Source of the DNA: Cystobacter fuscus
GTDB lineage: Bacteria > Myxococcota > Myxococcia > Myxococcales > Myxococcaceae
Assembly (NCBI RefSeq): GCF_002305875.1
Contig: NZ_CP022098.1
Span: 8,060,001-8,124,000 of the forward strand
Reading direction: 5' to 3'
DNA: 64,000 nucleotides
Positions 1 to 64,000 of this stretch are shown here, piece after piece. The notes under the pieces were generated by a model that was not told the DNA's origin, made no database searches, and saw nothing but the letters and a program-made list of their open reading frames with translations. How positions within the stretch are numbered: position 1 is the first letter of the stretch; the number at the start of each line of letters is the position of its first letter. Both the position numbers and the translations under genes were made by a program.

Positions 1-1211
1 TGCCCGCCCTTGTCCACCTCGCCCCAGTAGAGCAGGTGGGGCCACAGCGCCTCGGCCCACTTCCTGGGCGCACGGTAGAGCTCATGCGGGAAGGTCGTCG
101 CCGCCATGGGCAGCTCGATGCGCCCCGCCGAGAAGCCAGAGGGCTTGCCCTGCGAGTTCTGCCAATAGATGCGCGCCGAGGAGGCCGCCGTGTCGGTCAG
201 CCAGTACAGCGTGATGTTGTCGAGCATCTCGTCCATCGACAGGGCGTCCTCGGGATTGCCCCGGTTGTCGGTCCACGCCTGGAACTTCTCGTAGATCCAC
301 AACGCCTGGCCCGCCGGGGAGTCCGCCAGGGCATAACCAATCGTCTGGGGGCGCGTCGCCTGCTCCTTGAAGTAGCCGTACTGCTCGTTCGCGAAGCGCC
401 CGGCGGCGTCGATCGCGGCCTGCTCGTCGGGCGTCGGGTTCTCCGGCAACTTCTCCGGGAACACGAGCGGCCAGTTGACGTGCGCCGCGACCAGACCGTC
501 CGGGCGGAGATGGCCGAGCGCATGGGTGACACCAGAACCCCAATCGCCGCCCTGGGCCACCCACTTCGTGTAACCCAGCCGCTGCATCAACACCCCCCAC
601 GCCCTGGCGATGCGCGCGACATCCCAGCCCGTCTCCGCGGGCTTGTCGGAGAAGCCAAATCCCGGGAGCGAGGGAATCACGACGTGGAAGGCATCCTCCG
701 CCCTTCCTCCATGGCGGGTGGGCTCGGTGAGAGGACCGATGATCTTCAGGAACTCGACGATCGAGCCCGGCCAGCCATGGGTGAGGACAATCGGCAGCGC
801 ATCGGGATGAGAGGATTTGACGTGCAGGAAGTGGATGCCGAGCCCGTCGATCTGGGTACGGAACTGGGGAAAGGCATTCAGTCGCGCCTCGAACTTCCGC
901 CAGTCATAACGGTCGCGCCAATAGGCGATCAGCGCCTGCGCCTTGGCGAGCGGGACGCCCTGGGACCAATCGTTCACCGTCTCGCGCTCGGGCCACCGCG
1001 TCGCCGCCAGCCGTCGCTTGAGATCGTTCAGCGCCGCCTGGGGAATCGAGACGCGAAACGGCGTCACCTGGGGGGTGGTGGGGCCCACGGGGGCGCCCGC
1101 CGCCTCGGCGATCGTCTCGCTCCCCACGGCGGCGAGGGCTGACGCTCCGGCCATCATCCGCAGGAGCTGACGGCGGGAGGGAAGACTCGAGGGGCTCTGG
1201 ATGTCGTTCAT
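1..1211 (-). CDS. Epoxide hydrolase (EHN type), Tat-exported, 3' end cut by window
   Basis: Partial gene: the ATG is at 1211 and the C-terminus runs off the left edge, leaving 403 codons. Residues 13-33 form a twin-arginine type signal (SRRQLLRMMAG followed by an alanine-rich stretch), so export by Tat is likely. An epoxide-hydrolase N-terminal region follows (PFRVSIPQAALNDLKRRL). The alpha/beta-hydrolase core has the oxyanion motif HGWPGS and an Asp nucleophile in GGDWGS. The window ends at EVDKGG, just before where the family's catalytic GGHF histidine is expected, so the enzyme is probably complete outside the window. The expected reaction is hydrolysis of epoxides to diols; the substrate is unknown. 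It lies 43 bp downstream of a second Asp-nucleophile hydrolase on the same strand, probably in one operon. Confidence 0.85.
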   Translation of the reverse strand, partial: MNDIQSPSSLPSRRQLLRMMAGASALAAVGSETIAEAAGAPVGPTTPQVTPFRVSIPQAALNDLKRRLAATRWPERETVNDWSQGVPLAKAQALIAYWRDRYDWRKFEARLNAFPQFRTQIDGLGIHFLHVKSSHPDALPIVLTHGWPGSIVEFLKIIGPLTEPTRHGGRAEDAFHVVIPSLPGFGFSDKPAETGWDVARIARAWGVLMQRLGYTKWVAQGGDWGSGVTHALGHLRPDGLVAAHVNWPLVFPEKLPENPTPDEQAAIDAAGRFANEQYGYFKEQATRPQTIGYALADSPAGQALWIYEKFQAWTDNRGNPEDALSMDEMLDNITLYWLTDTAASSARIYWQNSQGKPSGFSAGRIELPMAATTFPHELYRAPRKWAEALWPHLLYWGEVDKGG

Positions 1212-1254
1212 GATCTGCTCCGTACCTGGGGAGGACGCTGGTGGGCCGCGGTGG

Positions 1255-2238
1255 CTACTTCAGGAAGTCGGCGAGGTAGCCGAGGGTGGCCTCGGGCTTC
1301 TCCTCGGCGATGAAGTGTCCGCTGCCCTCGACCTTGATCACTCGCAGGTCCGTGGCCTTGCCCGACAACGTGGCCTTCAACCACCCGAAGCCCGGGCCGC
1401 CCAGGCCGAGCACCGGCATCGTCAGCTTGCCGTAGGTCCCGTCATCGACGATGTCCTGAGGAAAGGCCTGATACCAGGCGTTGCCCGCGCGGATCGCCTC
1501 GCGGCTGGCATAGGCGGCGGCATAGACCGCGCGGTCCCGAACATCGATGGCGCTCTCGTCCTTGAGCAGATAACGGAAGAACCATTCCTGCTCGAGGTGC
1601 TGGCGGCCCTCGAGGATCTGCTCGGGCAGACCCTTCACCTGATGGAAGGCGAACCACCAGGCGAACGGATGGGCCTCGTCGATCTTGTCGCCGAAGGTGC
1701 CAACGGCCGGAAGCAGCGGCCAGGTGGCGAGCTGGGCATCCGGGTGCGGCACGTCGAGCAGGACGAGCTTGCGCGTCGCCTCCGGATGGTTGGCCGCGAA
1801 GCTGAACGCGACCTGGGCACCGATGTCGTGGCCGACGAGATCGACCTTGTCATGGCCGAGCTGGCGGACCAGCTCGAGAATGTCCCGGGCCATCGTCTTC
1901 TTGTCGTAGCCGTCGGCCGGCTTGTCGGAGCCGCCCATTCCGCGCAGGTCGACGGAGATCACCTGATGATCGCGGGCGAGCGCGGGCATGATCTTGTGGA
2001 AGGCCCACCAGGTCTGCGGCCAGCCCGGGAGCAGCACGACCGGCGAGCCCTTCCCTCCGACGACGTAATGCAGCCGCACGCCGTTGACCGTCGCCTCGGC
2101 GTTGGTGAAGCCCGGCAGCGTGCGGACCAGCGCCGCGTCGGTCACAGCGGCGGTCTGCTTCGGGGCGGCCTGGGCCGGGGTGGAAAGCGAAGTCGTGGAA
2201 ACGAACGCCAGGGTGGCGAGTGCGATGAGGCTCTTCAT
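1255..2238 (-). CDS. Secreted alpha/beta hydrolase, epoxide hydrolase/haloalkane dehalogenase-like
   Basis: 327 residues. The start was chosen at the ATG that opens a clean Sec signal peptide (MKSLIALATLAFVSTTSLST, cleavage near AQA-AP); upstream in-frame codons look non-coding. Core motifs are the oxyanion LLPGWPQTWW, the nucleophile elbow GHDIGAQ with Asp as nucleophile, and the terminal histidine in EGSGHFIAEE. Asp rather than Ser at the elbow is typical of epoxide hydrolases, haloalkane dehalogenases and fluoroacetate dehalogenases; the substrate cannot be told from sequence. It is followed by the Tat-exported epoxide hydrolase and faces a divergently transcribed LysR gene 125 bp away, which is the likely regulator. 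Confidence 0.85.
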   Translation of the reverse strand: MKSLIALATLAFVSTTSLSTPAQAAPKQTAAVTDAALVRTLPGFTNAEATVNGVRLHYVVGGKGSPVVLLPGWPQTWWAFHKIMPALARDHQVISVDLRGMGGSDKPADGYDKKTMARDILELVRQLGHDKVDLVGHDIGAQVAFSFAANHPEATRKLVLLDVPHPDAQLATWPLLPAVGTFGDKIDEAHPFAWWFAFHQVKGLPEQILEGRQHLEQEWFFRYLLKDESAIDVRDRAVYAAAYASREAIRAGNAWYQAFPQDIVDDGTYGKLTMPVLGLGGPGFGWLKATLSGKATDLRVIKVEGSGHFIAEEKPEATLGYLADFLK

Positions 2239-2313
2239 GGTGGGTTCCCGTGGAATGCCGCCAGGCGGCGAGGGGCTCGCACGGCCGACGATGGGCAAGA
2301 GGTATCGACACCC

Positions 2314-2330
2314 CTATCTTCGCGAAATAG
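2314..2330. promoter_or_regulatory. Inverted repeat, candidate LysR operator
   Basis: CTATCTTCGCGAAATAG reads as CTAT/ATAG arms around a TTCGCGAA core with one offset base. It lies between the divergent hydrolase (start 2238) and LysR gene (start 2364). LysR proteins usually bind dyads of the T-N11-A class between divergent genes, so this is the natural operator candidate. The match to the generic motif is loose. Confidence 0.4.
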
Positions 2331-2363
2331 AAAGGCCCGCAAACCATCGTTGCAGGATTGTCG

Positions 2364-3281
2364 ATGTCGAAACTGCCGGATTTCGAGGGGCTGGCGATGT
2401 TCGCCAAGGTGGCCGAGGAGCGGTCGTTCTCGGCGGCCGCGCGGGCCATGGGCCTGTCCGTCGCGACGGTCTCGCGGGGTGTCAGCCGGCTGGAGGAGCG
2501 GCTCGGCGCGCGGCTCTTCAACCGCACCTCGCGGAAGCTGGCGCTGACGGAGTTCGGGCGGACGGTCGCGGAAAGCGCGAGCCGCATCTATCGCGACGCC
2601 GAGCAGGTGGAGGACTCGGCGCGGGAGCTGTCCGCCCGGCCTCGCGGCGTCATCCGCCTGGCGGTGCCGATGTCCTTCGGGGTGCGCTGGGTGGCACCGC
2701 TCCTGCCAGAGTTCTTCCGCGCCTACCCGGAAGTGTCGGTCGATCTCCACCTCTCGGACGCGACCGTGGATGTGGTGGGACAGGGCTTCGACGCGGCGCT
2801 GCGAATCGCGGTGCAACTGGATCCATCGCTGGTCGCGCGACGGCTCTGCGCGGTCTCACGCTTCATCGTCGCGGCACCGAGCTATCTGAAGCGGCACGGC
2901 CGGCCGAAGCACCCTCGAGACCTGAACGGCCGCGACTGCCTGGGGTACGCCTATCGCGCGCGCAGCGACGTCTGGCGGCTGGCCAACGCCGCCGGCGACG
3001 AGGAGACCGTTACGCCCAGCGGACAGCTTCGCGTCACCAACGCGGATGCCCTGGTGCCCACCGTACTCGCGGGCCTCGCCATCGCCGAGCTGCCCGAGTT
3101 CATCGCGAGCGAATACCTCCGCGACGGACGGCTGGAGGCCATCTTGAGAGATTGGACGCTGACGACGGGCGGTCTCTACTTCGTCACACCCACGGCCCGC
3201 GTGCGCCCGGCCAAGATCGAGGCGCTCGCCGGGTTTCTCGCCGAGCACCTCTCCAAGCCTGAGTGGCGCTGGCCCCGCTGA
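2364..3281 (+). CDS. LysR-family transcriptional regulator
   Basis: 305 residues. ATG at 2364 was preferred over the TTG two codons upstream because GCAGGA at 2352-2357 gives correct ribosome-binding spacing. The N-terminal winged helix-turn-helix covers about residues 5-62 (FAKVAEERSFSAAARAMGLS, then SVATVSRGVSRLEERLGARL and FNRTSRKLALTEFG). A LysR substrate-binding domain fills the rest (RGVIRLAVPMSFGVRW, VAAPSYL, GLAIAELPEF). It resembles the LysR group that includes DsdC/AaeR-type quinone and aromatic-response regulators, but the effector is unknown. It is divergent from the two exported hydrolases, which are its probable targets. Its stop is 3 bp from the stop of the convergent peptidase-like gene. 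Confidence 0.92.
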   Translation: MSKLPDFEGLAMFAKVAEERSFSAAARAMGLSVATVSRGVSRLEERLGARLFNRTSRKLALTEFGRTVAESASRIYRDAEQVEDSARELSARPRGVIRLAVPMSFGVRWVAPLLPEFFRAYPEVSVDLHLSDATVDVVGQGFDAALRIAVQLDPSLVARRLCAVSRFIVAAPSYLKRHGRPKHPRDLNGRDCLGYAYRARSDVWRLANAAGDEETVTPSGQLRVTNADALVPTVLAGLAIAELPEFIASEYLRDGRLEAILRDWTLTTGGLYFVTPTARVRPAKIEALAGFLAEHLSKPEWRWPR

Positions 3282-3284
3282 CGC

Positions 3285-4325
3285 TCAGAAGCGACCCGTG
3301 TCCACGTCCTGGATGAAGCGGATGAGCCCCGTGAAGTACGTCCGCTGATCGTCATACATGGACATGTGGCTGCCCTGGGGGCAGTCCAGGTAGCGGCCCC
3401 GCCGCACCTGGCTCGCCATCCACTCCATGTGCTTGGGGTCCATGGTGTCGTACCGCCCCCCGATGGTGAGCGTGGGCACGGTGATGGCCGGAAGGTCCTT
3501 CGTCCGGTCCCACTTCTCGAGGATGCCGCTCGCGCCCATCTCGCTCGGGCCCTGCATGGGCACGTAGACCTTCTGATTGCTGTGCGAGAAGGCGCGTGAC
3601 GCCGGCTCGGGCCACTGCGCCAACGGCATGCGCAGGATGTGTTGCTCGTAGTAGTTCGGCACCAGCAACTCCATGTAGCGCGGATTCGTGTAGTCCTTCG
3701 CCGCCTCGAGCGCCTGCACCTCGGCGAGCACCTTCGGGTCCATCTGGGGCATCAGCACGTTCTTCGCGTACTCGTTGTACGCGGGGATGCTCGCCATCAT
3801 GTTGGAGATGACGAGGCCCTTGAGGTGCTGCTGGTACTTGAGCGCGTACTCGATCGCGAGGATGCCTCCCCACGAGTGGCCCAGCAGGTAGAAGTTGTCG
3901 CGGCCGAGGCCGAGCGCCTGGCGCACCTGCTCGACCTCCTCGACGAAGTGCTCCGTGCCGAGCAGCGCCGCCAGCTTCGCGTCGTCGGGCTGGTCGCTGC
4001 GGAACGAGCCGAGCTGGTCGTAGTAGTAGTACTCGATGCTCGCGCCCGGGAAGTAGCTGTCCGCGGCCTCGAAGTACTCGCTCGAGCCGCCAGGGCCGCC
4101 GTGCAGCAGCAGCACCTTGATGGTGGGGTTGTTCCCCACGCGCTTCGTCCAGACGTGGAACCTGCCCTGCGAGGTGGAGATCTCGATGCGCCGCGCGCCG
4201 CCGCTCAGCACGTCGGGGCGCCCGCTCGAGTCGAAGTAGCGGGAGCTGGCGGGGGCTTGCGCCGCGCATGCCTGGAGCAGGAGGAGCGCACCGACCGCGA
4301 GCAGCCCAGAAGCGTTCATCTTCAT
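3285..4325 (-). CDS. Proline iminopeptidase-like lipoprotein (S33 alpha/beta hydrolase)
   Basis: 346 residues from ATG 4325; another ATG two codons on is possible. Residues 1-22 are a lipoprotein signal with lipobox LLQAC, so the protein is lipid-anchored. The core has the proline-iminopeptidase signature HGGPGGSSEYF, the nucleophile elbow GHSWGG, an Asp in GGRYDTMDP and a His in PQGSHMSMYDD: a complete Ser-Asp-His set. S33 aminopeptidases remove N-terminal proline or other residues from small peptides. A periplasmic or surface location suggests scavenging of peptides, or an esterase/acylase role. Convergent with the LysR gene. Confidence 0.85.
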   Translation of the reverse strand: MKMNASGLLAVGALLLLQACAAQAPASSRYFDSSGRPDVLSGGARRIEISTSQGRFHVWTKRVGNNPTIKVLLLHGGPGGSSEYFEAADSYFPGASIEYYYYDQLGSFRSDQPDDAKLAALLGTEHFVEEVEQVRQALGLGRDNFYLLGHSWGGILAIEYALKYQQHLKGLVISNMMASIPAYNEYAKNVLMPQMDPKVLAEVQALEAAKDYTNPRYMELLVPNYYEQHILRMPLAQWPEPASRAFSHSNQKVYVPMQGPSEMGASGILEKWDRTKDLPAITVPTLTIGGRYDTMDPKHMEWMASQVRRGRYLDCPQGSHMSMYDDQRTYFTGLIRFIQDVDTGRF

Positions 4326-4442
4326 GTCAGGAGGATCCCGGGGGAGAGGGCGACGGACGTCGGGTCCGCCGCGCGAGGCAGCGTACACCCGGCGGTGCGG
4401 GGAGTGGACCCACCACTGCCCCCGACGAGCCCCGGGCCGCCG

Positions 4443-5096
4443 CTATCGCCGGGCGCGCTTCGCGGCGGGAGCGCTCGGGCCCGGTGACGTGGCCAAGACC
4501 TCGGGAAGCGCCGCGAAGGTCTCGTCGACATATTCCGGCAGACTCTGGGACCCGTCCTCCGCCCACCTGCGCAGGGCCACATCCTGCGCGGCGATCGCCA
4601 CCGCGGCGGTGAGCTGCGCCAACTCCTTCTTGCCACGTCCGGCGCCCAGCCTCGCGGCCAGGATTCGCGCCAGGAGTGCCCTCCACTGCTCCCGGGTGTC
4701 GAGGAAGTGGGCCCGAAGCGAGGGGGTCTCGAGCAGGAATCGGAGGTAACTCCGGTTTTGCTCCGGATCGGAGATATAGGCCTCGTACACCGCATCCAGG
4801 GCCTTGCGCACCGCCAGCAGGGGCGGTTCGTCGGCGGGCCGGGCCTCCAGCGCGTCGCCGATCTGCTCGCTGCTGTAGCGCAACCGCCAGAGCACGACGT
4901 CTTCCTTCGTCTCGAAGTACCGGAAGAACGTCCGGCGTGAGATGCCCGCCGCCTCCGCGATGTCCTCGATGGTGGTCTCGGCGAACCCCCGCTCGACGAA
5001 CAGGTTGAGCGCCACCTCTCCGAGTTCCAGGCGGAGCAGGCGTTGCTTGCGCTCGCGCAGGTTTGGCTGCTCGGGGCTCTTGCTTCGCCCGTCCAT
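4443..5096 (-). CDS. TetR-family transcriptional regulator
   Basis: 217 residues. ATG 5096 has a good ribosome-binding site (GGAAGGGA) about 6 bases upstream. The N-terminal helix-turn-helix is clear (LNLFVERGFAETTIEDIAEA, then AGISRRTFFRYFETKEDV). The C-terminal ligand-binding half is unremarkable except for an Ala/Lys/Arg tail. It lies downstream of, and on the same strand as, an SDR-P450 operon, with 131 bp in between that carry an inverted repeat built from TGGCAC/GTGCCA half-sites. The same half-sites overlap the putative promoter of the SDR-P450 operon, so this protein is the likely repressor of that operon and possibly of itself. Confidence 0.9.
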   Translation of the reverse strand: MDGRSKSPEQPNLRERKQRLLRLELGEVALNLFVERGFAETTIEDIAEAAGISRRTFFRYFETKEDVVLWRLRYSSEQIGDALEARPADEPPLLAVRKALDAVYEAYISDPEQNRSYLRFLLETPSLRAHFLDTREQWRALLARILAARLGAGRGKKELAQLTAAVAIAAQDVALRRWAEDGSQSLPEYVDETFAALPEVLATSPGPSAPAAKRARR

Positions 5097-5152
5097 GATC
5101 GGTCCCTTCCTCGCCCCTCCCTGTAGCACGCCGTCCCCTCCGGGTGCACCAG

Positions 5153-5178
5153 GTGGCACCTCATGCCGACAGTGCCAC
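5153..5178. promoter_or_regulatory. Inverted repeat upstream of tetR, candidate TetR operator
   Basis: GTGGCAC (5153-5159) and GTGCCAC (5172-5178) are perfect 7-bp arms separated by 12 bp, just upstream of the TetR gene start at 5096. A further GGTGC at 5143 pairs with GCACC at 5156-5160. The half-site matches the one at 7558-7572 in front of the SDR-P450 operon. Confidence 0.45.
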
Positions 5179-5227
5179 TCCGCGCTACCCCTCGAACCCC
5201 TGGCGACCCATGGACGCGTCGACTCGC

Positions 5228-6655
5228 CTAGAACAGGACGGGAATGCGCGCGAAGCCGCGCAGACCAACGCCCGAGCCCACTCCGGCGCCCCATTTCAAC
5301 TGCTCCGCGGGGACCGCGAGCCGCAACTTCGGGTAGCGCCGGAACAGGGTCTCGAAGGCAATCTGCCCCTCGAGCCGGGCCAGGGGCGCGCCCAGGCAGA
5401 CATGGATGCCCTTGCCGAAGGCGATGTTCCGGTGAGCCTCGGGCCGCGTGATGTCATACACGTCCGGATCGGGGAAGCGCGAGGGATCCCGGTTGGCCGA
5501 GCCGAGACCGATCGACAGCTCCGTCTCCTGGGGGATGGAGACTCCACCCACCTGCGTGTCCGCGATGGCGGTGCGCGCCGTCCCGATGTAATCGACTGGA
5601 CCCCAGTAGCGCAGTGTCTCTTCCACCATTCCCTTGGCGAGCGAGGGGTCGGCCACCATGCGCGCGTGCTGGTCCGGGTGGGAGAACAACGCGACCACGC
5701 CATTGCCAATCAGGTTCACGGTCGTCAGGTGCCCGGCGAAGAAGAGGACGTGCACCATGGAGATCATCTCCTCATGGCCGAGCCTGTCTCCGTCCTCCTC
5801 CTGCGTATGGACCATCTGGCTGATCATGTCCTCGGCCGGCTCGCGCCGCTTGCGCTCGAACAACTCTTCCAGATAGGCGTTGAATCGCCGCGTCTGATCC
5901 CGCCGCGTCGCCGCCAGCGAGGCGTCGAACCGGTCGGTGTTCATGAGGAGCTCGGCCAGGTGGTTGATGCGCTCGCGGTCCTCCTCGGGAATGCCGAGCA
6001 GGTCGCTGATGACCGTGATGGGCATGGGATAGGCGAACGCCTCGAGCAGGTCCATCTGGCGATCCGGCGCCGCCTGTCCGCGCCCGGCGGCCTCGCGCTC
6101 GGCCTTGTCGAGCAAGGCGTCGGTGATGCGCTGGACGCGTGGCCGCAAGGTCTCCATGGCGCGGGCGGTGAAGCTCGGCTGGACGAGCTTGCGCAGGCGC
6201 GTGTGGTCGGGCGGGTCGCGCGAGATGAGGCTGTCGGCGAGGGGTCTGGCCTCCTCGGGCATGTGGGCCAGACCCTCGATCTGCCGGGGCGTCATCCCCG
6301 TGCGGAAGTCGGAGGACAGGCTCCCATCGAGGAGCGCGGCCACGGCCTCGTCATAGCGGGTGACGAGGAGCCGCTCCTCGCTCGAGGCGAGGTCCGCCGT
6401 GGAGCCCGCGCGGCTGTCCACTTTGCGGGTGTCCATGACTCCCCTGGCGAACAGGGTGCGCACCACGGGGGCCTGCTCGCGCAGGCGAGCGTAGGTGGCA
6501 TAGGCGGTGGTCAGGAACTCGGGATTCTCCCGGTCGAGGACCACGGAGCCACCGGAGGGAGCAGGTGCCTCCATCAGGTGTTTGAAAGGGCAAGTCCCCG
6601 CCGGGGACGGAACACCTTCCACGGTCTGCTTCTGGGATTCATCCATCGGCTTCAT
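5228..6655 (-). CDS. Cytochrome P450
   Basis: 475 residues. ATG 6655 has GGAGGGA about 6 bases upstream and lies 13 bp after the SDR stop codon, so the two are co-transcribed. Class-typical motifs are the ExxR (ETLR, 346-349) and the heme-binding loop FGKGIHVCLG with the Cys ligand at 420. The I-helix motif is AGHLTT (307-312). The acidic residue usually found before the conserved Thr (as in AGHETT) is a Leu, which may alter proton delivery. No signal peptide or membrane anchor is present, so it is a soluble bacterial monooxygenase that needs ferredoxin and reductase partners encoded elsewhere. The substrate is unknown; the SDR partner suggests sequential hydroxylation and oxidation of an alcohol. 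Confidence 0.93.
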   Translation of the reverse strand: MKPMDESQKQTVEGVPSPAGTCPFKHLMEAPAPSGGSVVLDRENPEFLTTAYATYARLREQAPVVRTLFARGVMDTRKVDSRAGSTADLASSEERLLVTRYDEAVAALLDGSLSSDFRTGMTPRQIEGLAHMPEEARPLADSLISRDPPDHTRLRKLVQPSFTARAMETLRPRVQRITDALLDKAEREAAGRGQAAPDRQMDLLEAFAYPMPITVISDLLGIPEEDRERINHLAELLMNTDRFDASLAATRRDQTRRFNAYLEELFERKRREPAEDMISQMVHTQEEDGDRLGHEEMISMVHVLFFAGHLTTVNLIGNGVVALFSHPDQHARMVADPSLAKGMVEETLRYWGPVDYIGTARTAIADTQVGGVSIPQETELSIGLGSANRDPSRFPDPDVYDITRPEAHRNIAFGKGIHVCLGAPLARLEGQIAFETLFRRYPKLRLAVPAEQLKWGAGVGSGVGLRGFARIPVLF

Positions 6656-6668
6656 CGTGTCCCTCCGC

Positions 6669-7487
6669 TCATTTGCCATCGGCCGCGCGGGAGAGTTCTT
6701 CCCACTGCGCCCAGGTTTCCAGACGTCTGGCGTACAGACCCTTGACGATGTCGACGGGCTGGCCGCCGAAGAGGACGCGCAGGGGTGGGTTCTGCGCATC
6801 CACGATGCGCAGGAGCGCGTTGGCGGCCCCCACGGGATCTCCGTAGGACGCGCCGCTCCGCCGAGCGGCCATGGCCTTGCGCAGGCCCTCATAGGCGTCG
6901 TTCTTCCTGGCGTGCACGGCGGAGCTTCCGCCCCAATCAGTGCTGAAGCCTCCAGGCTCGACAATCGTCACCTTGATGCCGAACCCGGCGCATTCCTGGG
7001 CCAGTGACTCGCTCATGCCCTCGAGCGCCCACTTGGACGCATGGTAGATGCCGAGCGAGGGGAAGGCGGCAACGCCACCGATGCTGGAGATCTGGATGAT
7101 GTGACCCGAACCCTGTTGGCGCATGAGCGCGACAGCGGCCTGGGTCACCCAGAGCGCACCGAAGAAGTTGGTCTCCATCTGGGCCCGGACCTCCTGCTCG
7201 GAGACCTCCTCGACGAACCCGAACTGCCCGTAGCCGGCATTGTTGACGACGATGTCCAGCCGGCCGAAATGCGCTGACGCCTCACGGAGGGCGGCCTCCG
7301 CGGCGGCCTTGTGGGTGACGTCGAGAGCCAGCGGGTAGATGGCTTTTCCGAACCGACCGACGAGGTCCGACAGGGAGTCGGCGTTCCGGGCCGTCGCGGC
7401 GACCCGGTCTCCACGCTCCAGGGCGGCCTTGACGAACTGGCGTCCAAATCCGCGAGAAGAGCCAGTAACGAACCATACCTTGCTCAT
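6669..7487 (-). CDS. Classical short-chain dehydrogenase/reductase
   Basis: 272 residues. ATG 7487 is preceded by AGGAGG at good spacing. It has the nucleotide-binding TGSSRGFG at residues 8-15, NNAG, the catalytic Ser in ISSIGG, and YHASK, so it is a complete classical SDR. It oxidises or reduces an alcohol/ketone with NAD(P). It is the first gene of the SDR-P450 operon. Its promoter region carries an inverted repeat that also occurs in front of the downstream TetR gene. Confidence 0.93.
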   Translation of the reverse strand: MSKVWFVTGSSRGFGRQFVKAALERGDRVAATARNADSLSDLVGRFGKAIYPLALDVTHKAAAEAALREASAHFGRLDIVVNNAGYGQFGFVEEVSEQEVRAQMETNFFGALWVTQAAVALMRQQGSGHIIQISSIGGVAAFPSLGIYHASKWALEGMSESLAQECAGFGIKVTIVEPGGFSTDWGGSSAVHARKNDAYEGLRKAMAARRSGASYGDPVGAANALLRIVDAQNPPLRVLFGGQPVDIVKGLYARRLETWAQWEELSRAADGK

Positions 7488-7542
7488 GCGTCACCCTCCT
7501 GGGGCTGAACACTCCGGACCCACGTGGCCTGGATGCAACGAC

Positions 7543-7573
7543 ATCCTATGTCGAATCTGGCACTTAGTGTCAA
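7543..7573 (-). promoter_or_regulatory. Candidate promoter and overlapping operator of the SDR-P450 operon
   Basis: On the minus strand TTGACA (7573-7568) is a perfect -35 element. Possible -10 elements are CATAGG at 17 bp spacing or TAGGAT at 19 bp, neither strong. The 15-bp dyad TGGCACTTAGTGTCA (7558-7572; arms TGGCACT and AGTGTCA, one mismatch) covers the -35. Binding of a TetR repressor here would block polymerase. Confidence 0.5.
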
Positions 7574-7773
7574 ATCGGCCGCGCGAGGGTGTGCAGTGCG
7601 GACACGTCAACCGTCTCCGCGGATTCGTTACCCGTGCGTCAGACGCGGCGGAGCGCCCTCTCCACGAGGCCCCGACTTCGAGAGAATGGGAGCCAGCCCG
7701 CTCCAGGCACGTACATTGCGAGGGGCGTCTCCACGTCGTGCACCGCCATACCGTGTTCAAAGGAATCCACTCC

Positions 7774-9171
7774 ATGCCCTCGTCGTTCCCCGCCCCTGCT
7801 CCGAAGCAGCCCCTCTCGCGCTCGTCCCAGCGTCCTGGTGCGCTCAAGCGCCTGTCCTGGTGGGCCTCGCTCGGACTGGGGCTCGCCGCCGCCGGCTGCG
7901 GTCCCACCGAGGACGAAAAGCCGGACTCCCCCGACTACACGCACCCCTTGGCCGAGAACACGCCCATCTGCGGGCGCTCCGACTTCAACGAGATGTTCCC
8001 CTACTCCATCCGCTCCACGACGCTTCCGGTGCTCGTGCACTACTACAAGGAGAGCGAGCGGGAGACGGCCCAGCAGGTGCTCGGCTTCGTCGAGAAGGGC
8101 TGGGACTACCACGTCAACCAGCTCGGCATGCGCCCGGCCATCACCGACGCTGGCGAGTGCGGGCCCGATGAGGCCTTCGACGTGTTCGTGTGGAAGGGGC
8201 ACCGCAGCTGTCTCGTCAACGTCCTGTCGGGCGAGCCCACCACGGCGTGGGATGACCGGCGCGGCTACATGATCGTCGACCCGTGGGGCCCCTACGGCGG
8301 TGTCGAGCTCGAGGAGACCGTCGTCCACGAGATGGCGCATGCCTCGCAGGCCGCGGACGACTGGTACGAGTCCCCCATCACCTTCGAGATGTCCGCGGTC
8401 TTCACGGATCAGGTGTACGCGAACCGCTACATCAAGACCTACTTCGACGACTTCCAGGCCCACCCCGACTGGGCGCTCGACTACTACGATGAGTACGAGA
8501 CCTGGTACATGTACGGCTCCTCCATGTACCTGCTCTACCTGAAGGATCGTTTCTTCGGGGGCGACGCGCGGTTCCTCTCGAGCATGTGGCTGAAGTCGCG
8601 CAACCCGCCGGGCGCGGGAGAGGATCAGACGCTCAACGAGCCGGACTTCGCCGATGCGCTCGACGAGCTGCTGGCCAGCCACGGCTCGAGCTACGTGCAG
8701 AGCGTCCCCGAGTTCTCGCGCTGGCGCTGGTACACGGGCGACCACGTGGACAACAAACACTTCCGTCACTTCAAGGACGGTCTGGAGAACCTCCAGGCGG
8801 CCAAAATCGCGCTGGCGGCCCAGCAGGAGGCCAGGCCGGGGAAGATCGACATCGGCGAGAACGCGCCGATGATGCTCGGCACGAGCTACCTCGAGCTGGC
8901 GGCCGGCGCGGGCACGCCGGGCACGCTCTATGTGTCACTCGAGGCCCCCAGCGACGCGTCGCGCCGCTTCATCGTCCAGGCCGTGCCCGGTCTGACGCCG
9001 GACTCCGATGGCGAGGTGCTGGATCTCTCCACGGGCCCGAAGGAGCTGAAGTTCGCGGGGGATCAGAAGCGCACCCTCATCGTCACCGTCGTGCCCACGG
9101 GTGATTACGACCCCGACCTGCGCACCGCGGATCGTCATCCCTTCTCGATCGTCCTCGCGGATCATCCGTAG
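7774..9171 (+). CDS. Putative zinc metallopeptidase-like lipoprotein
   Basis: 465 residues. The start at ATG 7774 is supported by AAAGGA 9 bases upstream and by the signal sequence it opens: a long basic n-region, a hydrophobic stretch at 27-40 and lipobox AAAGC with the lipidated Cys at 42. The motif HEMAHASQ (HExxH at 185-189) sits in a helix and is followed by a Glu at 205 (TFEMSA), the arrangement of gluzincin peptidases. The C-terminal ~130 residues look like a beta-rich domain. I do not recognise a named family. A surface protease that uses a lipid anchor fits the predatory lifestyle, but activity is inferred only from the motif. Confidence 0.75.
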   Translation: MPSSFPAPAPKQPLSRSSQRPGALKRLSWWASLGLGLAAAGCGPTEDEKPDSPDYTHPLAENTPICGRSDFNEMFPYSIRSTTLPVLVHYYKESERETAQQVLGFVEKGWDYHVNQLGMRPAITDAGECGPDEAFDVFVWKGHRSCLVNVLSGEPTTAWDDRRGYMIVDPWGPYGGVELEETVVHEMAHASQAADDWYESPITFEMSAVFTDQVYANRYIKTYFDDFQAHPDWALDYYDEYETWYMYGSSMYLLYLKDRFFGGDARFLSSMWLKSRNPPGAGEDQTLNEPDFADALDELLASHGSSYVQSVPEFSRWRWYTGDHVDNKHFRHFKDGLENLQAAKIALAAQQEARPGKIDIGENAPMMLGTSYLELAAGAGTPGTLYVSLEAPSDASRRFIVQAVPGLTPDSDGEVLDLSTGPKELKFAGDQKRTLIVTVVPTGDYDPDLRTADRHPFSIVLADHP

Positions 9172-9174
9172 ACC

Positions 9175-10203
9175 CTACCCGCCCAGGAACCCCTCCAGGA
9201 CTCCGGCGACGTTGGTGCCGATCTCCTCCACCGCGTAGCCGCCCTCCTGCACGAAGACGGTGGGCACCTTCAGCTCGGCCAGGTGCCTTCCCATCAGCGG
9301 GAAGTGCTCCGTGGCGAGCTTGAAGGCGCTGATCGGATCTCCCCCGTAGGTATCCACACCGAGCGACACCACGAGCGCATCCGGCGCGAACCCGCCCACG
9401 ACATCCAGCGCCGCGCCCAGGGCGATGTCGTACTCCTTCCAGGTGGTGCCACGCGGCAGCGGGAAGTTGCGGGTGTATCCCTCTCCGGCGCCCTCGCCCC
9501 ACTCGTCGGCATAGCCGAGGAAGTAGGGGTACTCGGTCTCCGGGGTGGCGTGGATGGACACGAACAGCACGTCGGAACGCTCCCAGAAGATGTCCTGGGT
9601 GCCATTGCCATGATGGTAGTCCACGTCCAGCACCGCCACCCGCTCGAAGCCCTGGTCCCGCAGGTGTTGCGCCGCCAGGGCCGCGTTGTTGAGGAAGCAG
9701 TAGCCGCCGTAGACGGAGCGAGCCGCATGGTGTCCGGGAGGACGGCACAGGGCATAGGCGCTCTTCTCGCCCTCGACGACCCACGCGGCGGCCGTCAGGG
9801 CGCAATGGGCGGCGGCGAGCGCGGCGTCCCAGGTGCCCTCGACGATGGGCGTGCTGGCATCGAAGGCGTAGTAGCCCATCTTGCCGTTGATGCCGGAGGG
9901 GATGTGATCACGTCGCAGGGCGCGGGCGGGAAAGCCGCTCGGCAACATGAAGCCCTCCTTGCCGACGGCCCGCCACTCGGCGTGGGCGGTGCGCAGGAAC
10001 TCGATGAAGCCGGCATCGTGGACGCGCAACAGCGACTCCAGCGGGAACGCACGCGGCTCGAGCACCTCGAAGCCGGCGCGTCGCACCGCCGTCAGGATGT
10101 AGTCGGCGCGCACCGGCATCTCGAAGCATGGCACCAGCTCGCCGCGATGCAGTTCCTTGCCCCCATCGTGGCGGGCATGCAGGGGGGAATGAGCGACTTT
10201 CAT
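9175..10203 (-). CDS. Acetylpolyamine amidohydrolase (histone deacetylase fold)
   Basis: 342 residues, ATG 10203 with GGAGG upstream. The N-terminus (MKVAHSPLHARHDGGKELHR) and the central RPPGHHA and DVDYHHGNGTQDIFW are those of acetylpolyamine amidohydrolases. Active-site positions fall on the same numbers as in the Mycoplana ramosa enzyme as I recall it: His158/His159, metal ligands Asp195, His197 and Asp284, and Tyr323. The enzyme would deacetylate N-acetylputrescine, N-acetylcadaverine or longer acetylpolyamines with Zn. It is a stand-alone gene, tail to tail with the peptidase-like gene and upstream of an expansin-like gene on the same strand. Confidence 0.92.
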   Translation of the reverse strand: MKVAHSPLHARHDGGKELHRGELVPCFEMPVRADYILTAVRRAGFEVLEPRAFPLESLLRVHDAGFIEFLRTAHAEWRAVGKEGFMLPSGFPARALRRDHIPSGINGKMGYYAFDASTPIVEGTWDAALAAAHCALTAAAWVVEGEKSAYALCRPPGHHAARSVYGGYCFLNNAALAAQHLRDQGFERVAVLDVDYHHGNGTQDIFWERSDVLFVSIHATPETEYPYFLGYADEWGEGAGEGYTRNFPLPRGTTWKEYDIALGAALDVVGGFAPDALVVSLGVDTYGGDPISAFKLATEHFPLMGRHLAELKVPTVFVQEGGYAVEEIGTNVAGVLEGFLGG

Positions 10204-10310
10204 CGAAGGGCCTCCAGGGCCGCAGGCTGACGGGTTTGCCCCGTCCCTGGCAAGCCCACGTGTCCCGGCTCCTCCGCTCGCTCCCTCCCCCCACCCGGCT
10301 CACGCGCGGC

Positions 10311-11051
10311 CTACGGCGTGAACTGGGCCTTGCCCGGGAACGTCTTCTCGGCCTGGATGCTCGGCAGGGTGTCCTCGAGCACCTGCCCGTTCGAGGCCGT
10401 CACCCGGACCCGGAGGGAGCCCGTGCCCATCCCCGAGGCCTGCACGAAGTAGTTGTAGCTCAGGCGAGGGACCTCCACCCACTTGCCGTTGCTCATGAAC
10501 TCCAGCTTCTTGATGGGCAGGGCATGGTTGCGCACCTGGATCGCGGTCCAGTACTGGCTGCTCCCCGTCTTGAAGCGGTACTGGATGGGGCCCGTCACGG
10601 GGCACGAGACGAAGCGCCATTTCACGGCCACGCGGCCATCGATGGGCTTGGCGATCTTCGCGAAGGCCTCGCGGCTGAGGTCAAGGTGGCCCGCGGTGGT
10701 GCACCCGGGGCAGACATCCACGATGCGCACGCGCACCGTGCCCAGCGGTCCCTGCACCTCGGCGCACGAGCCACACGCCCCGCTGTTCTCGTACTCGCCC
10801 TGGGCGATGGCGGCCACGTCGAGATCCTGCGGGCTCGCGTCGAAGCTGCAGGCTCCCGCGCCGGTCGCGTTGTAGTAGGTGATGAGGCCATCCTTGAAGT
10901 TGCCGATCGGAGTCGAGGCCAGGGCATCCGCGGTGCGCGTGGACTCGTCTCCCGCGTTCGGTTCGACATTCGACTCGGGCCCGCAGGCGGCGAGCGACAT
11001 CAACAAGGCGACGACGGACAAGCGAGCGAGGGGCAAGGTGGTTCTGTGCAT
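10311..11051 (-). CDS. Expansin-like lipoprotein (DPBB plus CBM63-like domain)
   Basis: 246 residues. Lipoprotein signal with lipobox LAAC, lipidated Cys at 23. Residues 50-150 are a six-stranded double-psi beta-barrel of the expansin/GH45 type: GLITYYNATGAGACSF opens it, and GHLDLS carries Asp124, equivalent to the essential Asp of Bacillus EXLX1. Thr58 matches the other conserved polar residue. Residues 152-246 fit the second expansin domain, which binds cellulose (family CBM63). Cys pairs (93/96, 114/117) suggest disulfides. Expansins loosen polysaccharide networks without hydrolysis. Surface anchoring in a soil predator may help with plant debris or peptidoglycan-like matrices. Confidence 0.82.
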   Translation of the reverse strand: MHRTTLPLARLSVVALLMSLAACGPESNVEPNAGDESTRTADALASTPIGNFKDGLITYYNATGAGACSFDASPQDLDVAAIAQGEYENSGACGSCAEVQGPLGTVRVRIVDVCPGCTTAGHLDLSREAFAKIAKPIDGRVAVKWRFVSCPVTGPIQYRFKTGSSQYWTAIQVRNHALPIKKLEFMSNGKWVEVPRLSYNYFVQASGMGTGSLRVRVTASNGQVLEDTLPSIQAEKTFPGKAQFTP

Positions 11052-11180
11052 GCGTTATGCTCCAGCAGAGAGGTGTAGCGCCGCTGGAACATCACTGCTC
11101 TTCGCGAAACTTCCATCCCCACCCCGCGCACGCTCTCAACCGGACAGACGCTCGGGACGTCGAGTCTCCCTGGCCACACC

Positions 11181-11206
11181 AAAAAAAGAAGGCGCTCGCC
11201 GGCGCC
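11181..11206 (-). terminator. Rho-independent terminator of the DUF4097 gene
   Basis: On the minus strand GGCGC-CGGCGA-GCGCC (11206-11191) forms a GC hairpin followed by TTCTTTTTTT (11190-11181). It sits about 40 bases after the stop of the DUF4097-like gene. Confidence 0.85.
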
Positions 11207-11244
11207 TTGGAGTTCATCCGGCGAGCACCTCGCCCCTCGTTGTC

Positions 11245-11952
11245 CTAGTTCGCGGCCGAGTCGGACTGGAGATCGAACGAGCCATTCACGGTGCTGACCT
11301 CCACCGGATGCTTGCCGTCGCCATAGCGCCGCTCGATGGAGCCCATGGAGGCCCCGCCACCGTTGAAGCGACCTCCCACCGAGGAGAACTCCACCCGGGC
11401 CCCCGCGTCGCGCGGCAGCTTCAGCTTCACGTTGCCGGACACGGTGCTCACCTCGGTGTTGTCGATGTCATCGGGCCGCAGGTCCACGCTTCCGCCCACC
11501 GTGGTCACCTCCAGACGGCCACGCGAGCCAATCAGGGACACGTCACCGTTGACCGTGGTCACCTCCAGGGAGCCCGTCACCCCCGTCACCTTCACCGGAG
11601 CCCCCACCGCGCTCACCTCCAGCTCGGAGCCCCGGGGGACCTTCACCACGAGGTGCACGGGCACCGGATTGTCGCAGCGGGACGCCGCACGCCGCTCCTC
11701 GCAGGGGCCACAGCACACCGTCACGCTCACCTCGTCCCCGTCCTGCTCCACGTCCAGGAAGGACTTCACGTCCGCCCCGTCCTCCCGCCGCGCCTCCACC
11801 GAGACCGTCTGGCCCTCCACGGCCTCCACCTGGATGGAGCCATTGACGGCGCTGAGACTCACCTCGGGAGTGGCCCCCGTCTCGAACCGCCAGGACGCGG
11901 GGGCTGGAGCGGAGGCCAGGACGACGATCAGGGCGGTGGAGAGGGAGAGCAT
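11245..11952 (-). CDS. DUF4097-like secreted beta-helix protein
   Basis: 235 residues from ATG 11952, which has GAGGAA upstream and opens a signal peptide (MLSLSTALIVVLASAPAPAS). The mature part is a run of short beta-strand repeats of the pattern G-x-V-x-V-S/T-T-V-N/G-G-S/D (GSIQVEAVEG, GSLEVTTVNG, GRLEVTTVGG, TEVSTVSGNV, HPVEVSTVNG), typical of the DUF4097 / putative auto-transporter adhesin head fold. Two Cys pairs occur around residues 90-105. The function of this family is not established. It carries its own intrinsic terminator. Confidence 0.75.
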   Translation of the reverse strand: MLSLSTALIVVLASAPAPASWRFETGATPEVSLSAVNGSIQVEAVEGQTVSVEARREDGADVKSFLDVEQDGDEVSVTVCCGPCEERRAASRCDNPVPVHLVVKVPRGSELEVSAVGAPVKVTGVTGSLEVTTVNGDVSLIGSRGRLEVTTVGGSVDLRPDDIDNTEVSTVSGNVKLKLPRDAGARVEFSSVGGRFNGGGASMGSIERRYGDGKHPVEVSTVNGSFDLQSDSAAN

Positions 11953-12016
11953 CGGAGCGTTCCTCGGAGGGCAACAGCGGGTTCTCCTGCCCTTACGCCC
12001 CGGCGCTCCGGTGATT

Positions 12017-13165
12017 TCATTCGCCTCGCGCCACGCGCCGGTACAACGCATCGTGCCGGCGCACCATCCGCGTCAGCGACAGCTCTCGCTCCACGAAGGC
12101 GCGCGCCCGCGCCCCCATGCGTCGGCCCCGCTCCCGATCTCCGAGCAACTGGAGGAACGCCTCGCCCAGGGCCTCCGGCCGCAGGGGCGGCACCACCAGG
12201 CCCCGCTCGCCATCCGCCACCAGCTCCGGGTTGCCGCCCACGTTCGTCACCACCATGGGCAGCCCCGCGGCCATGCCCTCCATCACCGCGTTGGACATGC
12301 CCTCGGCGCTGGAGCACAACACGCCGAAGTCCGCGCGCTCGTAGATGGCGGGCACGTCCCCGCGATGTTTCAGGAAGTGCACGCGGTCCGCGAGGCCCAA
12401 CGAGCCCGCGAGCTTCTCCATCTCCGGCCGCCGCGGCCCGTCCCCCACGAGGAAGGCATGCAGCGTGTGCCCCGCACGCCGCACCAACGCCAGGGCCCGC
12501 AGGAGATCCTCCTGCCGCTTCACCGGGTGGTTCATGTTCGCCACGTGCACCACCACGGGCGCTCCGTGCGTGTCCGGCAGCGGCGCCTGGAGCCCCGCGC
12601 GCCGACGCTGATCGAAGCGCACGATATCCAGGCCATTGGGGATGACCGTGATCTTCTCCGGCGAGATGCCCTCCTCCTCCACGAGCATTCCTCGGATGGC
12701 CTCCGCGTTGCCCACCACGTGGTCCGCCATCTGGGTGAGGCCGCGCAGCAGGGCCCGCCGCACCCTGCCGTGCCAGTGCGCCAGGTCCAACCGACCGACG
12801 ATCACCTTCGTCCCCGCGAGCTTCGCCGCCGGCACCGCCAGCACCGTCGCGTAGAAGTCGTGCACGTGGACGAGTTCCACCCGCTCCTGCTTGAGCCAGC
12901 GCGCCATGCGAATCACCTGGGCGAGCGTGTTGGGCCGGGCGAGCGAGCCGCGCAGGGAGAACTCCTCCGGGGTGATGCCCATCTTGCGGATGGGCTCCAT
13001 CAGCGGCCCCACGGCGTCCAGCACGGACACCTGCACGCGGTAGCTGGCGGGCAGGCCTCGCAACAGCTCCACCACCTGCACCTCGGTGCCACCGAAGTAG
13101 AAGGACTTGGTGAACTGCACCAGGCGCAGAGGCGCTTGCGCCATCCGCGTCTCCTCACGCCGCAT
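12017..13165 (-). CDS. Glycosyltransferase family 4 (group 1)
   Basis: 382 residues if it starts at ATG 13165, which overlaps the end of the upstream polymerase gene by 11 bp; ATG 13144 (MAQAPLRLVQF), preceded by GAGGAG, is an equally good start. The N-terminal acceptor domain begins LRLVQFTKSFYFGGTEVQVV with a glycine-rich loop. The C-terminal GT-B domain has the family signature (FGVLCSSAEGMSNAVMEGMA followed by AGLPMVVTNVGGNPELV) with the EGM..A..E-type nucleotide-sugar motif. It is retaining and acts in the cytoplasm at the inner membrane, probably adding a sugar to a lipid-linked surface glycan. Translational coupling to the O-antigen-ligase family gene suggests the same pathway. Confidence 0.9.
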   Translation of the reverse strand: MRREETRMAQAPLRLVQFTKSFYFGGTEVQVVELLRGLPASYRVQVSVLDAVGPLMEPIRKMGITPEEFSLRGSLARPNTLAQVIRMARWLKQERVELVHVHDFYATVLAVPAAKLAGTKVIVGRLDLAHWHGRVRRALLRGLTQMADHVVGNAEAIRGMLVEEEGISPEKITVIPNGLDIVRFDQRRRAGLQAPLPDTHGAPVVVHVANMNHPVKRQEDLLRALALVRRAGHTLHAFLVGDGPRRPEMEKLAGSLGLADRVHFLKHRGDVPAIYERADFGVLCSSAEGMSNAVMEGMAAGLPMVVTNVGGNPELVADGERGLVVPPLRPEALGEAFLQLLGDRERGRRMGARARAFVERELSLTRMVRRHDALYRRVARGE

Positions 13166-14435
13166 GGTTCGAGCCCTCCCATCCCGGCACCACCGTCTGC
13201 TTCACGTCGCGCGCCGTCTCCTTCACCGCGTACGCCTGGGCGATGCGATGCGCGCTCGCCGCCAGCCCGAAGAGCACATACAGGTGCGCCGAGAGGATGT
13301 AGCCGGAGAACATGTCGCAGATGAGGTAGCCCGTCATCGCGGCCGCCAGCCCTCGCGCCATCCACCCCATGCGCGGATCCCTCGAGGCCTCGAAGGCGCC
13401 GCCCGTGGCGCTCCCGGCGAACACCAGGAAGAAGAGCAGGCCCACCCAGCCCATCTCCCCGATGACGTCCAGGAAGATGTTGTGCGCCACGTAGGCCCGC
13501 GTGGCCTGGGGCGGCGCGTAGTCGAACCAGGCGTGGCGGAACGCGCCCGCGCCCACTCCGAGCAACGGCTTGTCCAGGCTCATGCGCGACGTCACCTGCC
13601 AGGCGTACACACGGCCCATCGCCGAGGCGTCCTGGTGCAGCTCCGCCACCGTCTCGTTGCGCTCCCAGAAGCTCTTGGGCGCGAACACCGCCAGACCGAT
13701 GGCCAGCGCGATGCCCAGCATCACCGAGCGCATCTTCTTCTTCTCGCGCAGCGCCCACACCACCATGGCCACCGTCAGGCCGATGAAGCCACCGCGCGAG
13801 TAGGTGAAGACGATGGCCACCGCCGCCAGGATGATGGCCAGCAGCGACAGCGAGCGCATCACCCAGCCGCTCTCCTTGCGCGCCAGGAAGGCCACCGCGA
13901 GCGGCACGATGATGCCGATGTTCATCGCCGAGCGGTTGGGGTCCGCGTACACCTCGGCCCAGTGCGCCCGGTAGCCCTCCACCAGCGTCTCCGGCGTGCC
14001 GGTGAAGTGCGAGTCGATGACGCCATAGCTCGTCACGATCGAACCCAGCACCATGGCGCCGCACACGGCCGCCAGCCGCCGGGGCGTGGTGATGACGTTC
14101 ACCAGCGTCAGGTAGATCGCCGTGAGCTTGAGCAGCTCGAGCGCGGTGGTGCGCGACACCTCCGGGTTCACCGACCACGTCATCGAGGCCAGCGCCAACG
14201 CCGAGAACGCCAGCAGCGCCCCGCCACGGATTCCATCGAAATACAGGGGCTCGGCACGCCCCAGTCTCCGCAAGGCCATCAGCCCCGCGGCCAACCCCGA
14301 CGCCAACAGCGCCAGCCGCAAGGGGGCCAGCGCGGGAAACCACACCTGCGGCAGCATGTACATCAGCGCCGCGAAGGTGGTCAGTGCGTAGAACGCCACC
14401 ACGTCCCGGCGTTCCGCTTTATCGCCCAGCTCCAT
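13155..14435 (-). CDS. O-antigen ligase/polymerase family membrane protein (Wzy_C type)
   Basis: 426 residues from ATG 14435, preceded by GGAGGAGGG. About ten to twelve hydrophobic segments are spread along the protein. The large periplasmic loop and the motif region with TYSRGGFIGL, followed by GVGAGAFRHAWFDYAPP and AYVAHNIFLDVIGEMGW, match the O-antigen ligase/polymerase (PF04932) family. Such proteins either polymerise repeat units (Wzy) or ligate glycan to lipid A core (WaaL); the sequence alone does not decide which. The overlapping downstream GT4 gene supports a role in a surface polysaccharide (EPS, LPS or spore coat). Confidence 0.85.
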   Translation of the reverse strand: MELGDKAERRDVVAFYALTTFAALMYMLPQVWFPALAPLRLALLASGLAAGLMALRRLGRAEPLYFDGIRGGALLAFSALALASMTWSVNPEVSRTTALELLKLTAIYLTLVNVITTPRRLAAVCGAMVLGSIVTSYGVIDSHFTGTPETLVEGYRAHWAEVYADPNRSAMNIGIIVPLAVAFLARKESGWVMRSLSLLAIILAAVAIVFTYSRGGFIGLTVAMVVWALREKKKMRSVMLGIALAIGLAVFAPKSFWERNETVAELHQDASAMGRVYAWQVTSRMSLDKPLLGVGAGAFRHAWFDYAPPQATRAYVAHNIFLDVIGEMGWVGLLFFLVFAGSATGGAFEASRDPRMGWMARGLAAAMTGYLICDMFSGYILSAHLYVLFGLAASAHRIAQAYAVKETARDVKQTVVPGWEGSNHAA

Positions 14436-14522
14436 CCGGACCCTCCTCCCACGTCCCGTCGCCGCATGCGCGGACCGGGCCACCCCAGGGCGTTAGCAGG
14501 CGATATGCCAACCACCCTGGAG

Positions 14523-14552
14523 GGCAAATCCCAGTGGATCCAAGGATTTACC
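14523..14552 (-). other. Stem-loop between genes
   Basis: GGcAAATCC (14523-14531) can pair with GGATTTaCC (14544-14552), leaving a 12-base loop. It lies between the stop of the DUF6178-like gene (14603, minus) and the start of the polymerase gene (14435, minus). There is no T-run, so a factor-dependent terminator or nothing functional are both possible. Confidence 0.3.
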
Positions 14553-14602
14553 GTGGAAGTCCTCGGACTGGAGGGCGGGAAGCGGGAAGAATTACCGGCC
14601 TT

Positions 14603-16237
14603 TCACTCCATGGGCAGAAGAAGGGAGGCAATGGCGCTGAGCTTTCCCTCCTGGAGAAACACTTCGCCCATTTCCTCCAGCAGCCGGGCGAGGACGGCGT
14701 TCACCTGGCGACGCAGCTCGGGCCAGGAGGCCTCCGGCACCGCGGGCTCCAGCACCGCCAGGGCCTGGTCCGCCACCCCCGGCTTGAGACGGGGCGCATC
14801 CGGCGTGCCCTCGAAGAGCAGCGCGCCGAGCGTCTGCCGGCCCTCGCGCGGCAGGGGGCGGGGCACCACCCGGCCCTCCAGCAGGGCGATGGCCACGGCG
14901 GCCGCGAAGAAGCGCTCCATCCCCAATTCCTGGGGCGCCTCGGCGAAGCGGGACAGCCGCTCGCGGGCGGCCTGGGCGGAGCCCCCGAGCAGCGCGCCCA
15001 GGAGCGCCACCTGCGCCTCGGCCCGGGCGAGCACCTCCTCGCTGGCGGCCAGCTCACGCCGCGAGCGGAAGGGCACCGGCTCGGCCCCGGGCACCTTCAG
15101 GGTGCGCCGCGGACGCTTGCGGCGCAGCGCCTCCACGGCCGCGGCCTCCTCGGCGAAGAGCAGCGGCACGCCCTCCACCTTCGTGAAGGGCTCCTTCATC
15201 AACCGGTCCGCGCGGAACTTGAGCGCGAGCGTCAGGGAGAAGCCCACCTGGAAGATGCGTTTGATTTCCGTGTCGCGCACCACCTGCGCGGCGCGCGCGG
15301 GGTCTCCCCCGGTGAGGTGCTCCAGGGCGAGCAGCAGGTAGTCCCGGGCCATCTCGCCCACGCGCCGGATGGCGTCCAGGTCCCCCGGTTCCTCCACCTC
15401 GGCCACGAGCGTGGCGTTGGCGAGGTAGCGCAGCTCCGCCTCCAGGTTCTCGCGCTCGCGCTCGTCCAGCTCGCGGAAGGCGGCCTCCAGGTAGTCGGGC
15501 TGCTCGCGCGTGGCGGCCAGCGCGGCGCTCACGGCCGGAGCGGGCTCGGGCCCGGTGTCCACGCGGCTGAAGAGCTGCACGGCCTCCTCCAGCGGCGGGA
15601 AGCCCAGGTCCTGCAGCCGCGCCGAGCGGAAGCGGTAGGCCACCTCCTCCAATTCCCCGGGCACCTCCCAGCGCGTGGCCTCCAGGAAGCGCACCGCCTC
15701 GAAGGGGTTGTCCGCGATGAGATCGTTGAGCAGCACGCGCAACGCCGCCAGCTCCGCGCCCTCCACGCCCTTGAACTCGATGAGGTAGCGCCCCTCGGGC
15801 GTCTCCATCGTCACGCCCGCCGGGTTCACGTCCGGGTTCTCCTCCAGATCGTGGATGACGGTGAACTCGCGCATGAGCATCTCCAGGACCTCGGTGTCCA
15901 TGGAGCGCACCTTCTCGAGGAAGTCCTCGGCCGAGTCCCCGCGCGCGGCGCGCAGCCAGTTGAGGGTGCCGAGCGGATCGAGCGTGTCGCGCTTCCACGA
16001 GCCCAGGTCCACGAAGGTGCGGAACTGCTCGGGCGAGGTGAGCTGCACGAGGTCCACCGCGTCGGGCAGGCCCACCTCCATGATGGTGAAGTACAGGTCC
16101 TCCGCGGGCAGCGAGCGCACCAGGGCGCGGGCATGCTCCGATTCGACGAGGGCCTCCAGCCGCTTGCGGCCGGAGAGGGCCGCGAGCTGCCGGCGCACGG
16201 TGTTCAGCGCCTTGCTTCCGCTATTGCCATTCGACAT
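14603..16237 (-). CDS. Conserved hypothetical protein, possibly DUF6178 family
   Basis: 544 residues, soluble, no signal peptide or membrane segment. The N-terminal half is mostly helical and acidic (LVRSLPAEDLYFTIMEVGLP, FLEKVRSMDTEVLEMLM), with a notable pattern of short helices that resembles a helical-repeat fold. The C-terminal half contains LGALLFEGTPDAP and a Leu-rich last helix (VNAVLARLLEEMGEVFLQEG). Length and pattern suggest the DUF6178 family seen in deltaproteobacteria; I recognise no catalytic motif. It sits just downstream of engB on the same strand, about 40 bp away, so it may be co-transcribed with a ribosome-assembly GTPase. Function unknown. Confidence 0.8.
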   Translation of the reverse strand: MSNGNSGSKALNTVRRQLAALSGRKRLEALVESEHARALVRSLPAEDLYFTIMEVGLPDAVDLVQLTSPEQFRTFVDLGSWKRDTLDPLGTLNWLRAARGDSAEDFLEKVRSMDTEVLEMLMREFTVIHDLEENPDVNPAGVTMETPEGRYLIEFKGVEGAELAALRVLLNDLIADNPFEAVRFLEATRWEVPGELEEVAYRFRSARLQDLGFPPLEEAVQLFSRVDTGPEPAPAVSAALAATREQPDYLEAAFRELDERERENLEAELRYLANATLVAEVEEPGDLDAIRRVGEMARDYLLLALEHLTGGDPARAAQVVRDTEIKRIFQVGFSLTLALKFRADRLMKEPFTKVEGVPLLFAEEAAAVEALRRKRPRRTLKVPGAEPVPFRSRRELAASEEVLARAEAQVALLGALLGGSAQAARERLSRFAEAPQELGMERFFAAAVAIALLEGRVVPRPLPREGRQTLGALLFEGTPDAPRLKPGVADQALAVLEPAVPEASWPELRRQVNAVLARLLEEMGEVFLQEGKLSAIASLLLPME

Positions 16238-16279
16238 GGCGCCGTGCCTACCACGGTTTGCGCCCGGCCCTTCAGCCCT

Positions 16280-16882
16280 TCACTTCACACTGTCCAGGAG
16301 GGCGCCCCACACCTCGTCCAGGCCCAGCTTGTCCGTGGCCGAGAAGGCGAGCACCGCCTCGCGCGGCAGGCTGAGCTGCTCGGCGAGCGCGGTGAGGCGC
16401 GGCTTGCGGCGCGCCTTGGGCAGGCGATCCATCTTCGTGGCCACCACGAGGATGCGCCGGTAGTCCTGCAGGTAGTCGAGCGTCTGGAAGTCGTCCGGGG
16501 TGGGGCCCACCTCGGCGTCGATGATGCTCACCACCACCTTCAGGTCCCGGCGCTTCTCCAGGTAGGTGGTGATCATCGTCTGCCACTCGGCGCGCTCGGT
16601 CTTGCTCACCTTGGCGAAGCCGTAGCCGGGCAGGTCCGCGAAGCGCACCAGGTGCGGCTTGCCGTCGCGCTCCACGTCCACGTCGAAGAAGTTGAGCGTG
16701 CGGGTGCGGCCGGGAGTGTTGGACACGCGCACGAGCTTCTTGCGGCCCGTGAGCGCGTTGATCATGGACGACTTGCCCACGTTGGAGCGGCCCACGAAGG
16801 CCACCTCGGGGGCGAGACTCGTGGGGTAGCCCTTGGGCTCCACCGCCGTGGTGATGAAGCGGGCGTCGAGGATCTTGATCAC
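16280..16882 (-). CDS. engB: Ribosome-biogenesis GTPase EngB/YsxC
   Basis: 200 residues with a GTG start at 16882, one base after the stop of the cytochrome gene, so translation is likely coupled. The GTPase motifs are complete: G1 GRSNVGKSS, G2 region NTPGRTRTLNFF, G3 DLPGYGFAKV, G4 TKMD and G5 SAT. Length and motif spelling are those of EngB (YihA/YsxC), which is needed for late assembly of the 50S subunit. Coupling to a multiheme cytochrome is unusual and probably reflects compact gene packing rather than shared function. Confidence 0.95.
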   Translation of the reverse strand: MIKILDARFITTAVEPKGYPTSLAPEVAFVGRSNVGKSSMINALTGRKKLVRVSNTPGRTRTLNFFDVDVERDGKPHLVRFADLPGYGFAKVSKTERAEWQTMITTYLEKRRDLKVVVSIIDAEVGPTPDDFQTLDYLQDYRRILVVATKMDRLPKARRKPRLTALAEQLSLPREAVLAFSATDKLGLDEVWGALLDSVK

Positions 16883-16883
16883 G

Positions 16884-17387
16884 CTATTTCTTCTTGGCGG
16901 GCTCGGCCTGGGGGGGCTCGGCCTGGGCCGTCTTGTTGCCGGCCCGCTCGGCGGACCAGTGGTCGATCGCCTTGAGCGACTCGACGAAGTTGAAAGGCTT
17001 GAGCGAGGGGGACGAGGCGTCGTGGCAGTTGCGGCACGCCTTCTCCGAGGGGTCCACCAGGCCCACCAGCCGGGCCAGCTCCGCGTCCTTCATGACATAG
17101 GAGGGCGAGTAGTGCTGACCGGGGCCATGGCACGTCTCGCACGTGACATGGGAGACGCCCTGGGTGGCCTGGTCCGGCGCATGGCAGGACAGGCAGCGCA
17201 CGTCCTTCTGCTGGGTGGGCGCGAGCGAGTCCCCGGCGCGGGCATGCTTGGACTGCATCCAGGCGTCATAGGCGGCCGGATGGCAGCCCTTGCAACTCTC
17301 CGGACCGAGGAAATCCGCCGCGCCGGCGGCACCGGAGAGGACGAGGACGAGCAGGAGGGACAGGAGCCAGGGGCCACGAGCAGGCAT
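16884..17387 (-). CDS. Tetraheme cytochrome c-type protein
   Basis: 167 residues with a Sec signal (MPARGPWLLSLLLVLVLSGA, cleavage near GAA-AD). Four CxxCH heme-attachment motifs lie at residues 32-36 (CKGCH), 65-69 (CLSCH), 83-87 (CETCH) and 118-122 (CRNCH). The spacing resembles the cytochrome c554/multiheme family (PF13435). The C-terminus is a short Pro/Glu/Lys-rich tail ending in PAKKK. It would be a periplasmic electron carrier; partners are not visible nearby. No strong ribosome-binding site was seen. Confidence 0.9.
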   Translation of the reverse strand: MPARGPWLLSLLLVLVLSGAAGAADFLGPESCKGCHPAAYDAWMQSKHARAGDSLAPTQQKDVRCLSCHAPDQATQGVSHVTCETCHGPGQHYSPSYVMKDAELARLVGLVDPSEKACRNCHDASSPSLKPFNFVESLKAIDHWSAERAGNKTAQAEPPQAEPAKKK

Positions 17388-17517
17388 CGGGTCCGGTCAC
17401 TAGCAGACGCCTCCAAGGGGGGCAAGGCGAGGTTGGGAAACACCACCTCCCGAGAGGGGGCTCGCCAACACCTGGAGCGCTTGAGGGGGCGAGGGGAGAT
17501 CCGCTACATCAAGGAGG

Positions 17518-17988
17518 ATGAAGACCCTCGTCTGCGTCGCCGTGCTCCTCGCCGCCGCGCCCGCGGTGGCCAAACCGTGGCAGGGCATCGAGCCCGGACA
17601 GACCAAGCGCGACAGCATCATCCAGAAATTCGGAGAGCCCTCGCGCGTGGTCACCAGCGAAGGCAAGGAGGTCGTCGCCTACTTCGACGACAAGGCCATC
17701 AAGGGCACGCGCCAGGTGCAGTTCACCGTGGACGTGGGCACGCAGCAGGTGGAGCGCATCTCGGTCTTCCCGGGTCCGGTGATCGACAAGGAGTCCATCG
17801 AGAGCACCTACGGGCCCGCCTGCCCGTCCTCCGGCAAGCAGCCCGCCACCCCGTGCTACCAGAAGAAGCTGACGGACGACTTCCGCACCTACCTCTTCTA
17901 TGCCCGCCAGGGGCTGGCCGTGTTCCTCAACGAGGACGGCAAGACGGTGCAGTCGCTCACCTTCACCTCCGCGCAGGCCGCGAAGTAG
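17518..17988 (+). CDS. Small exported protein, BamE/SmpA-like pattern
   Basis: 156 residues. Signal peptide MKTLVCVAVLLAAAPAVA, cleaved before KPWQG. The mature start GIEPGQTKRDSIIQKFGEPS has the G-x-T...V/I...GxP spacing seen in BamE/SmpA/OmlA-like folds, but there is no lipobox. A Cys pair (CPSSGKQPATPC) probably forms a disulfide. The Shine-Dalgarno AAGGAGG (17511-17517) abuts the ATG with no spacer, which is unusually close, though no better start is visible. It lies 7 bp upstream of coaE on the same strand. Function unknown. Confidence 0.75.
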   Translation: MKTLVCVAVLLAAAPAVAKPWQGIEPGQTKRDSIIQKFGEPSRVVTSEGKEVVAYFDDKAIKGTRQVQFTVDVGTQQVERISVFPGPVIDKESIESTYGPACPSSGKQPATPCYQKKLTDDFRTYLFYARQGLAVFLNEDGKTVQSLTFTSAQAAK

Positions 17989-17995
17989 GCCGCCG

Positions 17996-18592
17996 GTGAA
18001 GCTCTACGGACTGACGGGCGGAATCGCCTCGGGCAAGAGCACGGTGAGCCGGATGTTCCGCGAGCTGGGCGCGGAGGTGCTCGACGCGGACCTCATCGCC
18101 CGGGAGGTGGTGGAGCCGGGCACCCCCGGACTGGCGGCCGTGGCCGAGCGCTTCCCCGGCGTGGTGGGGCCGGATGGGCGCCTGGATCGGGCGGCGCTGG
18201 GCGCGCGGGTCTTCGGGGACGCCACCGAGCGCGCCGCCCTCAACGCCCTGCTCCACCCGCTCATCGGCCAGCGCTTCGTCGAGCGCACCCAGGCGCTCGC
18301 CGAGGCGGGCGTGGAGCGCGTGCTCTACGACGCCCCCCTGCTCATCGAGAACCGGCTACACGGGGCCATGGAGGGCGTGGTGCTGGTGTGGGTGCCGCGC
18401 GAGCTGCAACGGGCCCGGCTGATGCGGCGTGATGGCCTGGACGAGGCCGCCGCCGAGGCCCGGCTGGCCGCCCAGCTCCCGTTGGACGGCAAGCGGGAGC
18501 ACGCCACATGGGTGGTGGACAATTCGGGCACGGTGGAAGCCACCCGGGCCCAGGTCGAGGAGGTCTGGCGCGCGTTGCTCGCGCGCGGCTGA
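17996..18592 (+). CDS. coaE: Dephospho-CoA kinase
   Basis: 198 residues with a GTG start at 17996, 7 bp after the preceding stop codon. P-loop GGIASGKST at residues 8-16, then the CoaE landmarks LGAEVLDADLIAREVVEPG and LYDAPLLIE, and a lid region with ARLMRRDGL. It phosphorylates the 3'-OH of dephospho-CoA in the last step of CoA synthesis, in the cytoplasm. Length is normal. Confidence 0.95.
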   Translation: MKLYGLTGGIASGKSTVSRMFRELGAEVLDADLIAREVVEPGTPGLAAVAERFPGVVGPDGRLDRAALGARVFGDATERAALNALLHPLIGQRFVERTQALAEAGVERVLYDAPLLIENRLHGAMEGVVLVWVPRELQRARLMRRDGLDEAAAEARLAAQLPLDGKREHATWVVDNSGTVEATRAQVEEVWRALLARG

Positions 18593-18615
18593 GGGCCGAG
18601 TATGCTCCGCCGCCC

Positions 18616-19797
18616 ATGAGCGACACGCGCAAGGAAGCCAGCGGACAGGCCCCGACGTACTTCGTCACCGGCTACCCCGGCTTCATCGGCAAACGGCTGG
18701 TCGAGCACATCGTCCGCGAGGCGCCCCAGGCCCACGTCTACGCCCTGGTGCAGCCCAAGCACTTCAAGGAAGCCCAGCAGCTGGCCGCCGGCCTGCGCGG
18801 CAAGGGCGCCACGCTGGAGCTGCTCACCGGCGACATCGTGGACATGCACCTGGGCCTGTCCGGCCAGGAGTACCAGCGGCTGTGCGCGCGGGTGACGCAC
18901 ATCTTCCATCTGGCCGCCGTCTTCTACATGGGCGTGCCCAAGGAGACCGCCTGGCGCGTCAACGTGGATGGCACGCGCAACATGCTGGAGCTGGCGCGCG
19001 ACTGCGAGCACCTCGAGCGCTTCAACCACTTCTCCACCTGCCACGTCTCCGGGGACCGGGTGGGCGTCATCGCCGAGGACGAGCTGGACTGCGGGCAGAC
19101 CTTCCGCAACGTCTACGAGGAGACCAAGTTCCACGCCGAGCAGCGCCTGCAGCGCGCCGCCTCGAGCCTGCCCATCACCATCTTCCGCCCGAGCACCGTG
19201 GTGGGCGACTCGCGCACCGGGGAGATCGATCGCTTCGAGGGGCCCTACTACCTGGGCATCCTCCTGGTGACGAGCCCGCTGGTGGCCCCCATGCCCCTGC
19301 CGGGCAACGGCGTGGCCCCGCTCAACGTGGTGCCGGTGGACTACGTGGTGCGGGCCGTGTGGGCGCTGGCACATGACGCGCGCGCCGTGGGCCGCACCTT
19401 CCACCTCGTGGACCCCAACCCCATGAGCGCCCGCCGCGTCTACGAGCGCATCGCCGAGCAGTCCAACAAGAAGCTGCCGCGCTTCAACCTCTCGGCCCGG
19501 GCCGCGGACGTGGTGATGCGCCTGCCCGTGCTGGAGAAGCTCGCCCGCCCCCAGCGCACCGCGCTCGGCTACGTCAACCACCTGGCCATCTACAACTCCC
19601 ACAACACCCTGGAGCTGCTGGACGGCACCCACATCCGCTGCCCTCCCCTCTCCTCCTACCTCGACCAGCTCGTCGCCTACGTGCGCGAGCAGTACCGCCA
19701 ACGCCGCGAGGAGTCCTCCGAGGTGGAGGATCCCCTCGATCTCCGGCCCCCCGGCTCGCGCGATGCGCCGGACGCCGACCGCTCCGGGAGCCGCTGA
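18616..19797 (+). CDS. Extended SDR, fatty acyl-CoA/thioester reductase-like
   Basis: 393 residues from ATG 18616. The Rossmann motif TGYPGFIGKRL (18-28) and the active site YEETK with upstream Ser/Thr (FSTCHVSG) place it among extended SDRs. LLTGDIVDMHLGLS, then HIFHLAAVFYMGVPKETAWR and IFRPSTVVGDSRTGEI are characteristic of the NAD_binding_4 (male-sterility / thioester-reductase) group. It may reduce an acyl thioester to an aldehyde or alcohol, or act as an NAD-dependent epimerase. The last ~30 residues are a disordered acidic/arginine tail. Neighbours do not define a pathway. Confidence 0.85.
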   Translation: MSDTRKEASGQAPTYFVTGYPGFIGKRLVEHIVREAPQAHVYALVQPKHFKEAQQLAAGLRGKGATLELLTGDIVDMHLGLSGQEYQRLCARVTHIFHLAAVFYMGVPKETAWRVNVDGTRNMLELARDCEHLERFNHFSTCHVSGDRVGVIAEDELDCGQTFRNVYEETKFHAEQRLQRAASSLPITIFRPSTVVGDSRTGEIDRFEGPYYLGILLVTSPLVAPMPLPGNGVAPLNVVPVDYVVRAVWALAHDARAVGRTFHLVDPNPMSARRVYERIAEQSNKKLPRFNLSARAADVVMRLPVLEKLARPQRTALGYVNHLAIYNSHNTLELLDGTHIRCPPLSSYLDQLVAYVREQYRQRREESSEVEDPLDLRPPGSRDAPDADRSGSR

Positions 19798-19800
19798 ACC

Positions 19801-20739
19801 ATGAACCCCCTCACGCCCCGCCTCGTCCTCCCCCTCGTCCTCCTGTTCGCCCCGGCCTGTCTGGACACCTCGCAGCCCACGCCCCCCAAGAATCCCTGCG
19901 ATCCCAATCCCTGCACCCAGGCGGACAAGACCACCTGCGCCAACGACAACGGCCGGGCCGTCTGCCTCTGCCGCGAGGGCACGATCCCCAGGCCCAACGG
20001 GACCTGCGAGGCCATCACCACCGCCAACTGCCCCGAGCACCCCGGGGACAGCGCCGAGCCGGATGACTGCATCGCCCGGGCCGCGCCGCTCGACGCCTCG
20101 CGCGCGCGCACGCAGGGCATCGAGCCGGTGGGCGACTATGACTTCTTCCGCATCGACGCCACCGCGCGCGACGCCTACGTGCTCACCGTGACACCGGGAC
20201 CGGGCGCGCTCCTGCCCCGCGTGGACGTGTTCGATCCCGAGGGCAGGTGGATCCGGGCACAGGACGGGAACCCCGGCGTGCAGGTGGGCTTCAAGGCCCG
20301 CGTCAGCGCGCCCTACACCGTGCGCGTGAGCCACTCGCCGAGAGATCCCTCCCCCGCCACCGGCACCTATACCCTCCAGCTCGCCCCCCCCGTGCAGGAT
20401 GACTTCGGCGACACCCCGGAGGAGGCCGCGGCGCTCGTGCCCGCCCCCGGCGGCACCTCCGCCACCCTCGTCTCCGGCCGCTTCGAGTACGGACAGGACG
20501 AGGACTGGTTCTCCTTCCCCGTCGTGCGCGACGCCACCTACCGCATCGAGTTCGACACCACCCGGACCGTGCCCGCCCTCGCCGCCTTCATCCGCGAGAA
20601 CGTGAAGAGCCCCTTCCTCACGGTCCAGAACTCCTACGTGGACTTCAAGGCGGCCTCGAGCACCACGGTGTTCATCGATCTCTACTCGGCCAACGAGGCC
20701 ACGGGCACCTACGCCTTCCGGGTGTACGAGTTCCGCTGA
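19801..20739 (+). CDS. Lipoprotein with EGF-like segment and pre-peptidase-like domains
   Basis: 312 residues. Lipobox FAPAC gives a lipid-anchored Cys at 20. A Cys-rich, EGF-like segment follows (PCDPNPCTQADKTTC, then CLCREGTIPRPNGTC), a common layout in myxobacterial surface lipoproteins. Two beta-sandwich repeats come after, with the PPC-like signatures GDYDFFRIDA and YGQDEDWFSFPV, which are typical calcium-binding or substrate-presenting domains. There is no catalytic domain. The stop is 7 bp from the stop of the convergent CNNM gene. Confidence 0.78.
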   Translation: MNPLTPRLVLPLVLLFAPACLDTSQPTPPKNPCDPNPCTQADKTTCANDNGRAVCLCREGTIPRPNGTCEAITTANCPEHPGDSAEPDDCIARAAPLDASRARTQGIEPVGDYDFFRIDATARDAYVLTVTPGPGALLPRVDVFDPEGRWIRAQDGNPGVQVGFKARVSAPYTVRVSHSPRDPSPATGTYTLQLAPPVQDDFGDTPEEAAALVPAPGGTSATLVSGRFEYGQDEDWFSFPVVRDATYRIEFDTTRTVPALAAFIRENVKSPFLTVQNSYVDFKAASSTTVFIDLYSANEATGTYAFRVYEFR

Positions 20740-20746
20740 GCGCGGC

Positions 20747-22054
20747 TCAGGTGTCCTCGTTCCGGGGGGGCGGGGGGTGGATGCGCACCTGCTTCACCCG
20801 GCGCGCCGACGCCTCCGCCACCTCGAGCACCGTGCCATCGGCCAGGGTGAAGCGCGCCCCGGCCGGGGGGATGGCTCCCGCCAGGGACAGACACAGCCCG
20901 CCCAGGGTGCTCCAGTTGCCATCCTCGGGCAGCGCCAACCGCTCCACCGCCCGGTTCACCTCCCGGATGGGGAGGACGGCGTCCACGAGCACCGTCCCGT
21001 CCGGCTCGCGCCGGATGTGCTCGGGCGGGGCCTCGCGCTCACTGGAGATGTTGCCCACCAGCTCCTCCACCAGATCCTTCATGGTGACGAGCCCGAGCAG
21101 TCCGCCCTGCTCATCCACCACCAGGGCGAGCTGGATGCGCCGCGCCTGCATCTGATGGAGCGCGTCCAGGGCGCGCATCGAGTCCGGGATGAACCAGGCC
21201 GGACGCAGCACGTCCTCCAGGAGGATGAGCTGCTGCTCGAGCGCGAACGACAGCAGATCCTTGGCCACCACGTACCCGGAGATGTGATCCAGATCCCCCT
21301 CGTACACGGGCATCCGGCTGTGGCCCTGCTCCAGGAGCACCTGCCGGACCTCCTCGGGCGAGGCATGCCGGCGGATCGCCACCACCTTCGTGCGCGGCAC
21401 CATGACGTCCGTCACGGTGAGCTCCGCCAGATCGAAGGCCCGCGAGGCGATCTCCCCGGTGCGCGGGTGGACGCTGCCGCTGCGCGCCGCCTCCTCCACG
21501 AGCTGCCGCAGCTCATCGGACGACAGGCGCGACTCGGTGAAGGAGGTGCTGTCGCCGAAGAGGCGCAGCACCAGATTGGAGCTGAAGGTGAGCAGCCACA
21601 CCACGGGCTTCATCAACCGCGACAGCCCTCGCAGGGGCCGGCCGATGAGGAGCGCGTAGCGCTCGGCGTAGCGCAGGGCGAGCGACTTGGGCACCAGCTC
21701 GCCCAGCACCAGCGACAGATAGGACACCAGACCCACCACCAGGGCGAAGGCCACGCTCTCCGCCTGACGCGCCGGCAACCCGAGCCCCTCCAGGGGGCCG
21801 CTCAAGCGCTGGGCGATGGAGGCACCACCGAAGGCCGCCGCCGTGGAGCCCACGACGGTGATGCCAATCTGCACCGTGGCCAGGAACCGCTCGGGGTTGT
21901 CCCGGAGCGCCTTGACCGCGCGCGCCGCGGCGCTGCGCTGCTCGATGAGCTCCTGCAGCCGTGTCTTGCGGATGGAGATGAGCGCGAGTTCGGCACCGGC
22001 GAAGATGCCGTTGGCGAGCACGAGCAACAGGATGATGGCGAATTCGGTAACGAT
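20747..22054 (-). CDS. CNNM/HlyC-CorC-family membrane protein with CBS pair
   Basis: About 436 residues if translation begins at the ATC codon 22054, or 426 from TTG 22027. No ATG, GTG or TTG occurs between the upstream in-frame stop and 22027. The TTG start would cut the first membrane helix in half, whereas the ATC lies 9 bases after AAGGA (22068-22064) and would give VTEFAIILLLVLANGIFAG, the normal N-terminus of this family. The order is a DUF21 membrane domain (to about residue 185), a CBS pair (VTDVMVPRTKVVAIRR, YVVAKDLL, LALVVDEQGGLLGLVTMKDL) and a C-terminal CorC_HlyC domain (DGTVLVDAVLPIREVNRAV). These proteins are linked to Mg/Co transport or membrane-damage resistance. Confidence 0.88.
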   Translation of the reverse strand: MVTEFAIILLLVLANGIFAGAELALISIRKTRLQELIEQRSAAARAVKALRDNPERFLATVQIGITVVGSTAAAFGGASIAQRLSGPLEGLGLPARQAESVAFALVVGLVSYLSLVLGELVPKSLALRYAERYALLIGRPLRGLSRLMKPVVWLLTFSSNLVLRLFGDSTSFTESRLSSDELRQLVEEAARSGSVHPRTGEIASRAFDLAELTVTDVMVPRTKVVAIRRHASPEEVRQVLLEQGHSRMPVYEGDLDHISGYVVAKDLLSFALEQQLILLEDVLRPAWFIPDSMRALDALHQMQARRIQLALVVDEQGGLLGLVTMKDLVEELVGNISSEREAPPEHIRREPDGTVLVDAVLPIREVNRAVERLALPEDGNWSTLGGLCLSLAGAIPPAGARFTLADGTVLEVAEASARRVKQVRIHPPPPRNEDT

Positions 22055-22145
22055 GGCTTCCCGTCCTTGGGGGAAGCCTCAGTGTGCCGGAGATGACGAC
22101 GAGGTGTGGACGAACTTGGGGAATTGACGACCCCTCCACACGGTG

Positions 22146-22805
22146 TCAGCGGGGCGCGAGGGTGATGATGTCCCGATCCAACAACTGCACCAGCACGCGC
22201 ATCGTCTCCATTCGGGACATGCCTGAGACGGAGAAGAGCACCTCATAGCTCAAGTGTCCGTCGATGCGCGACAGCAGGAAGCCCATGCGCGCATCCAGGC
22301 TGAGCTTCATCAGCTCCGCCATGCGCAGCTTCAGCCGGGGCACCTGCTTCACGTCCCCCAGCCGCTGCTCCAGCGCGGCGCGCTGCGCCTGCTCGCATCG
22401 CGCGCGCGCCTCCTCCAACCGGGGCTCCAGCGGATCGAGCTGCTCGGCCTTGCCCAGCAGTTCCTGCGCACTCGACACATCCCCGAGCGACAGCAGCTCG
22501 TCCACGCCCACCAGCAGCGTGTTCACCCCCGGGCCCTGGCGCGCGGGAGACTCGGGAGCACTCTCTTCCCCCTGGGACACGTCGCCCTCCGAGAGGAAGG
22601 CGAGCACATCCGCGGTGATGGAAGGCAGGGAGGCCGTTCCATAGGACGGCGCCTCCTCCTCCTCCAGCAGGACGACGCTCACCTCGAGCTCGGGCAGAAT
22701 CACCTCGGGCGGGGTGCGCTGGAAGGGGGAGACCGCACGGGCCGCCAGCGCGTTTGGAGTCGCCGCCAGTCCCAGAGCCGCGGATTGCGCAGGATCTCTC
22801 TTCAC
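22146..22805 (-). CDS. Hypothetical protein with C-terminal winged-helix-like domain
   Basis: 219 residues, GTG start at 22805 with GGGGAG upstream. The N-terminal ~90 residues are low-complexity and acidic. A helical, TPR-like middle follows (VDELLSLGDVSSAQELLGKA, then EARARCEQAQRAALEQRLGD). The C-terminal ~55 residues (LSLDARMGFLLSRIDGHLSY followed by a helix ending LLDRDIITL) match a small domain I have seen at the C-termini of myxobacterial signalling proteins, probably helical with a winged-helix character. No catalytic residues. Upstream DNA carries GGAATC repeats that could be its operator. Function unknown. Confidence 0.7.
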   Translation of the reverse strand: MKRDPAQSAALGLAATPNALAARAVSPFQRTPPEVILPELEVSVVLLEEEEAPSYGTASLPSITADVLAFLSEGDVSQGEESAPESPARQGPGVNTLLVGVDELLSLGDVSSAQELLGKAEQLDPLEPRLEEARARCEQAQRAALEQRLGDVKQVPRLKLRMAELMKLSLDARMGFLLSRIDGHLSYEVLFSVSGMSRMETMRVLVQLLDRDIITLAPR

Positions 22806-22841
22806 CGACCACTCCCCTTCCCTCTCAACTTCTGAGGTCTT

Positions 22842-22865
22842 GGAATCCTACGATTCCCCGGGAAT
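22842..22865. promoter_or_regulatory. GGAATC inverted repeats upstream of the 219-residue gene
   Basis: GGAATC (22842-22847) and GATTCC (22852-22857) are perfect 6-bp arms with a 4-bp loop. ATTCC (22853-22857) pairs again with GGAAT (22861-22865). The cluster lies 37-60 bases upstream of the GTG start at 22805 and may be a repressor or activator site. Confidence 0.3.
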
Positions 22866-22890
22866 GGCGTCAACACGGACAACGGATTTT

Positions 22891-22930
22891 TTCACTCCGG
22901 GAGAACCCCTCTTCCCCCGGTGGGAGTGAA
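22891..22930. other. Long imperfect hairpin downstream of argD
   Basis: TTCACTCC (22891-22898) pairs with GGAGTGAA (22923-22930), with further pairing inside (GGGAGA with TCTTCCC). It lies about 55 bases past the argD stop. The T-run is on the wrong side for a minus-strand intrinsic terminator, so it may act as an mRNA 3' stabiliser. Confidence 0.35.
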
Positions 22931-22985
22931 GCCGGGAGGCGCGCGTCCTCGAGGGAAGCGCGCCCCGCGCCAGGCCCCGAGCGGC

Positions 22986-24242
22986 TCAGGGCTTGAGGGC
23001 CCGCTCGAGGATGCGCACGCCGTGGTCGAGGTCGTCGTGGGACACGGTGTAGGCGGGGGCGAAGCGCAGCGTCTTGTCGCCCGCGGCGTTGAGGAGCAGA
23101 CCGAGCTCGCGGCACCTGGCGATGATGGGGGCACCGTCCTGGAAGAGCTCCACGCCGATGAGCAGGCCCAGGCCGCGCGCCTCCTTGACGATGGTGGGCA
23201 GGCGGCGCTGCAGCTCGCGCAGGCGACCGAGGAAGTACTCGCCCTTCTGCGCCACGTCGCGCAGCATCTGGGGCTCCATCACCTTGCGCGCGACGACGTT
23301 GGCGGCGACGGCGGCGATGAGGTTGCCGCCGAACGTGGAGCCGTGGGTGCCCGCCGTGAGGCTCTTGCCGGCATCCTCGGAGCACAGCATGGCGCCGATG
23401 GGCAGGCCGTTGCCGAGCGACTTCGCCAGGCTGATGGCGTCCGGGAGGATGTCCTCGTGCTGGAAGCCGAAGGCCTTGCCGGTGCGGCCCATGCCGGTCT
23501 GGATCTCATCGATCATCAGCAGCAGGCCCTGCTCGTCGCACAGGGCGCGCAGGGCCTTGAGGAAGCCCGGAGGCGCCGCGCGCACCCCACCCTCGCCCTG
23601 GATGGGCTCCACGAGGATGGCGGCGGTATGCGGACCCACCGCCTTGCGCACCGCCTCGATGTCCCCGTAGGGCACGTGCGTGAAGCCCTGGGGCAGCGGC
23701 TCGAAGCCCTTCTGGTACTTCGTCTGGCCCGTGGCGGTGACCGTGGCGAGCGTGCGCCCGTGGAAGGAGTTGTCGAACGTGATGACCTCGTAGCGCTCGG
23801 GCTGGCCGCGGTCCTTCTGGACCTTGCGCGCCAGCTTGATGAGCGCCTCGTTGGCCTCACCCCCCGAGTTGCAGAAGAAGGCGCGCGCCAGGCCCGAGGC
23901 GGCGGTGAGCCGGGCGGCCAGCTCGATCTGCGGCTCCGAGTAGAAGGCGTTGGACACGTGCCACAGCTTGTCGAGCTGACCGCGCACCGCGGCGACCACC
24001 TCGGGGTGACAGTGGCCGAGCCCACACGTGGCGATGCCCCCGAGCAGATCCAGATATTCGCGCCCGTCCGCGTCCCACACGCGCGAGCCCAACCCACGCT
24101 CCAGGACGATTGGCTGCTGCTTGTAGTTCTGCAGCAGGTGGGCCTTGGCTTTCTCGATCCACTGTTCGTTCTTGGCCGAAGGGGAAGGCGCCCGAGGGGT
24201 CGCCTCGGTCTGGGTGGAGTTCAGCGAAGGCGTGGACGACAC
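22986..24242 (-). CDS. argD: Acetylornithine/ornithine-type class III aminotransferase
   Basis: 418 residues. The GTG start at 24242 was chosen because AGGAGA lies 6 bases upstream and the frame beyond it would run into hslU; it begins 26 bp after the hslU stop. Class III PLP aminotransferase features: the phosphate-binding NSGGEANEALIKLAR, the aromatic-stacking region ITFDNSFHGRTLATVTATGQ, the Asp in LLLMIDEIQTGMGRTG, and the Schiff-base Lys in SLAKSLGNGLPIGA. The pattern fits ArgD (acetylornithine 5-transaminase), although ornithine or other omega-transaminase activity cannot be excluded. Last gene of the hslV-hslU-argD operon. Confidence 0.9.
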   Translation of the reverse strand: MSSTPSLNSTQTEATPRAPSPSAKNEQWIEKAKAHLLQNYKQQPIVLERGLGSRVWDADGREYLDLLGGIATCGLGHCHPEVVAAVRGQLDKLWHVSNAFYSEPQIELAARLTAASGLARAFFCNSGGEANEALIKLARKVQKDRGQPERYEVITFDNSFHGRTLATVTATGQTKYQKGFEPLPQGFTHVPYGDIEAVRKAVGPHTAAILVEPIQGEGGVRAAPPGFLKALRALCDEQGLLLMIDEIQTGMGRTGKAFGFQHEDILPDAISLAKSLGNGLPIGAMLCSEDAGKSLTAGTHGSTFGGNLIAAVAANVVARKVMEPQMLRDVAQKGEYFLGRLRELQRRLPTIVKEARGLGLLIGVELFQDGAPIIARCRELGLLLNAAGDKTLRFAPAYTVSHDDLDHGVRILERALKP

Positions 24243-24267
24243 GGGCACTCTCCTGACCTGGGGTCTG

Positions 24268-25671
<1,404 letters not shown>

Positions 25672-25685
25672 GGTGGCGGCTCCCT

Positions 25686-26213
25686 TCAGAGCTCTTCGTA
25701 GGTGACGTTGGAGTTGGTGTAGACGCAGATGTCGGCGGCGATCTGCATGGCGTGGGTGGCCACCTCGCGCGCGGACAGTTGGGTGTGCGTCATCAGGGCC
25801 CGGGCGGCGGAGAGCGCGTAGGAGCCCCCGCTGCCCACCGCGGCGATGCCGAAGTCCGGCTCGATGACGTCACCCGAGCCGGAGAGGATGAAGGTCCTCT
25901 CCCGGTCGGCCACGATGAGCAGGGCCTCCAGGCGGCGGAGGAAGCGGTCGGTCCTCCAATCCTTGCCCAGCTCCACGCAGGCGCGGGCGAGGTTCTTCTG
26001 GTGCTCCTTGAGCCGCGCCTCGAAGCGATCGAAGAGGGTGAAGGCGTCGGCGGTGCTGCCCGCGAAGCCGGCGAGCACGGAGCCGTCGCCGATACGGCGG
26101 ACCTTCTTCGCCGTGTTCTTCATGATGGTCTTGTCGAGACTGATCTGACCGTCACCGGCGATGACGACCTTCGCCTCTCGGCGCACACAGAGGATGGTGG
26201 TGCCATGGAACAT
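25686..26213 (-). CDS. hslV: HslV, peptidase subunit of the HslVU protease
   Basis: 175 residues. The N-terminus [10 protein letters not shown] implies removal of a four-residue leader to expose the catalytic Thr (TTI). The proteasome-beta-type features [47 protein letters not shown] and the C-terminal ADICVYTN follow. It forms a double hexamer with HslU and degrades misfolded or regulatory proteins. First gene of hslV-hslU-argD; no recognisable heat-shock promoter could be assigned in the 63 bp upstream. Confidence 0.97.
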
Positions 26214-26276
26214 GCCGGGGCATTTAACAAGGCGACGCGGGCGTTTCCACGACTCCCGTGAGGCCTGTCCGCCCTC

Positions 26277-26720
26277 TCACCTCTTCCGGACGTTCCACCC
26301 GCCGTCGAGGGCGAGCGCGTTGAAGCGCACCGTCACCAGGAGCACGGCGTAGAGGAACACGTAGCCCATCTGCAACCCGAGCGTCTCCCACTGGCTGCGC
26401 AGCGCGGTGCCGAAGACGAGCACCACCATGAGCAGCCCTCCGCCGAAGAGCGCGGCACGTGTCAGCAGCCCCAGCGTGAGCAGCAGTCCGAGCCCGGCCT
26501 CGAGGAAGGGGAGCAGCAGCGCGAAGGCGCGCACGAGCGGCGACGGCAGGGGCGTCTGGGCGAAGCCCTGCACGAGCGTGTCGGCGAAGGCGCCCAGGGC
26601 GGGCAGACGCACCGCACCGTGCAGGAAGATGTTGAGGCCCAGGGCGAGCCGCAGCAGGAAGTAGGCGGCGCCCTCGCAGGACAGCGTGCGGAAGAAGGGG
26701 GTGGAAGGCTCGGGAGGCAT
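26277..26720 (-). CDS. DoxX-family membrane protein
   Basis: 147 residues from ATG 26720, with AAGGAG 9 bases upstream. Four hydrophobic segments: AYFLLRLALGLNIFLHGAVR, then LVRAFALLLPFLEAGLGLLL, FGGGLLMVVLVFGTAL and MGYVFLYAVLLVTVRF, with the LR..LG..F..HG pattern near the start that is typical of DoxX/DoxD-like proteins. The family is poorly understood; members are linked to quinone-dependent thiosulfate oxidation or redox stress. It ends 63 bp before hslV on the same strand. Confidence 0.85.
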   Translation of the reverse strand: MPPEPSTPFFRTLSCEGAAYFLLRLALGLNIFLHGAVRLPALGAFADTLVQGFAQTPLPSPLVRAFALLLPFLEAGLGLLLTLGLLTRAALFGGGLLMVVLVFGTALRSQWETLGLQMGYVFLYAVLLVTVRFNALALDGGWNVRKR

Positions 26721-26902
26721 GGGTCGAACTCCTTGGGCGGGCAGAGCGGTGGAACGTTCGCCCCTCATCGCACGGAGCTGGCGACTTTCAACCCAACACA
26801 TGACGAACGCGCTCGGTCGCCGCGCGTGGACTCCGGTATGATGAAGCCCGGGGGGGCCAAAAAAGGCACACTCATTCCTGCCCCTGAGCCAGGAGATCCA
26901 CC

Positions 26903-27253
26903 GTGAGCAACCTGAGCAGTTCTGAGCGGCGTCGCCATCCCCGTCACCGCGTTCGCATGCGCATCAAGATCCTGCGTGGAGAAGTCGAACTCGCCGGAGA
27001 GATCTTCAACATCTCCCGCTCGGGGTGTCTGCTCGTCACCCCCGTGGCGATGCGCGTGGGGGATCATTACTCGGTGCACCTGCCCGTGCTCCCGGGCTCG
27101 TCCTTTTCCATCAAGGTGGTGCGCACGCGCCGGGTGGGCGAGTGGTTCGCCGTGGCGACCCACTTCGAGACCCAACTGCCCGACGAGGCGCCCATCCTCA
27201 AGCTCGCCAGCCAGGACTCGGGCGTCCAGGAGGAGCCCGAGCAGCTGTTCTGA
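26903..27253 (+). CDS. Single-domain PilZ protein
   Basis: 116 residues with a GTG start supported by AGGAGA. PilZ motifs: the arginine-rich ERRRHPRHRVRMRI (RxxxR) near the N-terminus and NISRSG in place of the usual D/NxSxxG. The conserved small/acidic first residue is Asn, which is tolerated in some binders. It is a stand-alone PilZ protein of the type that reports c-di-GMP to motility or polysaccharide systems. A good -10 hexamer TATGAT lies at 26837-26842, though the -35 is weak. Divergent from the DoxX gene, convergent with the methyltransferase-like gene (7 bp between stops). Confidence 0.88.
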   Translation: MSNLSSSERRRHPRHRVRMRIKILRGEVELAGEIFNISRSGCLLVTPVAMRVGDHYSVHLPVLPGSSFSIKVVRTRRVGEWFAVATHFETQLPDEAPILKLASQDSGVQEEPEQLF

Positions 27254-27260
27254 GGCGGAG

Positions 27261-28262
27261 CTACTTCGCCTTGCGCGCCACCAGGAGGTGAAGGCAACCG
27301 GTGTCCTCGGTCCGCACCTCCGCGCTCTCCAGACCGGGCAAGCCCTCCACGAGCCTGAGCAGATCCTCCGGATCCCGGTAGATGAGGTACCAGTCCAGCG
27401 CGGTCTCGGTGAACAGGTGCATGGGGTTCTTCGCGTTGAAGTTGCCCAGCACCAGCAGGCCGCCCGGCGCCAGCCCGTCCCAGAGCTTCGTGGTGAGCCG
27501 CCTGGCGAAGCGCTCCGTCAGGTAGTCGAAGAGCCCGATGGAGTAGATGAAGTCCTGCGAGGCCGAAGGCAGATCGCTGCGGTTGCGCAAGAGCTCCAGC
27601 ACCGAGCCGCACCACAGCCGCAGCGCCTGATGGCGCGTGGCCGGCATCGCCCCCACCCGCGTGAAGTGGCCCAGCGCCGAGTCCAGCGCGCCCTGGTCTT
27701 GATCCAACAGCGTCACGGACTCGAAGGAGACATCGCGCGCCACCGCGACGAGCTCGGGCGCTGAACCAGACGCCACGTTCATCACTTTGCGTGCGCCCCG
27801 GGCATGCTCCGCGCGAAGCATCTGGGCCAGCAGATCCCGGCGGTTGCGCACCGCCTGGAAGCCAGGCAGCTCCAGGGCCCAGGAGTCCATCCACAGCTCC
27901 AGGGCCGTCTGGCCCTCGGGCTGGCGCCGGTAGAGCGCCTCCATCATCAGGAAGTCTCCCGCGTAGCCGCGGGGCTTCTCCCAGCAGCGCCGCAGCACTG
28001 CACTCTTCCAGAAGTACGGCCCGAGTTCGGCGCGGAAGCGATTCTGGTCCGGAGAGCCACGCGACAGGCCCGGGGATCCTGGCGCACCTCCTGCTCTCCA
28101 GACACCCATCAAGAGTTCATTCAGACGAGATGAATCCACTTGCGTGGGAGTCTTTGCGACCCGCTCAGAATTTTCCAATTCCTTCAGCCAGGCACCCAGG
28201 ACTGCGAGTGTCGTTGCGAACGCTGAAGACGACTCAGAAGCCAGGAGATGGAGAGGGTTCAA
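27261..28262 (-). CDS. SAM-dependent methyltransferase-like, PhcB/EF-biosynthesis type
   Basis: 333 residues if the TTG at 28262 is the start; no clear ribosome-binding site was found and an internal start is possible. After a helical N-terminal region comes WEKPRGYAGDFLMMEALYRR, a segment I associate with proteins annotated as 3-hydroxypalmitate methyl-ester (extracellular factor) biosynthesis, PhcB-like. A class I methyltransferase core follows: motif I KVMNVASGSAPELV, an acidic post-motif (LLDQDQGAL), and FIYSIGLFDYLTERFARRLT. The Gly-rich loop is weaker than usual. It could make a methyl-ester signal or methylate another small molecule. Neighbours give no further hint. Confidence 0.75.
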   Translation of the reverse strand: MNPLHLLASESSSAFATTLAVLGAWLKELENSERVAKTPTQVDSSRLNELLMGVWRAGGAPGSPGLSRGSPDQNRFRAELGPYFWKSAVLRRCWEKPRGYAGDFLMMEALYRRQPEGQTALELWMDSWALELPGFQAVRNRRDLLAQMLRAEHARGARKVMNVASGSAPELVAVARDVSFESVTLLDQDQGALDSALGHFTRVGAMPATRHQALRLWCGSVLELLRNRSDLPSASQDFIYSIGLFDYLTERFARRLTTKLWDGLAPGGLLVLGNFNAKNPMHLFTETALDWYLIYRDPEDLLRLVEGLPGLESAEVRTEDTGCLHLLVARKAK

Positions 28263-28352
28263 GGCTTATCTATCTACCGTGGAGAAGGAGGGGCACGGTG
28301 CACGACGGAGGGGGGAGATTCTGAGTCCAGATTGTGTCAGAATTCCTGAACC

Positions 28353-28937
28353 ATGCCATCGCTCAATAGCCAGGAATGCACGCAGCGGATGGGACTCGCT
28401 CCGGAAACTGCCACCGTGCGTGGACTCATCTTCAATGCGGTCTTCAAGTTGGTGGAGCAGCATCGAGGAGCCGTCGCGGCAACGGAGTTGAGAGCCCGGA
28501 TCGCCAAGAAACCCCTGGTGGATTTCTTCTCATACCCCGCGCGCGACTTCCTCCAGGTGCTCTTCTCCGCGGGTGAGCTGCTCGCCCCCCATTATGGCTC
28601 CGCGGAAGCGGCCATCCGGGCCTGTGGCGCGGCGGCCGTCGGTGGGTTCTTCCAATCCGGGGTGGGCCGGACGTTGACCACCATCATCGGGCAGGGAGAC
28701 CCCAAGCGGCTGTTCTCCAGCGCGCCCACGGCCTACTCCACGGCCGTGAGTTATGGCCAACGCAAGTTCAGCGTGTTGGGCGAGCGGCGCGTGAGCCTGC
28801 ACTTCAAGGGCGACATGCAACCGGTGGAGTTCCACCAGGGCCTGCTGGAGGCAGCGCTCCAGGGCGTGGGCTGCCCGGGCCAGGTGCAGGTGCGCCGGAT
28901 CGGCCTGGAGGAAGCGGAGTACATCATCGAGTGGTGA
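28353..28937 (+). CDS. DUF2378 family protein (TIGR02265, Myxococcales-restricted)
   Basis: 194 residues. The pattern TVRGLIFNAVFKLVEQHRG, then FFSYPARDFLQVL, IRACGAAAVGGFFQSGVGRT and GERRVSLHFKGDMQP is that of TIGR02265/DUF2378, a family with many copies per myxobacterial genome and no known function. The fold is reminiscent of heme-NO-binding or bacteriochlorophyll 4-vinyl reductase-like (V4R) domains, which is only an impression. ATG 28353 was used; ATG 28389 is an alternative. Both have poor ribosome-binding sites. Confidence 0.85.
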   Translation: MPSLNSQECTQRMGLAPETATVRGLIFNAVFKLVEQHRGAVAATELRARIAKKPLVDFFSYPARDFLQVLFSAGELLAPHYGSAEAAIRACGAAAVGGFFQSGVGRTLTTIIGQGDPKRLFSSAPTAYSTAVSYGQRKFSVLGERRVSLHFKGDMQPVEFHQGLLEAALQGVGCPGQVQVRRIGLEEAEYIIEW

Positions 28938-28956
28938 GTCCCCCGCCGCCGCGCGC

Positions 28957-29865
28957 TCACGCCCGGGGGTGCGCGGCGTCGTAGATGGCCTGGAGCTGCT
29001 CCCAGCTCACGTGCGTGTAGCGCTGGGTGGTGGACAGGCTCGCGTGGCCGAGCAGTTCCTGGATGCTGCGGATGTCCGCTCCGCCACCGAGCAGGTGCGT
29101 GGCGAACGAGTGGCGCAGCGCGTGGGGGCTCACCTTGCGCTGCAGCGCGCATTGCAACACGTAGGCGTCCAGGTGCCGCGCGATGCTGCGGGGCGTGAGC
29201 CGGCCGCCACGGTAGTTGAGGAACACCGCCTCCGCGTCCTGCCCCGCGTGCGGCACCGCGAACAGCTCGCCCCGGCGCGCCAGGTAGGCCTCCAGCGCGC
29301 GGATGGACTGCGCGTTCACCGGGCACAGGCGCTCCTTGCTGCCCTTGCCCATCACCCGGATGATGCGCTCGCTCCGGTCCACGTCCAGCAGGTTCAGCCC
29401 GCACAGCTCGCTGATGCGCAGGCCGCCGCCGTAGAGGATCTCCAGGATGGCCCGGTCGCGCAGCCCCAGCACCGTGTCCTGGGGAGGCATGTCGAGGATG
29501 GCGAACAGCTCCTCCACCGGCAGCACCTTGGGCAGCTTCTTGGGCAGCTTGGGGCTCTTCACCAGCTTGGCGGGGCTGCCCGGCAAGAGCTTCTGGCGCA
29601 CCAGGAACTTGTAGAAGCTCTTGATGCTCGCGAGCCGGCGCGCGCGGCTGGCCGGCGCGTGCTCCACCGCCAGCGTCCCCAGGTAGCCACGGATGGCGGC
29701 GTGCGAGGCGGACAGGAGCGAGAGCTTCGCGCGCTCGACGAGGTAGCGCTCGAAGTCCAGCAGATCGATGAAGTAGTTGCGCACCGTGTGCGCACTGGCG
29801 CCCTTCTCGTCGACGAGGTGGACGCGGAACTTCTCCAGGAGGGGCGACAGCGGCTCGGTGCTCAT
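28957..29865 (-). CDS. xerC: Tyrosine recombinase XerC
   Basis: 302 residues, normal length. SAM-like N-terminal core-binding domain (LLEKFRVHLVDEKGASAHTV) and catalytic domain with the full set: Arg150 (GGGLRISEL), Lys174 (GKGSKER), His248 and Arg251 (HALRHSF), His274 (GHASLSTTQ) and Tyr283. With XerD it resolves chromosome dimers at dif. Located 43 bp downstream of the propeller lipoprotein and after trmFO, the same order (trmFO-xerC-hslVU) as in Bacillus (gid-codV-clpQY), which supports XerC rather than an integrase. Confidence 0.94.
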   Translation of the reverse strand: MSTEPLSPLLEKFRVHLVDEKGASAHTVRNYFIDLLDFERYLVERAKLSLLSASHAAIRGYLGTLAVEHAPASRARRLASIKSFYKFLVRQKLLPGSPAKLVKSPKLPKKLPKVLPVEELFAILDMPPQDTVLGLRDRAILEILYGGGLRISELCGLNLLDVDRSERIIRVMGKGSKERLCPVNAQSIRALEAYLARRGELFAVPHAGQDAEAVFLNYRGGRLTPRSIARHLDAYVLQCALQRKVSPHALRHSFATHLLGGGADIRSIQELLGHASLSTTQRYTHVSWEQLQAIYDAAHPRA

Positions 29866-29908
29866 GGGAGGCCCCAGCCTAGACGCGGCCGGGCCTCCCG
29901 CAAGCTTC

Positions 29909-31516
29909 TCACGGCCGGGCCGGCGCCGCGTACACGCCCGCGTTGGCGCCCTTGAGCACGTACACCGCCAACGACTCCCCGGGGCCCGCGAAGTACGCCG
30001 GCAACTGGGCCCCCTGGTCCAGCGTCTTGCGCGCCCCCGTCTTCACGTCATAGACGGCCACGTCGAACGCGTCCGAGTCCATGCGCGCCGAGGTCGCCAG
30101 CACGCGCTCTCCATCCTCGGACAGCTTGTAGCTGTAGATGCCCTGCAGCCACGTGGCCGGCTGGGGAGCCGCCTCGGCGGACAGGGGCAGCGGCAGCGCC
30201 TGGAAGTCACAGGCCCGGCCCTCGCGGATGCAGCCCGAGCGGAAGACGAGCGCCGAGTTGCCCGGGGAGAAGCCGTAGCCGAACACGCCCGCCTGGGCCT
30301 TGATCGCCTTCTCCGCGCCCACCGGGTAGACCATCAGGTCCACCGAGTACACGGGCTTGAGGAAGCGCGAGAGGAAGGCCACGTACTGGCCGTCCTTGCC
30401 CCAGATGAAGTTGGGCACGCGGCTGCCCACGAGTTTCGGCTCGCCATCCGGCAGCGCCACCACGCCCATGAGTCCCGCCCCCGCCGGCTGGTCGTACTTC
30501 GCCAGGAAGCCCAGCGCGCGCGAGTCCGGGCTGAAGGCCACGTCCTTCACGCGCTCGCCCACCTTGCGCCCGGGCTCCCCGGACGCCGGGCCCACGTACA
30601 GGTCGCCCATCACCTCGGGCTTGCCCCCGTCGTTGCGCGCCAGCCACTTCGAGTCCGGCGAGAAGGCGAACGACGTCGTGCCCGTGGCCACCTTGAGGCC
30701 CGTCCACTCCGGCGGCGACGCCACGTACAGGTCATACGTCGAGCTGCCGCTGCCGCGCACCTGGTAGGCCACGTACTTCGAGTCCGGCGACGACACGAAG
30801 TCGCCCACCTGGTCCGCCAGCTTGCGCGGCTCGGCCGGCTTGTCCGCGGGCGAGTCCACCGCCACCGCCAGGAGGCCCCCGCCCGCCGTCAGCCTGCGCT
30901 TGAAGAAGAGCGTCGCCCCATCCGGGGAGAAGCCCGCCGTGGACACCTCGCCCCCCACCGGGCGGAAGGGCCCCGCGGGCAGCACGCCCAGCTTCAGCAC
31001 GCCCCCCTCCACGAAGGCCAGCTTCGTCCCGTCGGGGCTCGGCACGAAGTACGTCACCCCCTCCCCGAGCTTCTTCGGCTCGGCGGTCGGCTCGTTCAGC
31101 TCCAGCACGTGCAGCACGCCGGACTGGTTGGCCAGGTTGTACCCGGTGAGGAACAGCACGTGCTTGGAGTCCGGGGTGAACAACTGCCCGCCGGGCACGT
31201 TCGTCACCCCATCGCCCAGCCGGCGCGGCACGCCGCCCTCCACCGGCACCACGTACAGCTCGCCCAGGCGCATCTGCGGCGGAATGCCCTCCACCGTCGG
31301 CTTGCGCGTCTTCGTCAGGTACGAGGCGAAGCGCCCATCCTCCGTCACCCGGAGGTCCTCCGCGGACCCCACGGCGAGCGGCACCCCGGCGCCCCCCACC
31401 ACCGCCGCGCTCCCGGCCGCCCGGCCTCCTCCGGCCGCCTTGTCGTCCCCGCCGCGCTTGCACCCCACCAGCGCGAGCACCACCAGCGCTCCCATGCACA
31501 CCGCTCGTCGGTTCAT
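29909..31516 (-). CDS. Beta-propeller lipoprotein (TolB/WD40-like repeats)
   Basis: 535 residues; its ATG (31516-31514) overlaps the trmFO stop in an ATGA arrangement, so it is translationally coupled. Lipobox LALVGC, lipidated Cys at 19. Residues about 50-520 contain repeated blades of the type [73 protein letters not shown] and [12 protein letters not shown], so one large propeller or two smaller ones. A TolB-like periplasmic scaffold or a sensor is possible; no enzyme motif. It is unusual to find such a gene inserted between trmFO and xerC. Confidence 0.82.
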
Positions 31517-32859
31517 ACCGTCCTCCCGGGCGCCTCGGCGGGGGGCACGCTCGGCAGCCACGTGGCCAGGTCCGCCCGCGCCCGCTCCGCGTACTTCACC
31601 CGCTTGTCCGCCTTCTTGTGCCGTCCCGGCAGCGGCGGAAACAGCCCGAAGATGATGTTGGAGGGCTGATAGTCGTAGTCCTCCGGGTGCGCCTCGCCCG
31701 TCACGTGCCGGTAGAGCGCGCCCAGCGCCGTGGTGGCCGGCGGCGGGACGAACTCGCCCCCCGTGAGCCGCGCGTACACCGCCAGCGCCGCCAGGTAGCC
31801 ACACGCCGCCGACTCCACGTACCCCTCCACCCCCGTGATCTGCCCCGCGAAGAACAGCCGCGACTCGGCCTTGAGCGACAAGTCCCTCGCCAGCAGCCGC
31901 GGCGCGTCGATGAAGGTGTTGCGGTGGATCTGCCCCATGCGCAGGAACTCGGCGTTGGCCAGGCCCGGGATGCAGGAGGTGAAGATGCGCTTCTGCTCAC
32001 CCCACGTGAGCCGCGTCTGGAAGCCCACCATGTTCCACGCCGTGCCCGCCTTGTCCTCCATGCGCAGCTGCACCACCGCGTGGGACTCCTTGCCCGTGCG
32101 AGGATCCACCAGCCCCACCGGCTTCATCGGCCCGAAGGCCAGCGTCTGCTCGCCCCGCTCCACCATCACCTCGATGGGCAGACACCCCTCGAAGTACCGG
32201 GGTTCCTCGAAGCTGTGCGGCTGCAGCTTCTGGCCCGCCTTCACCTCGGCGATGAAGCGCGCGTACTCCTCGGCCGTGAGCGGCAGGTTGATGTAGTCGT
32301 CCCCTCCGCCCTTGCCGTAGCGGCTCGCGCGAAAGGCGATGTCCATGTCGATGGAGTCCCCGGCGACGATGGGCGCGATGGAGTCGTAGAAGTAGAGCTT
32401 CTCCCCCACGTAGCGCTCGAGCTCCTTCGTCAGCGCGTCCGAGGTGAGCGGCCCCGTGGCGATCACCACCACGCCCTCGGGCAGCTGCTCCACCTCGCCG
32501 GCCACCACCTCCACGCCGGGCGCCTCGTGCACCGAGCGCGTCACCGCCGCCGAGAAGGCGTCCCGATCCACCGCCAGCGCGTCACCGGCCGGCACCCGGT
32601 GCGTGTCCGCGCAGCCCAGAATCACCGAGGACAGCGCGCGCAGCTCCGCGTGCAACAGGCCGATGGCGCTCTCCGGGTTGTCCGAGCGCAACGAGTTGGA
32701 GCACACCAGCTCCGCGAACGTGTCCGTCTTGTGCGCGGGCGAGCGCCGCTGCGGCTTCATCTCCCGCAGCGTCACCGGTACCCCGCGCTTCGCCAGTTGC
32801 CAGGCGCACTCGCTGCCCGCGAGGCCCCCGCCAATCACCGTCACCCGCTGATGCTTCAC
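31513..32859 (-). CDS. trmFO: TrmFO, folate/FAD-dependent tRNA (uracil-54-C5)-methyltransferase
   Basis: 448 residues; GTG 32859 chosen because AGGAAG lies 7 bases upstream and [20 protein letters not shown] must be near the N-terminus. It has the dinucleotide-binding GGGLAGSE and the TrmFO signatures [13 protein letters not shown] and [13 protein letters not shown] (the two functionally important cysteines), then [26 protein letters not shown] and [12 protein letters not shown]. It makes T54 in the tRNA T-loop using methylene-THF and FADH2, and is the usual enzyme in Gram-positives and many deltaproteobacteria in place of TrmA. First gene of trmFO-lipoprotein-xerC. Confidence 0.96.
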
Positions 32860-33142
32860 GTCCCGCTTCCTGCCTCTCTCCCGGGCGCCGCCCTCGCCGC
32901 CCCGAGCCATCCGGCCTCTGTTAGCAGGCCCCTTCCGCCCTGTCCCTCCCTTCCGCTCGGACAGGCGCGCCAACCGACCGGCAGTGCCCGTTTCCCTGCT
33001 CGCTCTCCGGCCGGGGCTCCAGGTGGGACAGCCGACGGCAGTTACCCTACCTTTTGGGGACTCCTACTTTTGCCGAGTTCGTCTCGCGAAACCGCGAGGC
33101 AGGAACCCAGGGCAGTGCACCCTTTCGATGGAGCGACAGGCC

Positions 33143-33532
33143 ATGACGCGAGCCAATGACCTCATGAGAATTCGGGACCTCCTCCAGCGCCGCCGCCGCG
33201 CCATCCTGAACACGAGCGAGGGAGCCCAACGCGAGCTGTCCGCCCTCAAGGACTCGGATCGGGATCCCGAGTACGAGGAGCAGGCCCAGACCGAGCTGGC
33301 GGACTACACCCTGTCCAGCCTGATGGAGACGCAGCGGCGCGAGGTGATGCTCATCGATGCCGCGCTGCGTCGCATGGACACGGGCGTGTTCGGCGAGTGC
33401 GTGGATTGCGGCGCGGACATCACCCTCGAGCGGCTGGAGGCGATGCCCTTCGCCATCCGCTGCGAGGAGGACGCGACGAGCCACGAGCTGGAGACGCGCG
33501 GGGGCCACGCCCAGTCGGTGCCCACCCTCTAG
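33143..33532 (+). CDS. DksA/TraR-type zinc-finger protein with incomplete Cys set
   Basis: 129 residues from ATG 33143 (GGAG 10 bases upstream); an in-frame ATG at 33128 is less likely. A long helical hairpin (RIRDLLQRRRRAILNTSEGA through LMETQRREVMLIDAALRR) precedes the finger. The conserved GVFGECVDCGADITLERLEA gives Cys86 and Cys89, and the second pair is Cys107-Glu-Glu-Asp110, so the fourth Cys is replaced by Asp. DksA proteins bind RNA polymerase through the secondary channel and mediate stringent control; variants with fewer cysteines are known. It lies opposite to, and between, trmFO and topA. Confidence 0.88.
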   Translation: MTRANDLMRIRDLLQRRRRAILNTSEGAQRELSALKDSDRDPEYEEQAQTELADYTLSSLMETQRREVMLIDAALRRMDTGVFGECVDCGADITLERLEAMPFAIRCEEDATSHELETRGGHAQSVPTL

Positions 33533-33538
33533 CGGGAC

Positions 33539-33564
33539 GGGCGCTCGGGTCCGCCCGAGCGCCC
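33539..33564. terminator. Bidirectional hairpin between the dksA-like gene and topA
   Basis: GGGCGCTCGGG (33539-33549) pairs perfectly over 11 bp with CCCGAGCGCCC (33554-33564), with a 4-base loop. It sits between two converging stop codons (33532 and 33587). The following T-run is short (TGGTTT), so it is strong in stem but modest as an intrinsic terminator. Confidence 0.7.
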
Positions 33565-33586
33565 TGGTTTCGCGAGAGGCGGAGGC

Positions 33587-36187
33587 TCAGGCCGCCGAGG
33601 ACGCGTCGGGCCCGTTGGCCGCCGGGGGGATGGCCTCGGGCTCGGTGATCTGCCGGCGGTAGTCGCACTCCTTGTTCGGGCAGGCCACGAAGGGGCCGTC
33701 ACGCTTGGAGAACTTCTGCACCAGGTAGGGCGACTGGCACTGCGGGCACGCCTCGGGCAGCGGCCGATCCCACGCGGCGAACTTGCAGTCGGGGTAGCGG
33801 TTGCACCCGAAGAAGATCTTCCCGAAGCGGCTGCGGCGCTCGGTGAGGTAGCCCTGCTTGCAGTCCGGGCACGTCACGCCGATGGAGATGGGCTTGGACG
33901 TCTTGCAGTCCGGGTAGCCCGAGCACGCGAGGAACTTGCCGAACCGGCCGCGCTTGACGACCATGTTCTTGCCGCAGTTCTCGCACATCTCGTCCGTGGT
34001 CTCCTCCTCCACGATGACGATCTTCCCCTCCGCGTCGCGCTTGAAGTCCTTGGTGTTCTTGCACTCGGGGTAGTTCGAGCACGCGAGGAAGTGGCCCATC
34101 TTCCCCCACTTGATGACCATGACGTTGCCGCACTTCTCGCACGCCACGTCGGTCTTCACCTCCTCGCGCTTGACGTCGCGCATCTCCGCCTCGGCCTTCT
34201 CGAGCGTCTCCTTGAAGGGCGCGTAGAAGTCCTTGAGCACGGCCTTCCAGTTGGCCTCGCCCTCGGAGATCTGATCCAGCTTCTCCTCCATGTTGGCCGT
34301 GAACGTCACGTCCAGCTCCTGGGGGAAGTGCTTGACCAGGAGGTCGTTGCAGATGAGGCCCAGGTCCGTGGGGCGGAAGCGGCCCTCGATCTTCTCCGCG
34401 TACTTCTTGTCCTGGATGGTGGAGAGGATGGCGGCGTAGGTGGAGGGGCGGCCGATGCCCCGCTCCTCCAGCTCCTTGACGAGGGTGGCCTCGGAGAAGC
34501 GCGGAGGGGGCTGGGTGAAGTGCTGCTCGTCGATGAGCTTCTGCAGCACGAGGCTGTCGCCCTCGTTGAGCACGGGCAGCTCGCCCGTGGCGTCGTCGGC
34601 GCTCTCGTCGCCCGCGGCGCGCGCCTTCTCCTGGGCGGCCTCCTCCTCGGGGGTGAGCCCGGCGCCGTAGACGGCCAGGTAGCCGGGGAACTTCAGCGTG
34701 GAGCCCGAGGCGCGGAACGTGGCCCGGCCCGAGGTGATGTCCGCGCTCGTCTGGTCATACACGGCCGGCTTCGTCTGGCACGCCACGAAGCGGTTCCAGA
34801 TGAGCTCGTAGAGGCGGAACATGTCCGCGGCCATGTCGTCGTTCATCGCGTCGAAGGCGGCCTTCACCTTGGAGGGCGGGTACTCGAGCGAGGTGGGACG
34901 GATGGCCTCGTGCGCGTCCTGGGCGCCCTTCTTGGTGCGGTAGACGACGGGCTCCTCGGGCAGGTAGTCCGGGCCGTACGTCTGGAGGATGAAGTCGCGC
35001 ACCCCCGTCACGGCCTGCTCGGACAGACGGGTGGAGTCCGTACGCATGTACGTGATGAGCGCCGTCTGGCCCTCCTCGCCGAGCAGCACGCCTTCGTACA
35101 GCCGCTGGGCGAGCGCCATGGTCTTCTTGGCGGTGAAGTGCAGCCGGTTGGCGGCCTCCTGCTGGAGCTTGGAGGTGATGAAGGGCGCGGGGGCGTTGCG
35201 GCGCCGCTCGCGCTTGTCCACCTTGGACACGGCGAAGGGAGCGTCCTTCACCTCGGCGACGAGGCCCTGGGTGGTGGCCTGATCCTTCAGGTCCACCTTC
35301 TTGCCGTCCACGCGCGACAGCTTCGCCTTGAAGGACGGCGGCCCGGACTGGCCCTGCAAGAGCGCGTCCAGCGTCCAGTACTCCTGGGGCACGAAGGCCT
35401 TGATCTCGCTCTCGCGCTCGCAGATGAGGCGCACGGCCACGGACTGCACGCGGCCCGCGGACAGGCCCCGGCGCACCTTCTTCCAGAGGATGGGCGAGAT
35501 CTGATAGCCCACGAGCCGGTCCAGGATGCGCCGCGTCTGCTGGGAGTCGTAGTTCTCCTGGCTGAGCTGGCGCGGGTTGGCGATGGCCTCCTGGATGGCC
35601 GGCTTGGTGATCTCGTTGAACATCACCCGGTAGGCATCCGGGTGGCCGAGCTGCTGGTTGATGTGCCAGGCGATGGCCTCGCCCTCGCGATCCGGGTCCG
35701 TGGCGAGGAAGACCTTGTCCACGCCCTGGGCGGCCTTCTTCAGCTCGCTGAGCACCTTCTCCTTGCCTTTGATCACCTCGTACTGGGGCTCGAAGTCGTG
35801 CTCCAGGTCCACGCCCATCTTGCTCTTGGGCAGGTCGAGGATGTGGCCCACGCTCGCCTTCACCGTGTAGCCCGAGCCCAGGTACTTCTTGATCGTCTTC
35901 GCCTTGGCGGGCGACTCGACGACCACGAGGTAGTGCGGCCCCTTGCCGCGACGGGGAGCCTCGGCCTCGCCGTCGGCGTCCTCGGCGGAGGCCTCCACCG
36001 TGGCCAGCTCGCCCTTCTTGCCGCGCTTGGCCGCCGCCTTCTTCGCGGACGCCTTCTTCGCGGTGGTCTTCTTCTTGGCGGCGCTCTTCTTGCGCGCCGC
36101 TGGCTTCTTGGTCGGCTTCTCGGGGGCCGCCGTCTCCTCGACCTCCTGCTCGCCCGCGGTCGCTGTCTTCTTCGTGCGCGTCGCCAT
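33587..36187 (-). CDS. topA: DNA topoisomerase I
   Basis: 866 residues. Residues 1-82 are a disordered tail dominated by Lys and Ala (KKPAARKKSAAKKKTTAKKA region), like a histone H1 tail. The Toprim domain follows with Glu91 (VVVESPAKAKTIKKYLGSGY) and DPDREGEA at 164-171. The catalytic Tyr380 is in TYMRTDSTR. Four C4 zinc-ribbon repeats make up the C-terminus (CEKCG..CSNYPEC, CENCG..CSGYPDC, CPDCK..CNRYPDC, CPQCQ..CPNKEC). It relaxes negative supercoils. It starts 8 bp after dprA on the same strand, the classical dprA-topA pair. Confidence 0.97.
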   Translation of the reverse strand: MATRTKKTATAGEQEVEETAAPEKPTKKPAARKKSAAKKKTTAKKASAKKAAAKRGKKGELATVEASAEDADGEAEAPRRGKGPHYLVVVESPAKAKTIKKYLGSGYTVKASVGHILDLPKSKMGVDLEHDFEPQYEVIKGKEKVLSELKKAAQGVDKVFLATDPDREGEAIAWHINQQLGHPDAYRVMFNEITKPAIQEAIANPRQLSQENYDSQQTRRILDRLVGYQISPILWKKVRRGLSAGRVQSVAVRLICERESEIKAFVPQEYWTLDALLQGQSGPPSFKAKLSRVDGKKVDLKDQATTQGLVAEVKDAPFAVSKVDKRERRRNAPAPFITSKLQQEAANRLHFTAKKTMALAQRLYEGVLLGEEGQTALITYMRTDSTRLSEQAVTGVRDFILQTYGPDYLPEEPVVYRTKKGAQDAHEAIRPTSLEYPPSKVKAAFDAMNDDMAADMFRLYELIWNRFVACQTKPAVYDQTSADITSGRATFRASGSTLKFPGYLAVYGAGLTPEEEAAQEKARAAGDESADDATGELPVLNEGDSLVLQKLIDEQHFTQPPPRFSEATLVKELEERGIGRPSTYAAILSTIQDKKYAEKIEGRFRPTDLGLICNDLLVKHFPQELDVTFTANMEEKLDQISEGEANWKAVLKDFYAPFKETLEKAEAEMRDVKREEVKTDVACEKCGNVMVIKWGKMGHFLACSNYPECKNTKDFKRDAEGKIVIVEEETTDEMCENCGKNMVVKRGRFGKFLACSGYPDCKTSKPISIGVTCPDCKQGYLTERRSRFGKIFFGCNRYPDCKFAAWDRPLPEACPQCQSPYLVQKFSKRDGPFVACPNKECDYRRQITEPEAIPPAANGPDASSAA

Positions 36188-36195
36188 GCTTTTCC

Positions 36196-37329
36196 TCAGA
36201 CCCTCTCGAACAACCTGCCGGGGTGCTGGATCACGAATCCCGACAGCTCCAATTCCACCAGGGCGCTGGTGAGCGCCGCGGGGGAGAGCTGGCTGCCGGC
36301 CAACACCTCATCGAATGACTTGGGAACCCGGTTCAACACCTGATAGGCCCCTCTCGCTTCCACCGAGAGTTCTTCCCACGAAGAACCCTCCGCTGGCGGC
36401 ACGTGCCGGTGGGGAAGGATCCCCACGGCCCGCCAGACTTCTTCAACGGACAGACACGCGCGGGCGTGACCATCACGCAACAACGCATTGCACCCCGCCG
36501 CCCCCTCGTTCAGCACGTCTCCGGGCAGGGCGAGCACCACCCGGCCCTGCGCCCGGCCCGCCTCCGCCGTGTAGAGACTGCCCGAACCCACCCCCGCCCG
36601 AAGAACCACCACCGCATCCGACGCGCCAGAAATGAGCCGGTTGCGCCGGGGAAACGTCGTCGTGCTCGCCCGCACGCCCGGGGGCAGTTCGCTGAAGAAC
36701 ACCCCCCCGCGGGCCAGGAAGTGCGGCAGCAGCCGGGCCTGGGCGGGATCCAGCTCGTCCAGCGCCGAGCCGAGGAAGGCCCACGTCTCGCCCCCGGCAT
36801 CCATCGCGCCCCAGTGGCACGCCCGGTCCACCCCCGCCGCGGCACCCGACACCACCCCCACCCCGCCTTCCGCGACCTGCCGCGCGAACGTCCGGGCGAA
36901 GGGAAGAAATCCCTGATCCGGATGGCGGCTGCCCACCAACGCGGCGCGGCGCCGGGGCGGGCCGACCTGTCCCCGGTAGAACAGAAGCGGAGGGGCATCG
37001 TCCGTTTCGGCCAGGCGCGCCGGGTAGGCGGGCTCGCCCTGGAAGGCCAGGCCCATCTCCGCCCGGGCACAGCGCTCCAGGAGCCGGGTGGCGAGCGGCT
37101 CCAGCGTGGAGACCTCGGCGAGCCGGCGGCGAACGGGAGGCGGCAGCGGCGCCTCGGCGAGCCAGTCCCTCACCGGGCAGGCGGCCAGGGAAGCGAGCCC
37201 TCCCCTGGCAAAGGAGCTGGCAAAGGCACGCAGCCGCTCCAGGGTCCTCGGACCCAGACCCGGAACCGACCAGAGCGCCAGGAGCGCGCGTTGCTCCGCC
37301 GTGTAGCTGTTCGCCGTGACGTCCACCAT
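36196..37329 (-). CDS. dprA: DNA-processing protein DprA/Smf
   Basis: 377 residues from ATG 37329, which follows a purine-rich GGGGAAGGGGG; an upstream GTG (37353) is in frame but overlaps that site. N-terminal SAM-like helices (LLALWSVPGLGPRTLERLRA), then the Rossmann DprA core: AALVGSRHPDQGF, VVSGAAAGVDRACHWGAMDA, FPRRNRLISGASDAVVV and ALPGDVLNEGAAGCNALL. A C-terminal winged helix (KSFDEVLAGSQLSPAALTSA) is present. DprA loads RecA on incoming single-stranded DNA during transformation. A candidate sigma-70 promoter lies about 55-90 bases upstream. Confidence 0.95.
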   Translation of the reverse strand: MVDVTANSYTAEQRALLALWSVPGLGPRTLERLRAFASSFARGGLASLAACPVRDWLAEAPLPPPVRRRLAEVSTLEPLATRLLERCARAEMGLAFQGEPAYPARLAETDDAPPLLFYRGQVGPPRRRAALVGSRHPDQGFLPFARTFARQVAEGGVGVVSGAAAGVDRACHWGAMDAGGETWAFLGSALDELDPAQARLLPHFLARGGVFFSELPPGVRASTTTFPRRNRLISGASDAVVVLRAGVGSGSLYTAEAGRAQGRVVLALPGDVLNEGAAGCNALLRDGHARACLSVEEVWRAVGILPHRHVPPAEGSSWEELSVEARGAYQVLNRVPKSFDEVLAGSQLSPAALTSALVELELSGFVIQHPGRLFERV

Positions 37330-37390
37330 GCCCCACCCCCTTCCCCGAGCCACCTATATAGAAGATGGATCCGACGGAAAGAGGTCGGCA

Positions 37391-37419
37391 CACATAAACA
37401 CCTGACCGCCAGTGGTCAA
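37391..37419 (-). promoter_or_regulatory. Candidate sigma-70 promoter of dprA-topA
   Basis: Minus strand: -35 TTGACC (37419-37414), 17-bp spacer, -10 TATGTG (37396-37391). The predicted start near 37384 gives a leader of about 55 bases before the dprA ATG at 37329. The intergenic stretch 37354-37528 otherwise shows only short GGAGGCGG direct repeats near 37500-37525. Confidence 0.5.
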
Positions 37420-37528
37420 GCGGGACGTCCCTGGAAGTAGGGCTCACGGGGGGCGATTCCGTGGGTGCGATGTCCACACGGACGCCGGGACGGGCCCACG
37501 GAGGCGGGGAGGCGGGGAGGCGGGCGAG

Positions 37529-38746
37529 TCAGCGCTGGGCGGTGGGGGCCGAGTCCACGCGCATCACCACCGGGTCGCCGGGGCCCACTTCCTGGAGGGA
37601 GCGGACGATGAGGCAGTTGGAGGTGCGCTCCTTGACCTCGGTGACGAGGCACAGGGCGACGTCCTCCGTGGGCAGCGGCGCCTGCTGGTTCTTCTTGCCG
37701 ATGGGCAGCTCCAGCTTGAGCACTTCCTGCCGGGCGGGATCTCCCTGGCGGGTGATGGTGAAGGTGTTGCCCGCCTGGACGCCATCGGCGCTGCCCCGGT
37801 CGATCACCAGGATGTGATGCTCCGCGTTGAGGCTCAGGTAGGGCACGAGCGCGGTGAGGATCACGCCCTTGACCTCCTTCTCGTTGCGGCGGGGAACCAC
37901 CGCGTCGGCCATGCGCTCGCCGTAGGGGCCCACCAGATCACCGCGCACCACGGGATCCCACGTCTCCATGACCTGCGCCTTGACGTAGTCCTTGCCCAGC
38001 GCCGTCACGCGCAGCATGCCCACGAACTCGGTGAGGTAGCCCACCGGCTTCTTCGTCACCGGGTGGAAGATCTGCTCCGCGGTGTGGAACACCACGTACC
38101 GGTCGCCAAGCTTCGCGTCCGTCTTGCGCTTGAAGCGCACGTAGGTGGTGTCCGGGAAGGAGAGCATCTCCGCGCCGCTGCTGGAGCCCTCGATGCGGCC
38201 CGCCTCGTCCAGCTCGCGCCCCGTGACGAAGGCCTGCGTCATCACCGAGCGCCCGGACTTGGGCGCGTAGGAGATCTTCCCGCTCACCTCCACGTCGCCG
38301 CTCTCCGTCTCCGAGGGCATGACGTCATCACCACCAGCGGAACCCACGGGGCCCACGGGGCCGACGCCCGCCTCCACGCGCGAAGGCACTTCCTCGCCCG
38401 CGGCGAAGAAGCGCACGTTGTTGCCGGGGTAGATCCAGTGCGGGTTGGCGATCTCCGGGTTGTAGGACCAGACCTTGGGCCAGTACCAGGGGCTGCCCAG
38501 GTAGCGCTGGGACAGATCCCACAGCGTGTCGCCGGTCTGGACGGTGTGGACCTCGCCAGGCGCGGACTCGCGGCCGCCCTGCCCCGGAGGAAGCGTGACG
38601 CGGCCCGGGCGCGAGGCGGGGGCCTCGTCCACCACGTCACTGCCTTCTGTCTCGTCACCGGTCTCGGGCTCCGATTCGTCCTGCGCCCAGACGGGCGGCG
38701 CGAGGACGGCGGCGAGAAGGAGCGAGGAGAGGATCCGCGAGCGCAT
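37529..38746 (-). CDS. Exported LysM-domain protein
   Basis: 405 residues with a Sec signal (MRSRILSSLLLAAVLAPPVW, cleavage at WAQ-DE). An acidic linker is followed by a LysM domain at about 66-113 (HTVQTGDTLWDLSQRYLGSP, then YWPKVWSYNPEIANPHWIYP GN), which binds glycan strands of peptidoglycan. The C-terminal ~280 residues are beta-rich with no enzyme motif (VRFKRKTDAKLGDRYVVFHT, DLVGPYGERMADAVVPRRNE). It lies 24 bp downstream of a YbgF-like lipoprotein on the same strand and upstream of dprA. A periplasmic structural or cell-wall sensing role is likely. Confidence 0.88.
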   Translation of the reverse strand: MRSRILSSLLLAAVLAPPVWAQDESEPETGDETEGSDVVDEAPASRPGRVTLPPGQGGRESAPGEVHTVQTGDTLWDLSQRYLGSPWYWPKVWSYNPEIANPHWIYPGNNVRFFAAGEEVPSRVEAGVGPVGPVGSAGGDDVMPSETESGDVEVSGKISYAPKSGRSVMTQAFVTGRELDEAGRIEGSSSGAEMLSFPDTTYVRFKRKTDAKLGDRYVVFHTAEQIFHPVTKKPVGYLTEFVGMLRVTALGKDYVKAQVMETWDPVVRGDLVGPYGERMADAVVPRRNEKEVKGVILTALVPYLSLNAEHHILVIDRGSADGVQAGNTFTITRQGDPARQEVLKLELPIGKKNQQAPLPTEDVALCLVTEVKERTSNCLIVRSLQEVGPGDPVVMRVDSAPTAQR

Positions 38747-38770
38747 TCGGATGACTTCCTTTCGGACTGC

Positions 38771-39619
38771 TTAGTGCGAGAGGGACGCGAGCCGCTGCTC
38801 CGCCTGGGTGGCGGCGGCCGTGCCCGGAAACTGGGTGAGGATACGGGTGTAGAGGGCCCGGGCGTCGTCCTTCTGCTCGAGCCGCAGCCGGCACTCGGCC
38901 AGCCGGAGCATGCCGTCCAGCACGGCGTCGCCGGCGGGATAGCGGGTGATGAGCCGCTCGAACGTGCCGGCCGCGGAGGCATAGTCCTTGAGCCCCATCT
39001 GCCCGAGCCCGCTGAAGTACAGCGCGTTGTCGGCGCGGGCGTGACGGGGGTTCTTCTCGGCGAAGCCCAGCAGGGTGCTCACCCCGCCCTCCACGTTGCC
39101 GGTGCGCAGCGCCGCCACGGCCTGCTCGAAGGCGGCGTCCAATCCGGAGTCCGACGTCCTCGGCGACAAGGCCTCGTCACCGGTGGCGCCCTCGTCGGGC
39201 GAGGCGCTGACGAACATCTCCATGTCGTCTTCCGAGGGCTCGACGACATCCACGCGCAAGGGCAGCGCGGGCGCGGGCTCGGCACGGGGCTTGAGCTTCA
39301 CCACCGCCAGCTCCGGCGTGACGAAGGCGGACGGGGTGGCCGGCGCCTCGGAGGCGGGCTCGGCGACGGGGACGGCGGGCTCGGCGACACGCGAGGCCCG
39401 GGCCTGCTTCACGCTCGCGAGCATCTCCATCCGCTCGAGGCGCTTTTCCAGGTGCGACTGGGCCTCGCGCAGTGAGCGAACCTCGGCCCTCAACGCCACC
39501 ACCTCCGCGTTGGAGGCGGAGTTCGTGGTGGCGCAGGCGGTCAACGCACACAGCGGGGCGATGGCAAGCAGTCGGCGAATGGCGCGGTGCTCCGGAGCAA
39601 CCTGGGGGGAGATCCTCAC
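38771..39619 (-). CDS. YbgF-like lipoprotein: coiled coil plus TPR
   Basis: 282 residues from GTG 39619; the longer frame upstream looks non-coding, and this start yields a signal with lipobox LTAC. A short coiled coil (EVVALRAEVRSLREAQSHLE, then KRLERMEMLASV) is followed by a Pro/Ala/Glu-rich linker. Three TPR units close the protein (DAAFEQAVAALRTGNVEGGV, ADNALYFSGLGQMGLKDYAS, DAVLDGMLRLAECRLRLEQK). The layout is that of CpoB/YbgF, which coordinates peptidoglycan synthesis with outer-membrane constriction, except that it is a lipoprotein and no tol-pal genes are adjacent. Confidence 0.82.
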   Translation of the reverse strand: MRISPQVAPEHRAIRRLLAIAPLCALTACATTNSASNAEVVALRAEVRSLREAQSHLEKRLERMEMLASVKQARASRVAEPAVPVAEPASEAPATPSAFVTPELAVVKLKPRAEPAPALPLRVDVVEPSEDDMEMFVSASPDEGATGDEALSPRTSDSGLDAAFEQAVAALRTGNVEGGVSTLLGFAEKNPRHARADNALYFSGLGQMGLKDYASAAGTFERLITRYPAGDAVLDGMLRLAECRLRLEQKDDARALYTRILTQFPGTAAATQAEQRLASLSH

Positions 39620-39647
39620 GGAGGATAGGAAGCAGCGCCGGAGACCG

Positions 39648-40433
39648 TCAAGAAATCGGCCCGGACGCGGCCGGGAACCGGTGCACCACGAAGTTGAGGT
39701 GGCGGCCCGTACGCCCCGCGTCCCGCCGGTGGGAGAAGAACTGACGCGCGTCACACGCGGTGCAGGGGGTCAGCACGTCCACCCGCTCCGCGCTCAACCC
39801 CGCGCCCAGCAACGTCTCGCGCACGGCGCGTGACAAATCCAGGCGCACCTGGGTGCCCTCGCGCACCACCACCTGGGGACCGAAGCGAGCGGCGAAGCGC
39901 TCGCCCAGCTCCTCGGAGACGACGTAGCAGCAGCGCTGGATGCACGGGCCCACCGCCGCGAGCAGCCGCTCCGGGCGCGAGCCACGCGCGGCCAGGGCCT
40001 CCACCGCGCGCGCCACGATGCGCGCCTCCGTCCCCTTCCAGCCCGAGTGCACCGCCGCCACGCGCTGGCCCTCGGGGTCCACCAGCAACACCGGCACGCA
40101 GTCCGCCGTCCCCACGCCCACCCAATGCCCCGGCCGGTCCGTCCAGAGGCCATCCGCCTCACCCTCGGCAGGCCGCGGCTCCTCGCTCCCCTCCCCCGCT
40201 CCCGCCTCCACCACGCGATCCCCATGCACCTGCTTCACCGTGTGCAGCGTGGCGAGCGGGACGCCCAGTCGCGCGGCCAGGCGCCGGTGGTTCTCCACCA
40301 CGCGCTCACGCTCGTCCCCCACGGCGAAGCCCAGGTTGAGCGAGGCGAAGGGCTCCTCGGACACGCCCCCCTCACGGGTGGTGAAGCCATGAGGAACCGG
40401 GAGCAGCGCGGATTGAAGGAAAGAACGGCTCAT
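39648..40433 (-). CDS. pgeF: Peptidoglycan editing factor PgeF (YfiH/laccase-domain family)
   Basis: 261 residues from ATG 40433, preceded by GGGAGAG. Family signatures: PHGFTTREGGVSEEPFASLN, HTVKQVHGDRVV, the metal/active-site GTADCVPVLLVD and AAVHSGWKGTEARI, and QFFSHRRDAGRTGRHLNFV. PgeF cleaves L-Ser-containing muropeptide precursors, and homologues also act on purine nucleosides (FAMIN/LACC1). Cytoplasmic. Divergent from the diguanylate cyclase gene. Confidence 0.93.
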   Translation of the reverse strand: MSRSFLQSALLPVPHGFTTREGGVSEEPFASLNLGFAVGDERERVVENHRRLAARLGVPLATLHTVKQVHGDRVVEAGAGEGSEEPRPAEGEADGLWTDRPGHWVGVGTADCVPVLLVDPEGQRVAAVHSGWKGTEARIVARAVEALAARGSRPERLLAAVGPCIQRCCYVVSEELGERFAARFGPQVVVREGTQVRLDLSRAVRETLLGAGLSAERVDVLTPCTACDARQFFSHRRDAGRTGRHLNFVVHRFPAASGPIS

Positions 40434-40575
40434 GATGGGAACTCTCCCGGATATTCTTTCCGACGCGCCACGCAACCTCATTCTTCCCTTTTCAGAGAAT
40501 ACAGGGGGAATGCAGTTTGACAGTGTTCGTTCACCGGGCCGACAATCCACCCATTCGCGAGGCCCTCACCCTCTC

Positions 40576-42483
40576 ATGCCATCGGGTTTCAACACCATCG
40601 GCAGGAAGCTCCTGCGGAGCGTTGCCCTGCCGGGGCTGTTCACGGCCCTGGCGGTCGTGGCGCTGTTCTGGCGGCAGGCCCACGTGGCGACGCGGGACGC
40701 CACCCATGACGAAGCGCTGGTGCTCGCGGAGTTCGTGGACGCCACCTTCCGGTTGACCACGCCCGCGGGCAAGCCCCCGCACTCGCCCGTCGCCGAACTC
40801 CTGGCGAGCAACACCCGGCTGCTGGGTGCCACCACGGAGCTCAACGTGCTGTCGCCGCAGGGGATCATCCTCTGGTCGACCCGGCCGCGAGAGGTGGGCC
40901 TGCGCCACCCGGCGACGGCGCTGCTGACCGCGCCCGGGCCCCAGTGGGCGCGCTCGGACGAGCACCAGACGGAAGTGCTCCGTCCACTCGGGGACAAGGG
41001 GTGCGAGGGGTGTCACGCGGGCGCGAGCGAGCGGCCCGTGGGTCTGCTGCACCTGCGCGCGGCGGAGCCCATGGTGCACCGCGAGCTGAGCGATGCCTTG
41101 ATGGGCGCGCTGGTGGCGGTGTTCGTGCTGGGCACCCTGCTCATCGTCGCCACCGGCACGTCGCTGCACTTCTTCCTCGTGCGCCCCCTGCGCCGGCTGA
41201 TGGCCGCCATGCGACGCGCCGAGGAGGGAGACGTGCTGGTGCGCGCCGAGGCGGGGGACTCGGACGAGCTGGCGCGGCTCGGCTCGGCCTTCAACGCCAT
41301 GCTGGCGCGCCTCACCTCCATGAAGGCCGAGGAGATCGACACCCACCGGGATCTCGAGGAGACCAAGCACAAGCTCTCCCTCAAGGAGGAGCTGGAGGAG
41401 CGCGTCGCGGAGCTGGACCTGCTCTTCGACGTGGCGCACTCGCTCAACTCCACGCTCGAGCTGCCGGAGATGCTCGCGCGCATCACCCAGCTCGTCCCCG
41501 AGCGGCTCCACATCCCGGACTTCTCCATCATGCTCGTCAACGCGGAGGGGCTCCTGGAGATCAAGCGCACCTTCCCGGCGGACCCGGTGCTCGAGGGGAT
41601 GACCTTCCGCTTCGGCGAGGGCATCTGCGGGCGCGCGGCGGCGACCCAGCGCAGCGTGTACGTGCCGGACGTGGCGGAGCCCTCGAGCCAGTACGCCCGG
41701 CGGGACGAGCGGCCGGAGCTGGAGCGCGGGGCGATATTGAGCGTGCCCCTGGTGCACACGAAGACAGTGCTCGGCGTGCTCAACTTCCAGCGCCCGGAGG
41801 TGGCCAGCTTCTCTCCCCAGGAGCTGGAGCTGCTCACCACGGTGGCCGACCAGGTCGCCGCGGCGGTGAAGAACGCCCTCCTGCACACCGAGGCGGTGCG
41901 GCTCACCCTGACGGATCCCCTCACCGGCGTGCCCAACCGCCGCCACCTCTTCTCCCGGCTGGAGCTGGAGGTGGCGCGCGCCCAGCGCTTCGGCACCAGC
42001 GTGTCCATCCTCATGGTGGACATCGATCACTTCAAGAAGCTCAACGACGCCGCGGGCCACCGCGCTGGCGACGAGGCGCTGCGCAAGGTGTGCGACGTGC
42101 TGCGCGCGCGCGTGCGCAAGGTGGACACGCTCGCGCGCTACGGCGGCGAGGAGTTCATGCTCGTGCTCTCCAACGTGTCCAAGAAGGACGCGCACGAGGT
42201 GGCCGAGAAGCTGCGGCGCGCCGTGGCGGAGGCCCCCCAGCTCGCCGCGCCCACCCAGCCGGGCGGCCACATCACCGTGTCCATTGGCGTGGCCACCCTG
42301 CCCACCGACGCGACCGCCCAGGACAACCTGGTGGATTGCGCCGACTCCGCCCTCTACGCGAGCAAGCGCGGCGGCCGCAACCGCGTCACCAGCTACGAGC
42401 CCGGCATGGAGGTCCACCCGGATCGGGAGCGGGGCTTGAGCCGCCCCCATGATCCGTCCGCGGCCCCCATGGCCAAGGCCTGA
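40576..42483 (+). CDS. Membrane diguanylate cyclase with periplasmic heme-binding motif, HAMP and GAF
   Basis: 635 residues from ATG 40576; ATG 40510 is in frame but its purine box touches the start codon. Order: TM1 (14-31), a periplasmic domain of about 140 residues with CEGCH at 143-147 (a c-type heme motif as in DUF3365/Tll0287-like sensors), TM2 (about 175-200), HAMP (200-253), GAF (about 290-440) and GGDEF (about 445-620). The active-site GGEEF is at 523-527 and an inhibitory RxxD (514-517, RKVD) lies five residues before it, so cyclase activity with product inhibition is expected. It probably couples a periplasmic redox or gas signal to c-di-GMP. Confidence 0.9.
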   Translation: MPSGFNTIGRKLLRSVALPGLFTALAVVALFWRQAHVATRDATHDEALVLAEFVDATFRLTTPAGKPPHSPVAELLASNTRLLGATTELNVLSPQGIILWSTRPREVGLRHPATALLTAPGPQWARSDEHQTEVLRPLGDKGCEGCHAGASERPVGLLHLRAAEPMVHRELSDALMGALVAVFVLGTLLIVATGTSLHFFLVRPLRRLMAAMRRAEEGDVLVRAEAGDSDELARLGSAFNAMLARLTSMKAEEIDTHRDLEETKHKLSLKEELEERVAELDLLFDVAHSLNSTLELPEMLARITQLVPERLHIPDFSIMLVNAEGLLEIKRTFPADPVLEGMTFRFGEGICGRAAATQRSVYVPDVAEPSSQYARRDERPELERGAILSVPLVHTKTVLGVLNFQRPEVASFSPQELELLTTVADQVAAAVKNALLHTEAVRLTLTDPLTGVPNRRHLFSRLELEVARAQRFGTSVSILMVDIDHFKKLNDAAGHRAGDEALRKVCDVLRARVRKVDTLARYGGEEFMLVLSNVSKKDAHEVAEKLRRAVAEAPQLAAPTQPGGHITVSIGVATLPTDATAQDNLVDCADSALYASKRGGRNRVTSYEPGMEVHPDRERGLSRPHDPSAAPMAKA

Positions 42484-42492
42484 GCGGCGGGT

Positions 42493-43941
42493 TCAGGGCA
42501 ACGTCAGGGCACGCAGCGCGCGCCCACCCGGCAGTGCCACGCGCAACAGCAGCGTGCTGCCCGCGGGCGCCTTGCGGATGATGCCCGCCAGCTCCTGAGA
42601 GTTGGCCACCGGCTTGCGGTTGACCTCCACCACCACCATGCCCGGCTCCAACTGGGCGCGCTCGGCGGGCGAGCCCGGCTGCACCTCCGTCACCATCGCG
42701 CCCTTGGCCGAGTCCAACCCGGCCCGCTCGGCGATGCGCGGATCCAGGTTGCTCAAGGACAGGCCCACGCGCGCCTTGGAGGACTGCTCCTCGTCCTCCT
42801 GGCCCTGGCGCGGACGCACCCCGAGGTTCTCCAGGTCCGGACGCGTGCCCAGCTGCACCTTGATCGTCTGGCGCTTGCCCTCGCGGAAGACCTCCAGCGC
42901 GGAGGTGCTGCCCGGCTTCTTGAGCGCCACCGAGCGGGTGAGCGAGTTGCCCGAGCCCACCTTCTGCCCGTCGATGGAGACGATGACGTCATCCATCTTC
43001 ACGCCCGCGCGTCCCGCCGGGGAGTTGTCGTTCACCTGGTTGACGACGGCGCCTTCCTTGACGGGCAGTTGCAGGGCTCGGGCGAGATCCTCGTCCAGGT
43101 CCTGGATGCCGATGCCCAACCAGGCGCGCGTCACCGCGCCCTCCTTCTCGAGCTGGGGCAGGAGCGCCTTCACCTGGTTGCTCGGCACCGCGAAGCCGAT
43201 GCCCGTGCCACCACCGACGATGGCGGTGTTGATGCCCACCACCTCGCCCTTGAGGTTGAAGAGCGGACCGCCCGAGTTGCCCGGATTGATGGCGGCGTCC
43301 GTCTGCAGGAAGTCGTCATAGGGACCGGAGTGGATGTTGCGCGCGCGCGCGGAGAGGATGCCACTGCTCACGCTCGAGGCCAGCCCGAACGGGTTGCCGA
43401 TGGCCACCACCCAGTCGCCCACGCGCATCGCGTCCGAGTCACCGAGCTTCACCGTGGGCAGGTTGTCCGCCTTGCTCTTGACCCGGATGAGCGCCACGTC
43501 GGTGAGCGGATCCCTGCCGACGATCTCCGCGTCGAAGCTGCGCCCGTCATCCAGCCGGACGCGGATGGCCACCGCGCCCTCCACGACGTGGTTGTTGGTC
43601 AGCACCAGCCCCTTGGGGTCGATGATGAAGCCCGAGCCCGTGCCCTGGCGGATGGGCTCGCGGCGGGAGCCCCGCGGATCCTCGCCTCCGAAGAAACGAT
43701 CGAAGGGGGAGAGTTGCCGCTCACCCCGGGTGGAGGTGGCCTGGACGTCCACGTTGACGACGGCGCCCTTGACGGACTCGACCAACGGGGCGAGCGAGGG
43801 CAGGGCCTGAGCCTCCTTCGTGGCGGGCTGAAGCACGTTCTGGGGGGGCTGCGGAGACGTCTGGGAGTGCGCCAGCAGGGGCAGCGCGACGAGGGCGGCA
43901 CCCGCGATGACACTCCGCGGAAAATTCGTTCGTTTGGTCAT
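42493..43941 (-). CDS. HtrA/DegP-type periplasmic serine protease with two PDZ domains
   Basis: 482 residues from ATG 43941 (GGGAGAG upstream). Signal sequence MTKRTNFPRSVIAGAALVAL, cleaved near AHS. Trypsin-like domain with His118 (TNNHVVEG), Asp148 (PLTDVALI) and Ser223 (NPGNSGGPL). PDZ1 around 270-360 (WLGIGIQDLDEDLARALQLP) and PDZ2 around 390-480 (RVGLSLSNLDPRIAERAGLD). It degrades or refolds misfolded envelope proteins. Complete triad, normal length for DegQ/DegP. Confidence 0.95.
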   Translation of the reverse strand: MTKRTNFPRSVIAGAALVALPLLAHSQTSPQPPQNVLQPATKEAQALPSLAPLVESVKGAVVNVDVQATSTRGERQLSPFDRFFGGEDPRGSRREPIRQGTGSGFIIDPKGLVLTNNHVVEGAVAIRVRLDDGRSFDAEIVGRDPLTDVALIRVKSKADNLPTVKLGDSDAMRVGDWVVAIGNPFGLASSVSSGILSARARNIHSGPYDDFLQTDAAINPGNSGGPLFNLKGEVVGINTAIVGGGTGIGFAVPSNQVKALLPQLEKEGAVTRAWLGIGIQDLDEDLARALQLPVKEGAVVNQVNDNSPAGRAGVKMDDVIVSIDGQKVGSGNSLTRSVALKKPGSTSALEVFREGKRQTIKVQLGTRPDLENLGVRPRQGQEDEEQSSKARVGLSLSNLDPRIAERAGLDSAKGAMVTEVQPGSPAERAQLEPGMVVVEVNRKPVANSQELAGIIRKAPAGSTLLLRVALPGGRALRALTLP

Positions 43942-44075
43942 GACTCTCCCGAGATAAGACACAGAGGCAGCGAAGCAAGGCGCAAGCGCCCTGTCCGTGC
44001 GACATAACAACGCGGGCGTCCCCCTCTTCCCCGAAAGCAACGGGGACGAGCGGGCGGTGCCCGGGACCGGATGTC

Positions 44076-45668
44076 TCACTCTGGACGGTAGACGCGATAA
44101 TCGATTTCAGGAAACACGGTGCTCGTCGCCTCGAACCGGGTGAGTTGCTCCTCGTCGATACGGCCCGCGCGCAACTGCTCGTGCAGGCGAAGGAAGCGCA
44201 GCACGTGCTCCCGGGTACGGCGCACCGCGTAGTCCACCATGGTCCCCGTCTTCATGATGAAGGCCCAGTCCGAGGACTGCGCGAGCAGCAACTCGCGCGC
44301 GGCCTGGTTGAGGGCCCGCCGCTGCAGCGTGGGCGAGTCGTCCGGGAAGTCCTTCGCCAGGGCGATCATCTGCCGGGCGCAGTGGTGGAGGTGGCGGTAG
44401 ATCCAATCGTTGGAGCCATCCAGCCACATGGTCGCATAGCCCCCCGCTCCCCAGGAGCACAGGGGCGGCGTGGCCACCTGGTTCTCCGGATGCGCGGCGA
44501 GATCGTCCGAGGGCGTCACCAGCGAGAACGTCTTCTGCTCCTGCGCCACCTTGCGCAGCAGCGCCTCGAGGAACCAGGGCCCCTCGAACCACCAGTGGCC
44601 GAAGAGTTCCGCGTCGTAGGGCGCCACCACCACCGGCTTGCGTCCGCGCACCTTGTCCGCGAGCCACTCGAACTGCTTCTCCCGGTTGAAGAGGAAGTTG
44701 CCCGCGTGGACGTGCGCCCGCTCGCGCGCGAGGTCCGGATCGTACGGCTGCTTGTCCTGCGTCTTGCCGGTGATGCGGTAGTACTTGAAGCCCGTGTTCT
44801 TGCGGTCTCCCGTGGGCTGGACGTAGGGCCGGACGTAGTCCAGTTCCAGGTCCCAGCCGATGTCCCGGTAGAACTCGCGGTAGTGGGGATCGCCGGGGTA
44901 GCCGCGCTCGGCGCTCCACACCTGCTGGCTGCTCTCCGGATCACGCGCGTACGCGGCCACGCCCGCCTCGGTGTAGATGGGCGCGAAGGGGCCATGCAGC
45001 GGCCGGGGCGTCGCGTCCGTGAGGCCGTGGGTGTCCACGAAGAAGTAGCGGATGCGCTCGGCCGCGAGGAACTTCTCCACTCCGGGGAAGTAGCCACACT
45101 CGGCGAGCCAGATGCCCGGCGCGTCCCGCCCGAAGGTGAGCCGATAGTGGCTGGCGGCCACGGAGATCTGCGCGCGCACCGCCTCGGGGGTCTGCTGCAT
45201 CAGCGGCAGGAAGCCGTGCGTGGCGTTGCAGGCGATGATCTCCAGGTGCCCCGCGTCCTGGAGCCGGCGGAAGGCGCTCACCAGGTCGCGCTTGTAGCGC
45301 TCGTGGAAGGCCTGGCGCAGTGACTCGAAGTGGTCGCGGTGGAAGCGGGCGAGCCGGCCGAAGACGGGATCGTTCCGGGTGCGATGCACCTCGCGCGCGC
45401 CCAGCTCGCACAGATGATCCAGGCGCCGGGCGTAGCGGCTCATGAGCAGCTCGTCACGCAACATGGTGACGAGCGTGGGCGTGAGCGTGAGCGTCAACCG
45501 GAAGGGGACGTCCTCCTCCGCCAGCCGATCGAAGGTGAGAAGCAGCGGGAGGTACGTCTCGGAGATGGCCTCGTAGAGCCAGTCCTCCTCCAGGAAGTTC
45601 TCGTACTCGGGATGGCGCACGAATGGCAGGTGCGCGTGCAGCACGAGCGCCAGGGAGCCAATGCTCAT
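44076..45668 (-). CDS. GH57 alpha-glucan enzyme, branching-enzyme type (DUF1957)
   Basis: 530 residues from ATG 45668 (GGGAGAG just upstream). Conserved regions of glycoside hydrolase family 57 are present: HAHLPF at 11-16, the nucleophile Glu190 in WLAECGYFP, and the acid Asp352 in APYDAELFGHWWFEG. Length and the order of regions match the 1,4-alpha-glucan branching enzymes (TK1436/Thermotoga type) rather than the longer alpha-amylases. Starts 10 bp after the DUF4912 gene, so they form an operon. Likely acts on a cytoplasmic storage or capsular alpha-glucan. Confidence 0.9.
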   Translation of the reverse strand: MSIGSLALVLHAHLPFVRHPEYENFLEEDWLYEAISETYLPLLLTFDRLAEEDVPFRLTLTLTPTLVTMLRDELLMSRYARRLDHLCELGAREVHRTRNDPVFGRLARFHRDHFESLRQAFHERYKRDLVSAFRRLQDAGHLEIIACNATHGFLPLMQQTPEAVRAQISVAASHYRLTFGRDAPGIWLAECGYFPGVEKFLAAERIRYFFVDTHGLTDATPRPLHGPFAPIYTEAGVAAYARDPESSQQVWSAERGYPGDPHYREFYRDIGWDLELDYVRPYVQPTGDRKNTGFKYYRITGKTQDKQPYDPDLARERAHVHAGNFLFNREKQFEWLADKVRGRKPVVVAPYDAELFGHWWFEGPWFLEALLRKVAQEQKTFSLVTPSDDLAAHPENQVATPPLCSWGAGGYATMWLDGSNDWIYRHLHHCARQMIALAKDFPDDSPTLQRRALNQAARELLLAQSSDWAFIMKTGTMVDYAVRRTREHVLRFLRLHEQLRAGRIDEEQLTRFEATSTVFPEIDYRVYRPE

Positions 45669-45678
45669 GTTCTCTCCC

Positions 45679-47373
45679 TCACCACCCCGGACCCGAGGAG
45701 CCCGCCGGTCCGCTCGACCATACCCACAGTCCGGCGACGCCAGGAGAACTCCCTGGGCCGGGGCCCTGCTCCGAGGAGCCCGCCGGCCCGCTCGACCACA
45801 CCCACTGCCCGGCGGCCCCGGGCGGACCCGCCAGCCCCTGTTCCGAAGCCGCCGGCCCGTAGACCCACATCCATTGCACGACCCCTTCCCCTCGCCGCGA
45901 CGCGCCCGGCACCTGCTCCGAGGAGCCCGCGGGCCCGTGCGAGCCAATCCACTGAACGACTCCTTCGCGCGCACGCGGCACGCCCGACGCCTGCTCCGAG
46001 GAGCCCACGGGCCCCTGGGACACGAACCCGTGCGCGAAAGGCCCGACAAGCCCTCGGGAGTCACCACCCGCCACGGGAACTCCCATCGCCCGGGCCCCCT
46101 GCTCCGAGGAACCCGACGGCCCGGCCGAGTCCAGCCAGCGCTCGGAAGATCCTCCGGGCCCGAGCGACCACACCCAACGCTCCAGAGGAGCGGTCTCGGG
46201 CCCCGTCGGCCCTGGCGCCTCACCGGAGGGGCTCTCGACGGGCCCCGGCACACCCATGCGCCCTTCCGACGAGGAGCCCTCGGCGCGCGGGACGTGCAGA
46301 TACCCCGGAGTGGGAGCACCCTGCTCGCCAGGAGGCGCCGCGCGCGACGGAACGCGGGGCTCGAGACGCTCGGCGCTTCCCGGCAGGAGCACACGGCTCC
46401 AGGTGATGTAGTCGTGCGCCTGGTCGGGCTCGAGCCGGAGGGACACGGAGCCGGGACGAGGCTCGGCGCACCAGGCGGCGGGAGACGGCATCCGCAGGAA
46501 GCGCACCGAGGTGTCCGCGGAAGGCCCCGCTGGAGGCAGGAAGACACGGTTGGAGGAGTGTCCGATGCGGCGCGAATGGCCATCCCGGCCGACGAAGTGC
46601 AGCTCCACCCGGTAGGGCCGGCCCGCGGGGAGCCCGCCGATGTAGAAGCTCCGTGACTCGAGCGCGACGTCGACGGCGCCGAGCAAGGTGTCCTGAGCAT
46701 CGTACAGCCGCATCACGGCCCGTGGGTACTCCAGCCCCTGCGCGGCGCGCTCCCGGGTGGTGGCCTTGAAGTCCCAGAACACGAAGAGCGTGTGGGGATC
46801 CCGGGGCAGCAACACGACGGTGTCGTCCGCGTAGTCCGTTGGCAGCGAGCCGAGCGACCCGTTGGAGATCAGCCCGCCTGGCGCATCGGGAGGCGGCGCG
46901 TTCGACGCCCCGGTGACGGTGCGCGCCACGAAGAAGCCCTCCACGAGCGGCTCGGCGGAGGTCCTCACGGGCTCGGGAGGCGGGGCCGGCGCGGGCGGAG
47001 CGGGGGGCGCCGGTGGAGCCGAGGCCTCCGGTGGAGTGGAAGACGCGGGCGGCTCGGGGGCCCGGGTCTCTCCGGGGGACACGTCCGGAGAGGGAGTGGC
47101 CTCGAAGGGAATGGCCTCGAGTGGCGCCTCCTCCGCTTCCGCCTCCGCCCGGGTCTGGGGCCTGGGTGGCTGGGACTCGGAGTCACCCGAGGGGGTCCCG
47201 GTGGAGCCGGGAGCCCGCTCGCGCAGCCCCATGAGGGTGACGAGCTCGTCCACGCGCGTCACCAGTGCGCCGAGCAGGCCCTTGCGCGCCTTGAGCCTTT
47301 CCACCCCACGCCCCCACTGCGCGTGCGCGAACTCCCGGAGGTGTTCCACCATGATGCTCTTGCGGTCGGCCAT
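45679..47373 (-). CDS. DUF4912-domain protein with C-terminal GPxGSSEQ repeats
   Basis: 564 residues. Residues 1-50 are a helical region (MVEHLREFAHAQWGRGVERL, lysine/arginine-rich). Residues 55-165 are disordered and Pro/Glu-rich. The DUF4912 domain (about 180-310) opens with DDTVVLLPRDPHTLFVFWDF and has the RLYDAQDT, SFYIGGLPAGRPYRVELHFV and GHSSNRVFLP segments of an Ig-like glycan-associated fold. From about 400 the chain is a series of degenerate repeats (WSLGPGGSSERW, AGPSGSSEQG, GPVGSSEQAS, GPAGSSEQVP, WSSGPAGSSEQG, ending WSSGPAGSSGPGW). It is in an operon with the GH57 enzyme and divergent from a GT4 gene; together they may be an alpha-glucan module. Confidence 0.85.
   Translation of the reverse strand: MADRKSIMVEHLREFAHAQWGRGVERLKARKGLLGALVTRVDELVTLMGLRERAPGSTGTPSGDSESQPPRPQTRAEAEAEEAPLEAIPFEATPSPDVSPGETRAPEPPASSTPPEASAPPAPPAPPAPAPPPEPVRTSAEPLVEGFFVARTVTGASNAPPPDAPGGLISNGSLGSLPTDYADDTVVLLPRDPHTLFVFWDFKATTRERAAQGLEYPRAVMRLYDAQDTLLGAVDVALESRSFYIGGLPAGRPYRVELHFVGRDGHSRRIGHSSNRVFLPPAGPSADTSVRFLRMPSPAAWCAEPRPGSVSLRLEPDQAHDYITWSRVLLPGSAERLEPRVPSRAAPPGEQGAPTPGYLHVPRAEGSSSEGRMGVPGPVESPSGEAPGPTGPETAPLERWVWSLGPGGSSERWLDSAGPSGSSEQGARAMGVPVAGGDSRGLVGPFAHGFVSQGPVGSSEQASGVPRAREGVVQWIGSHGPAGSSEQVPGASRRGEGVVQWMWVYGPAASEQGLAGPPGAAGQWVWSSGPAGSSEQGPGPGSSPGVAGLWVWSSGPAGSSGPGW
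45682..46173 (-). repeat. Degenerate tandem repeats encoding GPxGSSEQ-W units
   Basis: About seven imperfect units, each marked on the plus strand by a copy of TGCTCCGAGGAGCCC or a variant (near 45696, 45768, 45829, 45909, 45990, 46099 and 46140). The unit length varies from about 45 to 90 bp. They encode the Gly/Ser/Pro-rich C-terminus of the DUF4912 protein with recurring Trp residues. Confidence 0.75.
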
Positions 47374-47505
47374 AAGCGGACCTGGGCTTAGGGCCGGCGC
47401 AAACCCGGGTCAACGGACGATTTCGAGACTGTTCGTGGGGATACCTCGCGGGGTGGCGAGGGACGGTGACAAGGCGGGAGCGGGCTTTGTATTCTCCGGC
47501 CCGCC

Positions 47506-49815
47506 TTGAGTGATCTGCCCAGACTCCTGCTGTGCAGCTTCGACGTCATCCCCGGCCCGTCGGGTTCCTCGCGCCGGCTGACCGAGTATTTGAAGGCACT
47601 GCCCGATCGGTTCTCGGTGGTGGTGCTCTCGGTCAAGACGCCGGATCACACCCATATCGAGAAGTACGAGAACGCGCGTCTGCTCCGGGTGCCCGTGGGC
47701 TCGGGAGACCTGGCCTCGCGCATCCAGGCATTCGAGCGCGCCGTGCGACGCCAGTTGGAGAGCGAGGAGTACGCCCTCGCCCACTTCACCGATCCCTTCG
47801 GCGGCTACGCCCTGTGCGAACTCAAGGGGGACTACGGCTACCGGCTCGTCTACGAGGCGCAGAGCTTCCCCTCGCAGGAGCTGCGCTACACGCATCCGCA
47901 GTTGGAGGGAGACCGCAAGTTCCTCTCCAAGATCCGGCGCCAGGAGCTGTTCTGCCTGATGAACGTGGATCGGGTCATCACCGGCTCGGCCACCACGAGC
48001 CACTTCATCCAATCCCTGGGCGTGCCGAGCGAGTCGGTGCACGTGGTGCGCGCCCCCGTGGATCTGGGGCCCTATGAGCCCGAGGCGCTCGGCGTGCCCG
48101 ACGGCGCCCCCATGCGGCTCATGTACCTGGGCAGTCAGGTCTCCTGGCAGGGCCTCGCCGGGCTGCTGCGGGGACTCGCGCTCGCGGTGCGCGAGGTGGA
48201 CGTGCGGCTGTCGATCGTCGGCCCCCGCCACCCCGACTGGCAGCCCCACCTGGAGGATCTCGTCGCCGAGCTCGACCTCAAGCAGCACGTCGAGTTCCAG
48301 CCCGCCGTCGGCCATGACAACCTGTCCAAGGTGCTCACCCTCGCGGACGTGGGGGTGGTGCCGCTCGACGACGTGGACCGCAACCGCGTCCAGGGCGGCG
48401 CGCTCGCCAAGGTGTCCGAGTACCTCGCCGCGGGCCGGCCCGTGCTCGCCGCGGACCTGCCCCTCACGCGCGAGCTCGTCCCCGCCGCCGCGGGGGTCTT
48501 CTACCCGCCCGGAGATGCCCAGGCGCTCGCCGAGCAGCTCATCGCCCTCGCCCGCGACGTGCCCCGGCGCCTGTCGCTCGGTGAGCACGCCCGGGCCTTC
48601 GCCAGCAAGTCGCTCGACGCGGGGCTCATCCGCGGCCAGCTCCTGGACATCTATGACGCGCTGCTCGGCAAGGACGCCACGGTACGCGCGAGTACCGGCG
48701 AGCGGCAGGGCGAGCCCATGCTCACGGCCGTCACCGGCACCCCCACCAACCGCGTCCTCGGCATGATGGGCACGGTGAGCGCCGAGGCCGCCCCCGAGCC
48801 CGCCCCTCCCGCCGCCAAGGCCGCCGAGCCCGAAGGACCGGCCCCCCACACCCAGGATACGGATCCCGGACAAGGACCTCCGGCGCTGGATGATCCGCCC
48901 GTCGTCGTGGGCCAGGCCCTGCAGACCGAGGACGGCCTCGATACCCGGCTCGTCAAGACCGAGCCCGACACCCGCCGTCCCGAGGGCCCGCCCGTGGTGA
49001 TGGGTCTCCCCCTGCGTGATCCCCCCGCCGCCGCTCAGGAGCAGGCCCTGACCGAGCAGCAGGTGCGACCTCCAGCGCCACCCCCGATCCCGGCACCTCC
49101 CCCGATTCCGGCTCCAGCCCCGATTCCGGCTCCAGCCCCGGCTCCAGCCGCCGTCACGGCTCCGCCCCCCGTCCCGGCGCCCCCGCCCATTCCCAGCCGG
49201 CCCTCCCTGGGTCCGCGCCCCGTGCCCCCCGAGCTGCGCCGCACCACGCCCCCCGAGGCGCGCCGCGCGGTGGCCCCGGAGCCCGAGCCGCTCCGACCTC
49301 CCGCCCTGCCCTCCCGACCGTCCGTGGAGATCCCGACGCCCGCGCGCGGCACGCTCATCATTCCGCCACTGCCTCCCCGGGCCACCCGGCCGCCCAGTAG
49401 CTCGCGGCCCAGCGAGCCCCCCGTGCTCATGCCGGTGCCCGCGCCCCCGGCTCCCGCGCCCCCCGTCCTCCAGCCCGTCGCCGAGGAGGAGCCCGAGGAA
49501 CTCTCCTCCTCCCATGCCGAGATGCTCTCGGAAGAAGAGGAGGCCTCGCCCACGCCCCGCCAGGCCCACCCGCTGGAGGAGCCCGAGGAGATCAGCAGCG
49601 AGGAAATCCAGGAGACCGAGGCGCCCCCGCGCCAGCCGCCCGAGTCGCGGCTCAACCCGTGGTTCGCCCAGCTCGCCCACGGCTACTGCCCGCCCGAGGG
49701 CACCCACTTCGCCCGGCACACCCCGCCCACCACCTTCCCCGGCCGGGACGAGCTGCCCGCCCCCACGGCCGCCCCCCCCAAGCTCCAGGGTGGCGCGCGC
49801 GGCAAACCCTCATAA
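47506..49815 (+). CDS. GT4 glycosyltransferase with long proline-rich C-terminal tail
   Basis: 769 residues from TTG 47506; no ATG occurs before the domain and no good ribosome-binding site is visible. Residues 1-395 are a GT-B glycosyltransferase (LLCSFDVIPGPSGSSRRLTE, RLMYLGSQVSWQGLAGLLRG, VSEYLAAGRPVLAADLPLTREL). After residue 400 the chain is disordered, first Ala/Pro/Glu and then a PAPxPIPAP-type run, then an acidic Ser-rich stretch (EEPEELSSSHAEMLSEEEEA). The last ~55 residues contain a compact motif (LNPWFAQLAHGYCPPEGTHF). It is divergent from the DUF4912-GH57 operon and 130 bp upstream of aglZ. A role in alpha-glucan or surface glycan synthesis is likely. Confidence 0.85.
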   Translation: MSDLPRLLLCSFDVIPGPSGSSRRLTEYLKALPDRFSVVVLSVKTPDHTHIEKYENARLLRVPVGSGDLASRIQAFERAVRRQLESEEYALAHFTDPFGGYALCELKGDYGYRLVYEAQSFPSQELRYTHPQLEGDRKFLSKIRRQELFCLMNVDRVITGSATTSHFIQSLGVPSESVHVVRAPVDLGPYEPEALGVPDGAPMRLMYLGSQVSWQGLAGLLRGLALAVREVDVRLSIVGPRHPDWQPHLEDLVAELDLKQHVEFQPAVGHDNLSKVLTLADVGVVPLDDVDRNRVQGGALAKVSEYLAAGRPVLAADLPLTRELVPAAAGVFYPPGDAQALAEQLIALARDVPRRLSLGEHARAFASKSLDAGLIRGQLLDIYDALLGKDATVRASTGERQGEPMLTAVTGTPTNRVLGMMGTVSAEAAPEPAPPAAKAAEPEGPAPHTQDTDPGQGPPALDDPPVVVGQALQTEDGLDTRLVKTEPDTRRPEGPPVVMGLPLRDPPAAAQEQALTEQQVRPPAPPPIPAPPPIPAPAPIPAPAPAPAAVTAPPPVPAPPPIPSRPSLGPRPVPPELRRTTPPEARRAVAPEPEPLRPPALPSRPSVEIPTPARGTLIIPPLPPRATRPPSSSRPSEPPVLMPVPAPPAPAPPVLQPVAEEEPEELSSSHAEMLSEEEEASPTPRQAHPLEEPEEISSEEIQETEAPPRQPPESRLNPWFAQLAHGYCPPEGTHFARHTPPTTFPGRDELPAPTAAPPKLQGGARGKPS

Positions 49816-49945
49816 AGATTCAGATCTTCCCTGCGACCCGTGTGCCAAGCAACCAAGCGTGGAAGGGGAACTTTCCAAGGCTTGCTGGCCGGGTCTAGGA
49901 TGTGCCGGTTTTCATTGAACTTTTTGCCTGGAAAAAAAAGAGCTC

Positions 49946-52900
49946 ATGGAGCGTCGCGTCCTCATTGTTGAAAGCCAGAATGACTTCGCCCTGAGCATGG
50001 CCACCGTGCTCAAGAGCGCGGGTTATCAAACGGCCATGGCGGCCACTGCCGCCGATGCTCAGCGGGAGATGGAGAAGCGGCGTCCGGATCTCATCGTGGT
50101 CCGCGCCGAGCTGCCGGACCAGTCGGGCTTTTCCCTCTGTGGGCAGATCAAGAAGGGCAAGTGGGGGCAGAACATGCGGGTGCTCCTGCTCTCCTCGGAC
50201 ACGGGAGCGGACGGACTCCAGCAGCACCGCCAGACGCCGGGCGCCGCGGACGGCTACCTCTCCATCCCCTTCGAGATGGGCGAGCTCGCGTCGATGAGCG
50301 TGGACATCATGCCGCCGGGCGAGTCCGAGCAGGATGCCGCACCGCGTGACGGCGCGCCCGCCATGCCTCCGCCGCTCAAGGGCGCCCCCACCCCCGCGGG
50401 CGCTCCGCCCCGGCTGCCCAAGCGCGAGCGCCGCAGCGCCATCACCGAGGAGGATCGCACCTTCCTCGAGCGCGCCTTCCAGTCCATCGCCGACCGCAAG
50501 GCCGAGCTGCTCGCCGAGTCGCGTCAGCTCCGGCGCCCGCCGCCCCGGCGCGACCTGATGGGCACGCCCGAGGGCAAGGTGCAGCTGTTGCGCGATGAGC
50601 TGAAGGTGCGCGAGGCGCAGATCGCCCGGCTGTCCGAGGTGTGGAACGTGCGCGAGCGCGAGCTGCTCTCGGTCGAGGACCGCCTCCACGAGAAGGACGT
50701 GGAGCTGCAGGGCCTGAAGATGCAGGTGGATGATCTGCTGCGCCGCTTCAACGAGGCCCAGCAGGGCATGCTCCAGAAGGAGCGCGAGCACGGCGCGACC
50801 GTGGACGACCTGCTCCTGCAGAAGTTCTCCGCGGAGAAGGATCTCATCGAGGTCGTCGCCTCCAAGGAAAAGGACATCAACGTCCTGCGCCGCTCGGTGA
50901 CCAACCTCGAGGACGAGCTGTCGCGTCGCGGGGGCGAGCTGAGCAACCTGCGCGACGAGTACGAGAAGCTCGAGAAGCACCTGAACATCGTCACCCTCGA
51001 GTTCGAGGTGAAGGAGCAGGGGCTCACCACGACGGTGCAGGCGCACGAGGCCGAGCTCGGCCGCCGCCAGCAGCGCATCGAGGAGGTGGAAGGCGAGCTG
51101 GCGCGCACCATCGGCGAGCGCGATCAGCGCTACTCCGAGCTCACCGGGGAGATCCAGGCGCTGCAGGAGCGGCTGGCCCAGACCGAGCAGGAGCGCGACA
51201 CGTCCGTGCGCACCCTGGAGGCGCGCGCCCTCGCCGCCGAGCAGCATGGCGCCCAGGCGGACGCGGAGATCCAGCGCATCTCCGCCGAGCGCGCCGAGCT
51301 CGAGGCGAGGCTCAACGAGCAGATCTCCGGCCTCTCCGCGGACCTGGCGCGCACCACCGCCGAGCGCGAGCAGCTCCAGCTCGACAAGGACGCCGAGGAG
51401 CAGCTGCTCAACCAGCGCCTGGAGGAGCGCGACGCGAAGGTCGCCACGCTCGAGACCGAGCTGCAGGAGACGATCGCCCGCAACGAGAACCACGAGGCGG
51501 AGCTCAACGCCAACATCCAGCAGCAGATGGAGCGCATCGGCGAGCTGGAAGGCGAGGTCGAGGCCGCCAAGGCGCACCTGGCCGATCGCGAGCACGAGCT
51601 GACGGCCGAGCTGGAGGCGCTCACCCTGGCTCGCAACGAGCTGGAAGCCGCCAAGGCCGCCATGGAGGCGGACTTCACCGGCCAGGTGCAGGCGCTCCAG
51701 GAGACCGTCGCCGAGCGCGACGCCGACCTCGCCACCCTGCGCGGTGAGCTGGACGCCACCACCCAGGCGCTGAACGAGACGCAGGCCCGGCTGGCCACCA
51801 CCGAGGAGACGCTCTCCACCACGCGCGGCGAGCTGGACGCCACCTCGCAGACGCTGCGCGAGACCCAGTCCACCCTCACCGACACCGAGGACAAGCTCGC
51901 GCAGGCCGAGGAGACGCTCCTCACCACGCGCGGCGAGCTGGACGCCACCACCCAGGCCCTCTCCGAGACGCAGAACACCCTCGCCACCACCCAGGACACC
52001 CTGGCCCGGACCGAGGAGACGCTCCTCACCACGCGCGGCGAGCTGGACGCCACCACCCAGACGCTCACCAGCACCCAGTCCACCCTCACCGATACCCAGG
52101 ACAAGCTCGCGCAGGCCGAGGAGACGCTCCTCACCACGCGCGGCGAGCTGGACGCCACCACCCAGGCCCTCTCCGAGACCCAGAACACCCTCGCGGCCAC
52201 CCAGGAGACCCTCGCCCAGACCGAGGAGTCGCTCTCCGCCACGCGCGGCGAGCTGGACGCCACCACCCAGGCGTTCACCGAGACCCAGGGCCAGCTCGAC
52301 CAGACCCGCGACGAGCTCGCCCAGACCGTGCAGGCGCGCGCCGAGCGCGAGGCCGAGCTGATCGCCGCGAACAAGGAGATCGCCCGCGTCAACGGCCTGC
52401 TCCAGGAGACCGAGGCCCTCAAGCAAGCCATGGAGGAAGAGCTGTCCGAACAGCTCGGCCTCACGCGCGCCGAGCTGGCCGAGACCCAGGGCAACCTCTC
52501 CGCCACGCGCGAGGCGCTCGCCGGGGAACAGGCCGCCCACGTGCAGACCCAGCATCAGGCGGCCAGCGTCCAGGCCGACCTGGAGGCCCAGCTCGCCCAG
52601 GCGCGCGATCAAGGCCAGGAACTCGAGGAGCAGCTCTTCCTCGTCAAGCAGGAGCTGGGCAGCCGCGTCTCCGAGGTCACCCAGCTCGGCTCGCAGCTCG
52701 CGCAGGCCGAGGGGGAGCGCAACGACCTGCAGGAGCGGCTCGACACGCTCACCGCCGAGTCGCAGCGCCGCATCGACATCCTCGAGCAGGACTCCGAGCG
52801 CAAGAACCAGGAGCTGTCCGACTCCCTCCAGAAGCTCAGCGGTCTGACGCAGGAGCGCGAGCGTCTGCGCGGCGAGGTGGCCGCCCGCTCCGAGCAGCTC

Positions 52901-53947
52901 AAGCAGCAGGAGGAGCGCCGCCAGCACGAGGCGGAGCACGCGCGCCGTGCCCAGGAAGAGCTGTCCCGCCAGCTCGCCGGCCTCAACTCGGAGCTGGAGG
53001 CCCTGCGCAAGCAGCTCGCCGCCCGTGACGAGCAACTGCGCGCCGCGGCCGCCGCCCAGTCCAAGCTCCAGTCCGAGCGCGAGGGCGTCGCGACCAACCT
53101 CTCCGCGGCCCACGCCCAGGCCCAGGCCCTCCAGCAGGCCCAGGCCCAGGAGCGCGCCGAGGCGAAGCGTGCCCAGGAGGAGCTGAGCGCGAAGCTGTCG
53201 CGCTCCGAGGCCCGCGTGGCCCAGCTCGGCCAGGAAGCCCAGGCCCGCGCCGCCGAGGCCGAGGAGCGCGTCAAGGAGGCCCAGGCCCAGCTCGCCGCCC
53301 GCGCCAAGCGGGTCCAGGAGATGGAGCTCGCGGTGGAGAACGCCGCGGGTGCCAGGACGCGCGTGGAGAAGGAGCTCAACGCGAAGCTGGCCACCGCCGA
53401 GACCAAGGCCACCGACGCCGCCACCAAGCTCGCCACCGCCCTCAAGGAGCGCAAGGAGCTGGAGGCCAAACAGCAGAAGGAGCTCGAGGATCTCGCCGTC
53501 CGTCAGAAGGCGGAGCTGGAGCGCCGCGAGGCGCTCAAGGCCCAGGAGATCGCGCGTCTGCAGCAGTCCGTGCAGGAGAAGAGCAAGGCCCTCAAGGTCG
53601 CCGAGCTGGAGCTGGCCCGCTTCAAGACGAAGGGCGCCGCCGCCCCCAACACGGTGAAGCCGGCCGCCACCAGGCCCCCGGTGGAGGACGACGACTCGCT
53701 GCTGGCCACCCAGCAGGCCGTTCCCACCATCGCTCCCGCGGCGCCCCGGGTCGCCCCCGCTGCTCGTCCTGGCGCCAAGCCCGCCGCGGGTGCCACCGCG
53801 AAGCGTCCCGCCCCGGCTCCGGCGCCCTCGCGCGCCGATGACGAGAGCGCCCCCGAGCGCACCATGATCATGCCGGTACCCGGCGCCGCGGCCGCCGCCG
53901 AGGACGAAGCCGACTGGACGTCGCTCGTGGACGAGCTGGACAAGTAG
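49946..53947 (+). CDS. aglZ: AglZ-like gliding motility protein: pseudo-receiver plus giant coiled coil
   Basis: 1333 residues. Residues 1-120 are a receiver-like domain (RRVLIVESQNDFALSMATVL, RRPDLIVVRAELPDQSGFSL) in which the phospho-acceptor Asp is replaced (Arg53 in VVRAELPD), as in the pseudo-receivers of AglZ and FrzS. A Pro-rich linker (120-160) leads into a continuous coiled coil from about 200 to 1230, including six tandem 28-35-residue repeats at 599-794. The C-terminus is a Pro/Ala-rich tail ending with the acidic EDEADWTSLVDELDK. Length and layout match M. xanthus AglZ (about 1395 aa), a cytoplasmic partner of MglA-GTP at focal adhesions; FrzS is much shorter. No strong ribosome-binding site (AAGAGC). 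Confidence 0.88.
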   Translation: MERRVLIVESQNDFALSMATVLKSAGYQTAMAATAADAQREMEKRRPDLIVVRAELPDQSGFSLCGQIKKGKWGQNMRVLLLSSDTGADGLQQHRQTPGAADGYLSIPFEMGELASMSVDIMPPGESEQDAAPRDGAPAMPPPLKGAPTPAGAPPRLPKRERRSAITEEDRTFLERAFQSIADRKAELLAESRQLRRPPPRRDLMGTPEGKVQLLRDELKVREAQIARLSEVWNVRERELLSVEDRLHEKDVELQGLKMQVDDLLRRFNEAQQGMLQKEREHGATVDDLLLQKFSAEKDLIEVVASKEKDINVLRRSVTNLEDELSRRGGELSNLRDEYEKLEKHLNIVTLEFEVKEQGLTTTVQAHEAELGRRQQRIEEVEGELARTIGERDQRYSELTGEIQALQERLAQTEQERDTSVRTLEARALAAEQHGAQADAEIQRISAERAELEARLNEQISGLSADLARTTAEREQLQLDKDAEEQLLNQRLEERDAKVATLETELQETIARNENHEAELNANIQQQMERIGELEGEVEAAKAHLADREHELTAELEALTLARNELEAAKAAMEADFTGQVQALQETVAERDADLATLRGELDATTQALNETQARLATTEETLSTTRGELDATSQTLRETQSTLTDTEDKLAQAEETLLTTRGELDATTQALSETQNTLATTQDTLARTEETLLTTRGELDATTQTLTSTQSTLTDTQDKLAQAEETLLTTRGELDATTQALSETQNTLAATQETLAQTEESLSATRGELDATTQAFTETQGQLDQTRDELAQTVQARAEREAELIAANKEIARVNGLLQETEALKQAMEEELSEQLGLTRAELAETQGNLSATREALAGEQAAHVQTQHQAASVQADLEAQLAQARDQGQELEEQLFLVKQELGSRVSEVTQLGSQLAQAEGERNDLQERLDTLTAESQRRIDILEQDSERKNQELSDSLQKLSGLTQERERLRGEVAARSEQLKQQEERRQHEAEHARRAQEELSRQLAGLNSELEALRKQLAARDEQLRAAAAAQSKLQSEREGVATNLSAAHAQAQALQQAQAQERAEAKRAQEELSAKLSRSEARVAQLGQEAQARAAEAEERVKEAQAQLAARAKRVQEMELAVENAAGARTRVEKELNAKLATAETKATDAATKLATALKERKELEAKQQKELEDLAVRQKAELERREALKAQEIARLQQSVQEKSKALKVAELELARFKTKGAAAPNTVKPAATRPPVEDDDSLLATQQAVPTIAPAAPRVAPAARPGAKPAAGATAKRPAPAPAPSRADDESAPERTMIMPVPGAAAAAEDEADWTSLVDELDK
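51740..52327 (+). repeat. 105-bp tandem repeats within aglZ
   Basis: Six tandem units start with the codons for RGELDAT at 51740, 51824, 51929, 52034, 52139 and 52244. The first is 84 bp (28 residues), the next four 105 bp (35 residues, five heptads), and the last diverges after about 20 codons. Units 3 and 5, and 2 and 4, are the most alike, so a two-unit (210-bp) block was probably duplicated. Confidence 0.9.
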
Positions 53948-53960
53948 CTCCGGCCGTTGG

Positions 53961-53988
53961 GAGCGCGGGGCCTCCGGGTCCCGCGCTC
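53961..53988. terminator. Hairpin between aglZ and the convergent small gene
   Basis: GAGCGCGGG (53961-53969) pairs perfectly with CCCGCGCTC (53980-53988), leaving a 10-base loop. It lies 13 bp after the aglZ stop and 18 bp from the stop of the opposing gene. No T-run, so it may work with Rho or in both directions. Confidence 0.6.
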
Positions 53989-54005
53989 ACCCGCGCGGCG
54001 CACGT

Positions 54006-54227
54006 CTACAGCGCGGCGCGCGCCTGCTGCACCAGCTCCTTGAGGTGCACCGTGGCCAGCACGTCCCGGAACGACACCGGCACGCCGCTCGCCAGCGACT
54101 CCTGCTGCGCCTGCCGCCAGTGCTCCCACATCGTCCGGGTCGCGAGGTAGGACACGAGCAGCAGGAAGGCCCCTGGCACCAGGGTCACCACCGCCACCAG
54201 CATCATCCGCCACACCCAGGACATCAT
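54006..54227 (-). CDS. Small single-span membrane protein, function unknown
   Basis: 73 residues. The start at the tandem ATG ATG (54227) is set by GGAGG about 6 bases upstream. One transmembrane helix (residues 8-28, MMLVAVVTLVPGAFLLLVSY) is followed by a charged cytoplasmic or periplasmic tail (RTMWEHWRQAQQESLASGVP, VSFRDVLATVHLKELVQQAR). Convergent with aglZ and divergent from the MoxR-like gene. No family recognised; conservation next to aglZ would be worth testing. Confidence 0.7.
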   Translation of the reverse strand: MMSWVWRMMLVAVVTLVPGAFLLLVSYLATRTMWEHWRQAQQESLASGVPVSFRDVLATVHLKELVQQARAAL

Positions 54228-54413
54228 CACGGCCTCCGTCGCTCGACCTTCGACGGTTTCCCATGCACGTGACGTGCCCATCATGGGAAAAAATATTCCA
54301 CAGTCATTCCAACCGTTTGGCCTGGTCGGCTGTGTCGCCTGGGCAGCGGCGAGGCAGGCACTCTGGCATTTTTGCCGCAGTCGTCTGAAAGTTCTTCGAC
54401 TAATTTGACAGGT

Positions 54414-55361
54414 GTGAGCCTCCCCTCCCCTCCGACTGACACCCACACGCTGCGCGGCGTGGAAGACGCGGCGACGCGGCTCGAGCAGGTGGGCTACCTG
54501 GCCTCGTCGGAGATCGCCACGGCGAGCTTCCTGGCGGACCGGCTGGCCAAACCCATCCTGGTGGAGGGCCCGGCGGGGGTGGGCAAGACGGAGCTGGCGC
54601 GGGCGCTCGCGCGAGCCCTGGGGCGCGAGTTCATCCGCCTGCAGTGCTACGAGGGGCTGGACGAGACCAAGGCGCTCTACGAGTGGGAGTACGCCAAGCA
54701 GCTGCTCTACACCCAGTTGCTCAAGGACAAGATTGGCGAGCTGGTCCAGGGCGCGCGCACGCTGGGCGAGGCGGCCGAGCGGCTGGCGACGAGCGACGCG
54801 GTGTTCTTCTCCGAGCGCTTCCTGCTGCCGCGGCCGGTGCTCCAGGCGCTGCGCTCGGAGCGGCCGGCGCTGCTGCTGGTGGATGAGATCGACAAGGCGG
54901 ATCCGGAGTTCGAGGCCTTCCTGCTGGAGGTGCTGTCGGACAACGCGGTGACGATTCCGGAGCTGGGCACCCTGGCGGCGCGCCATGTGCCGCGGGTGGT
55001 GCTCACGTCGAACAACGCGCGGGAGCTGTCGGACGCGCTCAAGCGGCGCTGCCTGCACCTGCACATCGGCTTTCCGGACCGCGAGCGCGAGCTGCGCATC
55101 ATCCGCCAGCGCCTGCCCGAGGTGTCCCAGACGCTCGCCGCCCAGGTGGTGGAGGCGGTGGCGGCGCTGCGCGAGCTGGACTTGAAGAAGTCGCCCTCCA
55201 TCAGCGAGACGCTCGACTGGGTGCGCGGGCTCGCCCTGCTCAACGCGGAGGTGCTGTCGGCGGAGTGGGTGGCGGCGACGTTGAACCTGGTGCTCAAGCA
55301 CGAAGCGGACCTCGAGAAGGCCCGGGAGCAGCTCGCGCGCATCGCCCAGGCCACCGGGTAG
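54414..55361 (+). CDS. MoxR-type AAA+ ATPase
   Basis: 315 residues from GTG 54414; a TTG at 54372 would add 14 residues, and neither has a clear ribosome-binding site. Walker A VEGPAGVGKTEL, Walker B LLLVDEIDKADPEFEAFLLE, sensor 1 VVLTSNNARELSDALKRRCL and a C-terminal lid. The RLQCYEGLDETKALYEWEYA insert is that of the MoxR/CoxD clade, chaperone-like ATPases that normally work with a VWA-domain partner. No VWA gene follows here (ilvE does), so the partner lies elsewhere. Confidence 0.9.
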   Translation: MSLPSPPTDTHTLRGVEDAATRLEQVGYLASSEIATASFLADRLAKPILVEGPAGVGKTELARALARALGREFIRLQCYEGLDETKALYEWEYAKQLLYTQLLKDKIGELVQGARTLGEAAERLATSDAVFFSERFLLPRPVLQALRSERPALLLVDEIDKADPEFEAFLLEVLSDNAVTIPELGTLAARHVPRVVLTSNNARELSDALKRRCLHLHIGFPDRERELRIIRQRLPEVSQTLAAQVVEAVAALRELDLKKSPSISETLDWVRGLALLNAEVLSAEWVAATLNLVLKHEADLEKAREQLARIAQATG

Positions 55362-55440
55362 ACCTGAACCTGCGTCCCCAGGGCCGGCCCCTGGCGCGGC
55401 TCCCGCCTCGGGTGCTTCGTGCCTCCGCCCCACAGATGCT

Positions 55441-55469
55441 TTGACTTGAAAATCCCGCCCGCGAAGAAT
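55441..55469 (+). promoter_or_regulatory. Candidate sigma-70 promoter of ilvE
   Basis: -35 TTGACT (55441-55446), 17-bp spacer, -10 AAGAAT (55464-55469). The predicted start near 55476 gives a leader of about 40 bases to the ilvE ATG. Confidence 0.45.
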
Positions 55470-55515
55470 GCCGCCGCGTCAGCCCTTCCCTCCGTCCCAA
55501 AGGATTTCCCCCACG

Positions 55516-56463
55516 ATGAGTTCCACTTCCTCCAGTGTGCTGCGCTCCGACCAGATCTGGCTCGACGGCAAGATGGTCAAATGGGACGAGGGCCAGGTGC
55601 ACGTCATGACCCACGCCCTGCACTACGGGCTGGGGTGCTTCGAGGGCATCCGCGCCTACCGCACGCATGACGGCCGGCTGGCCATCTTCCGCCTGCAGGA
55701 GCACGTGGATCGGCTGTTCGACTCGGCGCACATCTGCATGATGAAGATGCCCTTCACGCGCGAGCAGGTCTCCGAGGCATGCGTGGAGCTGTTGCGCGCG
55801 CAGAAGGAGCAGTTCGCCAATGGCGCCTACCTGCGCCCCATCGTCTTCATGGGCGATGGCGCCATGGGCCTGGGCGCCATCAACCCCACCCGCGTGGCTG
55901 TCACCGCCTGGGACTGGGGCGCGTACCTCGGCGACAAGGGCATCCGCGAGGGCATCCGCGCCAAGGTGAGCTCCTTCACCCGCATGCACGTCAACGTGAA
56001 CATGGTGCGCGGGAAGATCACCGGCCAGTACGTCAACTCCATCCTCGCCAAGCGCGAGGCGGTGCTCGGCGGCTATGACGAGGCCATCCTCCTGGACATC
56101 AGCGGCTTCGTCGCCGAGGCCTCCGGCGAGAACCTCTTCCTCGTCAACAAGAAGGGCATCATCAAGACGCCCCCCCTCTCCTCCCCCATCCTCGACGGCA
56201 TCACCCGCGACTCGGTGCTGAGGATCCTCCGCGACTCGGGCCGCGAGGTGGAGGAGGTCACCGTCACCCGCGACGCCCTCTACATCTGCAACGAGGTCTT
56301 CTTCACCGGCACCGCCGCGGAGATCACCCCCGTGCGCGAGGTGGACAACCGCACCGTGGGCACCGGCAAGCCCGGCCCCATCACCCAGTACGTCCAGGAG
56401 ACGTACTTCCGCACCGTCCGGGGCCTGGAGCCGCGCTACTCGCACTGGCTCACCTACATTTGA
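55516..56463 (+). CDS. ilvE: Branched-chain amino acid aminotransferase
   Basis: 315 residues from ATG 55516 (AAAGGA 11 bases upstream). Fold-type IV PLP aminotransferase: MTHALHYGLGCFEGIRAYRT, RPIVFMGDGAMGLG, the Schiff-base Lys167 in NMVRGKITGQYVN, GYDEAILLDISGFVAEASGE with NLFLV, and VFFTGTAAEITPVREVDNR. It interconverts Leu, Ile, Val and their 2-oxo acids. In myxobacteria this matters for branched-chain fatty acid precursors. It has its own candidate promoter. Confidence 0.94.
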   Translation: MSSTSSSVLRSDQIWLDGKMVKWDEGQVHVMTHALHYGLGCFEGIRAYRTHDGRLAIFRLQEHVDRLFDSAHICMMKMPFTREQVSEACVELLRAQKEQFANGAYLRPIVFMGDGAMGLGAINPTRVAVTAWDWGAYLGDKGIREGIRAKVSSFTRMHVNVNMVRGKITGQYVNSILAKREAVLGGYDEAILLDISGFVAEASGENLFLVNKKGIIKTPPLSSPILDGITRDSVLRILRDSGREVEEVTVTRDALYICNEVFFTGTAAEITPVREVDNRTVGTGKPGPITQYVQETYFRTVRGLEPRYSHWLTYI

Positions 56464-56535
56464 GTCGCCTGGCGACCAGGGGGCCACGTCGGGAGACGTG
56501 CCCCAGGGGGGGCCATTAGGCTAAAAGAGGAACCG

Positions 56536-57870
56536 ATGCGTCCCGAGTACGCCGATCCACCCAATCCCTTCAACCTGGAAAACCCCGCCATCCTCGACAT
56601 CGCTCCGCCGGAGCCGAAGTCGCTGGAGGAGACGGGGTTGAAGATGGGTCTGCTGTCGGACATCGCCCTGCGCTACCTGTACTACCAGGGGACGGCCACG
56701 GGCATGGACATCGCCCAGGAGCTGCGCCTGCCCTGGCCGGACGTGATGGAACGCGTGGTGGACTTCCTCGCCACCGAGAAGCTGGTGGACCTGCGGGGTG
56801 GCAAGGGCTTTGGCCGCGCCTCGGTGGACTTCGTGCTCAGCGAGCGGGGCCGGGAGTACGCGCGCGGCGCCATCGAGCGCAGCACCTACGTGGGCCCCGC
56901 CCCCGTGCCCATCGAGCAGTACAACGCCCTCATCACCGCGCAGACCGAGGAGAGCCCCGTCATCAGCCGCGAGGACCTGGTGATGGGCCTGTCGCACCTC
57001 ACCGTGTCCGCGGACCTGATGGACAAGCTGGGTCCGGCGGTGAACTCCGGCCGCTCGCTCTTTCTCTATGGCCCTCCGGGCAATGGCAAGACGAGCCTCG
57101 CGGAGGCCATCAGCCGCATGTTCGGCGGCGAGGTCTTCATCCCCCACTGTCTGGAGATCGACAACCAGATCATCAAGGTCTTCGACGCCCTCAACCACAC
57201 CCCCGTCCACCTCGAGTCCGAGCGCGACGCGGCCGGACGGCGGCAGACCTTCGAGATGGATCACCGCTGGCAGTTGTGTCGACGCCCGGCGGTGGTGGTG
57301 GGCGGCGAGCTGACGCTCGAGACGTTGGATCTCATCTACTCGCCCACCGCGCGCTTCTACGAGGCGCCCTTCCAGGTGAAGGCCAACGGCGGGATGCTGC
57401 TCATCGACGACTTCGGCCGCCAGAAGGTCCACCCCACGGACCTGCTCAACCGGTGGATCGTCCCCCTGGAGAAGCGGGTGGACTTCCTCACCCTGCACAC
57501 GGGCAAGAAGTTCGAGATCCCCTTCGATCAGCTGCTCGTCTTCTCCACCAACCTGGACCCCAAGGAGCTGGTGGACGACGCCTTCCTGCGGCGAATCAAA
57601 TACAAGATCGAGGTGGGCAATCCCGACGAGGAGGTCTACCGGGAGATCTTCGCCCAGGTGTGCCAGGCGGCCGGCATTCCCTACGTGGACCAGGCGGTCA
57701 CCTACCTGTTCGAGCACTACTACCGGCCGCGCAACATGCAGATGCGCGCCTGCCACCCGAGAGACCTGGTGCAACTCATCCGGGACGCCGCCCGCTACCG
57801 GCAGATTCCCCCGGCCCTCTCCAAGGACTTGTTGGACCAGGCGTGTGAAGTCTTCCTCGTCAGCCTGTAG
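56536..57870 (+). CDS. AAA+ ATPase with N-terminal winged helix
   Basis: 444 residues; GAGGAA lies 4-5 bases before the ATG. Residues 36-115 look like a winged-helix domain (LSDIALRYLYYQGTATGMDI, VVDFLATEKLVDLRGGKGFG). The ATPase has Walker A LYGPPGNGKTSLAE (179-186), Walker B NGGMLLIDDFGRQ and sensor VFSTNLDPKELVDDAFLRRI, followed by a helical lid. A FEMDHRWQLCRRPAVVVGGE insert is distinctive. I do not recognise a named subfamily; the architecture suggests a chaperone or remodeling ATPase rather than a replication factor. It lies between ilvE and the Fic-like gene, apparently as its own unit. Confidence 0.85.
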   Translation: MRPEYADPPNPFNLENPAILDIAPPEPKSLEETGLKMGLLSDIALRYLYYQGTATGMDIAQELRLPWPDVMERVVDFLATEKLVDLRGGKGFGRASVDFVLSERGREYARGAIERSTYVGPAPVPIEQYNALITAQTEESPVISREDLVMGLSHLTVSADLMDKLGPAVNSGRSLFLYGPPGNGKTSLAEAISRMFGGEVFIPHCLEIDNQIIKVFDALNHTPVHLESERDAAGRRQTFEMDHRWQLCRRPAVVVGGELTLETLDLIYSPTARFYEAPFQVKANGGMLLIDDFGRQKVHPTDLLNRWIVPLEKRVDFLTLHTGKKFEIPFDQLLVFSTNLDPKELVDDAFLRRIKYKIEVGNPDEEVYREIFAQVCQAAGIPYVDQAVTYLFEHYYRPRNMQMRACHPRDLVQLIRDAARYRQIPPALSKDLLDQACEVFLVSL

Positions 57871-57945
57871 GCCCACGGTGTCGTCGTTGTCCTAACCCCC
57901 TGGAATTTCTACAATCCTGTGCCCGTTTCATCGCCCGGCCGGGCC

Positions 57946-57974
57946 CTGTCGGTCCCGGTCCGCCGGTATATAAT
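57946..57974 (+). promoter_or_regulatory. Candidate promoter of the Fic-like gene
   Basis: A consensus -10 TATAAT is at 57969-57974, rare in this GC-rich window. The -35 at correct spacing (57946-57951, CTGTCG) is poor. The predicted start near 57981 puts the fic-like GTG about 25 bases into the transcript. Confidence 0.5.
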
Positions 57975-57985
57975 AGTGAGCCGGT

Positions 57986-58019
57986 GTGAAGGAGCGTCAC
58001 GTCCGTGAAGGAACGCTAC
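57986..58019 (+). repeat. 19-bp-period direct repeat at the fic-like start
   Basis: GTGAAGGAGCGTCAC (57986-58000) is repeated as GTGAAGGAACGCTAC (58005-58019). The first copy contains the AAGGAG that serves the second as ribosome-binding site. The first copy also opens a 14-codon frame ending at 58030. Confidence 0.7.
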
Positions 58020-58841
58020 CAAGAGATTGACGAGAAGAACGAAGCGCTGCGCGACTACCTTGGCATCTACAAGGACAAGGGTCGCGAGTTCCTGGAGCGC
58101 TTCGAGATGTCGTGGATCTACCATGACGCGGCGCTCGAGGGGACGGTGTACACCCAGCAGGAGCTGGTCTCGGCGCTCTTCCCCGAGCGCGCCACCATGG
58201 ATCCCGCGATGATCCCGGTGGTGCTCGAGGTGCGCAACCACAAGGCCGCGTGCGACTACCTGCGCGAGGAAGCCGCCGCCACGGGCAAGAAGCAGGCGCA
58301 GATCACCCTCACCACCATCAAGCGCATCCACGATCTGCTCTGCGGCAACACGCCCGAGGCCCTGGCCACGCGCGCCACCATCGAGCGGCGGGATCGCACC
58401 GAGAAGGAGCTCGCCAAGGAGCGCGAGCGCAGCGGCTACCGCAAGGACATGCCCCTGCACCGCACGTACTTCCACGAGATCGCCCAGCCGGCGAAGATCC
58501 AGCCCGGGCTGGAGAAGCTCGTGGACTACACGGGCAGCGCCGAGTTCCGTGAGTTCCACCCCATCAAGCAGGCGGCGGTGGTGCAGCACCGCTTCATGCA
58601 GGTGTTCCCCTTCACGGAGAACAGCGGCAAGGTGGGGCGGATGCTCACCAACCTCGTGCTGCTGCGCCACGGCTACATGCCGGCGATCATCCACTCCATC
58701 GATCGCCAGCGCTACTACGAGTCCCTGCGCGGCGCGGAAGGCCTGTTCCGCACGCTGCTCATGGATGCCATCGAGAACTCGCTCGACAACGGCATCAAGT
58801 ATTTCAAGGACATGGCCCGGCGCTACAAGGCGATCAACTAG
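58005..58841 (+). CDS. Fic-fold protein with degenerate active site
   Basis: 278 residues with a GTG start at 58005 and AAGGAG 10 bases upstream. Helical Fic fold: the region DAALEGTVYT (41-50) corresponds to the inhibitory helix motif, and HRFMQVFPFTENSGKVGR (195-212) to the Fic motif HxFxxIHPFxDGNGRxGR. The catalytic His is Phe201, and the GNG-R is NSG-K, so AMP transfer is unlikely. Other fold residues (HRF, PF, GR) are kept, suggesting a maintained structural or nucleotide-binding role rather than decay; there are no frameshifts. Followed by a hairpin terminator. Confidence 0.82.
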   Translation: MKERYQEIDEKNEALRDYLGIYKDKGREFLERFEMSWIYHDAALEGTVYTQQELVSALFPERATMDPAMIPVVLEVRNHKAACDYLREEAAATGKKQAQITLTTIKRIHDLLCGNTPEALATRATIERRDRTEKELAKERERSGYRKDMPLHRTYFHEIAQPAKIQPGLEKLVDYTGSAEFREFHPIKQAAVVQHRFMQVFPFTENSGKVGRMLTNLVLLRHGYMPAIIHSIDRQRYYESLRGAEGLFRTLLMDAIENSLDNGIKYFKDMARRYKAIN

Positions 58842-58864
58842 GCGGCGACACGGGATGGTGGACA

Positions 58865-58898
58865 GGGAAGCACTCGGGCCCCCGCCCGGGGGCTTCCC
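58865..58898 (+). terminator. Hairpin after the Fic-like gene
   Basis: GGGAAGC (58865-58871) pairs with GCTTCCC (58892-58898), with an inner CGGG/CCCG stem. It lies 24 bp past the stop. No T-run. Confidence 0.5.
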
Positions 58899-59006
58899 CG
58901 TGAAGGCGCGGCGCGCCGTCAACATTCTTGGAGGAGCGCGGCTCCTTTTCGATCCTCCTCGAATCGCCACGCCCGAGCGAGCCAACTGCGAGTAAACACC
59001 CTTCTC

Positions 59007-60131
59007 ATGCCCGCGACCCCCACAGCCAATGGCCGGAAGATGTCCGGAGGTGGAGAAACCGAGCCTCCGCCACCGCGTCTGGCGACCCTCCCCGCTCGCG
59101 CGAAGTTGGAGCGGATGATTCAAGTGGCCCGAGGGCACAAGAAGGCCCTCGTGCTCACCCACGACAATCCGGATCCCGACTCGCTCGCTTCCGCGGTGGC
59201 CCTGGCCCAACTGCTGCGCGAGCGGGCGGACGTGGCCGAGGCGCGCGTGGCCTACAGCGGACTCATCGGCCGCGCGGAGAACATCGCGCTGGTGAAGGTG
59301 CTGCGCCTGCCCGTCGTGCCCATCGCCCAGGTGGACCTGGACGAGTACGACCTTTTGGGGCTGGTGGACACGCAGCCGCCCACGGGCAACCACGCGGTGC
59401 CGCCCCGGCTGCGCCGCGAGGTGGACATCATCATCGACCACCATCCCCTGCGCGACGAGAGCCTGGAGGCCCCCTTCGCGGACGTGGGTGGCGACTACGG
59501 CTCCACCTCGACGATGCTCGTGGAGTACCTGCGCGCCGCGCGCCTGGAGCCCTCGACGGAGGTGGCCACCGCGCTCTTCTACGGCCTGAAGGCGGACACG
59601 CGCGACCTGGGGCGCGAGACGACCCCGACGGACATCGACACGTACCTGTGGCTGTTCCCCCGGGCGGACAAGCAGTTGCTCGGGCAGATCGAACACCCGG
59701 AGCTGCCCGCGCGCTACTTCCAGATGTACCACACGGCCTACGAGCGGGCGAAGGTGTACGGGGACACGGCGATCGTCACCGACCTCAAGGAGGTCTACTC
59801 GCCGGACATGGTGGCCGAGGTGGCCGAGCGCCTGATGTTCCTCGAGGGGATGAAGTGGTCGCTGGCGTACGCCACGTTCCGCAACCAGCTCTTCCTGTCC
59901 CTGCGGGTGAAGGACCGGCGGATGAACGCGGGCCGGCTCATCCGGGAGATCTGCGGGGACTACGGCGGCTCGGCCGGAGGCCATGGCAGCATGGCGGGCG
60001 CGCGCATTCCGTTGTCGGGCCGCGCCAATCAGCGCAAGGCCATCAAGCGCGAGCTGGTGCACCGCTTCCTCGAGGCCTTCGGGGTCGCGGACGAGCGGCC
60101 GGTGGCGCTCCTGTCGGCGCCCTCGCCGTGA
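59007..60131 (+). CDS. DHH-family phosphoesterase (NrnA/oligoribonuclease-like)
   Basis: 374 residues from ATG 59007 (ribosome-binding site weak; ATG 59040 possible). DHH domain with LVLTHDNPDPDSLASAVALA, VDTQPPTGN and VDIIIDHHPLRDES, then a DHHA1 domain whose GGSAGGHGSMAGARIPLSGR binds substrate. Family members hydrolyse nanoRNA, pAp or cyclic dinucleotide linear products. With an active GGDEF protein in the same window, a role in pGpG turnover is possible. The nifS-like gene starts within its stop codon (GTGA overlap). Confidence 0.88.
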   Translation: MPATPTANGRKMSGGGETEPPPPRLATLPARAKLERMIQVARGHKKALVLTHDNPDPDSLASAVALAQLLRERADVAEARVAYSGLIGRAENIALVKVLRLPVVPIAQVDLDEYDLLGLVDTQPPTGNHAVPPRLRREVDIIIDHHPLRDESLEAPFADVGGDYGSTSTMLVEYLRAARLEPSTEVATALFYGLKADTRDLGRETTPTDIDTYLWLFPRADKQLLGQIEHPELPARYFQMYHTAYERAKVYGDTAIVTDLKEVYSPDMVAEVAERLMFLEGMKWSLAYATFRNQLFLSLRVKDRRMNAGRLIREICGDYGGSAGGHGSMAGARIPLSGRANQRKAIKRELVHRFLEAFGVADERPVALLSAPSP

Positions 60132-61276
60132 TCTACTGGGACTACAACGCGGCGGCGCCGCTGCGGCCCGAGGTGGCCACGCTGCTGTCGCGGGCCTTCA
60201 CCGAGGGCGGCTTCGGCAATGCCTCCAGCGTGCACCGGGTGGGCCGCGAGGCGCGGGGCCGGCTGGACGCGGCGCGCGCGCGGGTGGCCCGGGTGCTGGG
60301 CTGCGAGCCGAAGGAGGTGTGCTTCACCGGCTCGGGCTCGGAGGCGGACGCGCTGGCACTCAAGGGGGCGTGGCTCGGAAGGAAGGAGCCCCGGCGGCGG
60401 CGCGTGGTGAGCACGGCCATCGAGCATCCTTCGGCGCTGGCGGCGCTCCACCAGCTGGAGGCCCTGGGCGCGGAGGTGGTGCGGCTGCCACCGGACCGCA
60501 CGGGCCAGGTACCACGGGAGGCGCTGCTCGAGGCCCTGACGCCCGACACGCTGCTGTGCTCGCTGATGTGGGCGAACAACGAGACGGGCGTGGTGCAGCC
60601 GGTGGCGGACGTGTCGCGTGCGTGCCGTCAGCGCGGCATCCTGTTCCACACGGACGCGGTGCAGGCGGCGGGAAAGCTGCCCCTGCGCCTGGGCGAGGTG
60701 GACGCGGACCTGCTCTCGCTCTCGGCGCACAAGTTCGGCGGGCCCGCGGGCGCGGGAGTGCTCGTGGTGCGCAAGGGCGTGGACGTGCAGGCCCTGACGC
60801 CCGGGCACCAGGAGGCCGGGCGCCGTGGGGGCACCCAGAACGTCCCCTACGCGGAGGCGTTCGCCCTGGCGCTGGAGCTGGCCTGGCAGGAGCAGCCGGC
60901 CGTCGCGGAGCGGCTGGGCGCCCTGCGCGATACCTTCGAGCGCGAGGTGCGCACCCGGCTCGCGGACGTGATGGTGAATGGCGAGACGGCCCCGCGGGTG
61001 CCCAACACGAGCAGCCTCACCCTGGAGGGCGCGGACGGCGAGGCGCTGCTCATCGCCCTGGACCTGGACGGCATCTGTGCCTCGTCGGGAGCGGCCTGCG
61101 CGTCGGGGACGCTGACACCCTCGCACGTGCTGCGGGCCATGGGGCTCACCCCGGCACGCACCCACGCCACCCTGCGCTTCTCCCTGGGCCCCCCCACGAC
61201 CCGGGAGGAAGTCGAGCGCGTCGTGGAGGCGCTCGTGCGGCACGTCCCCCGGGCGCGTGAGCTGAATACCCCCTAG
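60128..61276 (+). CDS. Cysteine desulfurase, NifS/IscS type
   Basis: 382 residues with a GTG start at 60128 that overlaps the upstream TGA. IYWDYNAAAPLRPEVATLL is the family N-terminus. The PLP Lys202 is in SLSAHKFGGPAGAG and the persulfide Cys324 is in CASSGAACASGTLTPSHVL, on the long flexible loop of class I desulfurases. It moves sulfur from cysteine for Fe-S clusters or tRNA thiolation. No isc/suf partner is adjacent; coupling to a DHH phosphoesterase is unusual. Confidence 0.93.
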   Translation: MIYWDYNAAAPLRPEVATLLSRAFTEGGFGNASSVHRVGREARGRLDAARARVARVLGCEPKEVCFTGSGSEADALALKGAWLGRKEPRRRRVVSTAIEHPSALAALHQLEALGAEVVRLPPDRTGQVPREALLEALTPDTLLCSLMWANNETGVVQPVADVSRACRQRGILFHTDAVQAAGKLPLRLGEVDADLLSLSAHKFGGPAGAGVLVVRKGVDVQALTPGHQEAGRRGGTQNVPYAEAFALALELAWQEQPAVAERLGALRDTFEREVRTRLADVMVNGETAPRVPNTSSLTLEGADGEALLIALDLDGICASSGAACASGTLTPSHVLRAMGLTPARTHATLRFSLGPPTTREEVERVVEALVRHVPRARELNTP

Positions 61277-61308
61277 CCTCCCGCCCGGCGCCGCTCACCC
61301 CTTCTGGC

Positions 61309-61476
61309 TCACCACTTCTGATCGGGGAGCCAGCCCTTGCGCACCTCGTCCGGAGGCTGCCCATAGCCCGGCAGCCCCTCGTGGGACTCCTGGGGCTTGG
61401 ACGGCTGGCGCTCGGACTCGCGCTCCGGTTGGGCCTCCCGCTGCTCCTGGGGCTTCTTCTGCTCCTGATTCGCCAT
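61309..61476 (-). CDS. Small hydrophilic disordered protein
   Basis: 55 residues. ATG 61476 is supported by GGGAGGA 9 bases upstream. The sequence is almost entirely Glu, Gln, Lys, Pro and Ser (MANQEQKKPQEQREAQPERE) with a more structured end (GLPGYGQPPDEVRKGWLPDQ KW). It looks like a hydrophilin or an unstructured stress protein. Convergent with the nifS-like gene and followed on the same strand by nothing obvious. Confidence 0.65.
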   Translation of the reverse strand: MANQEQKKPQEQREAQPERESERQPSKPQESHEGLPGYGQPPDEVRKGWLPDQKW

Positions 61477-61596
61477 GATCGTCGTCCTCCCTGGGCGCGC
61501 ATGCGCCCGCTCATGAAGGAAATCTCCGCACGCCCGGCGCTCCCGGCAGGCGGAGGCGAGCAACCCACCGGGCGCTCACCATTCGCCCCGGACCGC

Positions 61597-62538
61597 CTAC
61601 TTCGTGTCGGAGATGCCGAACAGGCCACGCACCACGGCGGCGATGGCCAGGGGCGTGCCCACCCACTCGTCGTAGTGCGGCGTCAGGGCGGCGGCGAAGT
61701 CCTCGGCGCTGGCGAAGCGCTCCGCGGGGGAGATGCTGAAGCCCCGGGCGATGATCTCCTCCAGGGGCTCGGGGATCTCCGGGCGGATGAGGCTGGGCGC
61801 CACGTAGTCCCGGTAGATGATCTTCTTGAAGACCTCCTCCGGCGTGGCGCCGACGAAGGGGCGCTGGAGCGTGAGCAGCTCGTACAGCACGACGCAGGCG
61901 GCCCACAGGTCCACCTGCGGGGACAGCTCCCCCTGGAGGGCCTCGGGCGAGAGGTAGTAGGGCTTGCCGAGCACTTCCCCGCCCTGGAGCACGCCGTCCA
62001 CGCGCAGGCGCGCCACGCCGAAGTCCCCCAGCTTGATGTCGCCCAGGCGGGAGATGAACAGGTTGGAGGGCGACACGTCGCAGTGGAAGAGCCCGCGGGG
62101 CTCGCCGTTGGGCCCCGGAAGCGAGTGGGCGTAGGCGAGCGCGTCGAGCAGCACCCGGCACAGGTAGAGGGCGAAATCCAGGGGCAGGTAGATGCCGCGC
62201 TGCTTGCAGCGGCGCAGGATGTGGCCCAGGTCGCGCCCGTCCACCAGCTCCATCACCATGAAGTGCTGATCGGCCACCGAGCCCACGTCCAGCACCTGGA
62301 CGATGTTGGGGTGGTTGAGCAGCTGGGTGAGGCGCGCCTCGGCGTCGAAGAGCGCGAGCGAGGCGGGATCCTGCACGAGCGCGGGCAACAGCCGCTTGAG
62401 GGCCACGACCCAGCCCTGGCGAGGTCCGGACAGGACCCGGGCGCGGAAGACCTCGGCCATTCCTCCTTTGCCCAGGGCGGACAGGATTTCGTAGTGGCCG
62501 AGGATGCGAGGCACCCTCGAAGAAGCAGAGGAACTCAC
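61597..62538 (-). CDS. Eukaryotic-like Ser/Thr protein kinase
   Basis: 313 residues with a GTG start, 4 bp after the stop of the TPR gene. Kinase domain fills the chain: Gly-rich loop GKGGMAEV (23-30), Lys48 in VALKR, catalytic loop HCDVSPSNL with Asp154, DFG at 172-174 and the APE-like LSPEAL. The HRD Arg is Cys153, so it is a non-RD kinase and probably not activated by activation-loop phosphorylation. No transmembrane segment or sensor domain. Partner of the upstream TPR protein. Confidence 0.92.
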   Translation of the reverse strand: MSSSASSRVPRILGHYEILSALGKGGMAEVFRARVLSGPRQGWVVALKRLLPALVQDPASLALFDAEARLTQLLNHPNIVQVLDVGSVADQHFMVMELVDGRDLGHILRRCKQRGIYLPLDFALYLCRVLLDALAYAHSLPGPNGEPRGLFHCDVSPSNLFISRLGDIKLGDFGVARLRVDGVLQGGEVLGKPYYLSPEALQGELSPQVDLWAACVVLYELLTLQRPFVGATPEEVFKKIIYRDYVAPSLIRPEIPEPLEEIIARGFSISPAERFASAEDFAAALTPHYDEWVGTPLAIAAVVRGLFGISDTK

Positions 62539-62542
62539 GCGC

Positions 62543-63481
62543 TCACGGTCCCTGGGCTTGCCGCCTTCTGGCGGGGGCCTCGGCGTTCTTGAAGGCCTCC
62601 TGGATGTTCTCCGTGTACCGCGCGATGGAGCCGGGATCCGACAGCAGGAGCTTCTCCAGCCCGAGATCCTGCGTGCCCGCCTTGAGCGCGTAGCCCGACT
62701 TCACCGCCTGCTCCAACAACAGCAGCGCCTGCTCCTTCTTTCCCAGCCGGCTGTAGGCACACGCGAGGGTGTAGGCGATGCTCGGCTCGCGCTTGTTGAG
62801 CTTCTGGGCCCGGCTCAGCATCTCGACGGCCTCGGTGATCTGGTTGCGCATCAACTGGGCGGTGCCCAGCCCGAAGAAGGCCACCCAGCTCTGCTCACCC
62901 AGGGCGATGCTGCGCTCGAACTCGGTGACCGAGCCGCCCCACTTCTTCTCCCGCAGCAACTGCTCACCCCGCTCCAGCGCCGCCTTGGCGGCCTCGGGGT
63001 TGCGCCGGCTCGCCCCCCGCCCGGACATCAGGCTGGCGCGCGCCGCGGCGGCGGCGTCCTGGGCCGCGCTCACCGCCCTGGGCGAGCGCAGGACCACCAG
63101 CCCCTCCTGACCCAACACCGGCGACAGGCACCCCTGCTGGATGCGCACGTAGGCCGTCAGCGAGCCCTCCTCGGGGCTGTGGAAGCCGAGCACCGGCAGC
63201 GCCTGCCGCTCCGGGCACCCTTCGCCCTGCAGACACAGCTCGAACTGCCCCACGAGCACCCGGCCCTGCAGGACGCCGTCGAGCACCGGCGTCCCGGGCT
63301 CGAGCCCACACGGGTTGCCCCTGCTCGCCCGGCCCACCAGGCGTTCACCCTCGGTGCTCAACTCCACGGTGCCCCAGATGTCCGCCTGGTAGCTGCCCTG
63401 GAGGGGGAGCTCCGCCCCCCGCGCGCCAGGAACAGCGGCGATGAACGCCACCAGGCTGATTGTTCTCGAAACGGACACCAT
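62543..63481 (-). CDS. Exported TPR-repeat protein
   Basis: 312 residues with a signal peptide (MVSVSRTISLVAFIAAVPGA). The N-terminal half (25-130) is a beta-rich domain with paired cysteines (NPCGLEPG, ELCLQGEGC, QQGCLSP). The C-terminal half contains TPRs (AALERGEQLLREKKWGGSVT, VAFFGLGTAQLMRNQITEAV, IAYTLACAYSRLGKKEQALL). It lies just upstream of a Ser/Thr kinase. No ribosome-binding site was seen. Probable periplasmic scaffold. Confidence 0.8.
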   Translation of the reverse strand: MVSVSRTISLVAFIAAVPGARGAELPLQGSYQADIWGTVELSTEGERLVGRASRGNPCGLEPGTPVLDGVLQGRVLVGQFELCLQGEGCPERQALPVLGFHSPEEGSLTAYVRIQQGCLSPVLGQEGLVVLRSPRAVSAAQDAAAAARASLMSGRGASRRNPEAAKAALERGEQLLREKKWGGSVTEFERSIALGEQSWVAFFGLGTAQLMRNQITEAVEMLSRAQKLNKREPSIAYTLACAYSRLGKKEQALLLLEQAVKSGYALKAGTQDLGLEKLLLSDPGSIARYTENIQEAFKNAEAPARRRQAQGP

Positions 63482-63539
63482 GGATGGAGCGCCGCATCAT
63501 ATGAGGGCCCCGACCGCCTTGTAAACGCGCGGCGATGGC

Positions 63540-63568
63540 TTGACCCATCCCACCCACGTCCTTATCAT
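63540..63568 (+). promoter_or_regulatory. Candidate sigma-70 promoter upstream of the 6S RNA
   Basis: -35 TTGACC (63540-63545), 17-bp spacer, -10 TATCAT (63563-63568), with a predicted start near 63575. A 6S precursor from here would carry a leader of about 65 bases, or the RNA may really begin near 63575. Confidence 0.6.
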
Positions 63569-63642
63569 TCCCGTAGATGCTTCTGGGGGGTTTCCAGGAG
63601 TTTCCCGATGTCGAAGTTTCGTTGGATTTGATTGAAGGTCTT

Positions 63643-63835
63643 GTCCCCTGCGGGGCGCGTGATGCCCAGCAGAAATTCGAACCGATACGTCCATCACGGG
63701 GTCCGTTTCAGGTTCCATGAGCAAGCCCTCCCCTCCGGGGAAGAGGGAAGCCTACGGTTCCATGACTTCGAACCCCACCTGGCTTTTTAGGGTTCAATGG
63801 ACGCTAGGCACACGGCCATTTCGCGGGGGGCTTTT
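63643..63835 (+). ncRNA. ssrS: 6S RNA
   Basis: Long-range pairing fits the 6S architecture: CCCCTGCG (63645-63652) with CGCGGGGG (63822-63829); GTGATGCCCAGC (63659-63670) with GCTAGGCACAC (63803-63813); AATTCGAACC (63674-63683) with GGTTCAAT (63791-63798). An apical arm contains GGTTCCATGAGCAAGC and GGAAGCC, close to the conserved GGUUGGUGAGCAUGC and GAAGCC of E. coli 6S RNA as I recall it. The alternative hairpin GAACCC/GGGTTC (63770-63795) mirrors the E. coli bubble hairpin. It ends in a T-rich run (63831-63840). The next gene is 5-formyltetrahydrofolate cyclo-ligase, the standard 6S neighbour. The 5' end is uncertain. 6S RNA binds sigma-70 RNA polymerase and tunes stationary-phase transcription. 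Confidence 0.82.
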
Positions 63836-63862
63836 TCTTTCTCTTGGCGGGGAGTGGGGCAG

Positions 63863-64000
63863 GTGAGCGAGACGGTGGCGCAAGAGGGAGTGGGTCGGAA
63901 GGTGACGCTGCGTGAAGAGCTGACGGCTCGTCGCAAGGCGATGACACCCGACATCATCGACGAGCGGGGATTGAAGGTTCAGTCGCGCTTCCTGGCGACC
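63863..64000 (+). CDS. 5-formyltetrahydrofolate cyclo-ligase, N-terminus (cut by window)
   Basis: Only the first 46 codons lie in the window. GTG 63863 has GGGGAG about 9 bases upstream. The segment KVTLREELTARRKAMTPDII followed by DERGLKVQSRFLAT matches the N-terminus of MTHFS/YgfA. It would convert 5-formyl-THF to methenyl-THF with ATP. Position just after the 6S RNA gene supports the call. Confidence 0.8.
   Translation, partial: MSETVAQEGVGRKVTLREELTARRKAMTPDIIDERGLKVQSRFLAT

Follow-up and report, generated by a model that had tools for sequence, protein, structure and literature searches.

A TetR-family regulator with an MftR-type C-terminal domain and its predicted operators beside an SDR-P450 operon of Cystobacter fuscus

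The window, by which we mean the whole 64,000-nucleotide (64-kb) stretch of Cystobacter fuscus DNA that was analysed (NZ_CP022098.1, positions 8,060,001 to 8,124,000), contains three genes that follow one another on the minus strand, namely an SDR-family oxidoreductase gene (7487-6669), a cytochrome P450 gene (6655-5228) and a gene for a TetR-family regulator (5096-4443). The SDR, product of the operon's first gene, matches Pfam adh_short and belongs to NCBIfam NF006114, the PRK08263 subfamily of SDRs, with 416 bits against a cut-off of 290. The gene divergent from it (7774-9171, plus strand) encodes a lipoprotein-like product and lies beside the operon, 95% identical, in a sister genome (G003) as well; the product contains HEMAH, which we take to be a HExxH metalloprotease-like motif. 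The P450 gene starts 13 bp past the SDR gene and runs to a stop codon at 5228-5230; its product is recognised by Pfam p450 (2e-31), has PikC and EryF as its best-scoring solved chains, and exceeds the curated cut-off of none of the nine listed NCBIfam named families, the top one being PentlenlactSyn with 214.7 of 700. Judged by their family assignments, the SDR and the P450 resemble an enzyme pair for tailoring or for degradative oxidation. The regulator, whose gene lies 131 bp beyond the P450 gene, is a TetR-family protein of 217 residues (TetR_N, 1.8e-15, 56.9 bits, cut-off 24) with the C-terminal domain of MftR (TetR_C_14, 1.1e-15, 57.9 bits, cut-off 22.7). Its recognition helix reads SRRTFFRYF, the adjacent arginines being R54 and R55, and its best-scoring solved chains are 2of7, 2rae and 8x0a, of which 8x0a was deposited under the title putative MftR and 2rae is named as the MftR of Rhodococcus jostii in the MftR paper (PMC8728441).

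In front of the SDR-P450 operon, the first-pass annotation of this DNA had placed a dyad across a TTGACA element, and the overlap is indeed there. The element, a presumed -35 (7568-7573, minus strand) that is kept in the sister genome, is covered by TGGCACTTAGTGTCA at 7558-7572, which on the minus strand reads TGACACTAAGTGCCA (7572-7558), that is, TGACAC-TAA-GTGCCA. This predicted operator, A1, matches in sequence, over its full 15 bp, the operator type described for mycobacterial MftR (TGGCACTCGATGCCA). Directly past it, at an offset of 19 bp, lies a perfect dyad that was absent from the earlier annotation, the predicted operator A2 (7539-7553; CGACAT-AGG-ATGTCG on the minus strand), which sits over the presumed -10 and carries six of the eight motif letters (the fixed letters of TGNCA-N5-TGNCA) both here and in the sister genome. 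By eye that -10 is poor, being either CATAGG at 17 bp spacing or TAGGAT at 19 bp, and a promoter and terminator scan found nothing, with no sigma-70-like site at threshold before the SDR gene and no promoter for tetR. In the sister genome A1 becomes TGACACTATGTGCCA, which differs only in the centre, and A2 becomes CGGCATAGGATGACG, with two changes, one in each half-site, both at the third base, which the motif leaves free.

Ahead of tetR the earlier reading was of a GTGGCAC-N12-GTGCCAC dyad, proposed to be the same motif as that before the operon. The string exists (5153-5178, 57 bp ahead of the TetR start at 5096), and no GTGGCAC-N8..16-GTGCCAC of any spacing appeared in 100 shuffles of the window. 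As a shared dyad it does not stand in the form described, since no one dimer would read the 3-bp centre of A1 and a 12-bp centre alike; taken in the 6-3-6 register, the two promoters do share a motif, for a predicted operator B that is like A1 occupies 5154-5168 (CGGCAT-GAG-GTGCCA on the minus strand, 58-72 bp ahead of the TetR start), nested as a dyad (5168-5154) in the minus-strand sequence AGTGGCACTGTCGGCATGAGGTGCCACC. A degenerate neighbour, B' (5173-5187), lies 19 bp from B and has the right half GTGGCA, so that the N12 spacing is accounted for by arms that belong to separate operators at an offset of 19 bp, one arm lying in B and the other being the right half of B'. We rejected the N12 dyad itself as a site, its outer symmetry being broken in the sister genome (GTGGCAC..GTGCCGC) and the inner 6-3-6 dyad being kept. 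B carries seven of the eight motif letters in the window and six in the sister genome, where it reads CGGCATGAGGTGCCG with a change at the last base, a motif position, and B' there is TTGCACGGAGTGGCA, with seven of eight. Five distant relatives (L017, L018, L026, L162 and L163) have a complete site at B's own position of -72, aligned to residue 1, which favours autoregulation.

A matrix made from 49 operators of other organisms, with the window and the sister genome excluded and 40 shuffled windows as background, ranks A1 first, B third and A2 fourth among all positions of the window. A1 scores 24.2 bits and has no equal in the shuffled windows, B scores 11.7 bits (about one expected per 64 kb and 0.002 per 134 bp) and A2 scores 7.4 bits (4.6 expected per 64 kb); in the 8.5 kb of the sister locus the matrix puts A1, B', B and A2, in that order, ahead of all other positions. 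The second rank in the window belongs to TGGCACTGAATGATA at 24369-24383, with 14.9 bits. Across the 12.3-Mb genome the pattern TGRCAY-N3-RTGYCA occurs at six places, as against one for the backward control, and because none of the other five has a tblastn match (E 1e-5) to the SDR, P450 or TetR within about 2.5 kb, we claim no wider regulon. A pattern search of the same genome for R-[TS]-FFRYF helices, a pattern blind to helices that have arginine at position 3 but differ at position 5 or 6, found two, that of the window's TetR and a TERTFFRYF at 1.24 Mb; a third TetR in the genome with an MftR-type C-terminal domain, at 2.42 Mb, has the helix SERTFYRYF.

The expectation that the dyads would persist in related genomes was borne out in the single close relative that has an orthologous locus: the sister genome keeps the whole operon (SDR 96%, P450 91% and TetR 92-93% identical), and A1, A2 and B with it. 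In a survey of 195 genomes of the phylum, with matches counted at E 1e-12 for the TetR and E 1e-75 for the SDR, 51 genomes have a TetR match and 11 an SDR match, and within these thresholds the two stand side by side in three (G000, G003 and G010). Within 1.5 kb of the other eight SDR relatives (L183-L190, 48-57% in tblastn) neither the TetR nor the P450 has a match. G010 arranges matters differently, with a TetR gene divergent from the SDR gene, both of them open frames (L019), one complete and two seven-of-eight sites between them, and behind the SDR a P450 remnant (L019:4027-4404) that matches only residues 181-254 and 440-475, without the haem-binding segment. Divergent pairs here and in L069, L075 and L095 suggest that the divergent layout is probably the older one. 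There is also a second group of P450s, 62-65% identical to that of the window (G000:C1:1956120-1957517 and L148-L154, from several related genomes); in the 7.5-8 kb covered at each of these eight loci neither the SDR nor the TetR has a match, and two of the loci, L148 and L150, have a second, distant P450 directly upstream.

The motif is by no means confined to this locus. We scored the 250 bp before and the first 30 bp of each of 90 TetR genes (79 from named genomes, mostly actinobacteria, ten from related genomes, and that of the window), and a complete TGNCA-N5-TGNCA, with all eight fixed letters, is present in 45 of the 90 regions, the window itself having seven of eight, compared with a mean of 0.5 and a largest value of 2 over 20 rounds of shuffling. 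Other gaps from 0 to 15 gave, for the same 90 regions, 16 at gap 14, the gap that a tandem with a 19-bp offset produces, seven each at gaps 2 and 12, six at 13, five at 4 and at most one at any of the remainder. Spacing was counted in 178 loci, 85 of which hold 91 complete sites, with pairs of two complete sites entering twice; a second site of at least six letters lies at an offset of 19 bp in 31 cases, 18 in 13, 17 in 11, 16 in one and 20 in none. When at least seven letters are required, 19 is not the commonest offset (32, 11 cases; 22, nine; 18 and 19, eight each), and 22 and 32 are the spacings found in a group of TERTFFRYF proteins. These myxobacterial TetRs (L167, L170-L172, L174, L177-L182; also L024 and L025) have several TGTCAG..CTGACA-type sites upstream, for the most part spaced by about 22 and 32 bp, and in L024 (TERTFFRYF) and L025 (TERTFFRHF) the divergent neighbour, by eye a putative NAD-dependent epimerase, starts MRVFVTGASGFIGSAV.

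Perhaps the most thought-provoking part of the analysis is the relation between this motif and the recognition helix. The rule, which was devised after seeing the 90-locus data, is that the site accompanies an arginine at helix position 3 (R3) with RY later on, and in that set a complete site precedes 44 of the 65 R3 genes versus one of the 25 others, or 56 of 65 versus two of 25 for at least seven letters. Three fresh sets followed. Among myxobacteria the complete site is found for 14 of 15 R3 proteins, 11 of which share the helix TERTFFRYF and are apparently close relatives of one another, versus one of six others (at least seven letters, 14 of 15 versus three of six); among genomes of the Nocardiopsis flavescens family it is found for 24 of 33 versus one of 28 (28 of 33 versus five of 28), the single protein among those 28 with a complete site having the helix SPRSLFRHF. 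The small PF17754 set (30 loci, helix read in 21, nine of those seen before) gave one of four versus one of eight, and two of four versus one of eight at seven letters, in only 12 new loci. Exceptions exist on both sides: L176 has SRSTFFRYF, without R3, and yet a perfect site, TGACACTTAGTGCCA, some 16 bp ahead of the point where the TetR start aligns, and in front of several R3 proteins no site is present. When the association is mapped on a FastTree tree of 173 proteins, it yields seven pairs, about 2.5 the same way and one opposite; so small a number of independent changes does not reach significance.

Position 2 of the helix adds a second relation, in that a basic residue there goes with pyrimidine and purine (Y..R) at the inner flanks in 28 of 28 complete sites (26 loci), and in 13 of 14 in the fresh set. 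We also tried a symmetric two-residue code, by which a non-basic position 2 would mean G..C; the first sets gave 29 G..C, six mixed and no Y..R, the fresh set gave six Y..R, three G..C and three mixed, and the symmetric form was rejected. The part of the flank rule that appears to survive is thus that a basic position 2 gives Y..R. Loci with only Y..R sites number 38 of 39 with a basic residue versus five of 43 without in the combined table, and on the FastTree tree five of five independent pairs run the same way in most pairings (p 0.0625). The window's helix leads one to expect Y..R sites, and A1, A2 and B are all Y..R. We would float, tentatively and with slightly more doubt than belief, the idea that two adjacent helix residues form a portable code in MftR-type TetRs, in which R3 would set TGNCA-N5-TGNCA and a basic position 2 the pyrimidine/purine inner flank, many promoters carrying, as A1/A2 do here, a pair of operators at an offset of about 19 bp, one for each of two neighbouring dimers. 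If true, sequence would suffice to predict the operators of many TetRs that have yet to be studied, and their autoregulation as well. No helix-to-operator rule for TetRs is announced in the titles and abstract openings among the literature matches listed, which lie mostly outside subscription journals, and of 128 matches to a search by sequence, none of the 15 listed has a title about such an operator; a second search by sequence gave no hit.

What, then, might the locus do? Our favoured reading, which we consider probable, is that one MftR-type TetR represses the SDR-P450 operon and itself, through A1/A2 and B respectively, until a ligand releases it. The protein encoded at 4443-5096 would bind the 15-bp TGNCA-Y-NNN-R-TGNCA as a dimer with some freedom at the outer bases, one dimer per operator, with probably a pair of adjacent dimers on the SDR promoter, where occupation of A1 and the tandem A2 across the presumed -35 and -10 would block RNA polymerase; B, with the degenerate B', would damp the regulator's own gene, and a small molecule on the C-terminal domain would release the TetR and so derepress SDR, P450 and repressor together. 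The proposal of the first-pass annotation that one regulator serves both promoters is, at the level of sequence comparison, well supported by the operator type, the helix, the conservation in the sister genome and the sites between the divergent genes of the third genome. Its further suggestion, an inducible detoxification or biosynthetic unit, is still no more than a guess.

The most serious competitor, to which we would still give only a minor share of belief, keeps repression through A1/A2, treats B as no working operator and has tetR read through from the P450 gene without autoregulation of its own. All three genes do lie on one strand, B keeps only six letters in the sister genome, and upstream of tetR the scan gave no promoter; against this, the external matrix puts B third both in the window and in the sister locus, the five distant relatives have their complete site at -72, and 131 bp separate the P450 gene from tetR. 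That the sites are owned by another regulator of the genome seems very improbable to us. TGNCA motifs are common to many TetRs, the proteins at 1.24 and 2.42 Mb are candidates and the genome pattern search does not cover R3 helices in which positions 5-6 hold V, L or Y, but the first of these candidates has a helix that pairs with G..C sites in its myxobacterial relatives, where A1, A2 and B are Y..R, both are non-basic at position 2, and the genome has no other R-[TS]-FFRYF helix. It is harder still to believe that the three sites are chance palindromes in GC-rich DNA: taken singly, sites as good as B and as A2 do turn up about once and 4.6 times, respectively, in 64 kb of shuffled sequence, but A1 went unmatched in the 40 shuffled windows, and each of the three sits within one of the two intergenic gaps that matter here and persists in the sister genome.

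The self-regulated circuit proposed here is an ordinary example of a familiar type, and the helix-operator relation is its more interesting by-product. For the locus itself, an orphan SDR-P450 pair is now tied to a specific candidate repressor and to exact operator positions, so that an inducer can be sought; beyond it, a helix-to-operator rule for this TetR subgroup would allow operators to be predicted for uncharacterised regulators. The rule has an experimental echo in the MftR paper, where the R48A mutant of the Mycobacterium smegmatis protein binds its operator tenfold more weakly (PMC8728441). By our own alignment R48 would be helix position 3, a placement obtained by counting along the M. 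frederiksbergense homologue (L191), with Q15, D16, D38 and R47 of the paper as reference points; that homologue has no full site before its own gene, the best having six of eight letters. In the LacI family (PMC2978694) a code was likewise drawn from local regulation, with two helix residues and two site bases co-varying at locally regulated genes; ours concerns another regulator family, only half of its flank rule held in the fresh test, and the association may reflect shared descent.

Another comparison is with the divergent SDR/TetR pairs L069, L075, L095 and L019 of actinobacteria and myxobacteria, whose SDR is 56-64% identical to that of the window, whose TetR is related and whose complete TGNCA-N5-TGNCA lies before the TetR gene on the SDR side, whereas in the window tetR is downstream on the same strand with the P450 gene in between. 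A close characterised system is M. smegmatis MftR, for which the published work reports a DNase I footprint containing TGGCACTCGATGCCA, the operator consensus T-N2-GGCA-N5-TGCC-N2-A, a location before mftA and long-chain acyl-CoA as ligand (PMC8728441). The window system is not MftR proper, since its TetR scores 120.9 bits against a TIGR03968 equivalog cut-off of 224.9 and the genome holds no mycofactocin radical-SAM gene (TIGR03962, the one gene of that pathway sought) over cut-off; unlike MftR, moreover, it adjoins an SDR-P450 pair. It has a predicted operator of 6-3-6 TGNCA layout near the gene it would control, as expected of an MftR-type TetR and seen here as sequence only, and it shares with the M. 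smegmatis protein the C-terminal domain, the arginine pair in the helix and a 6-3-6 operator upstream of the controlled operon, the MftR core TGGCAC-TCG-ATGCCA having the same 15-bp length and layout as A1 (PMC8728441).
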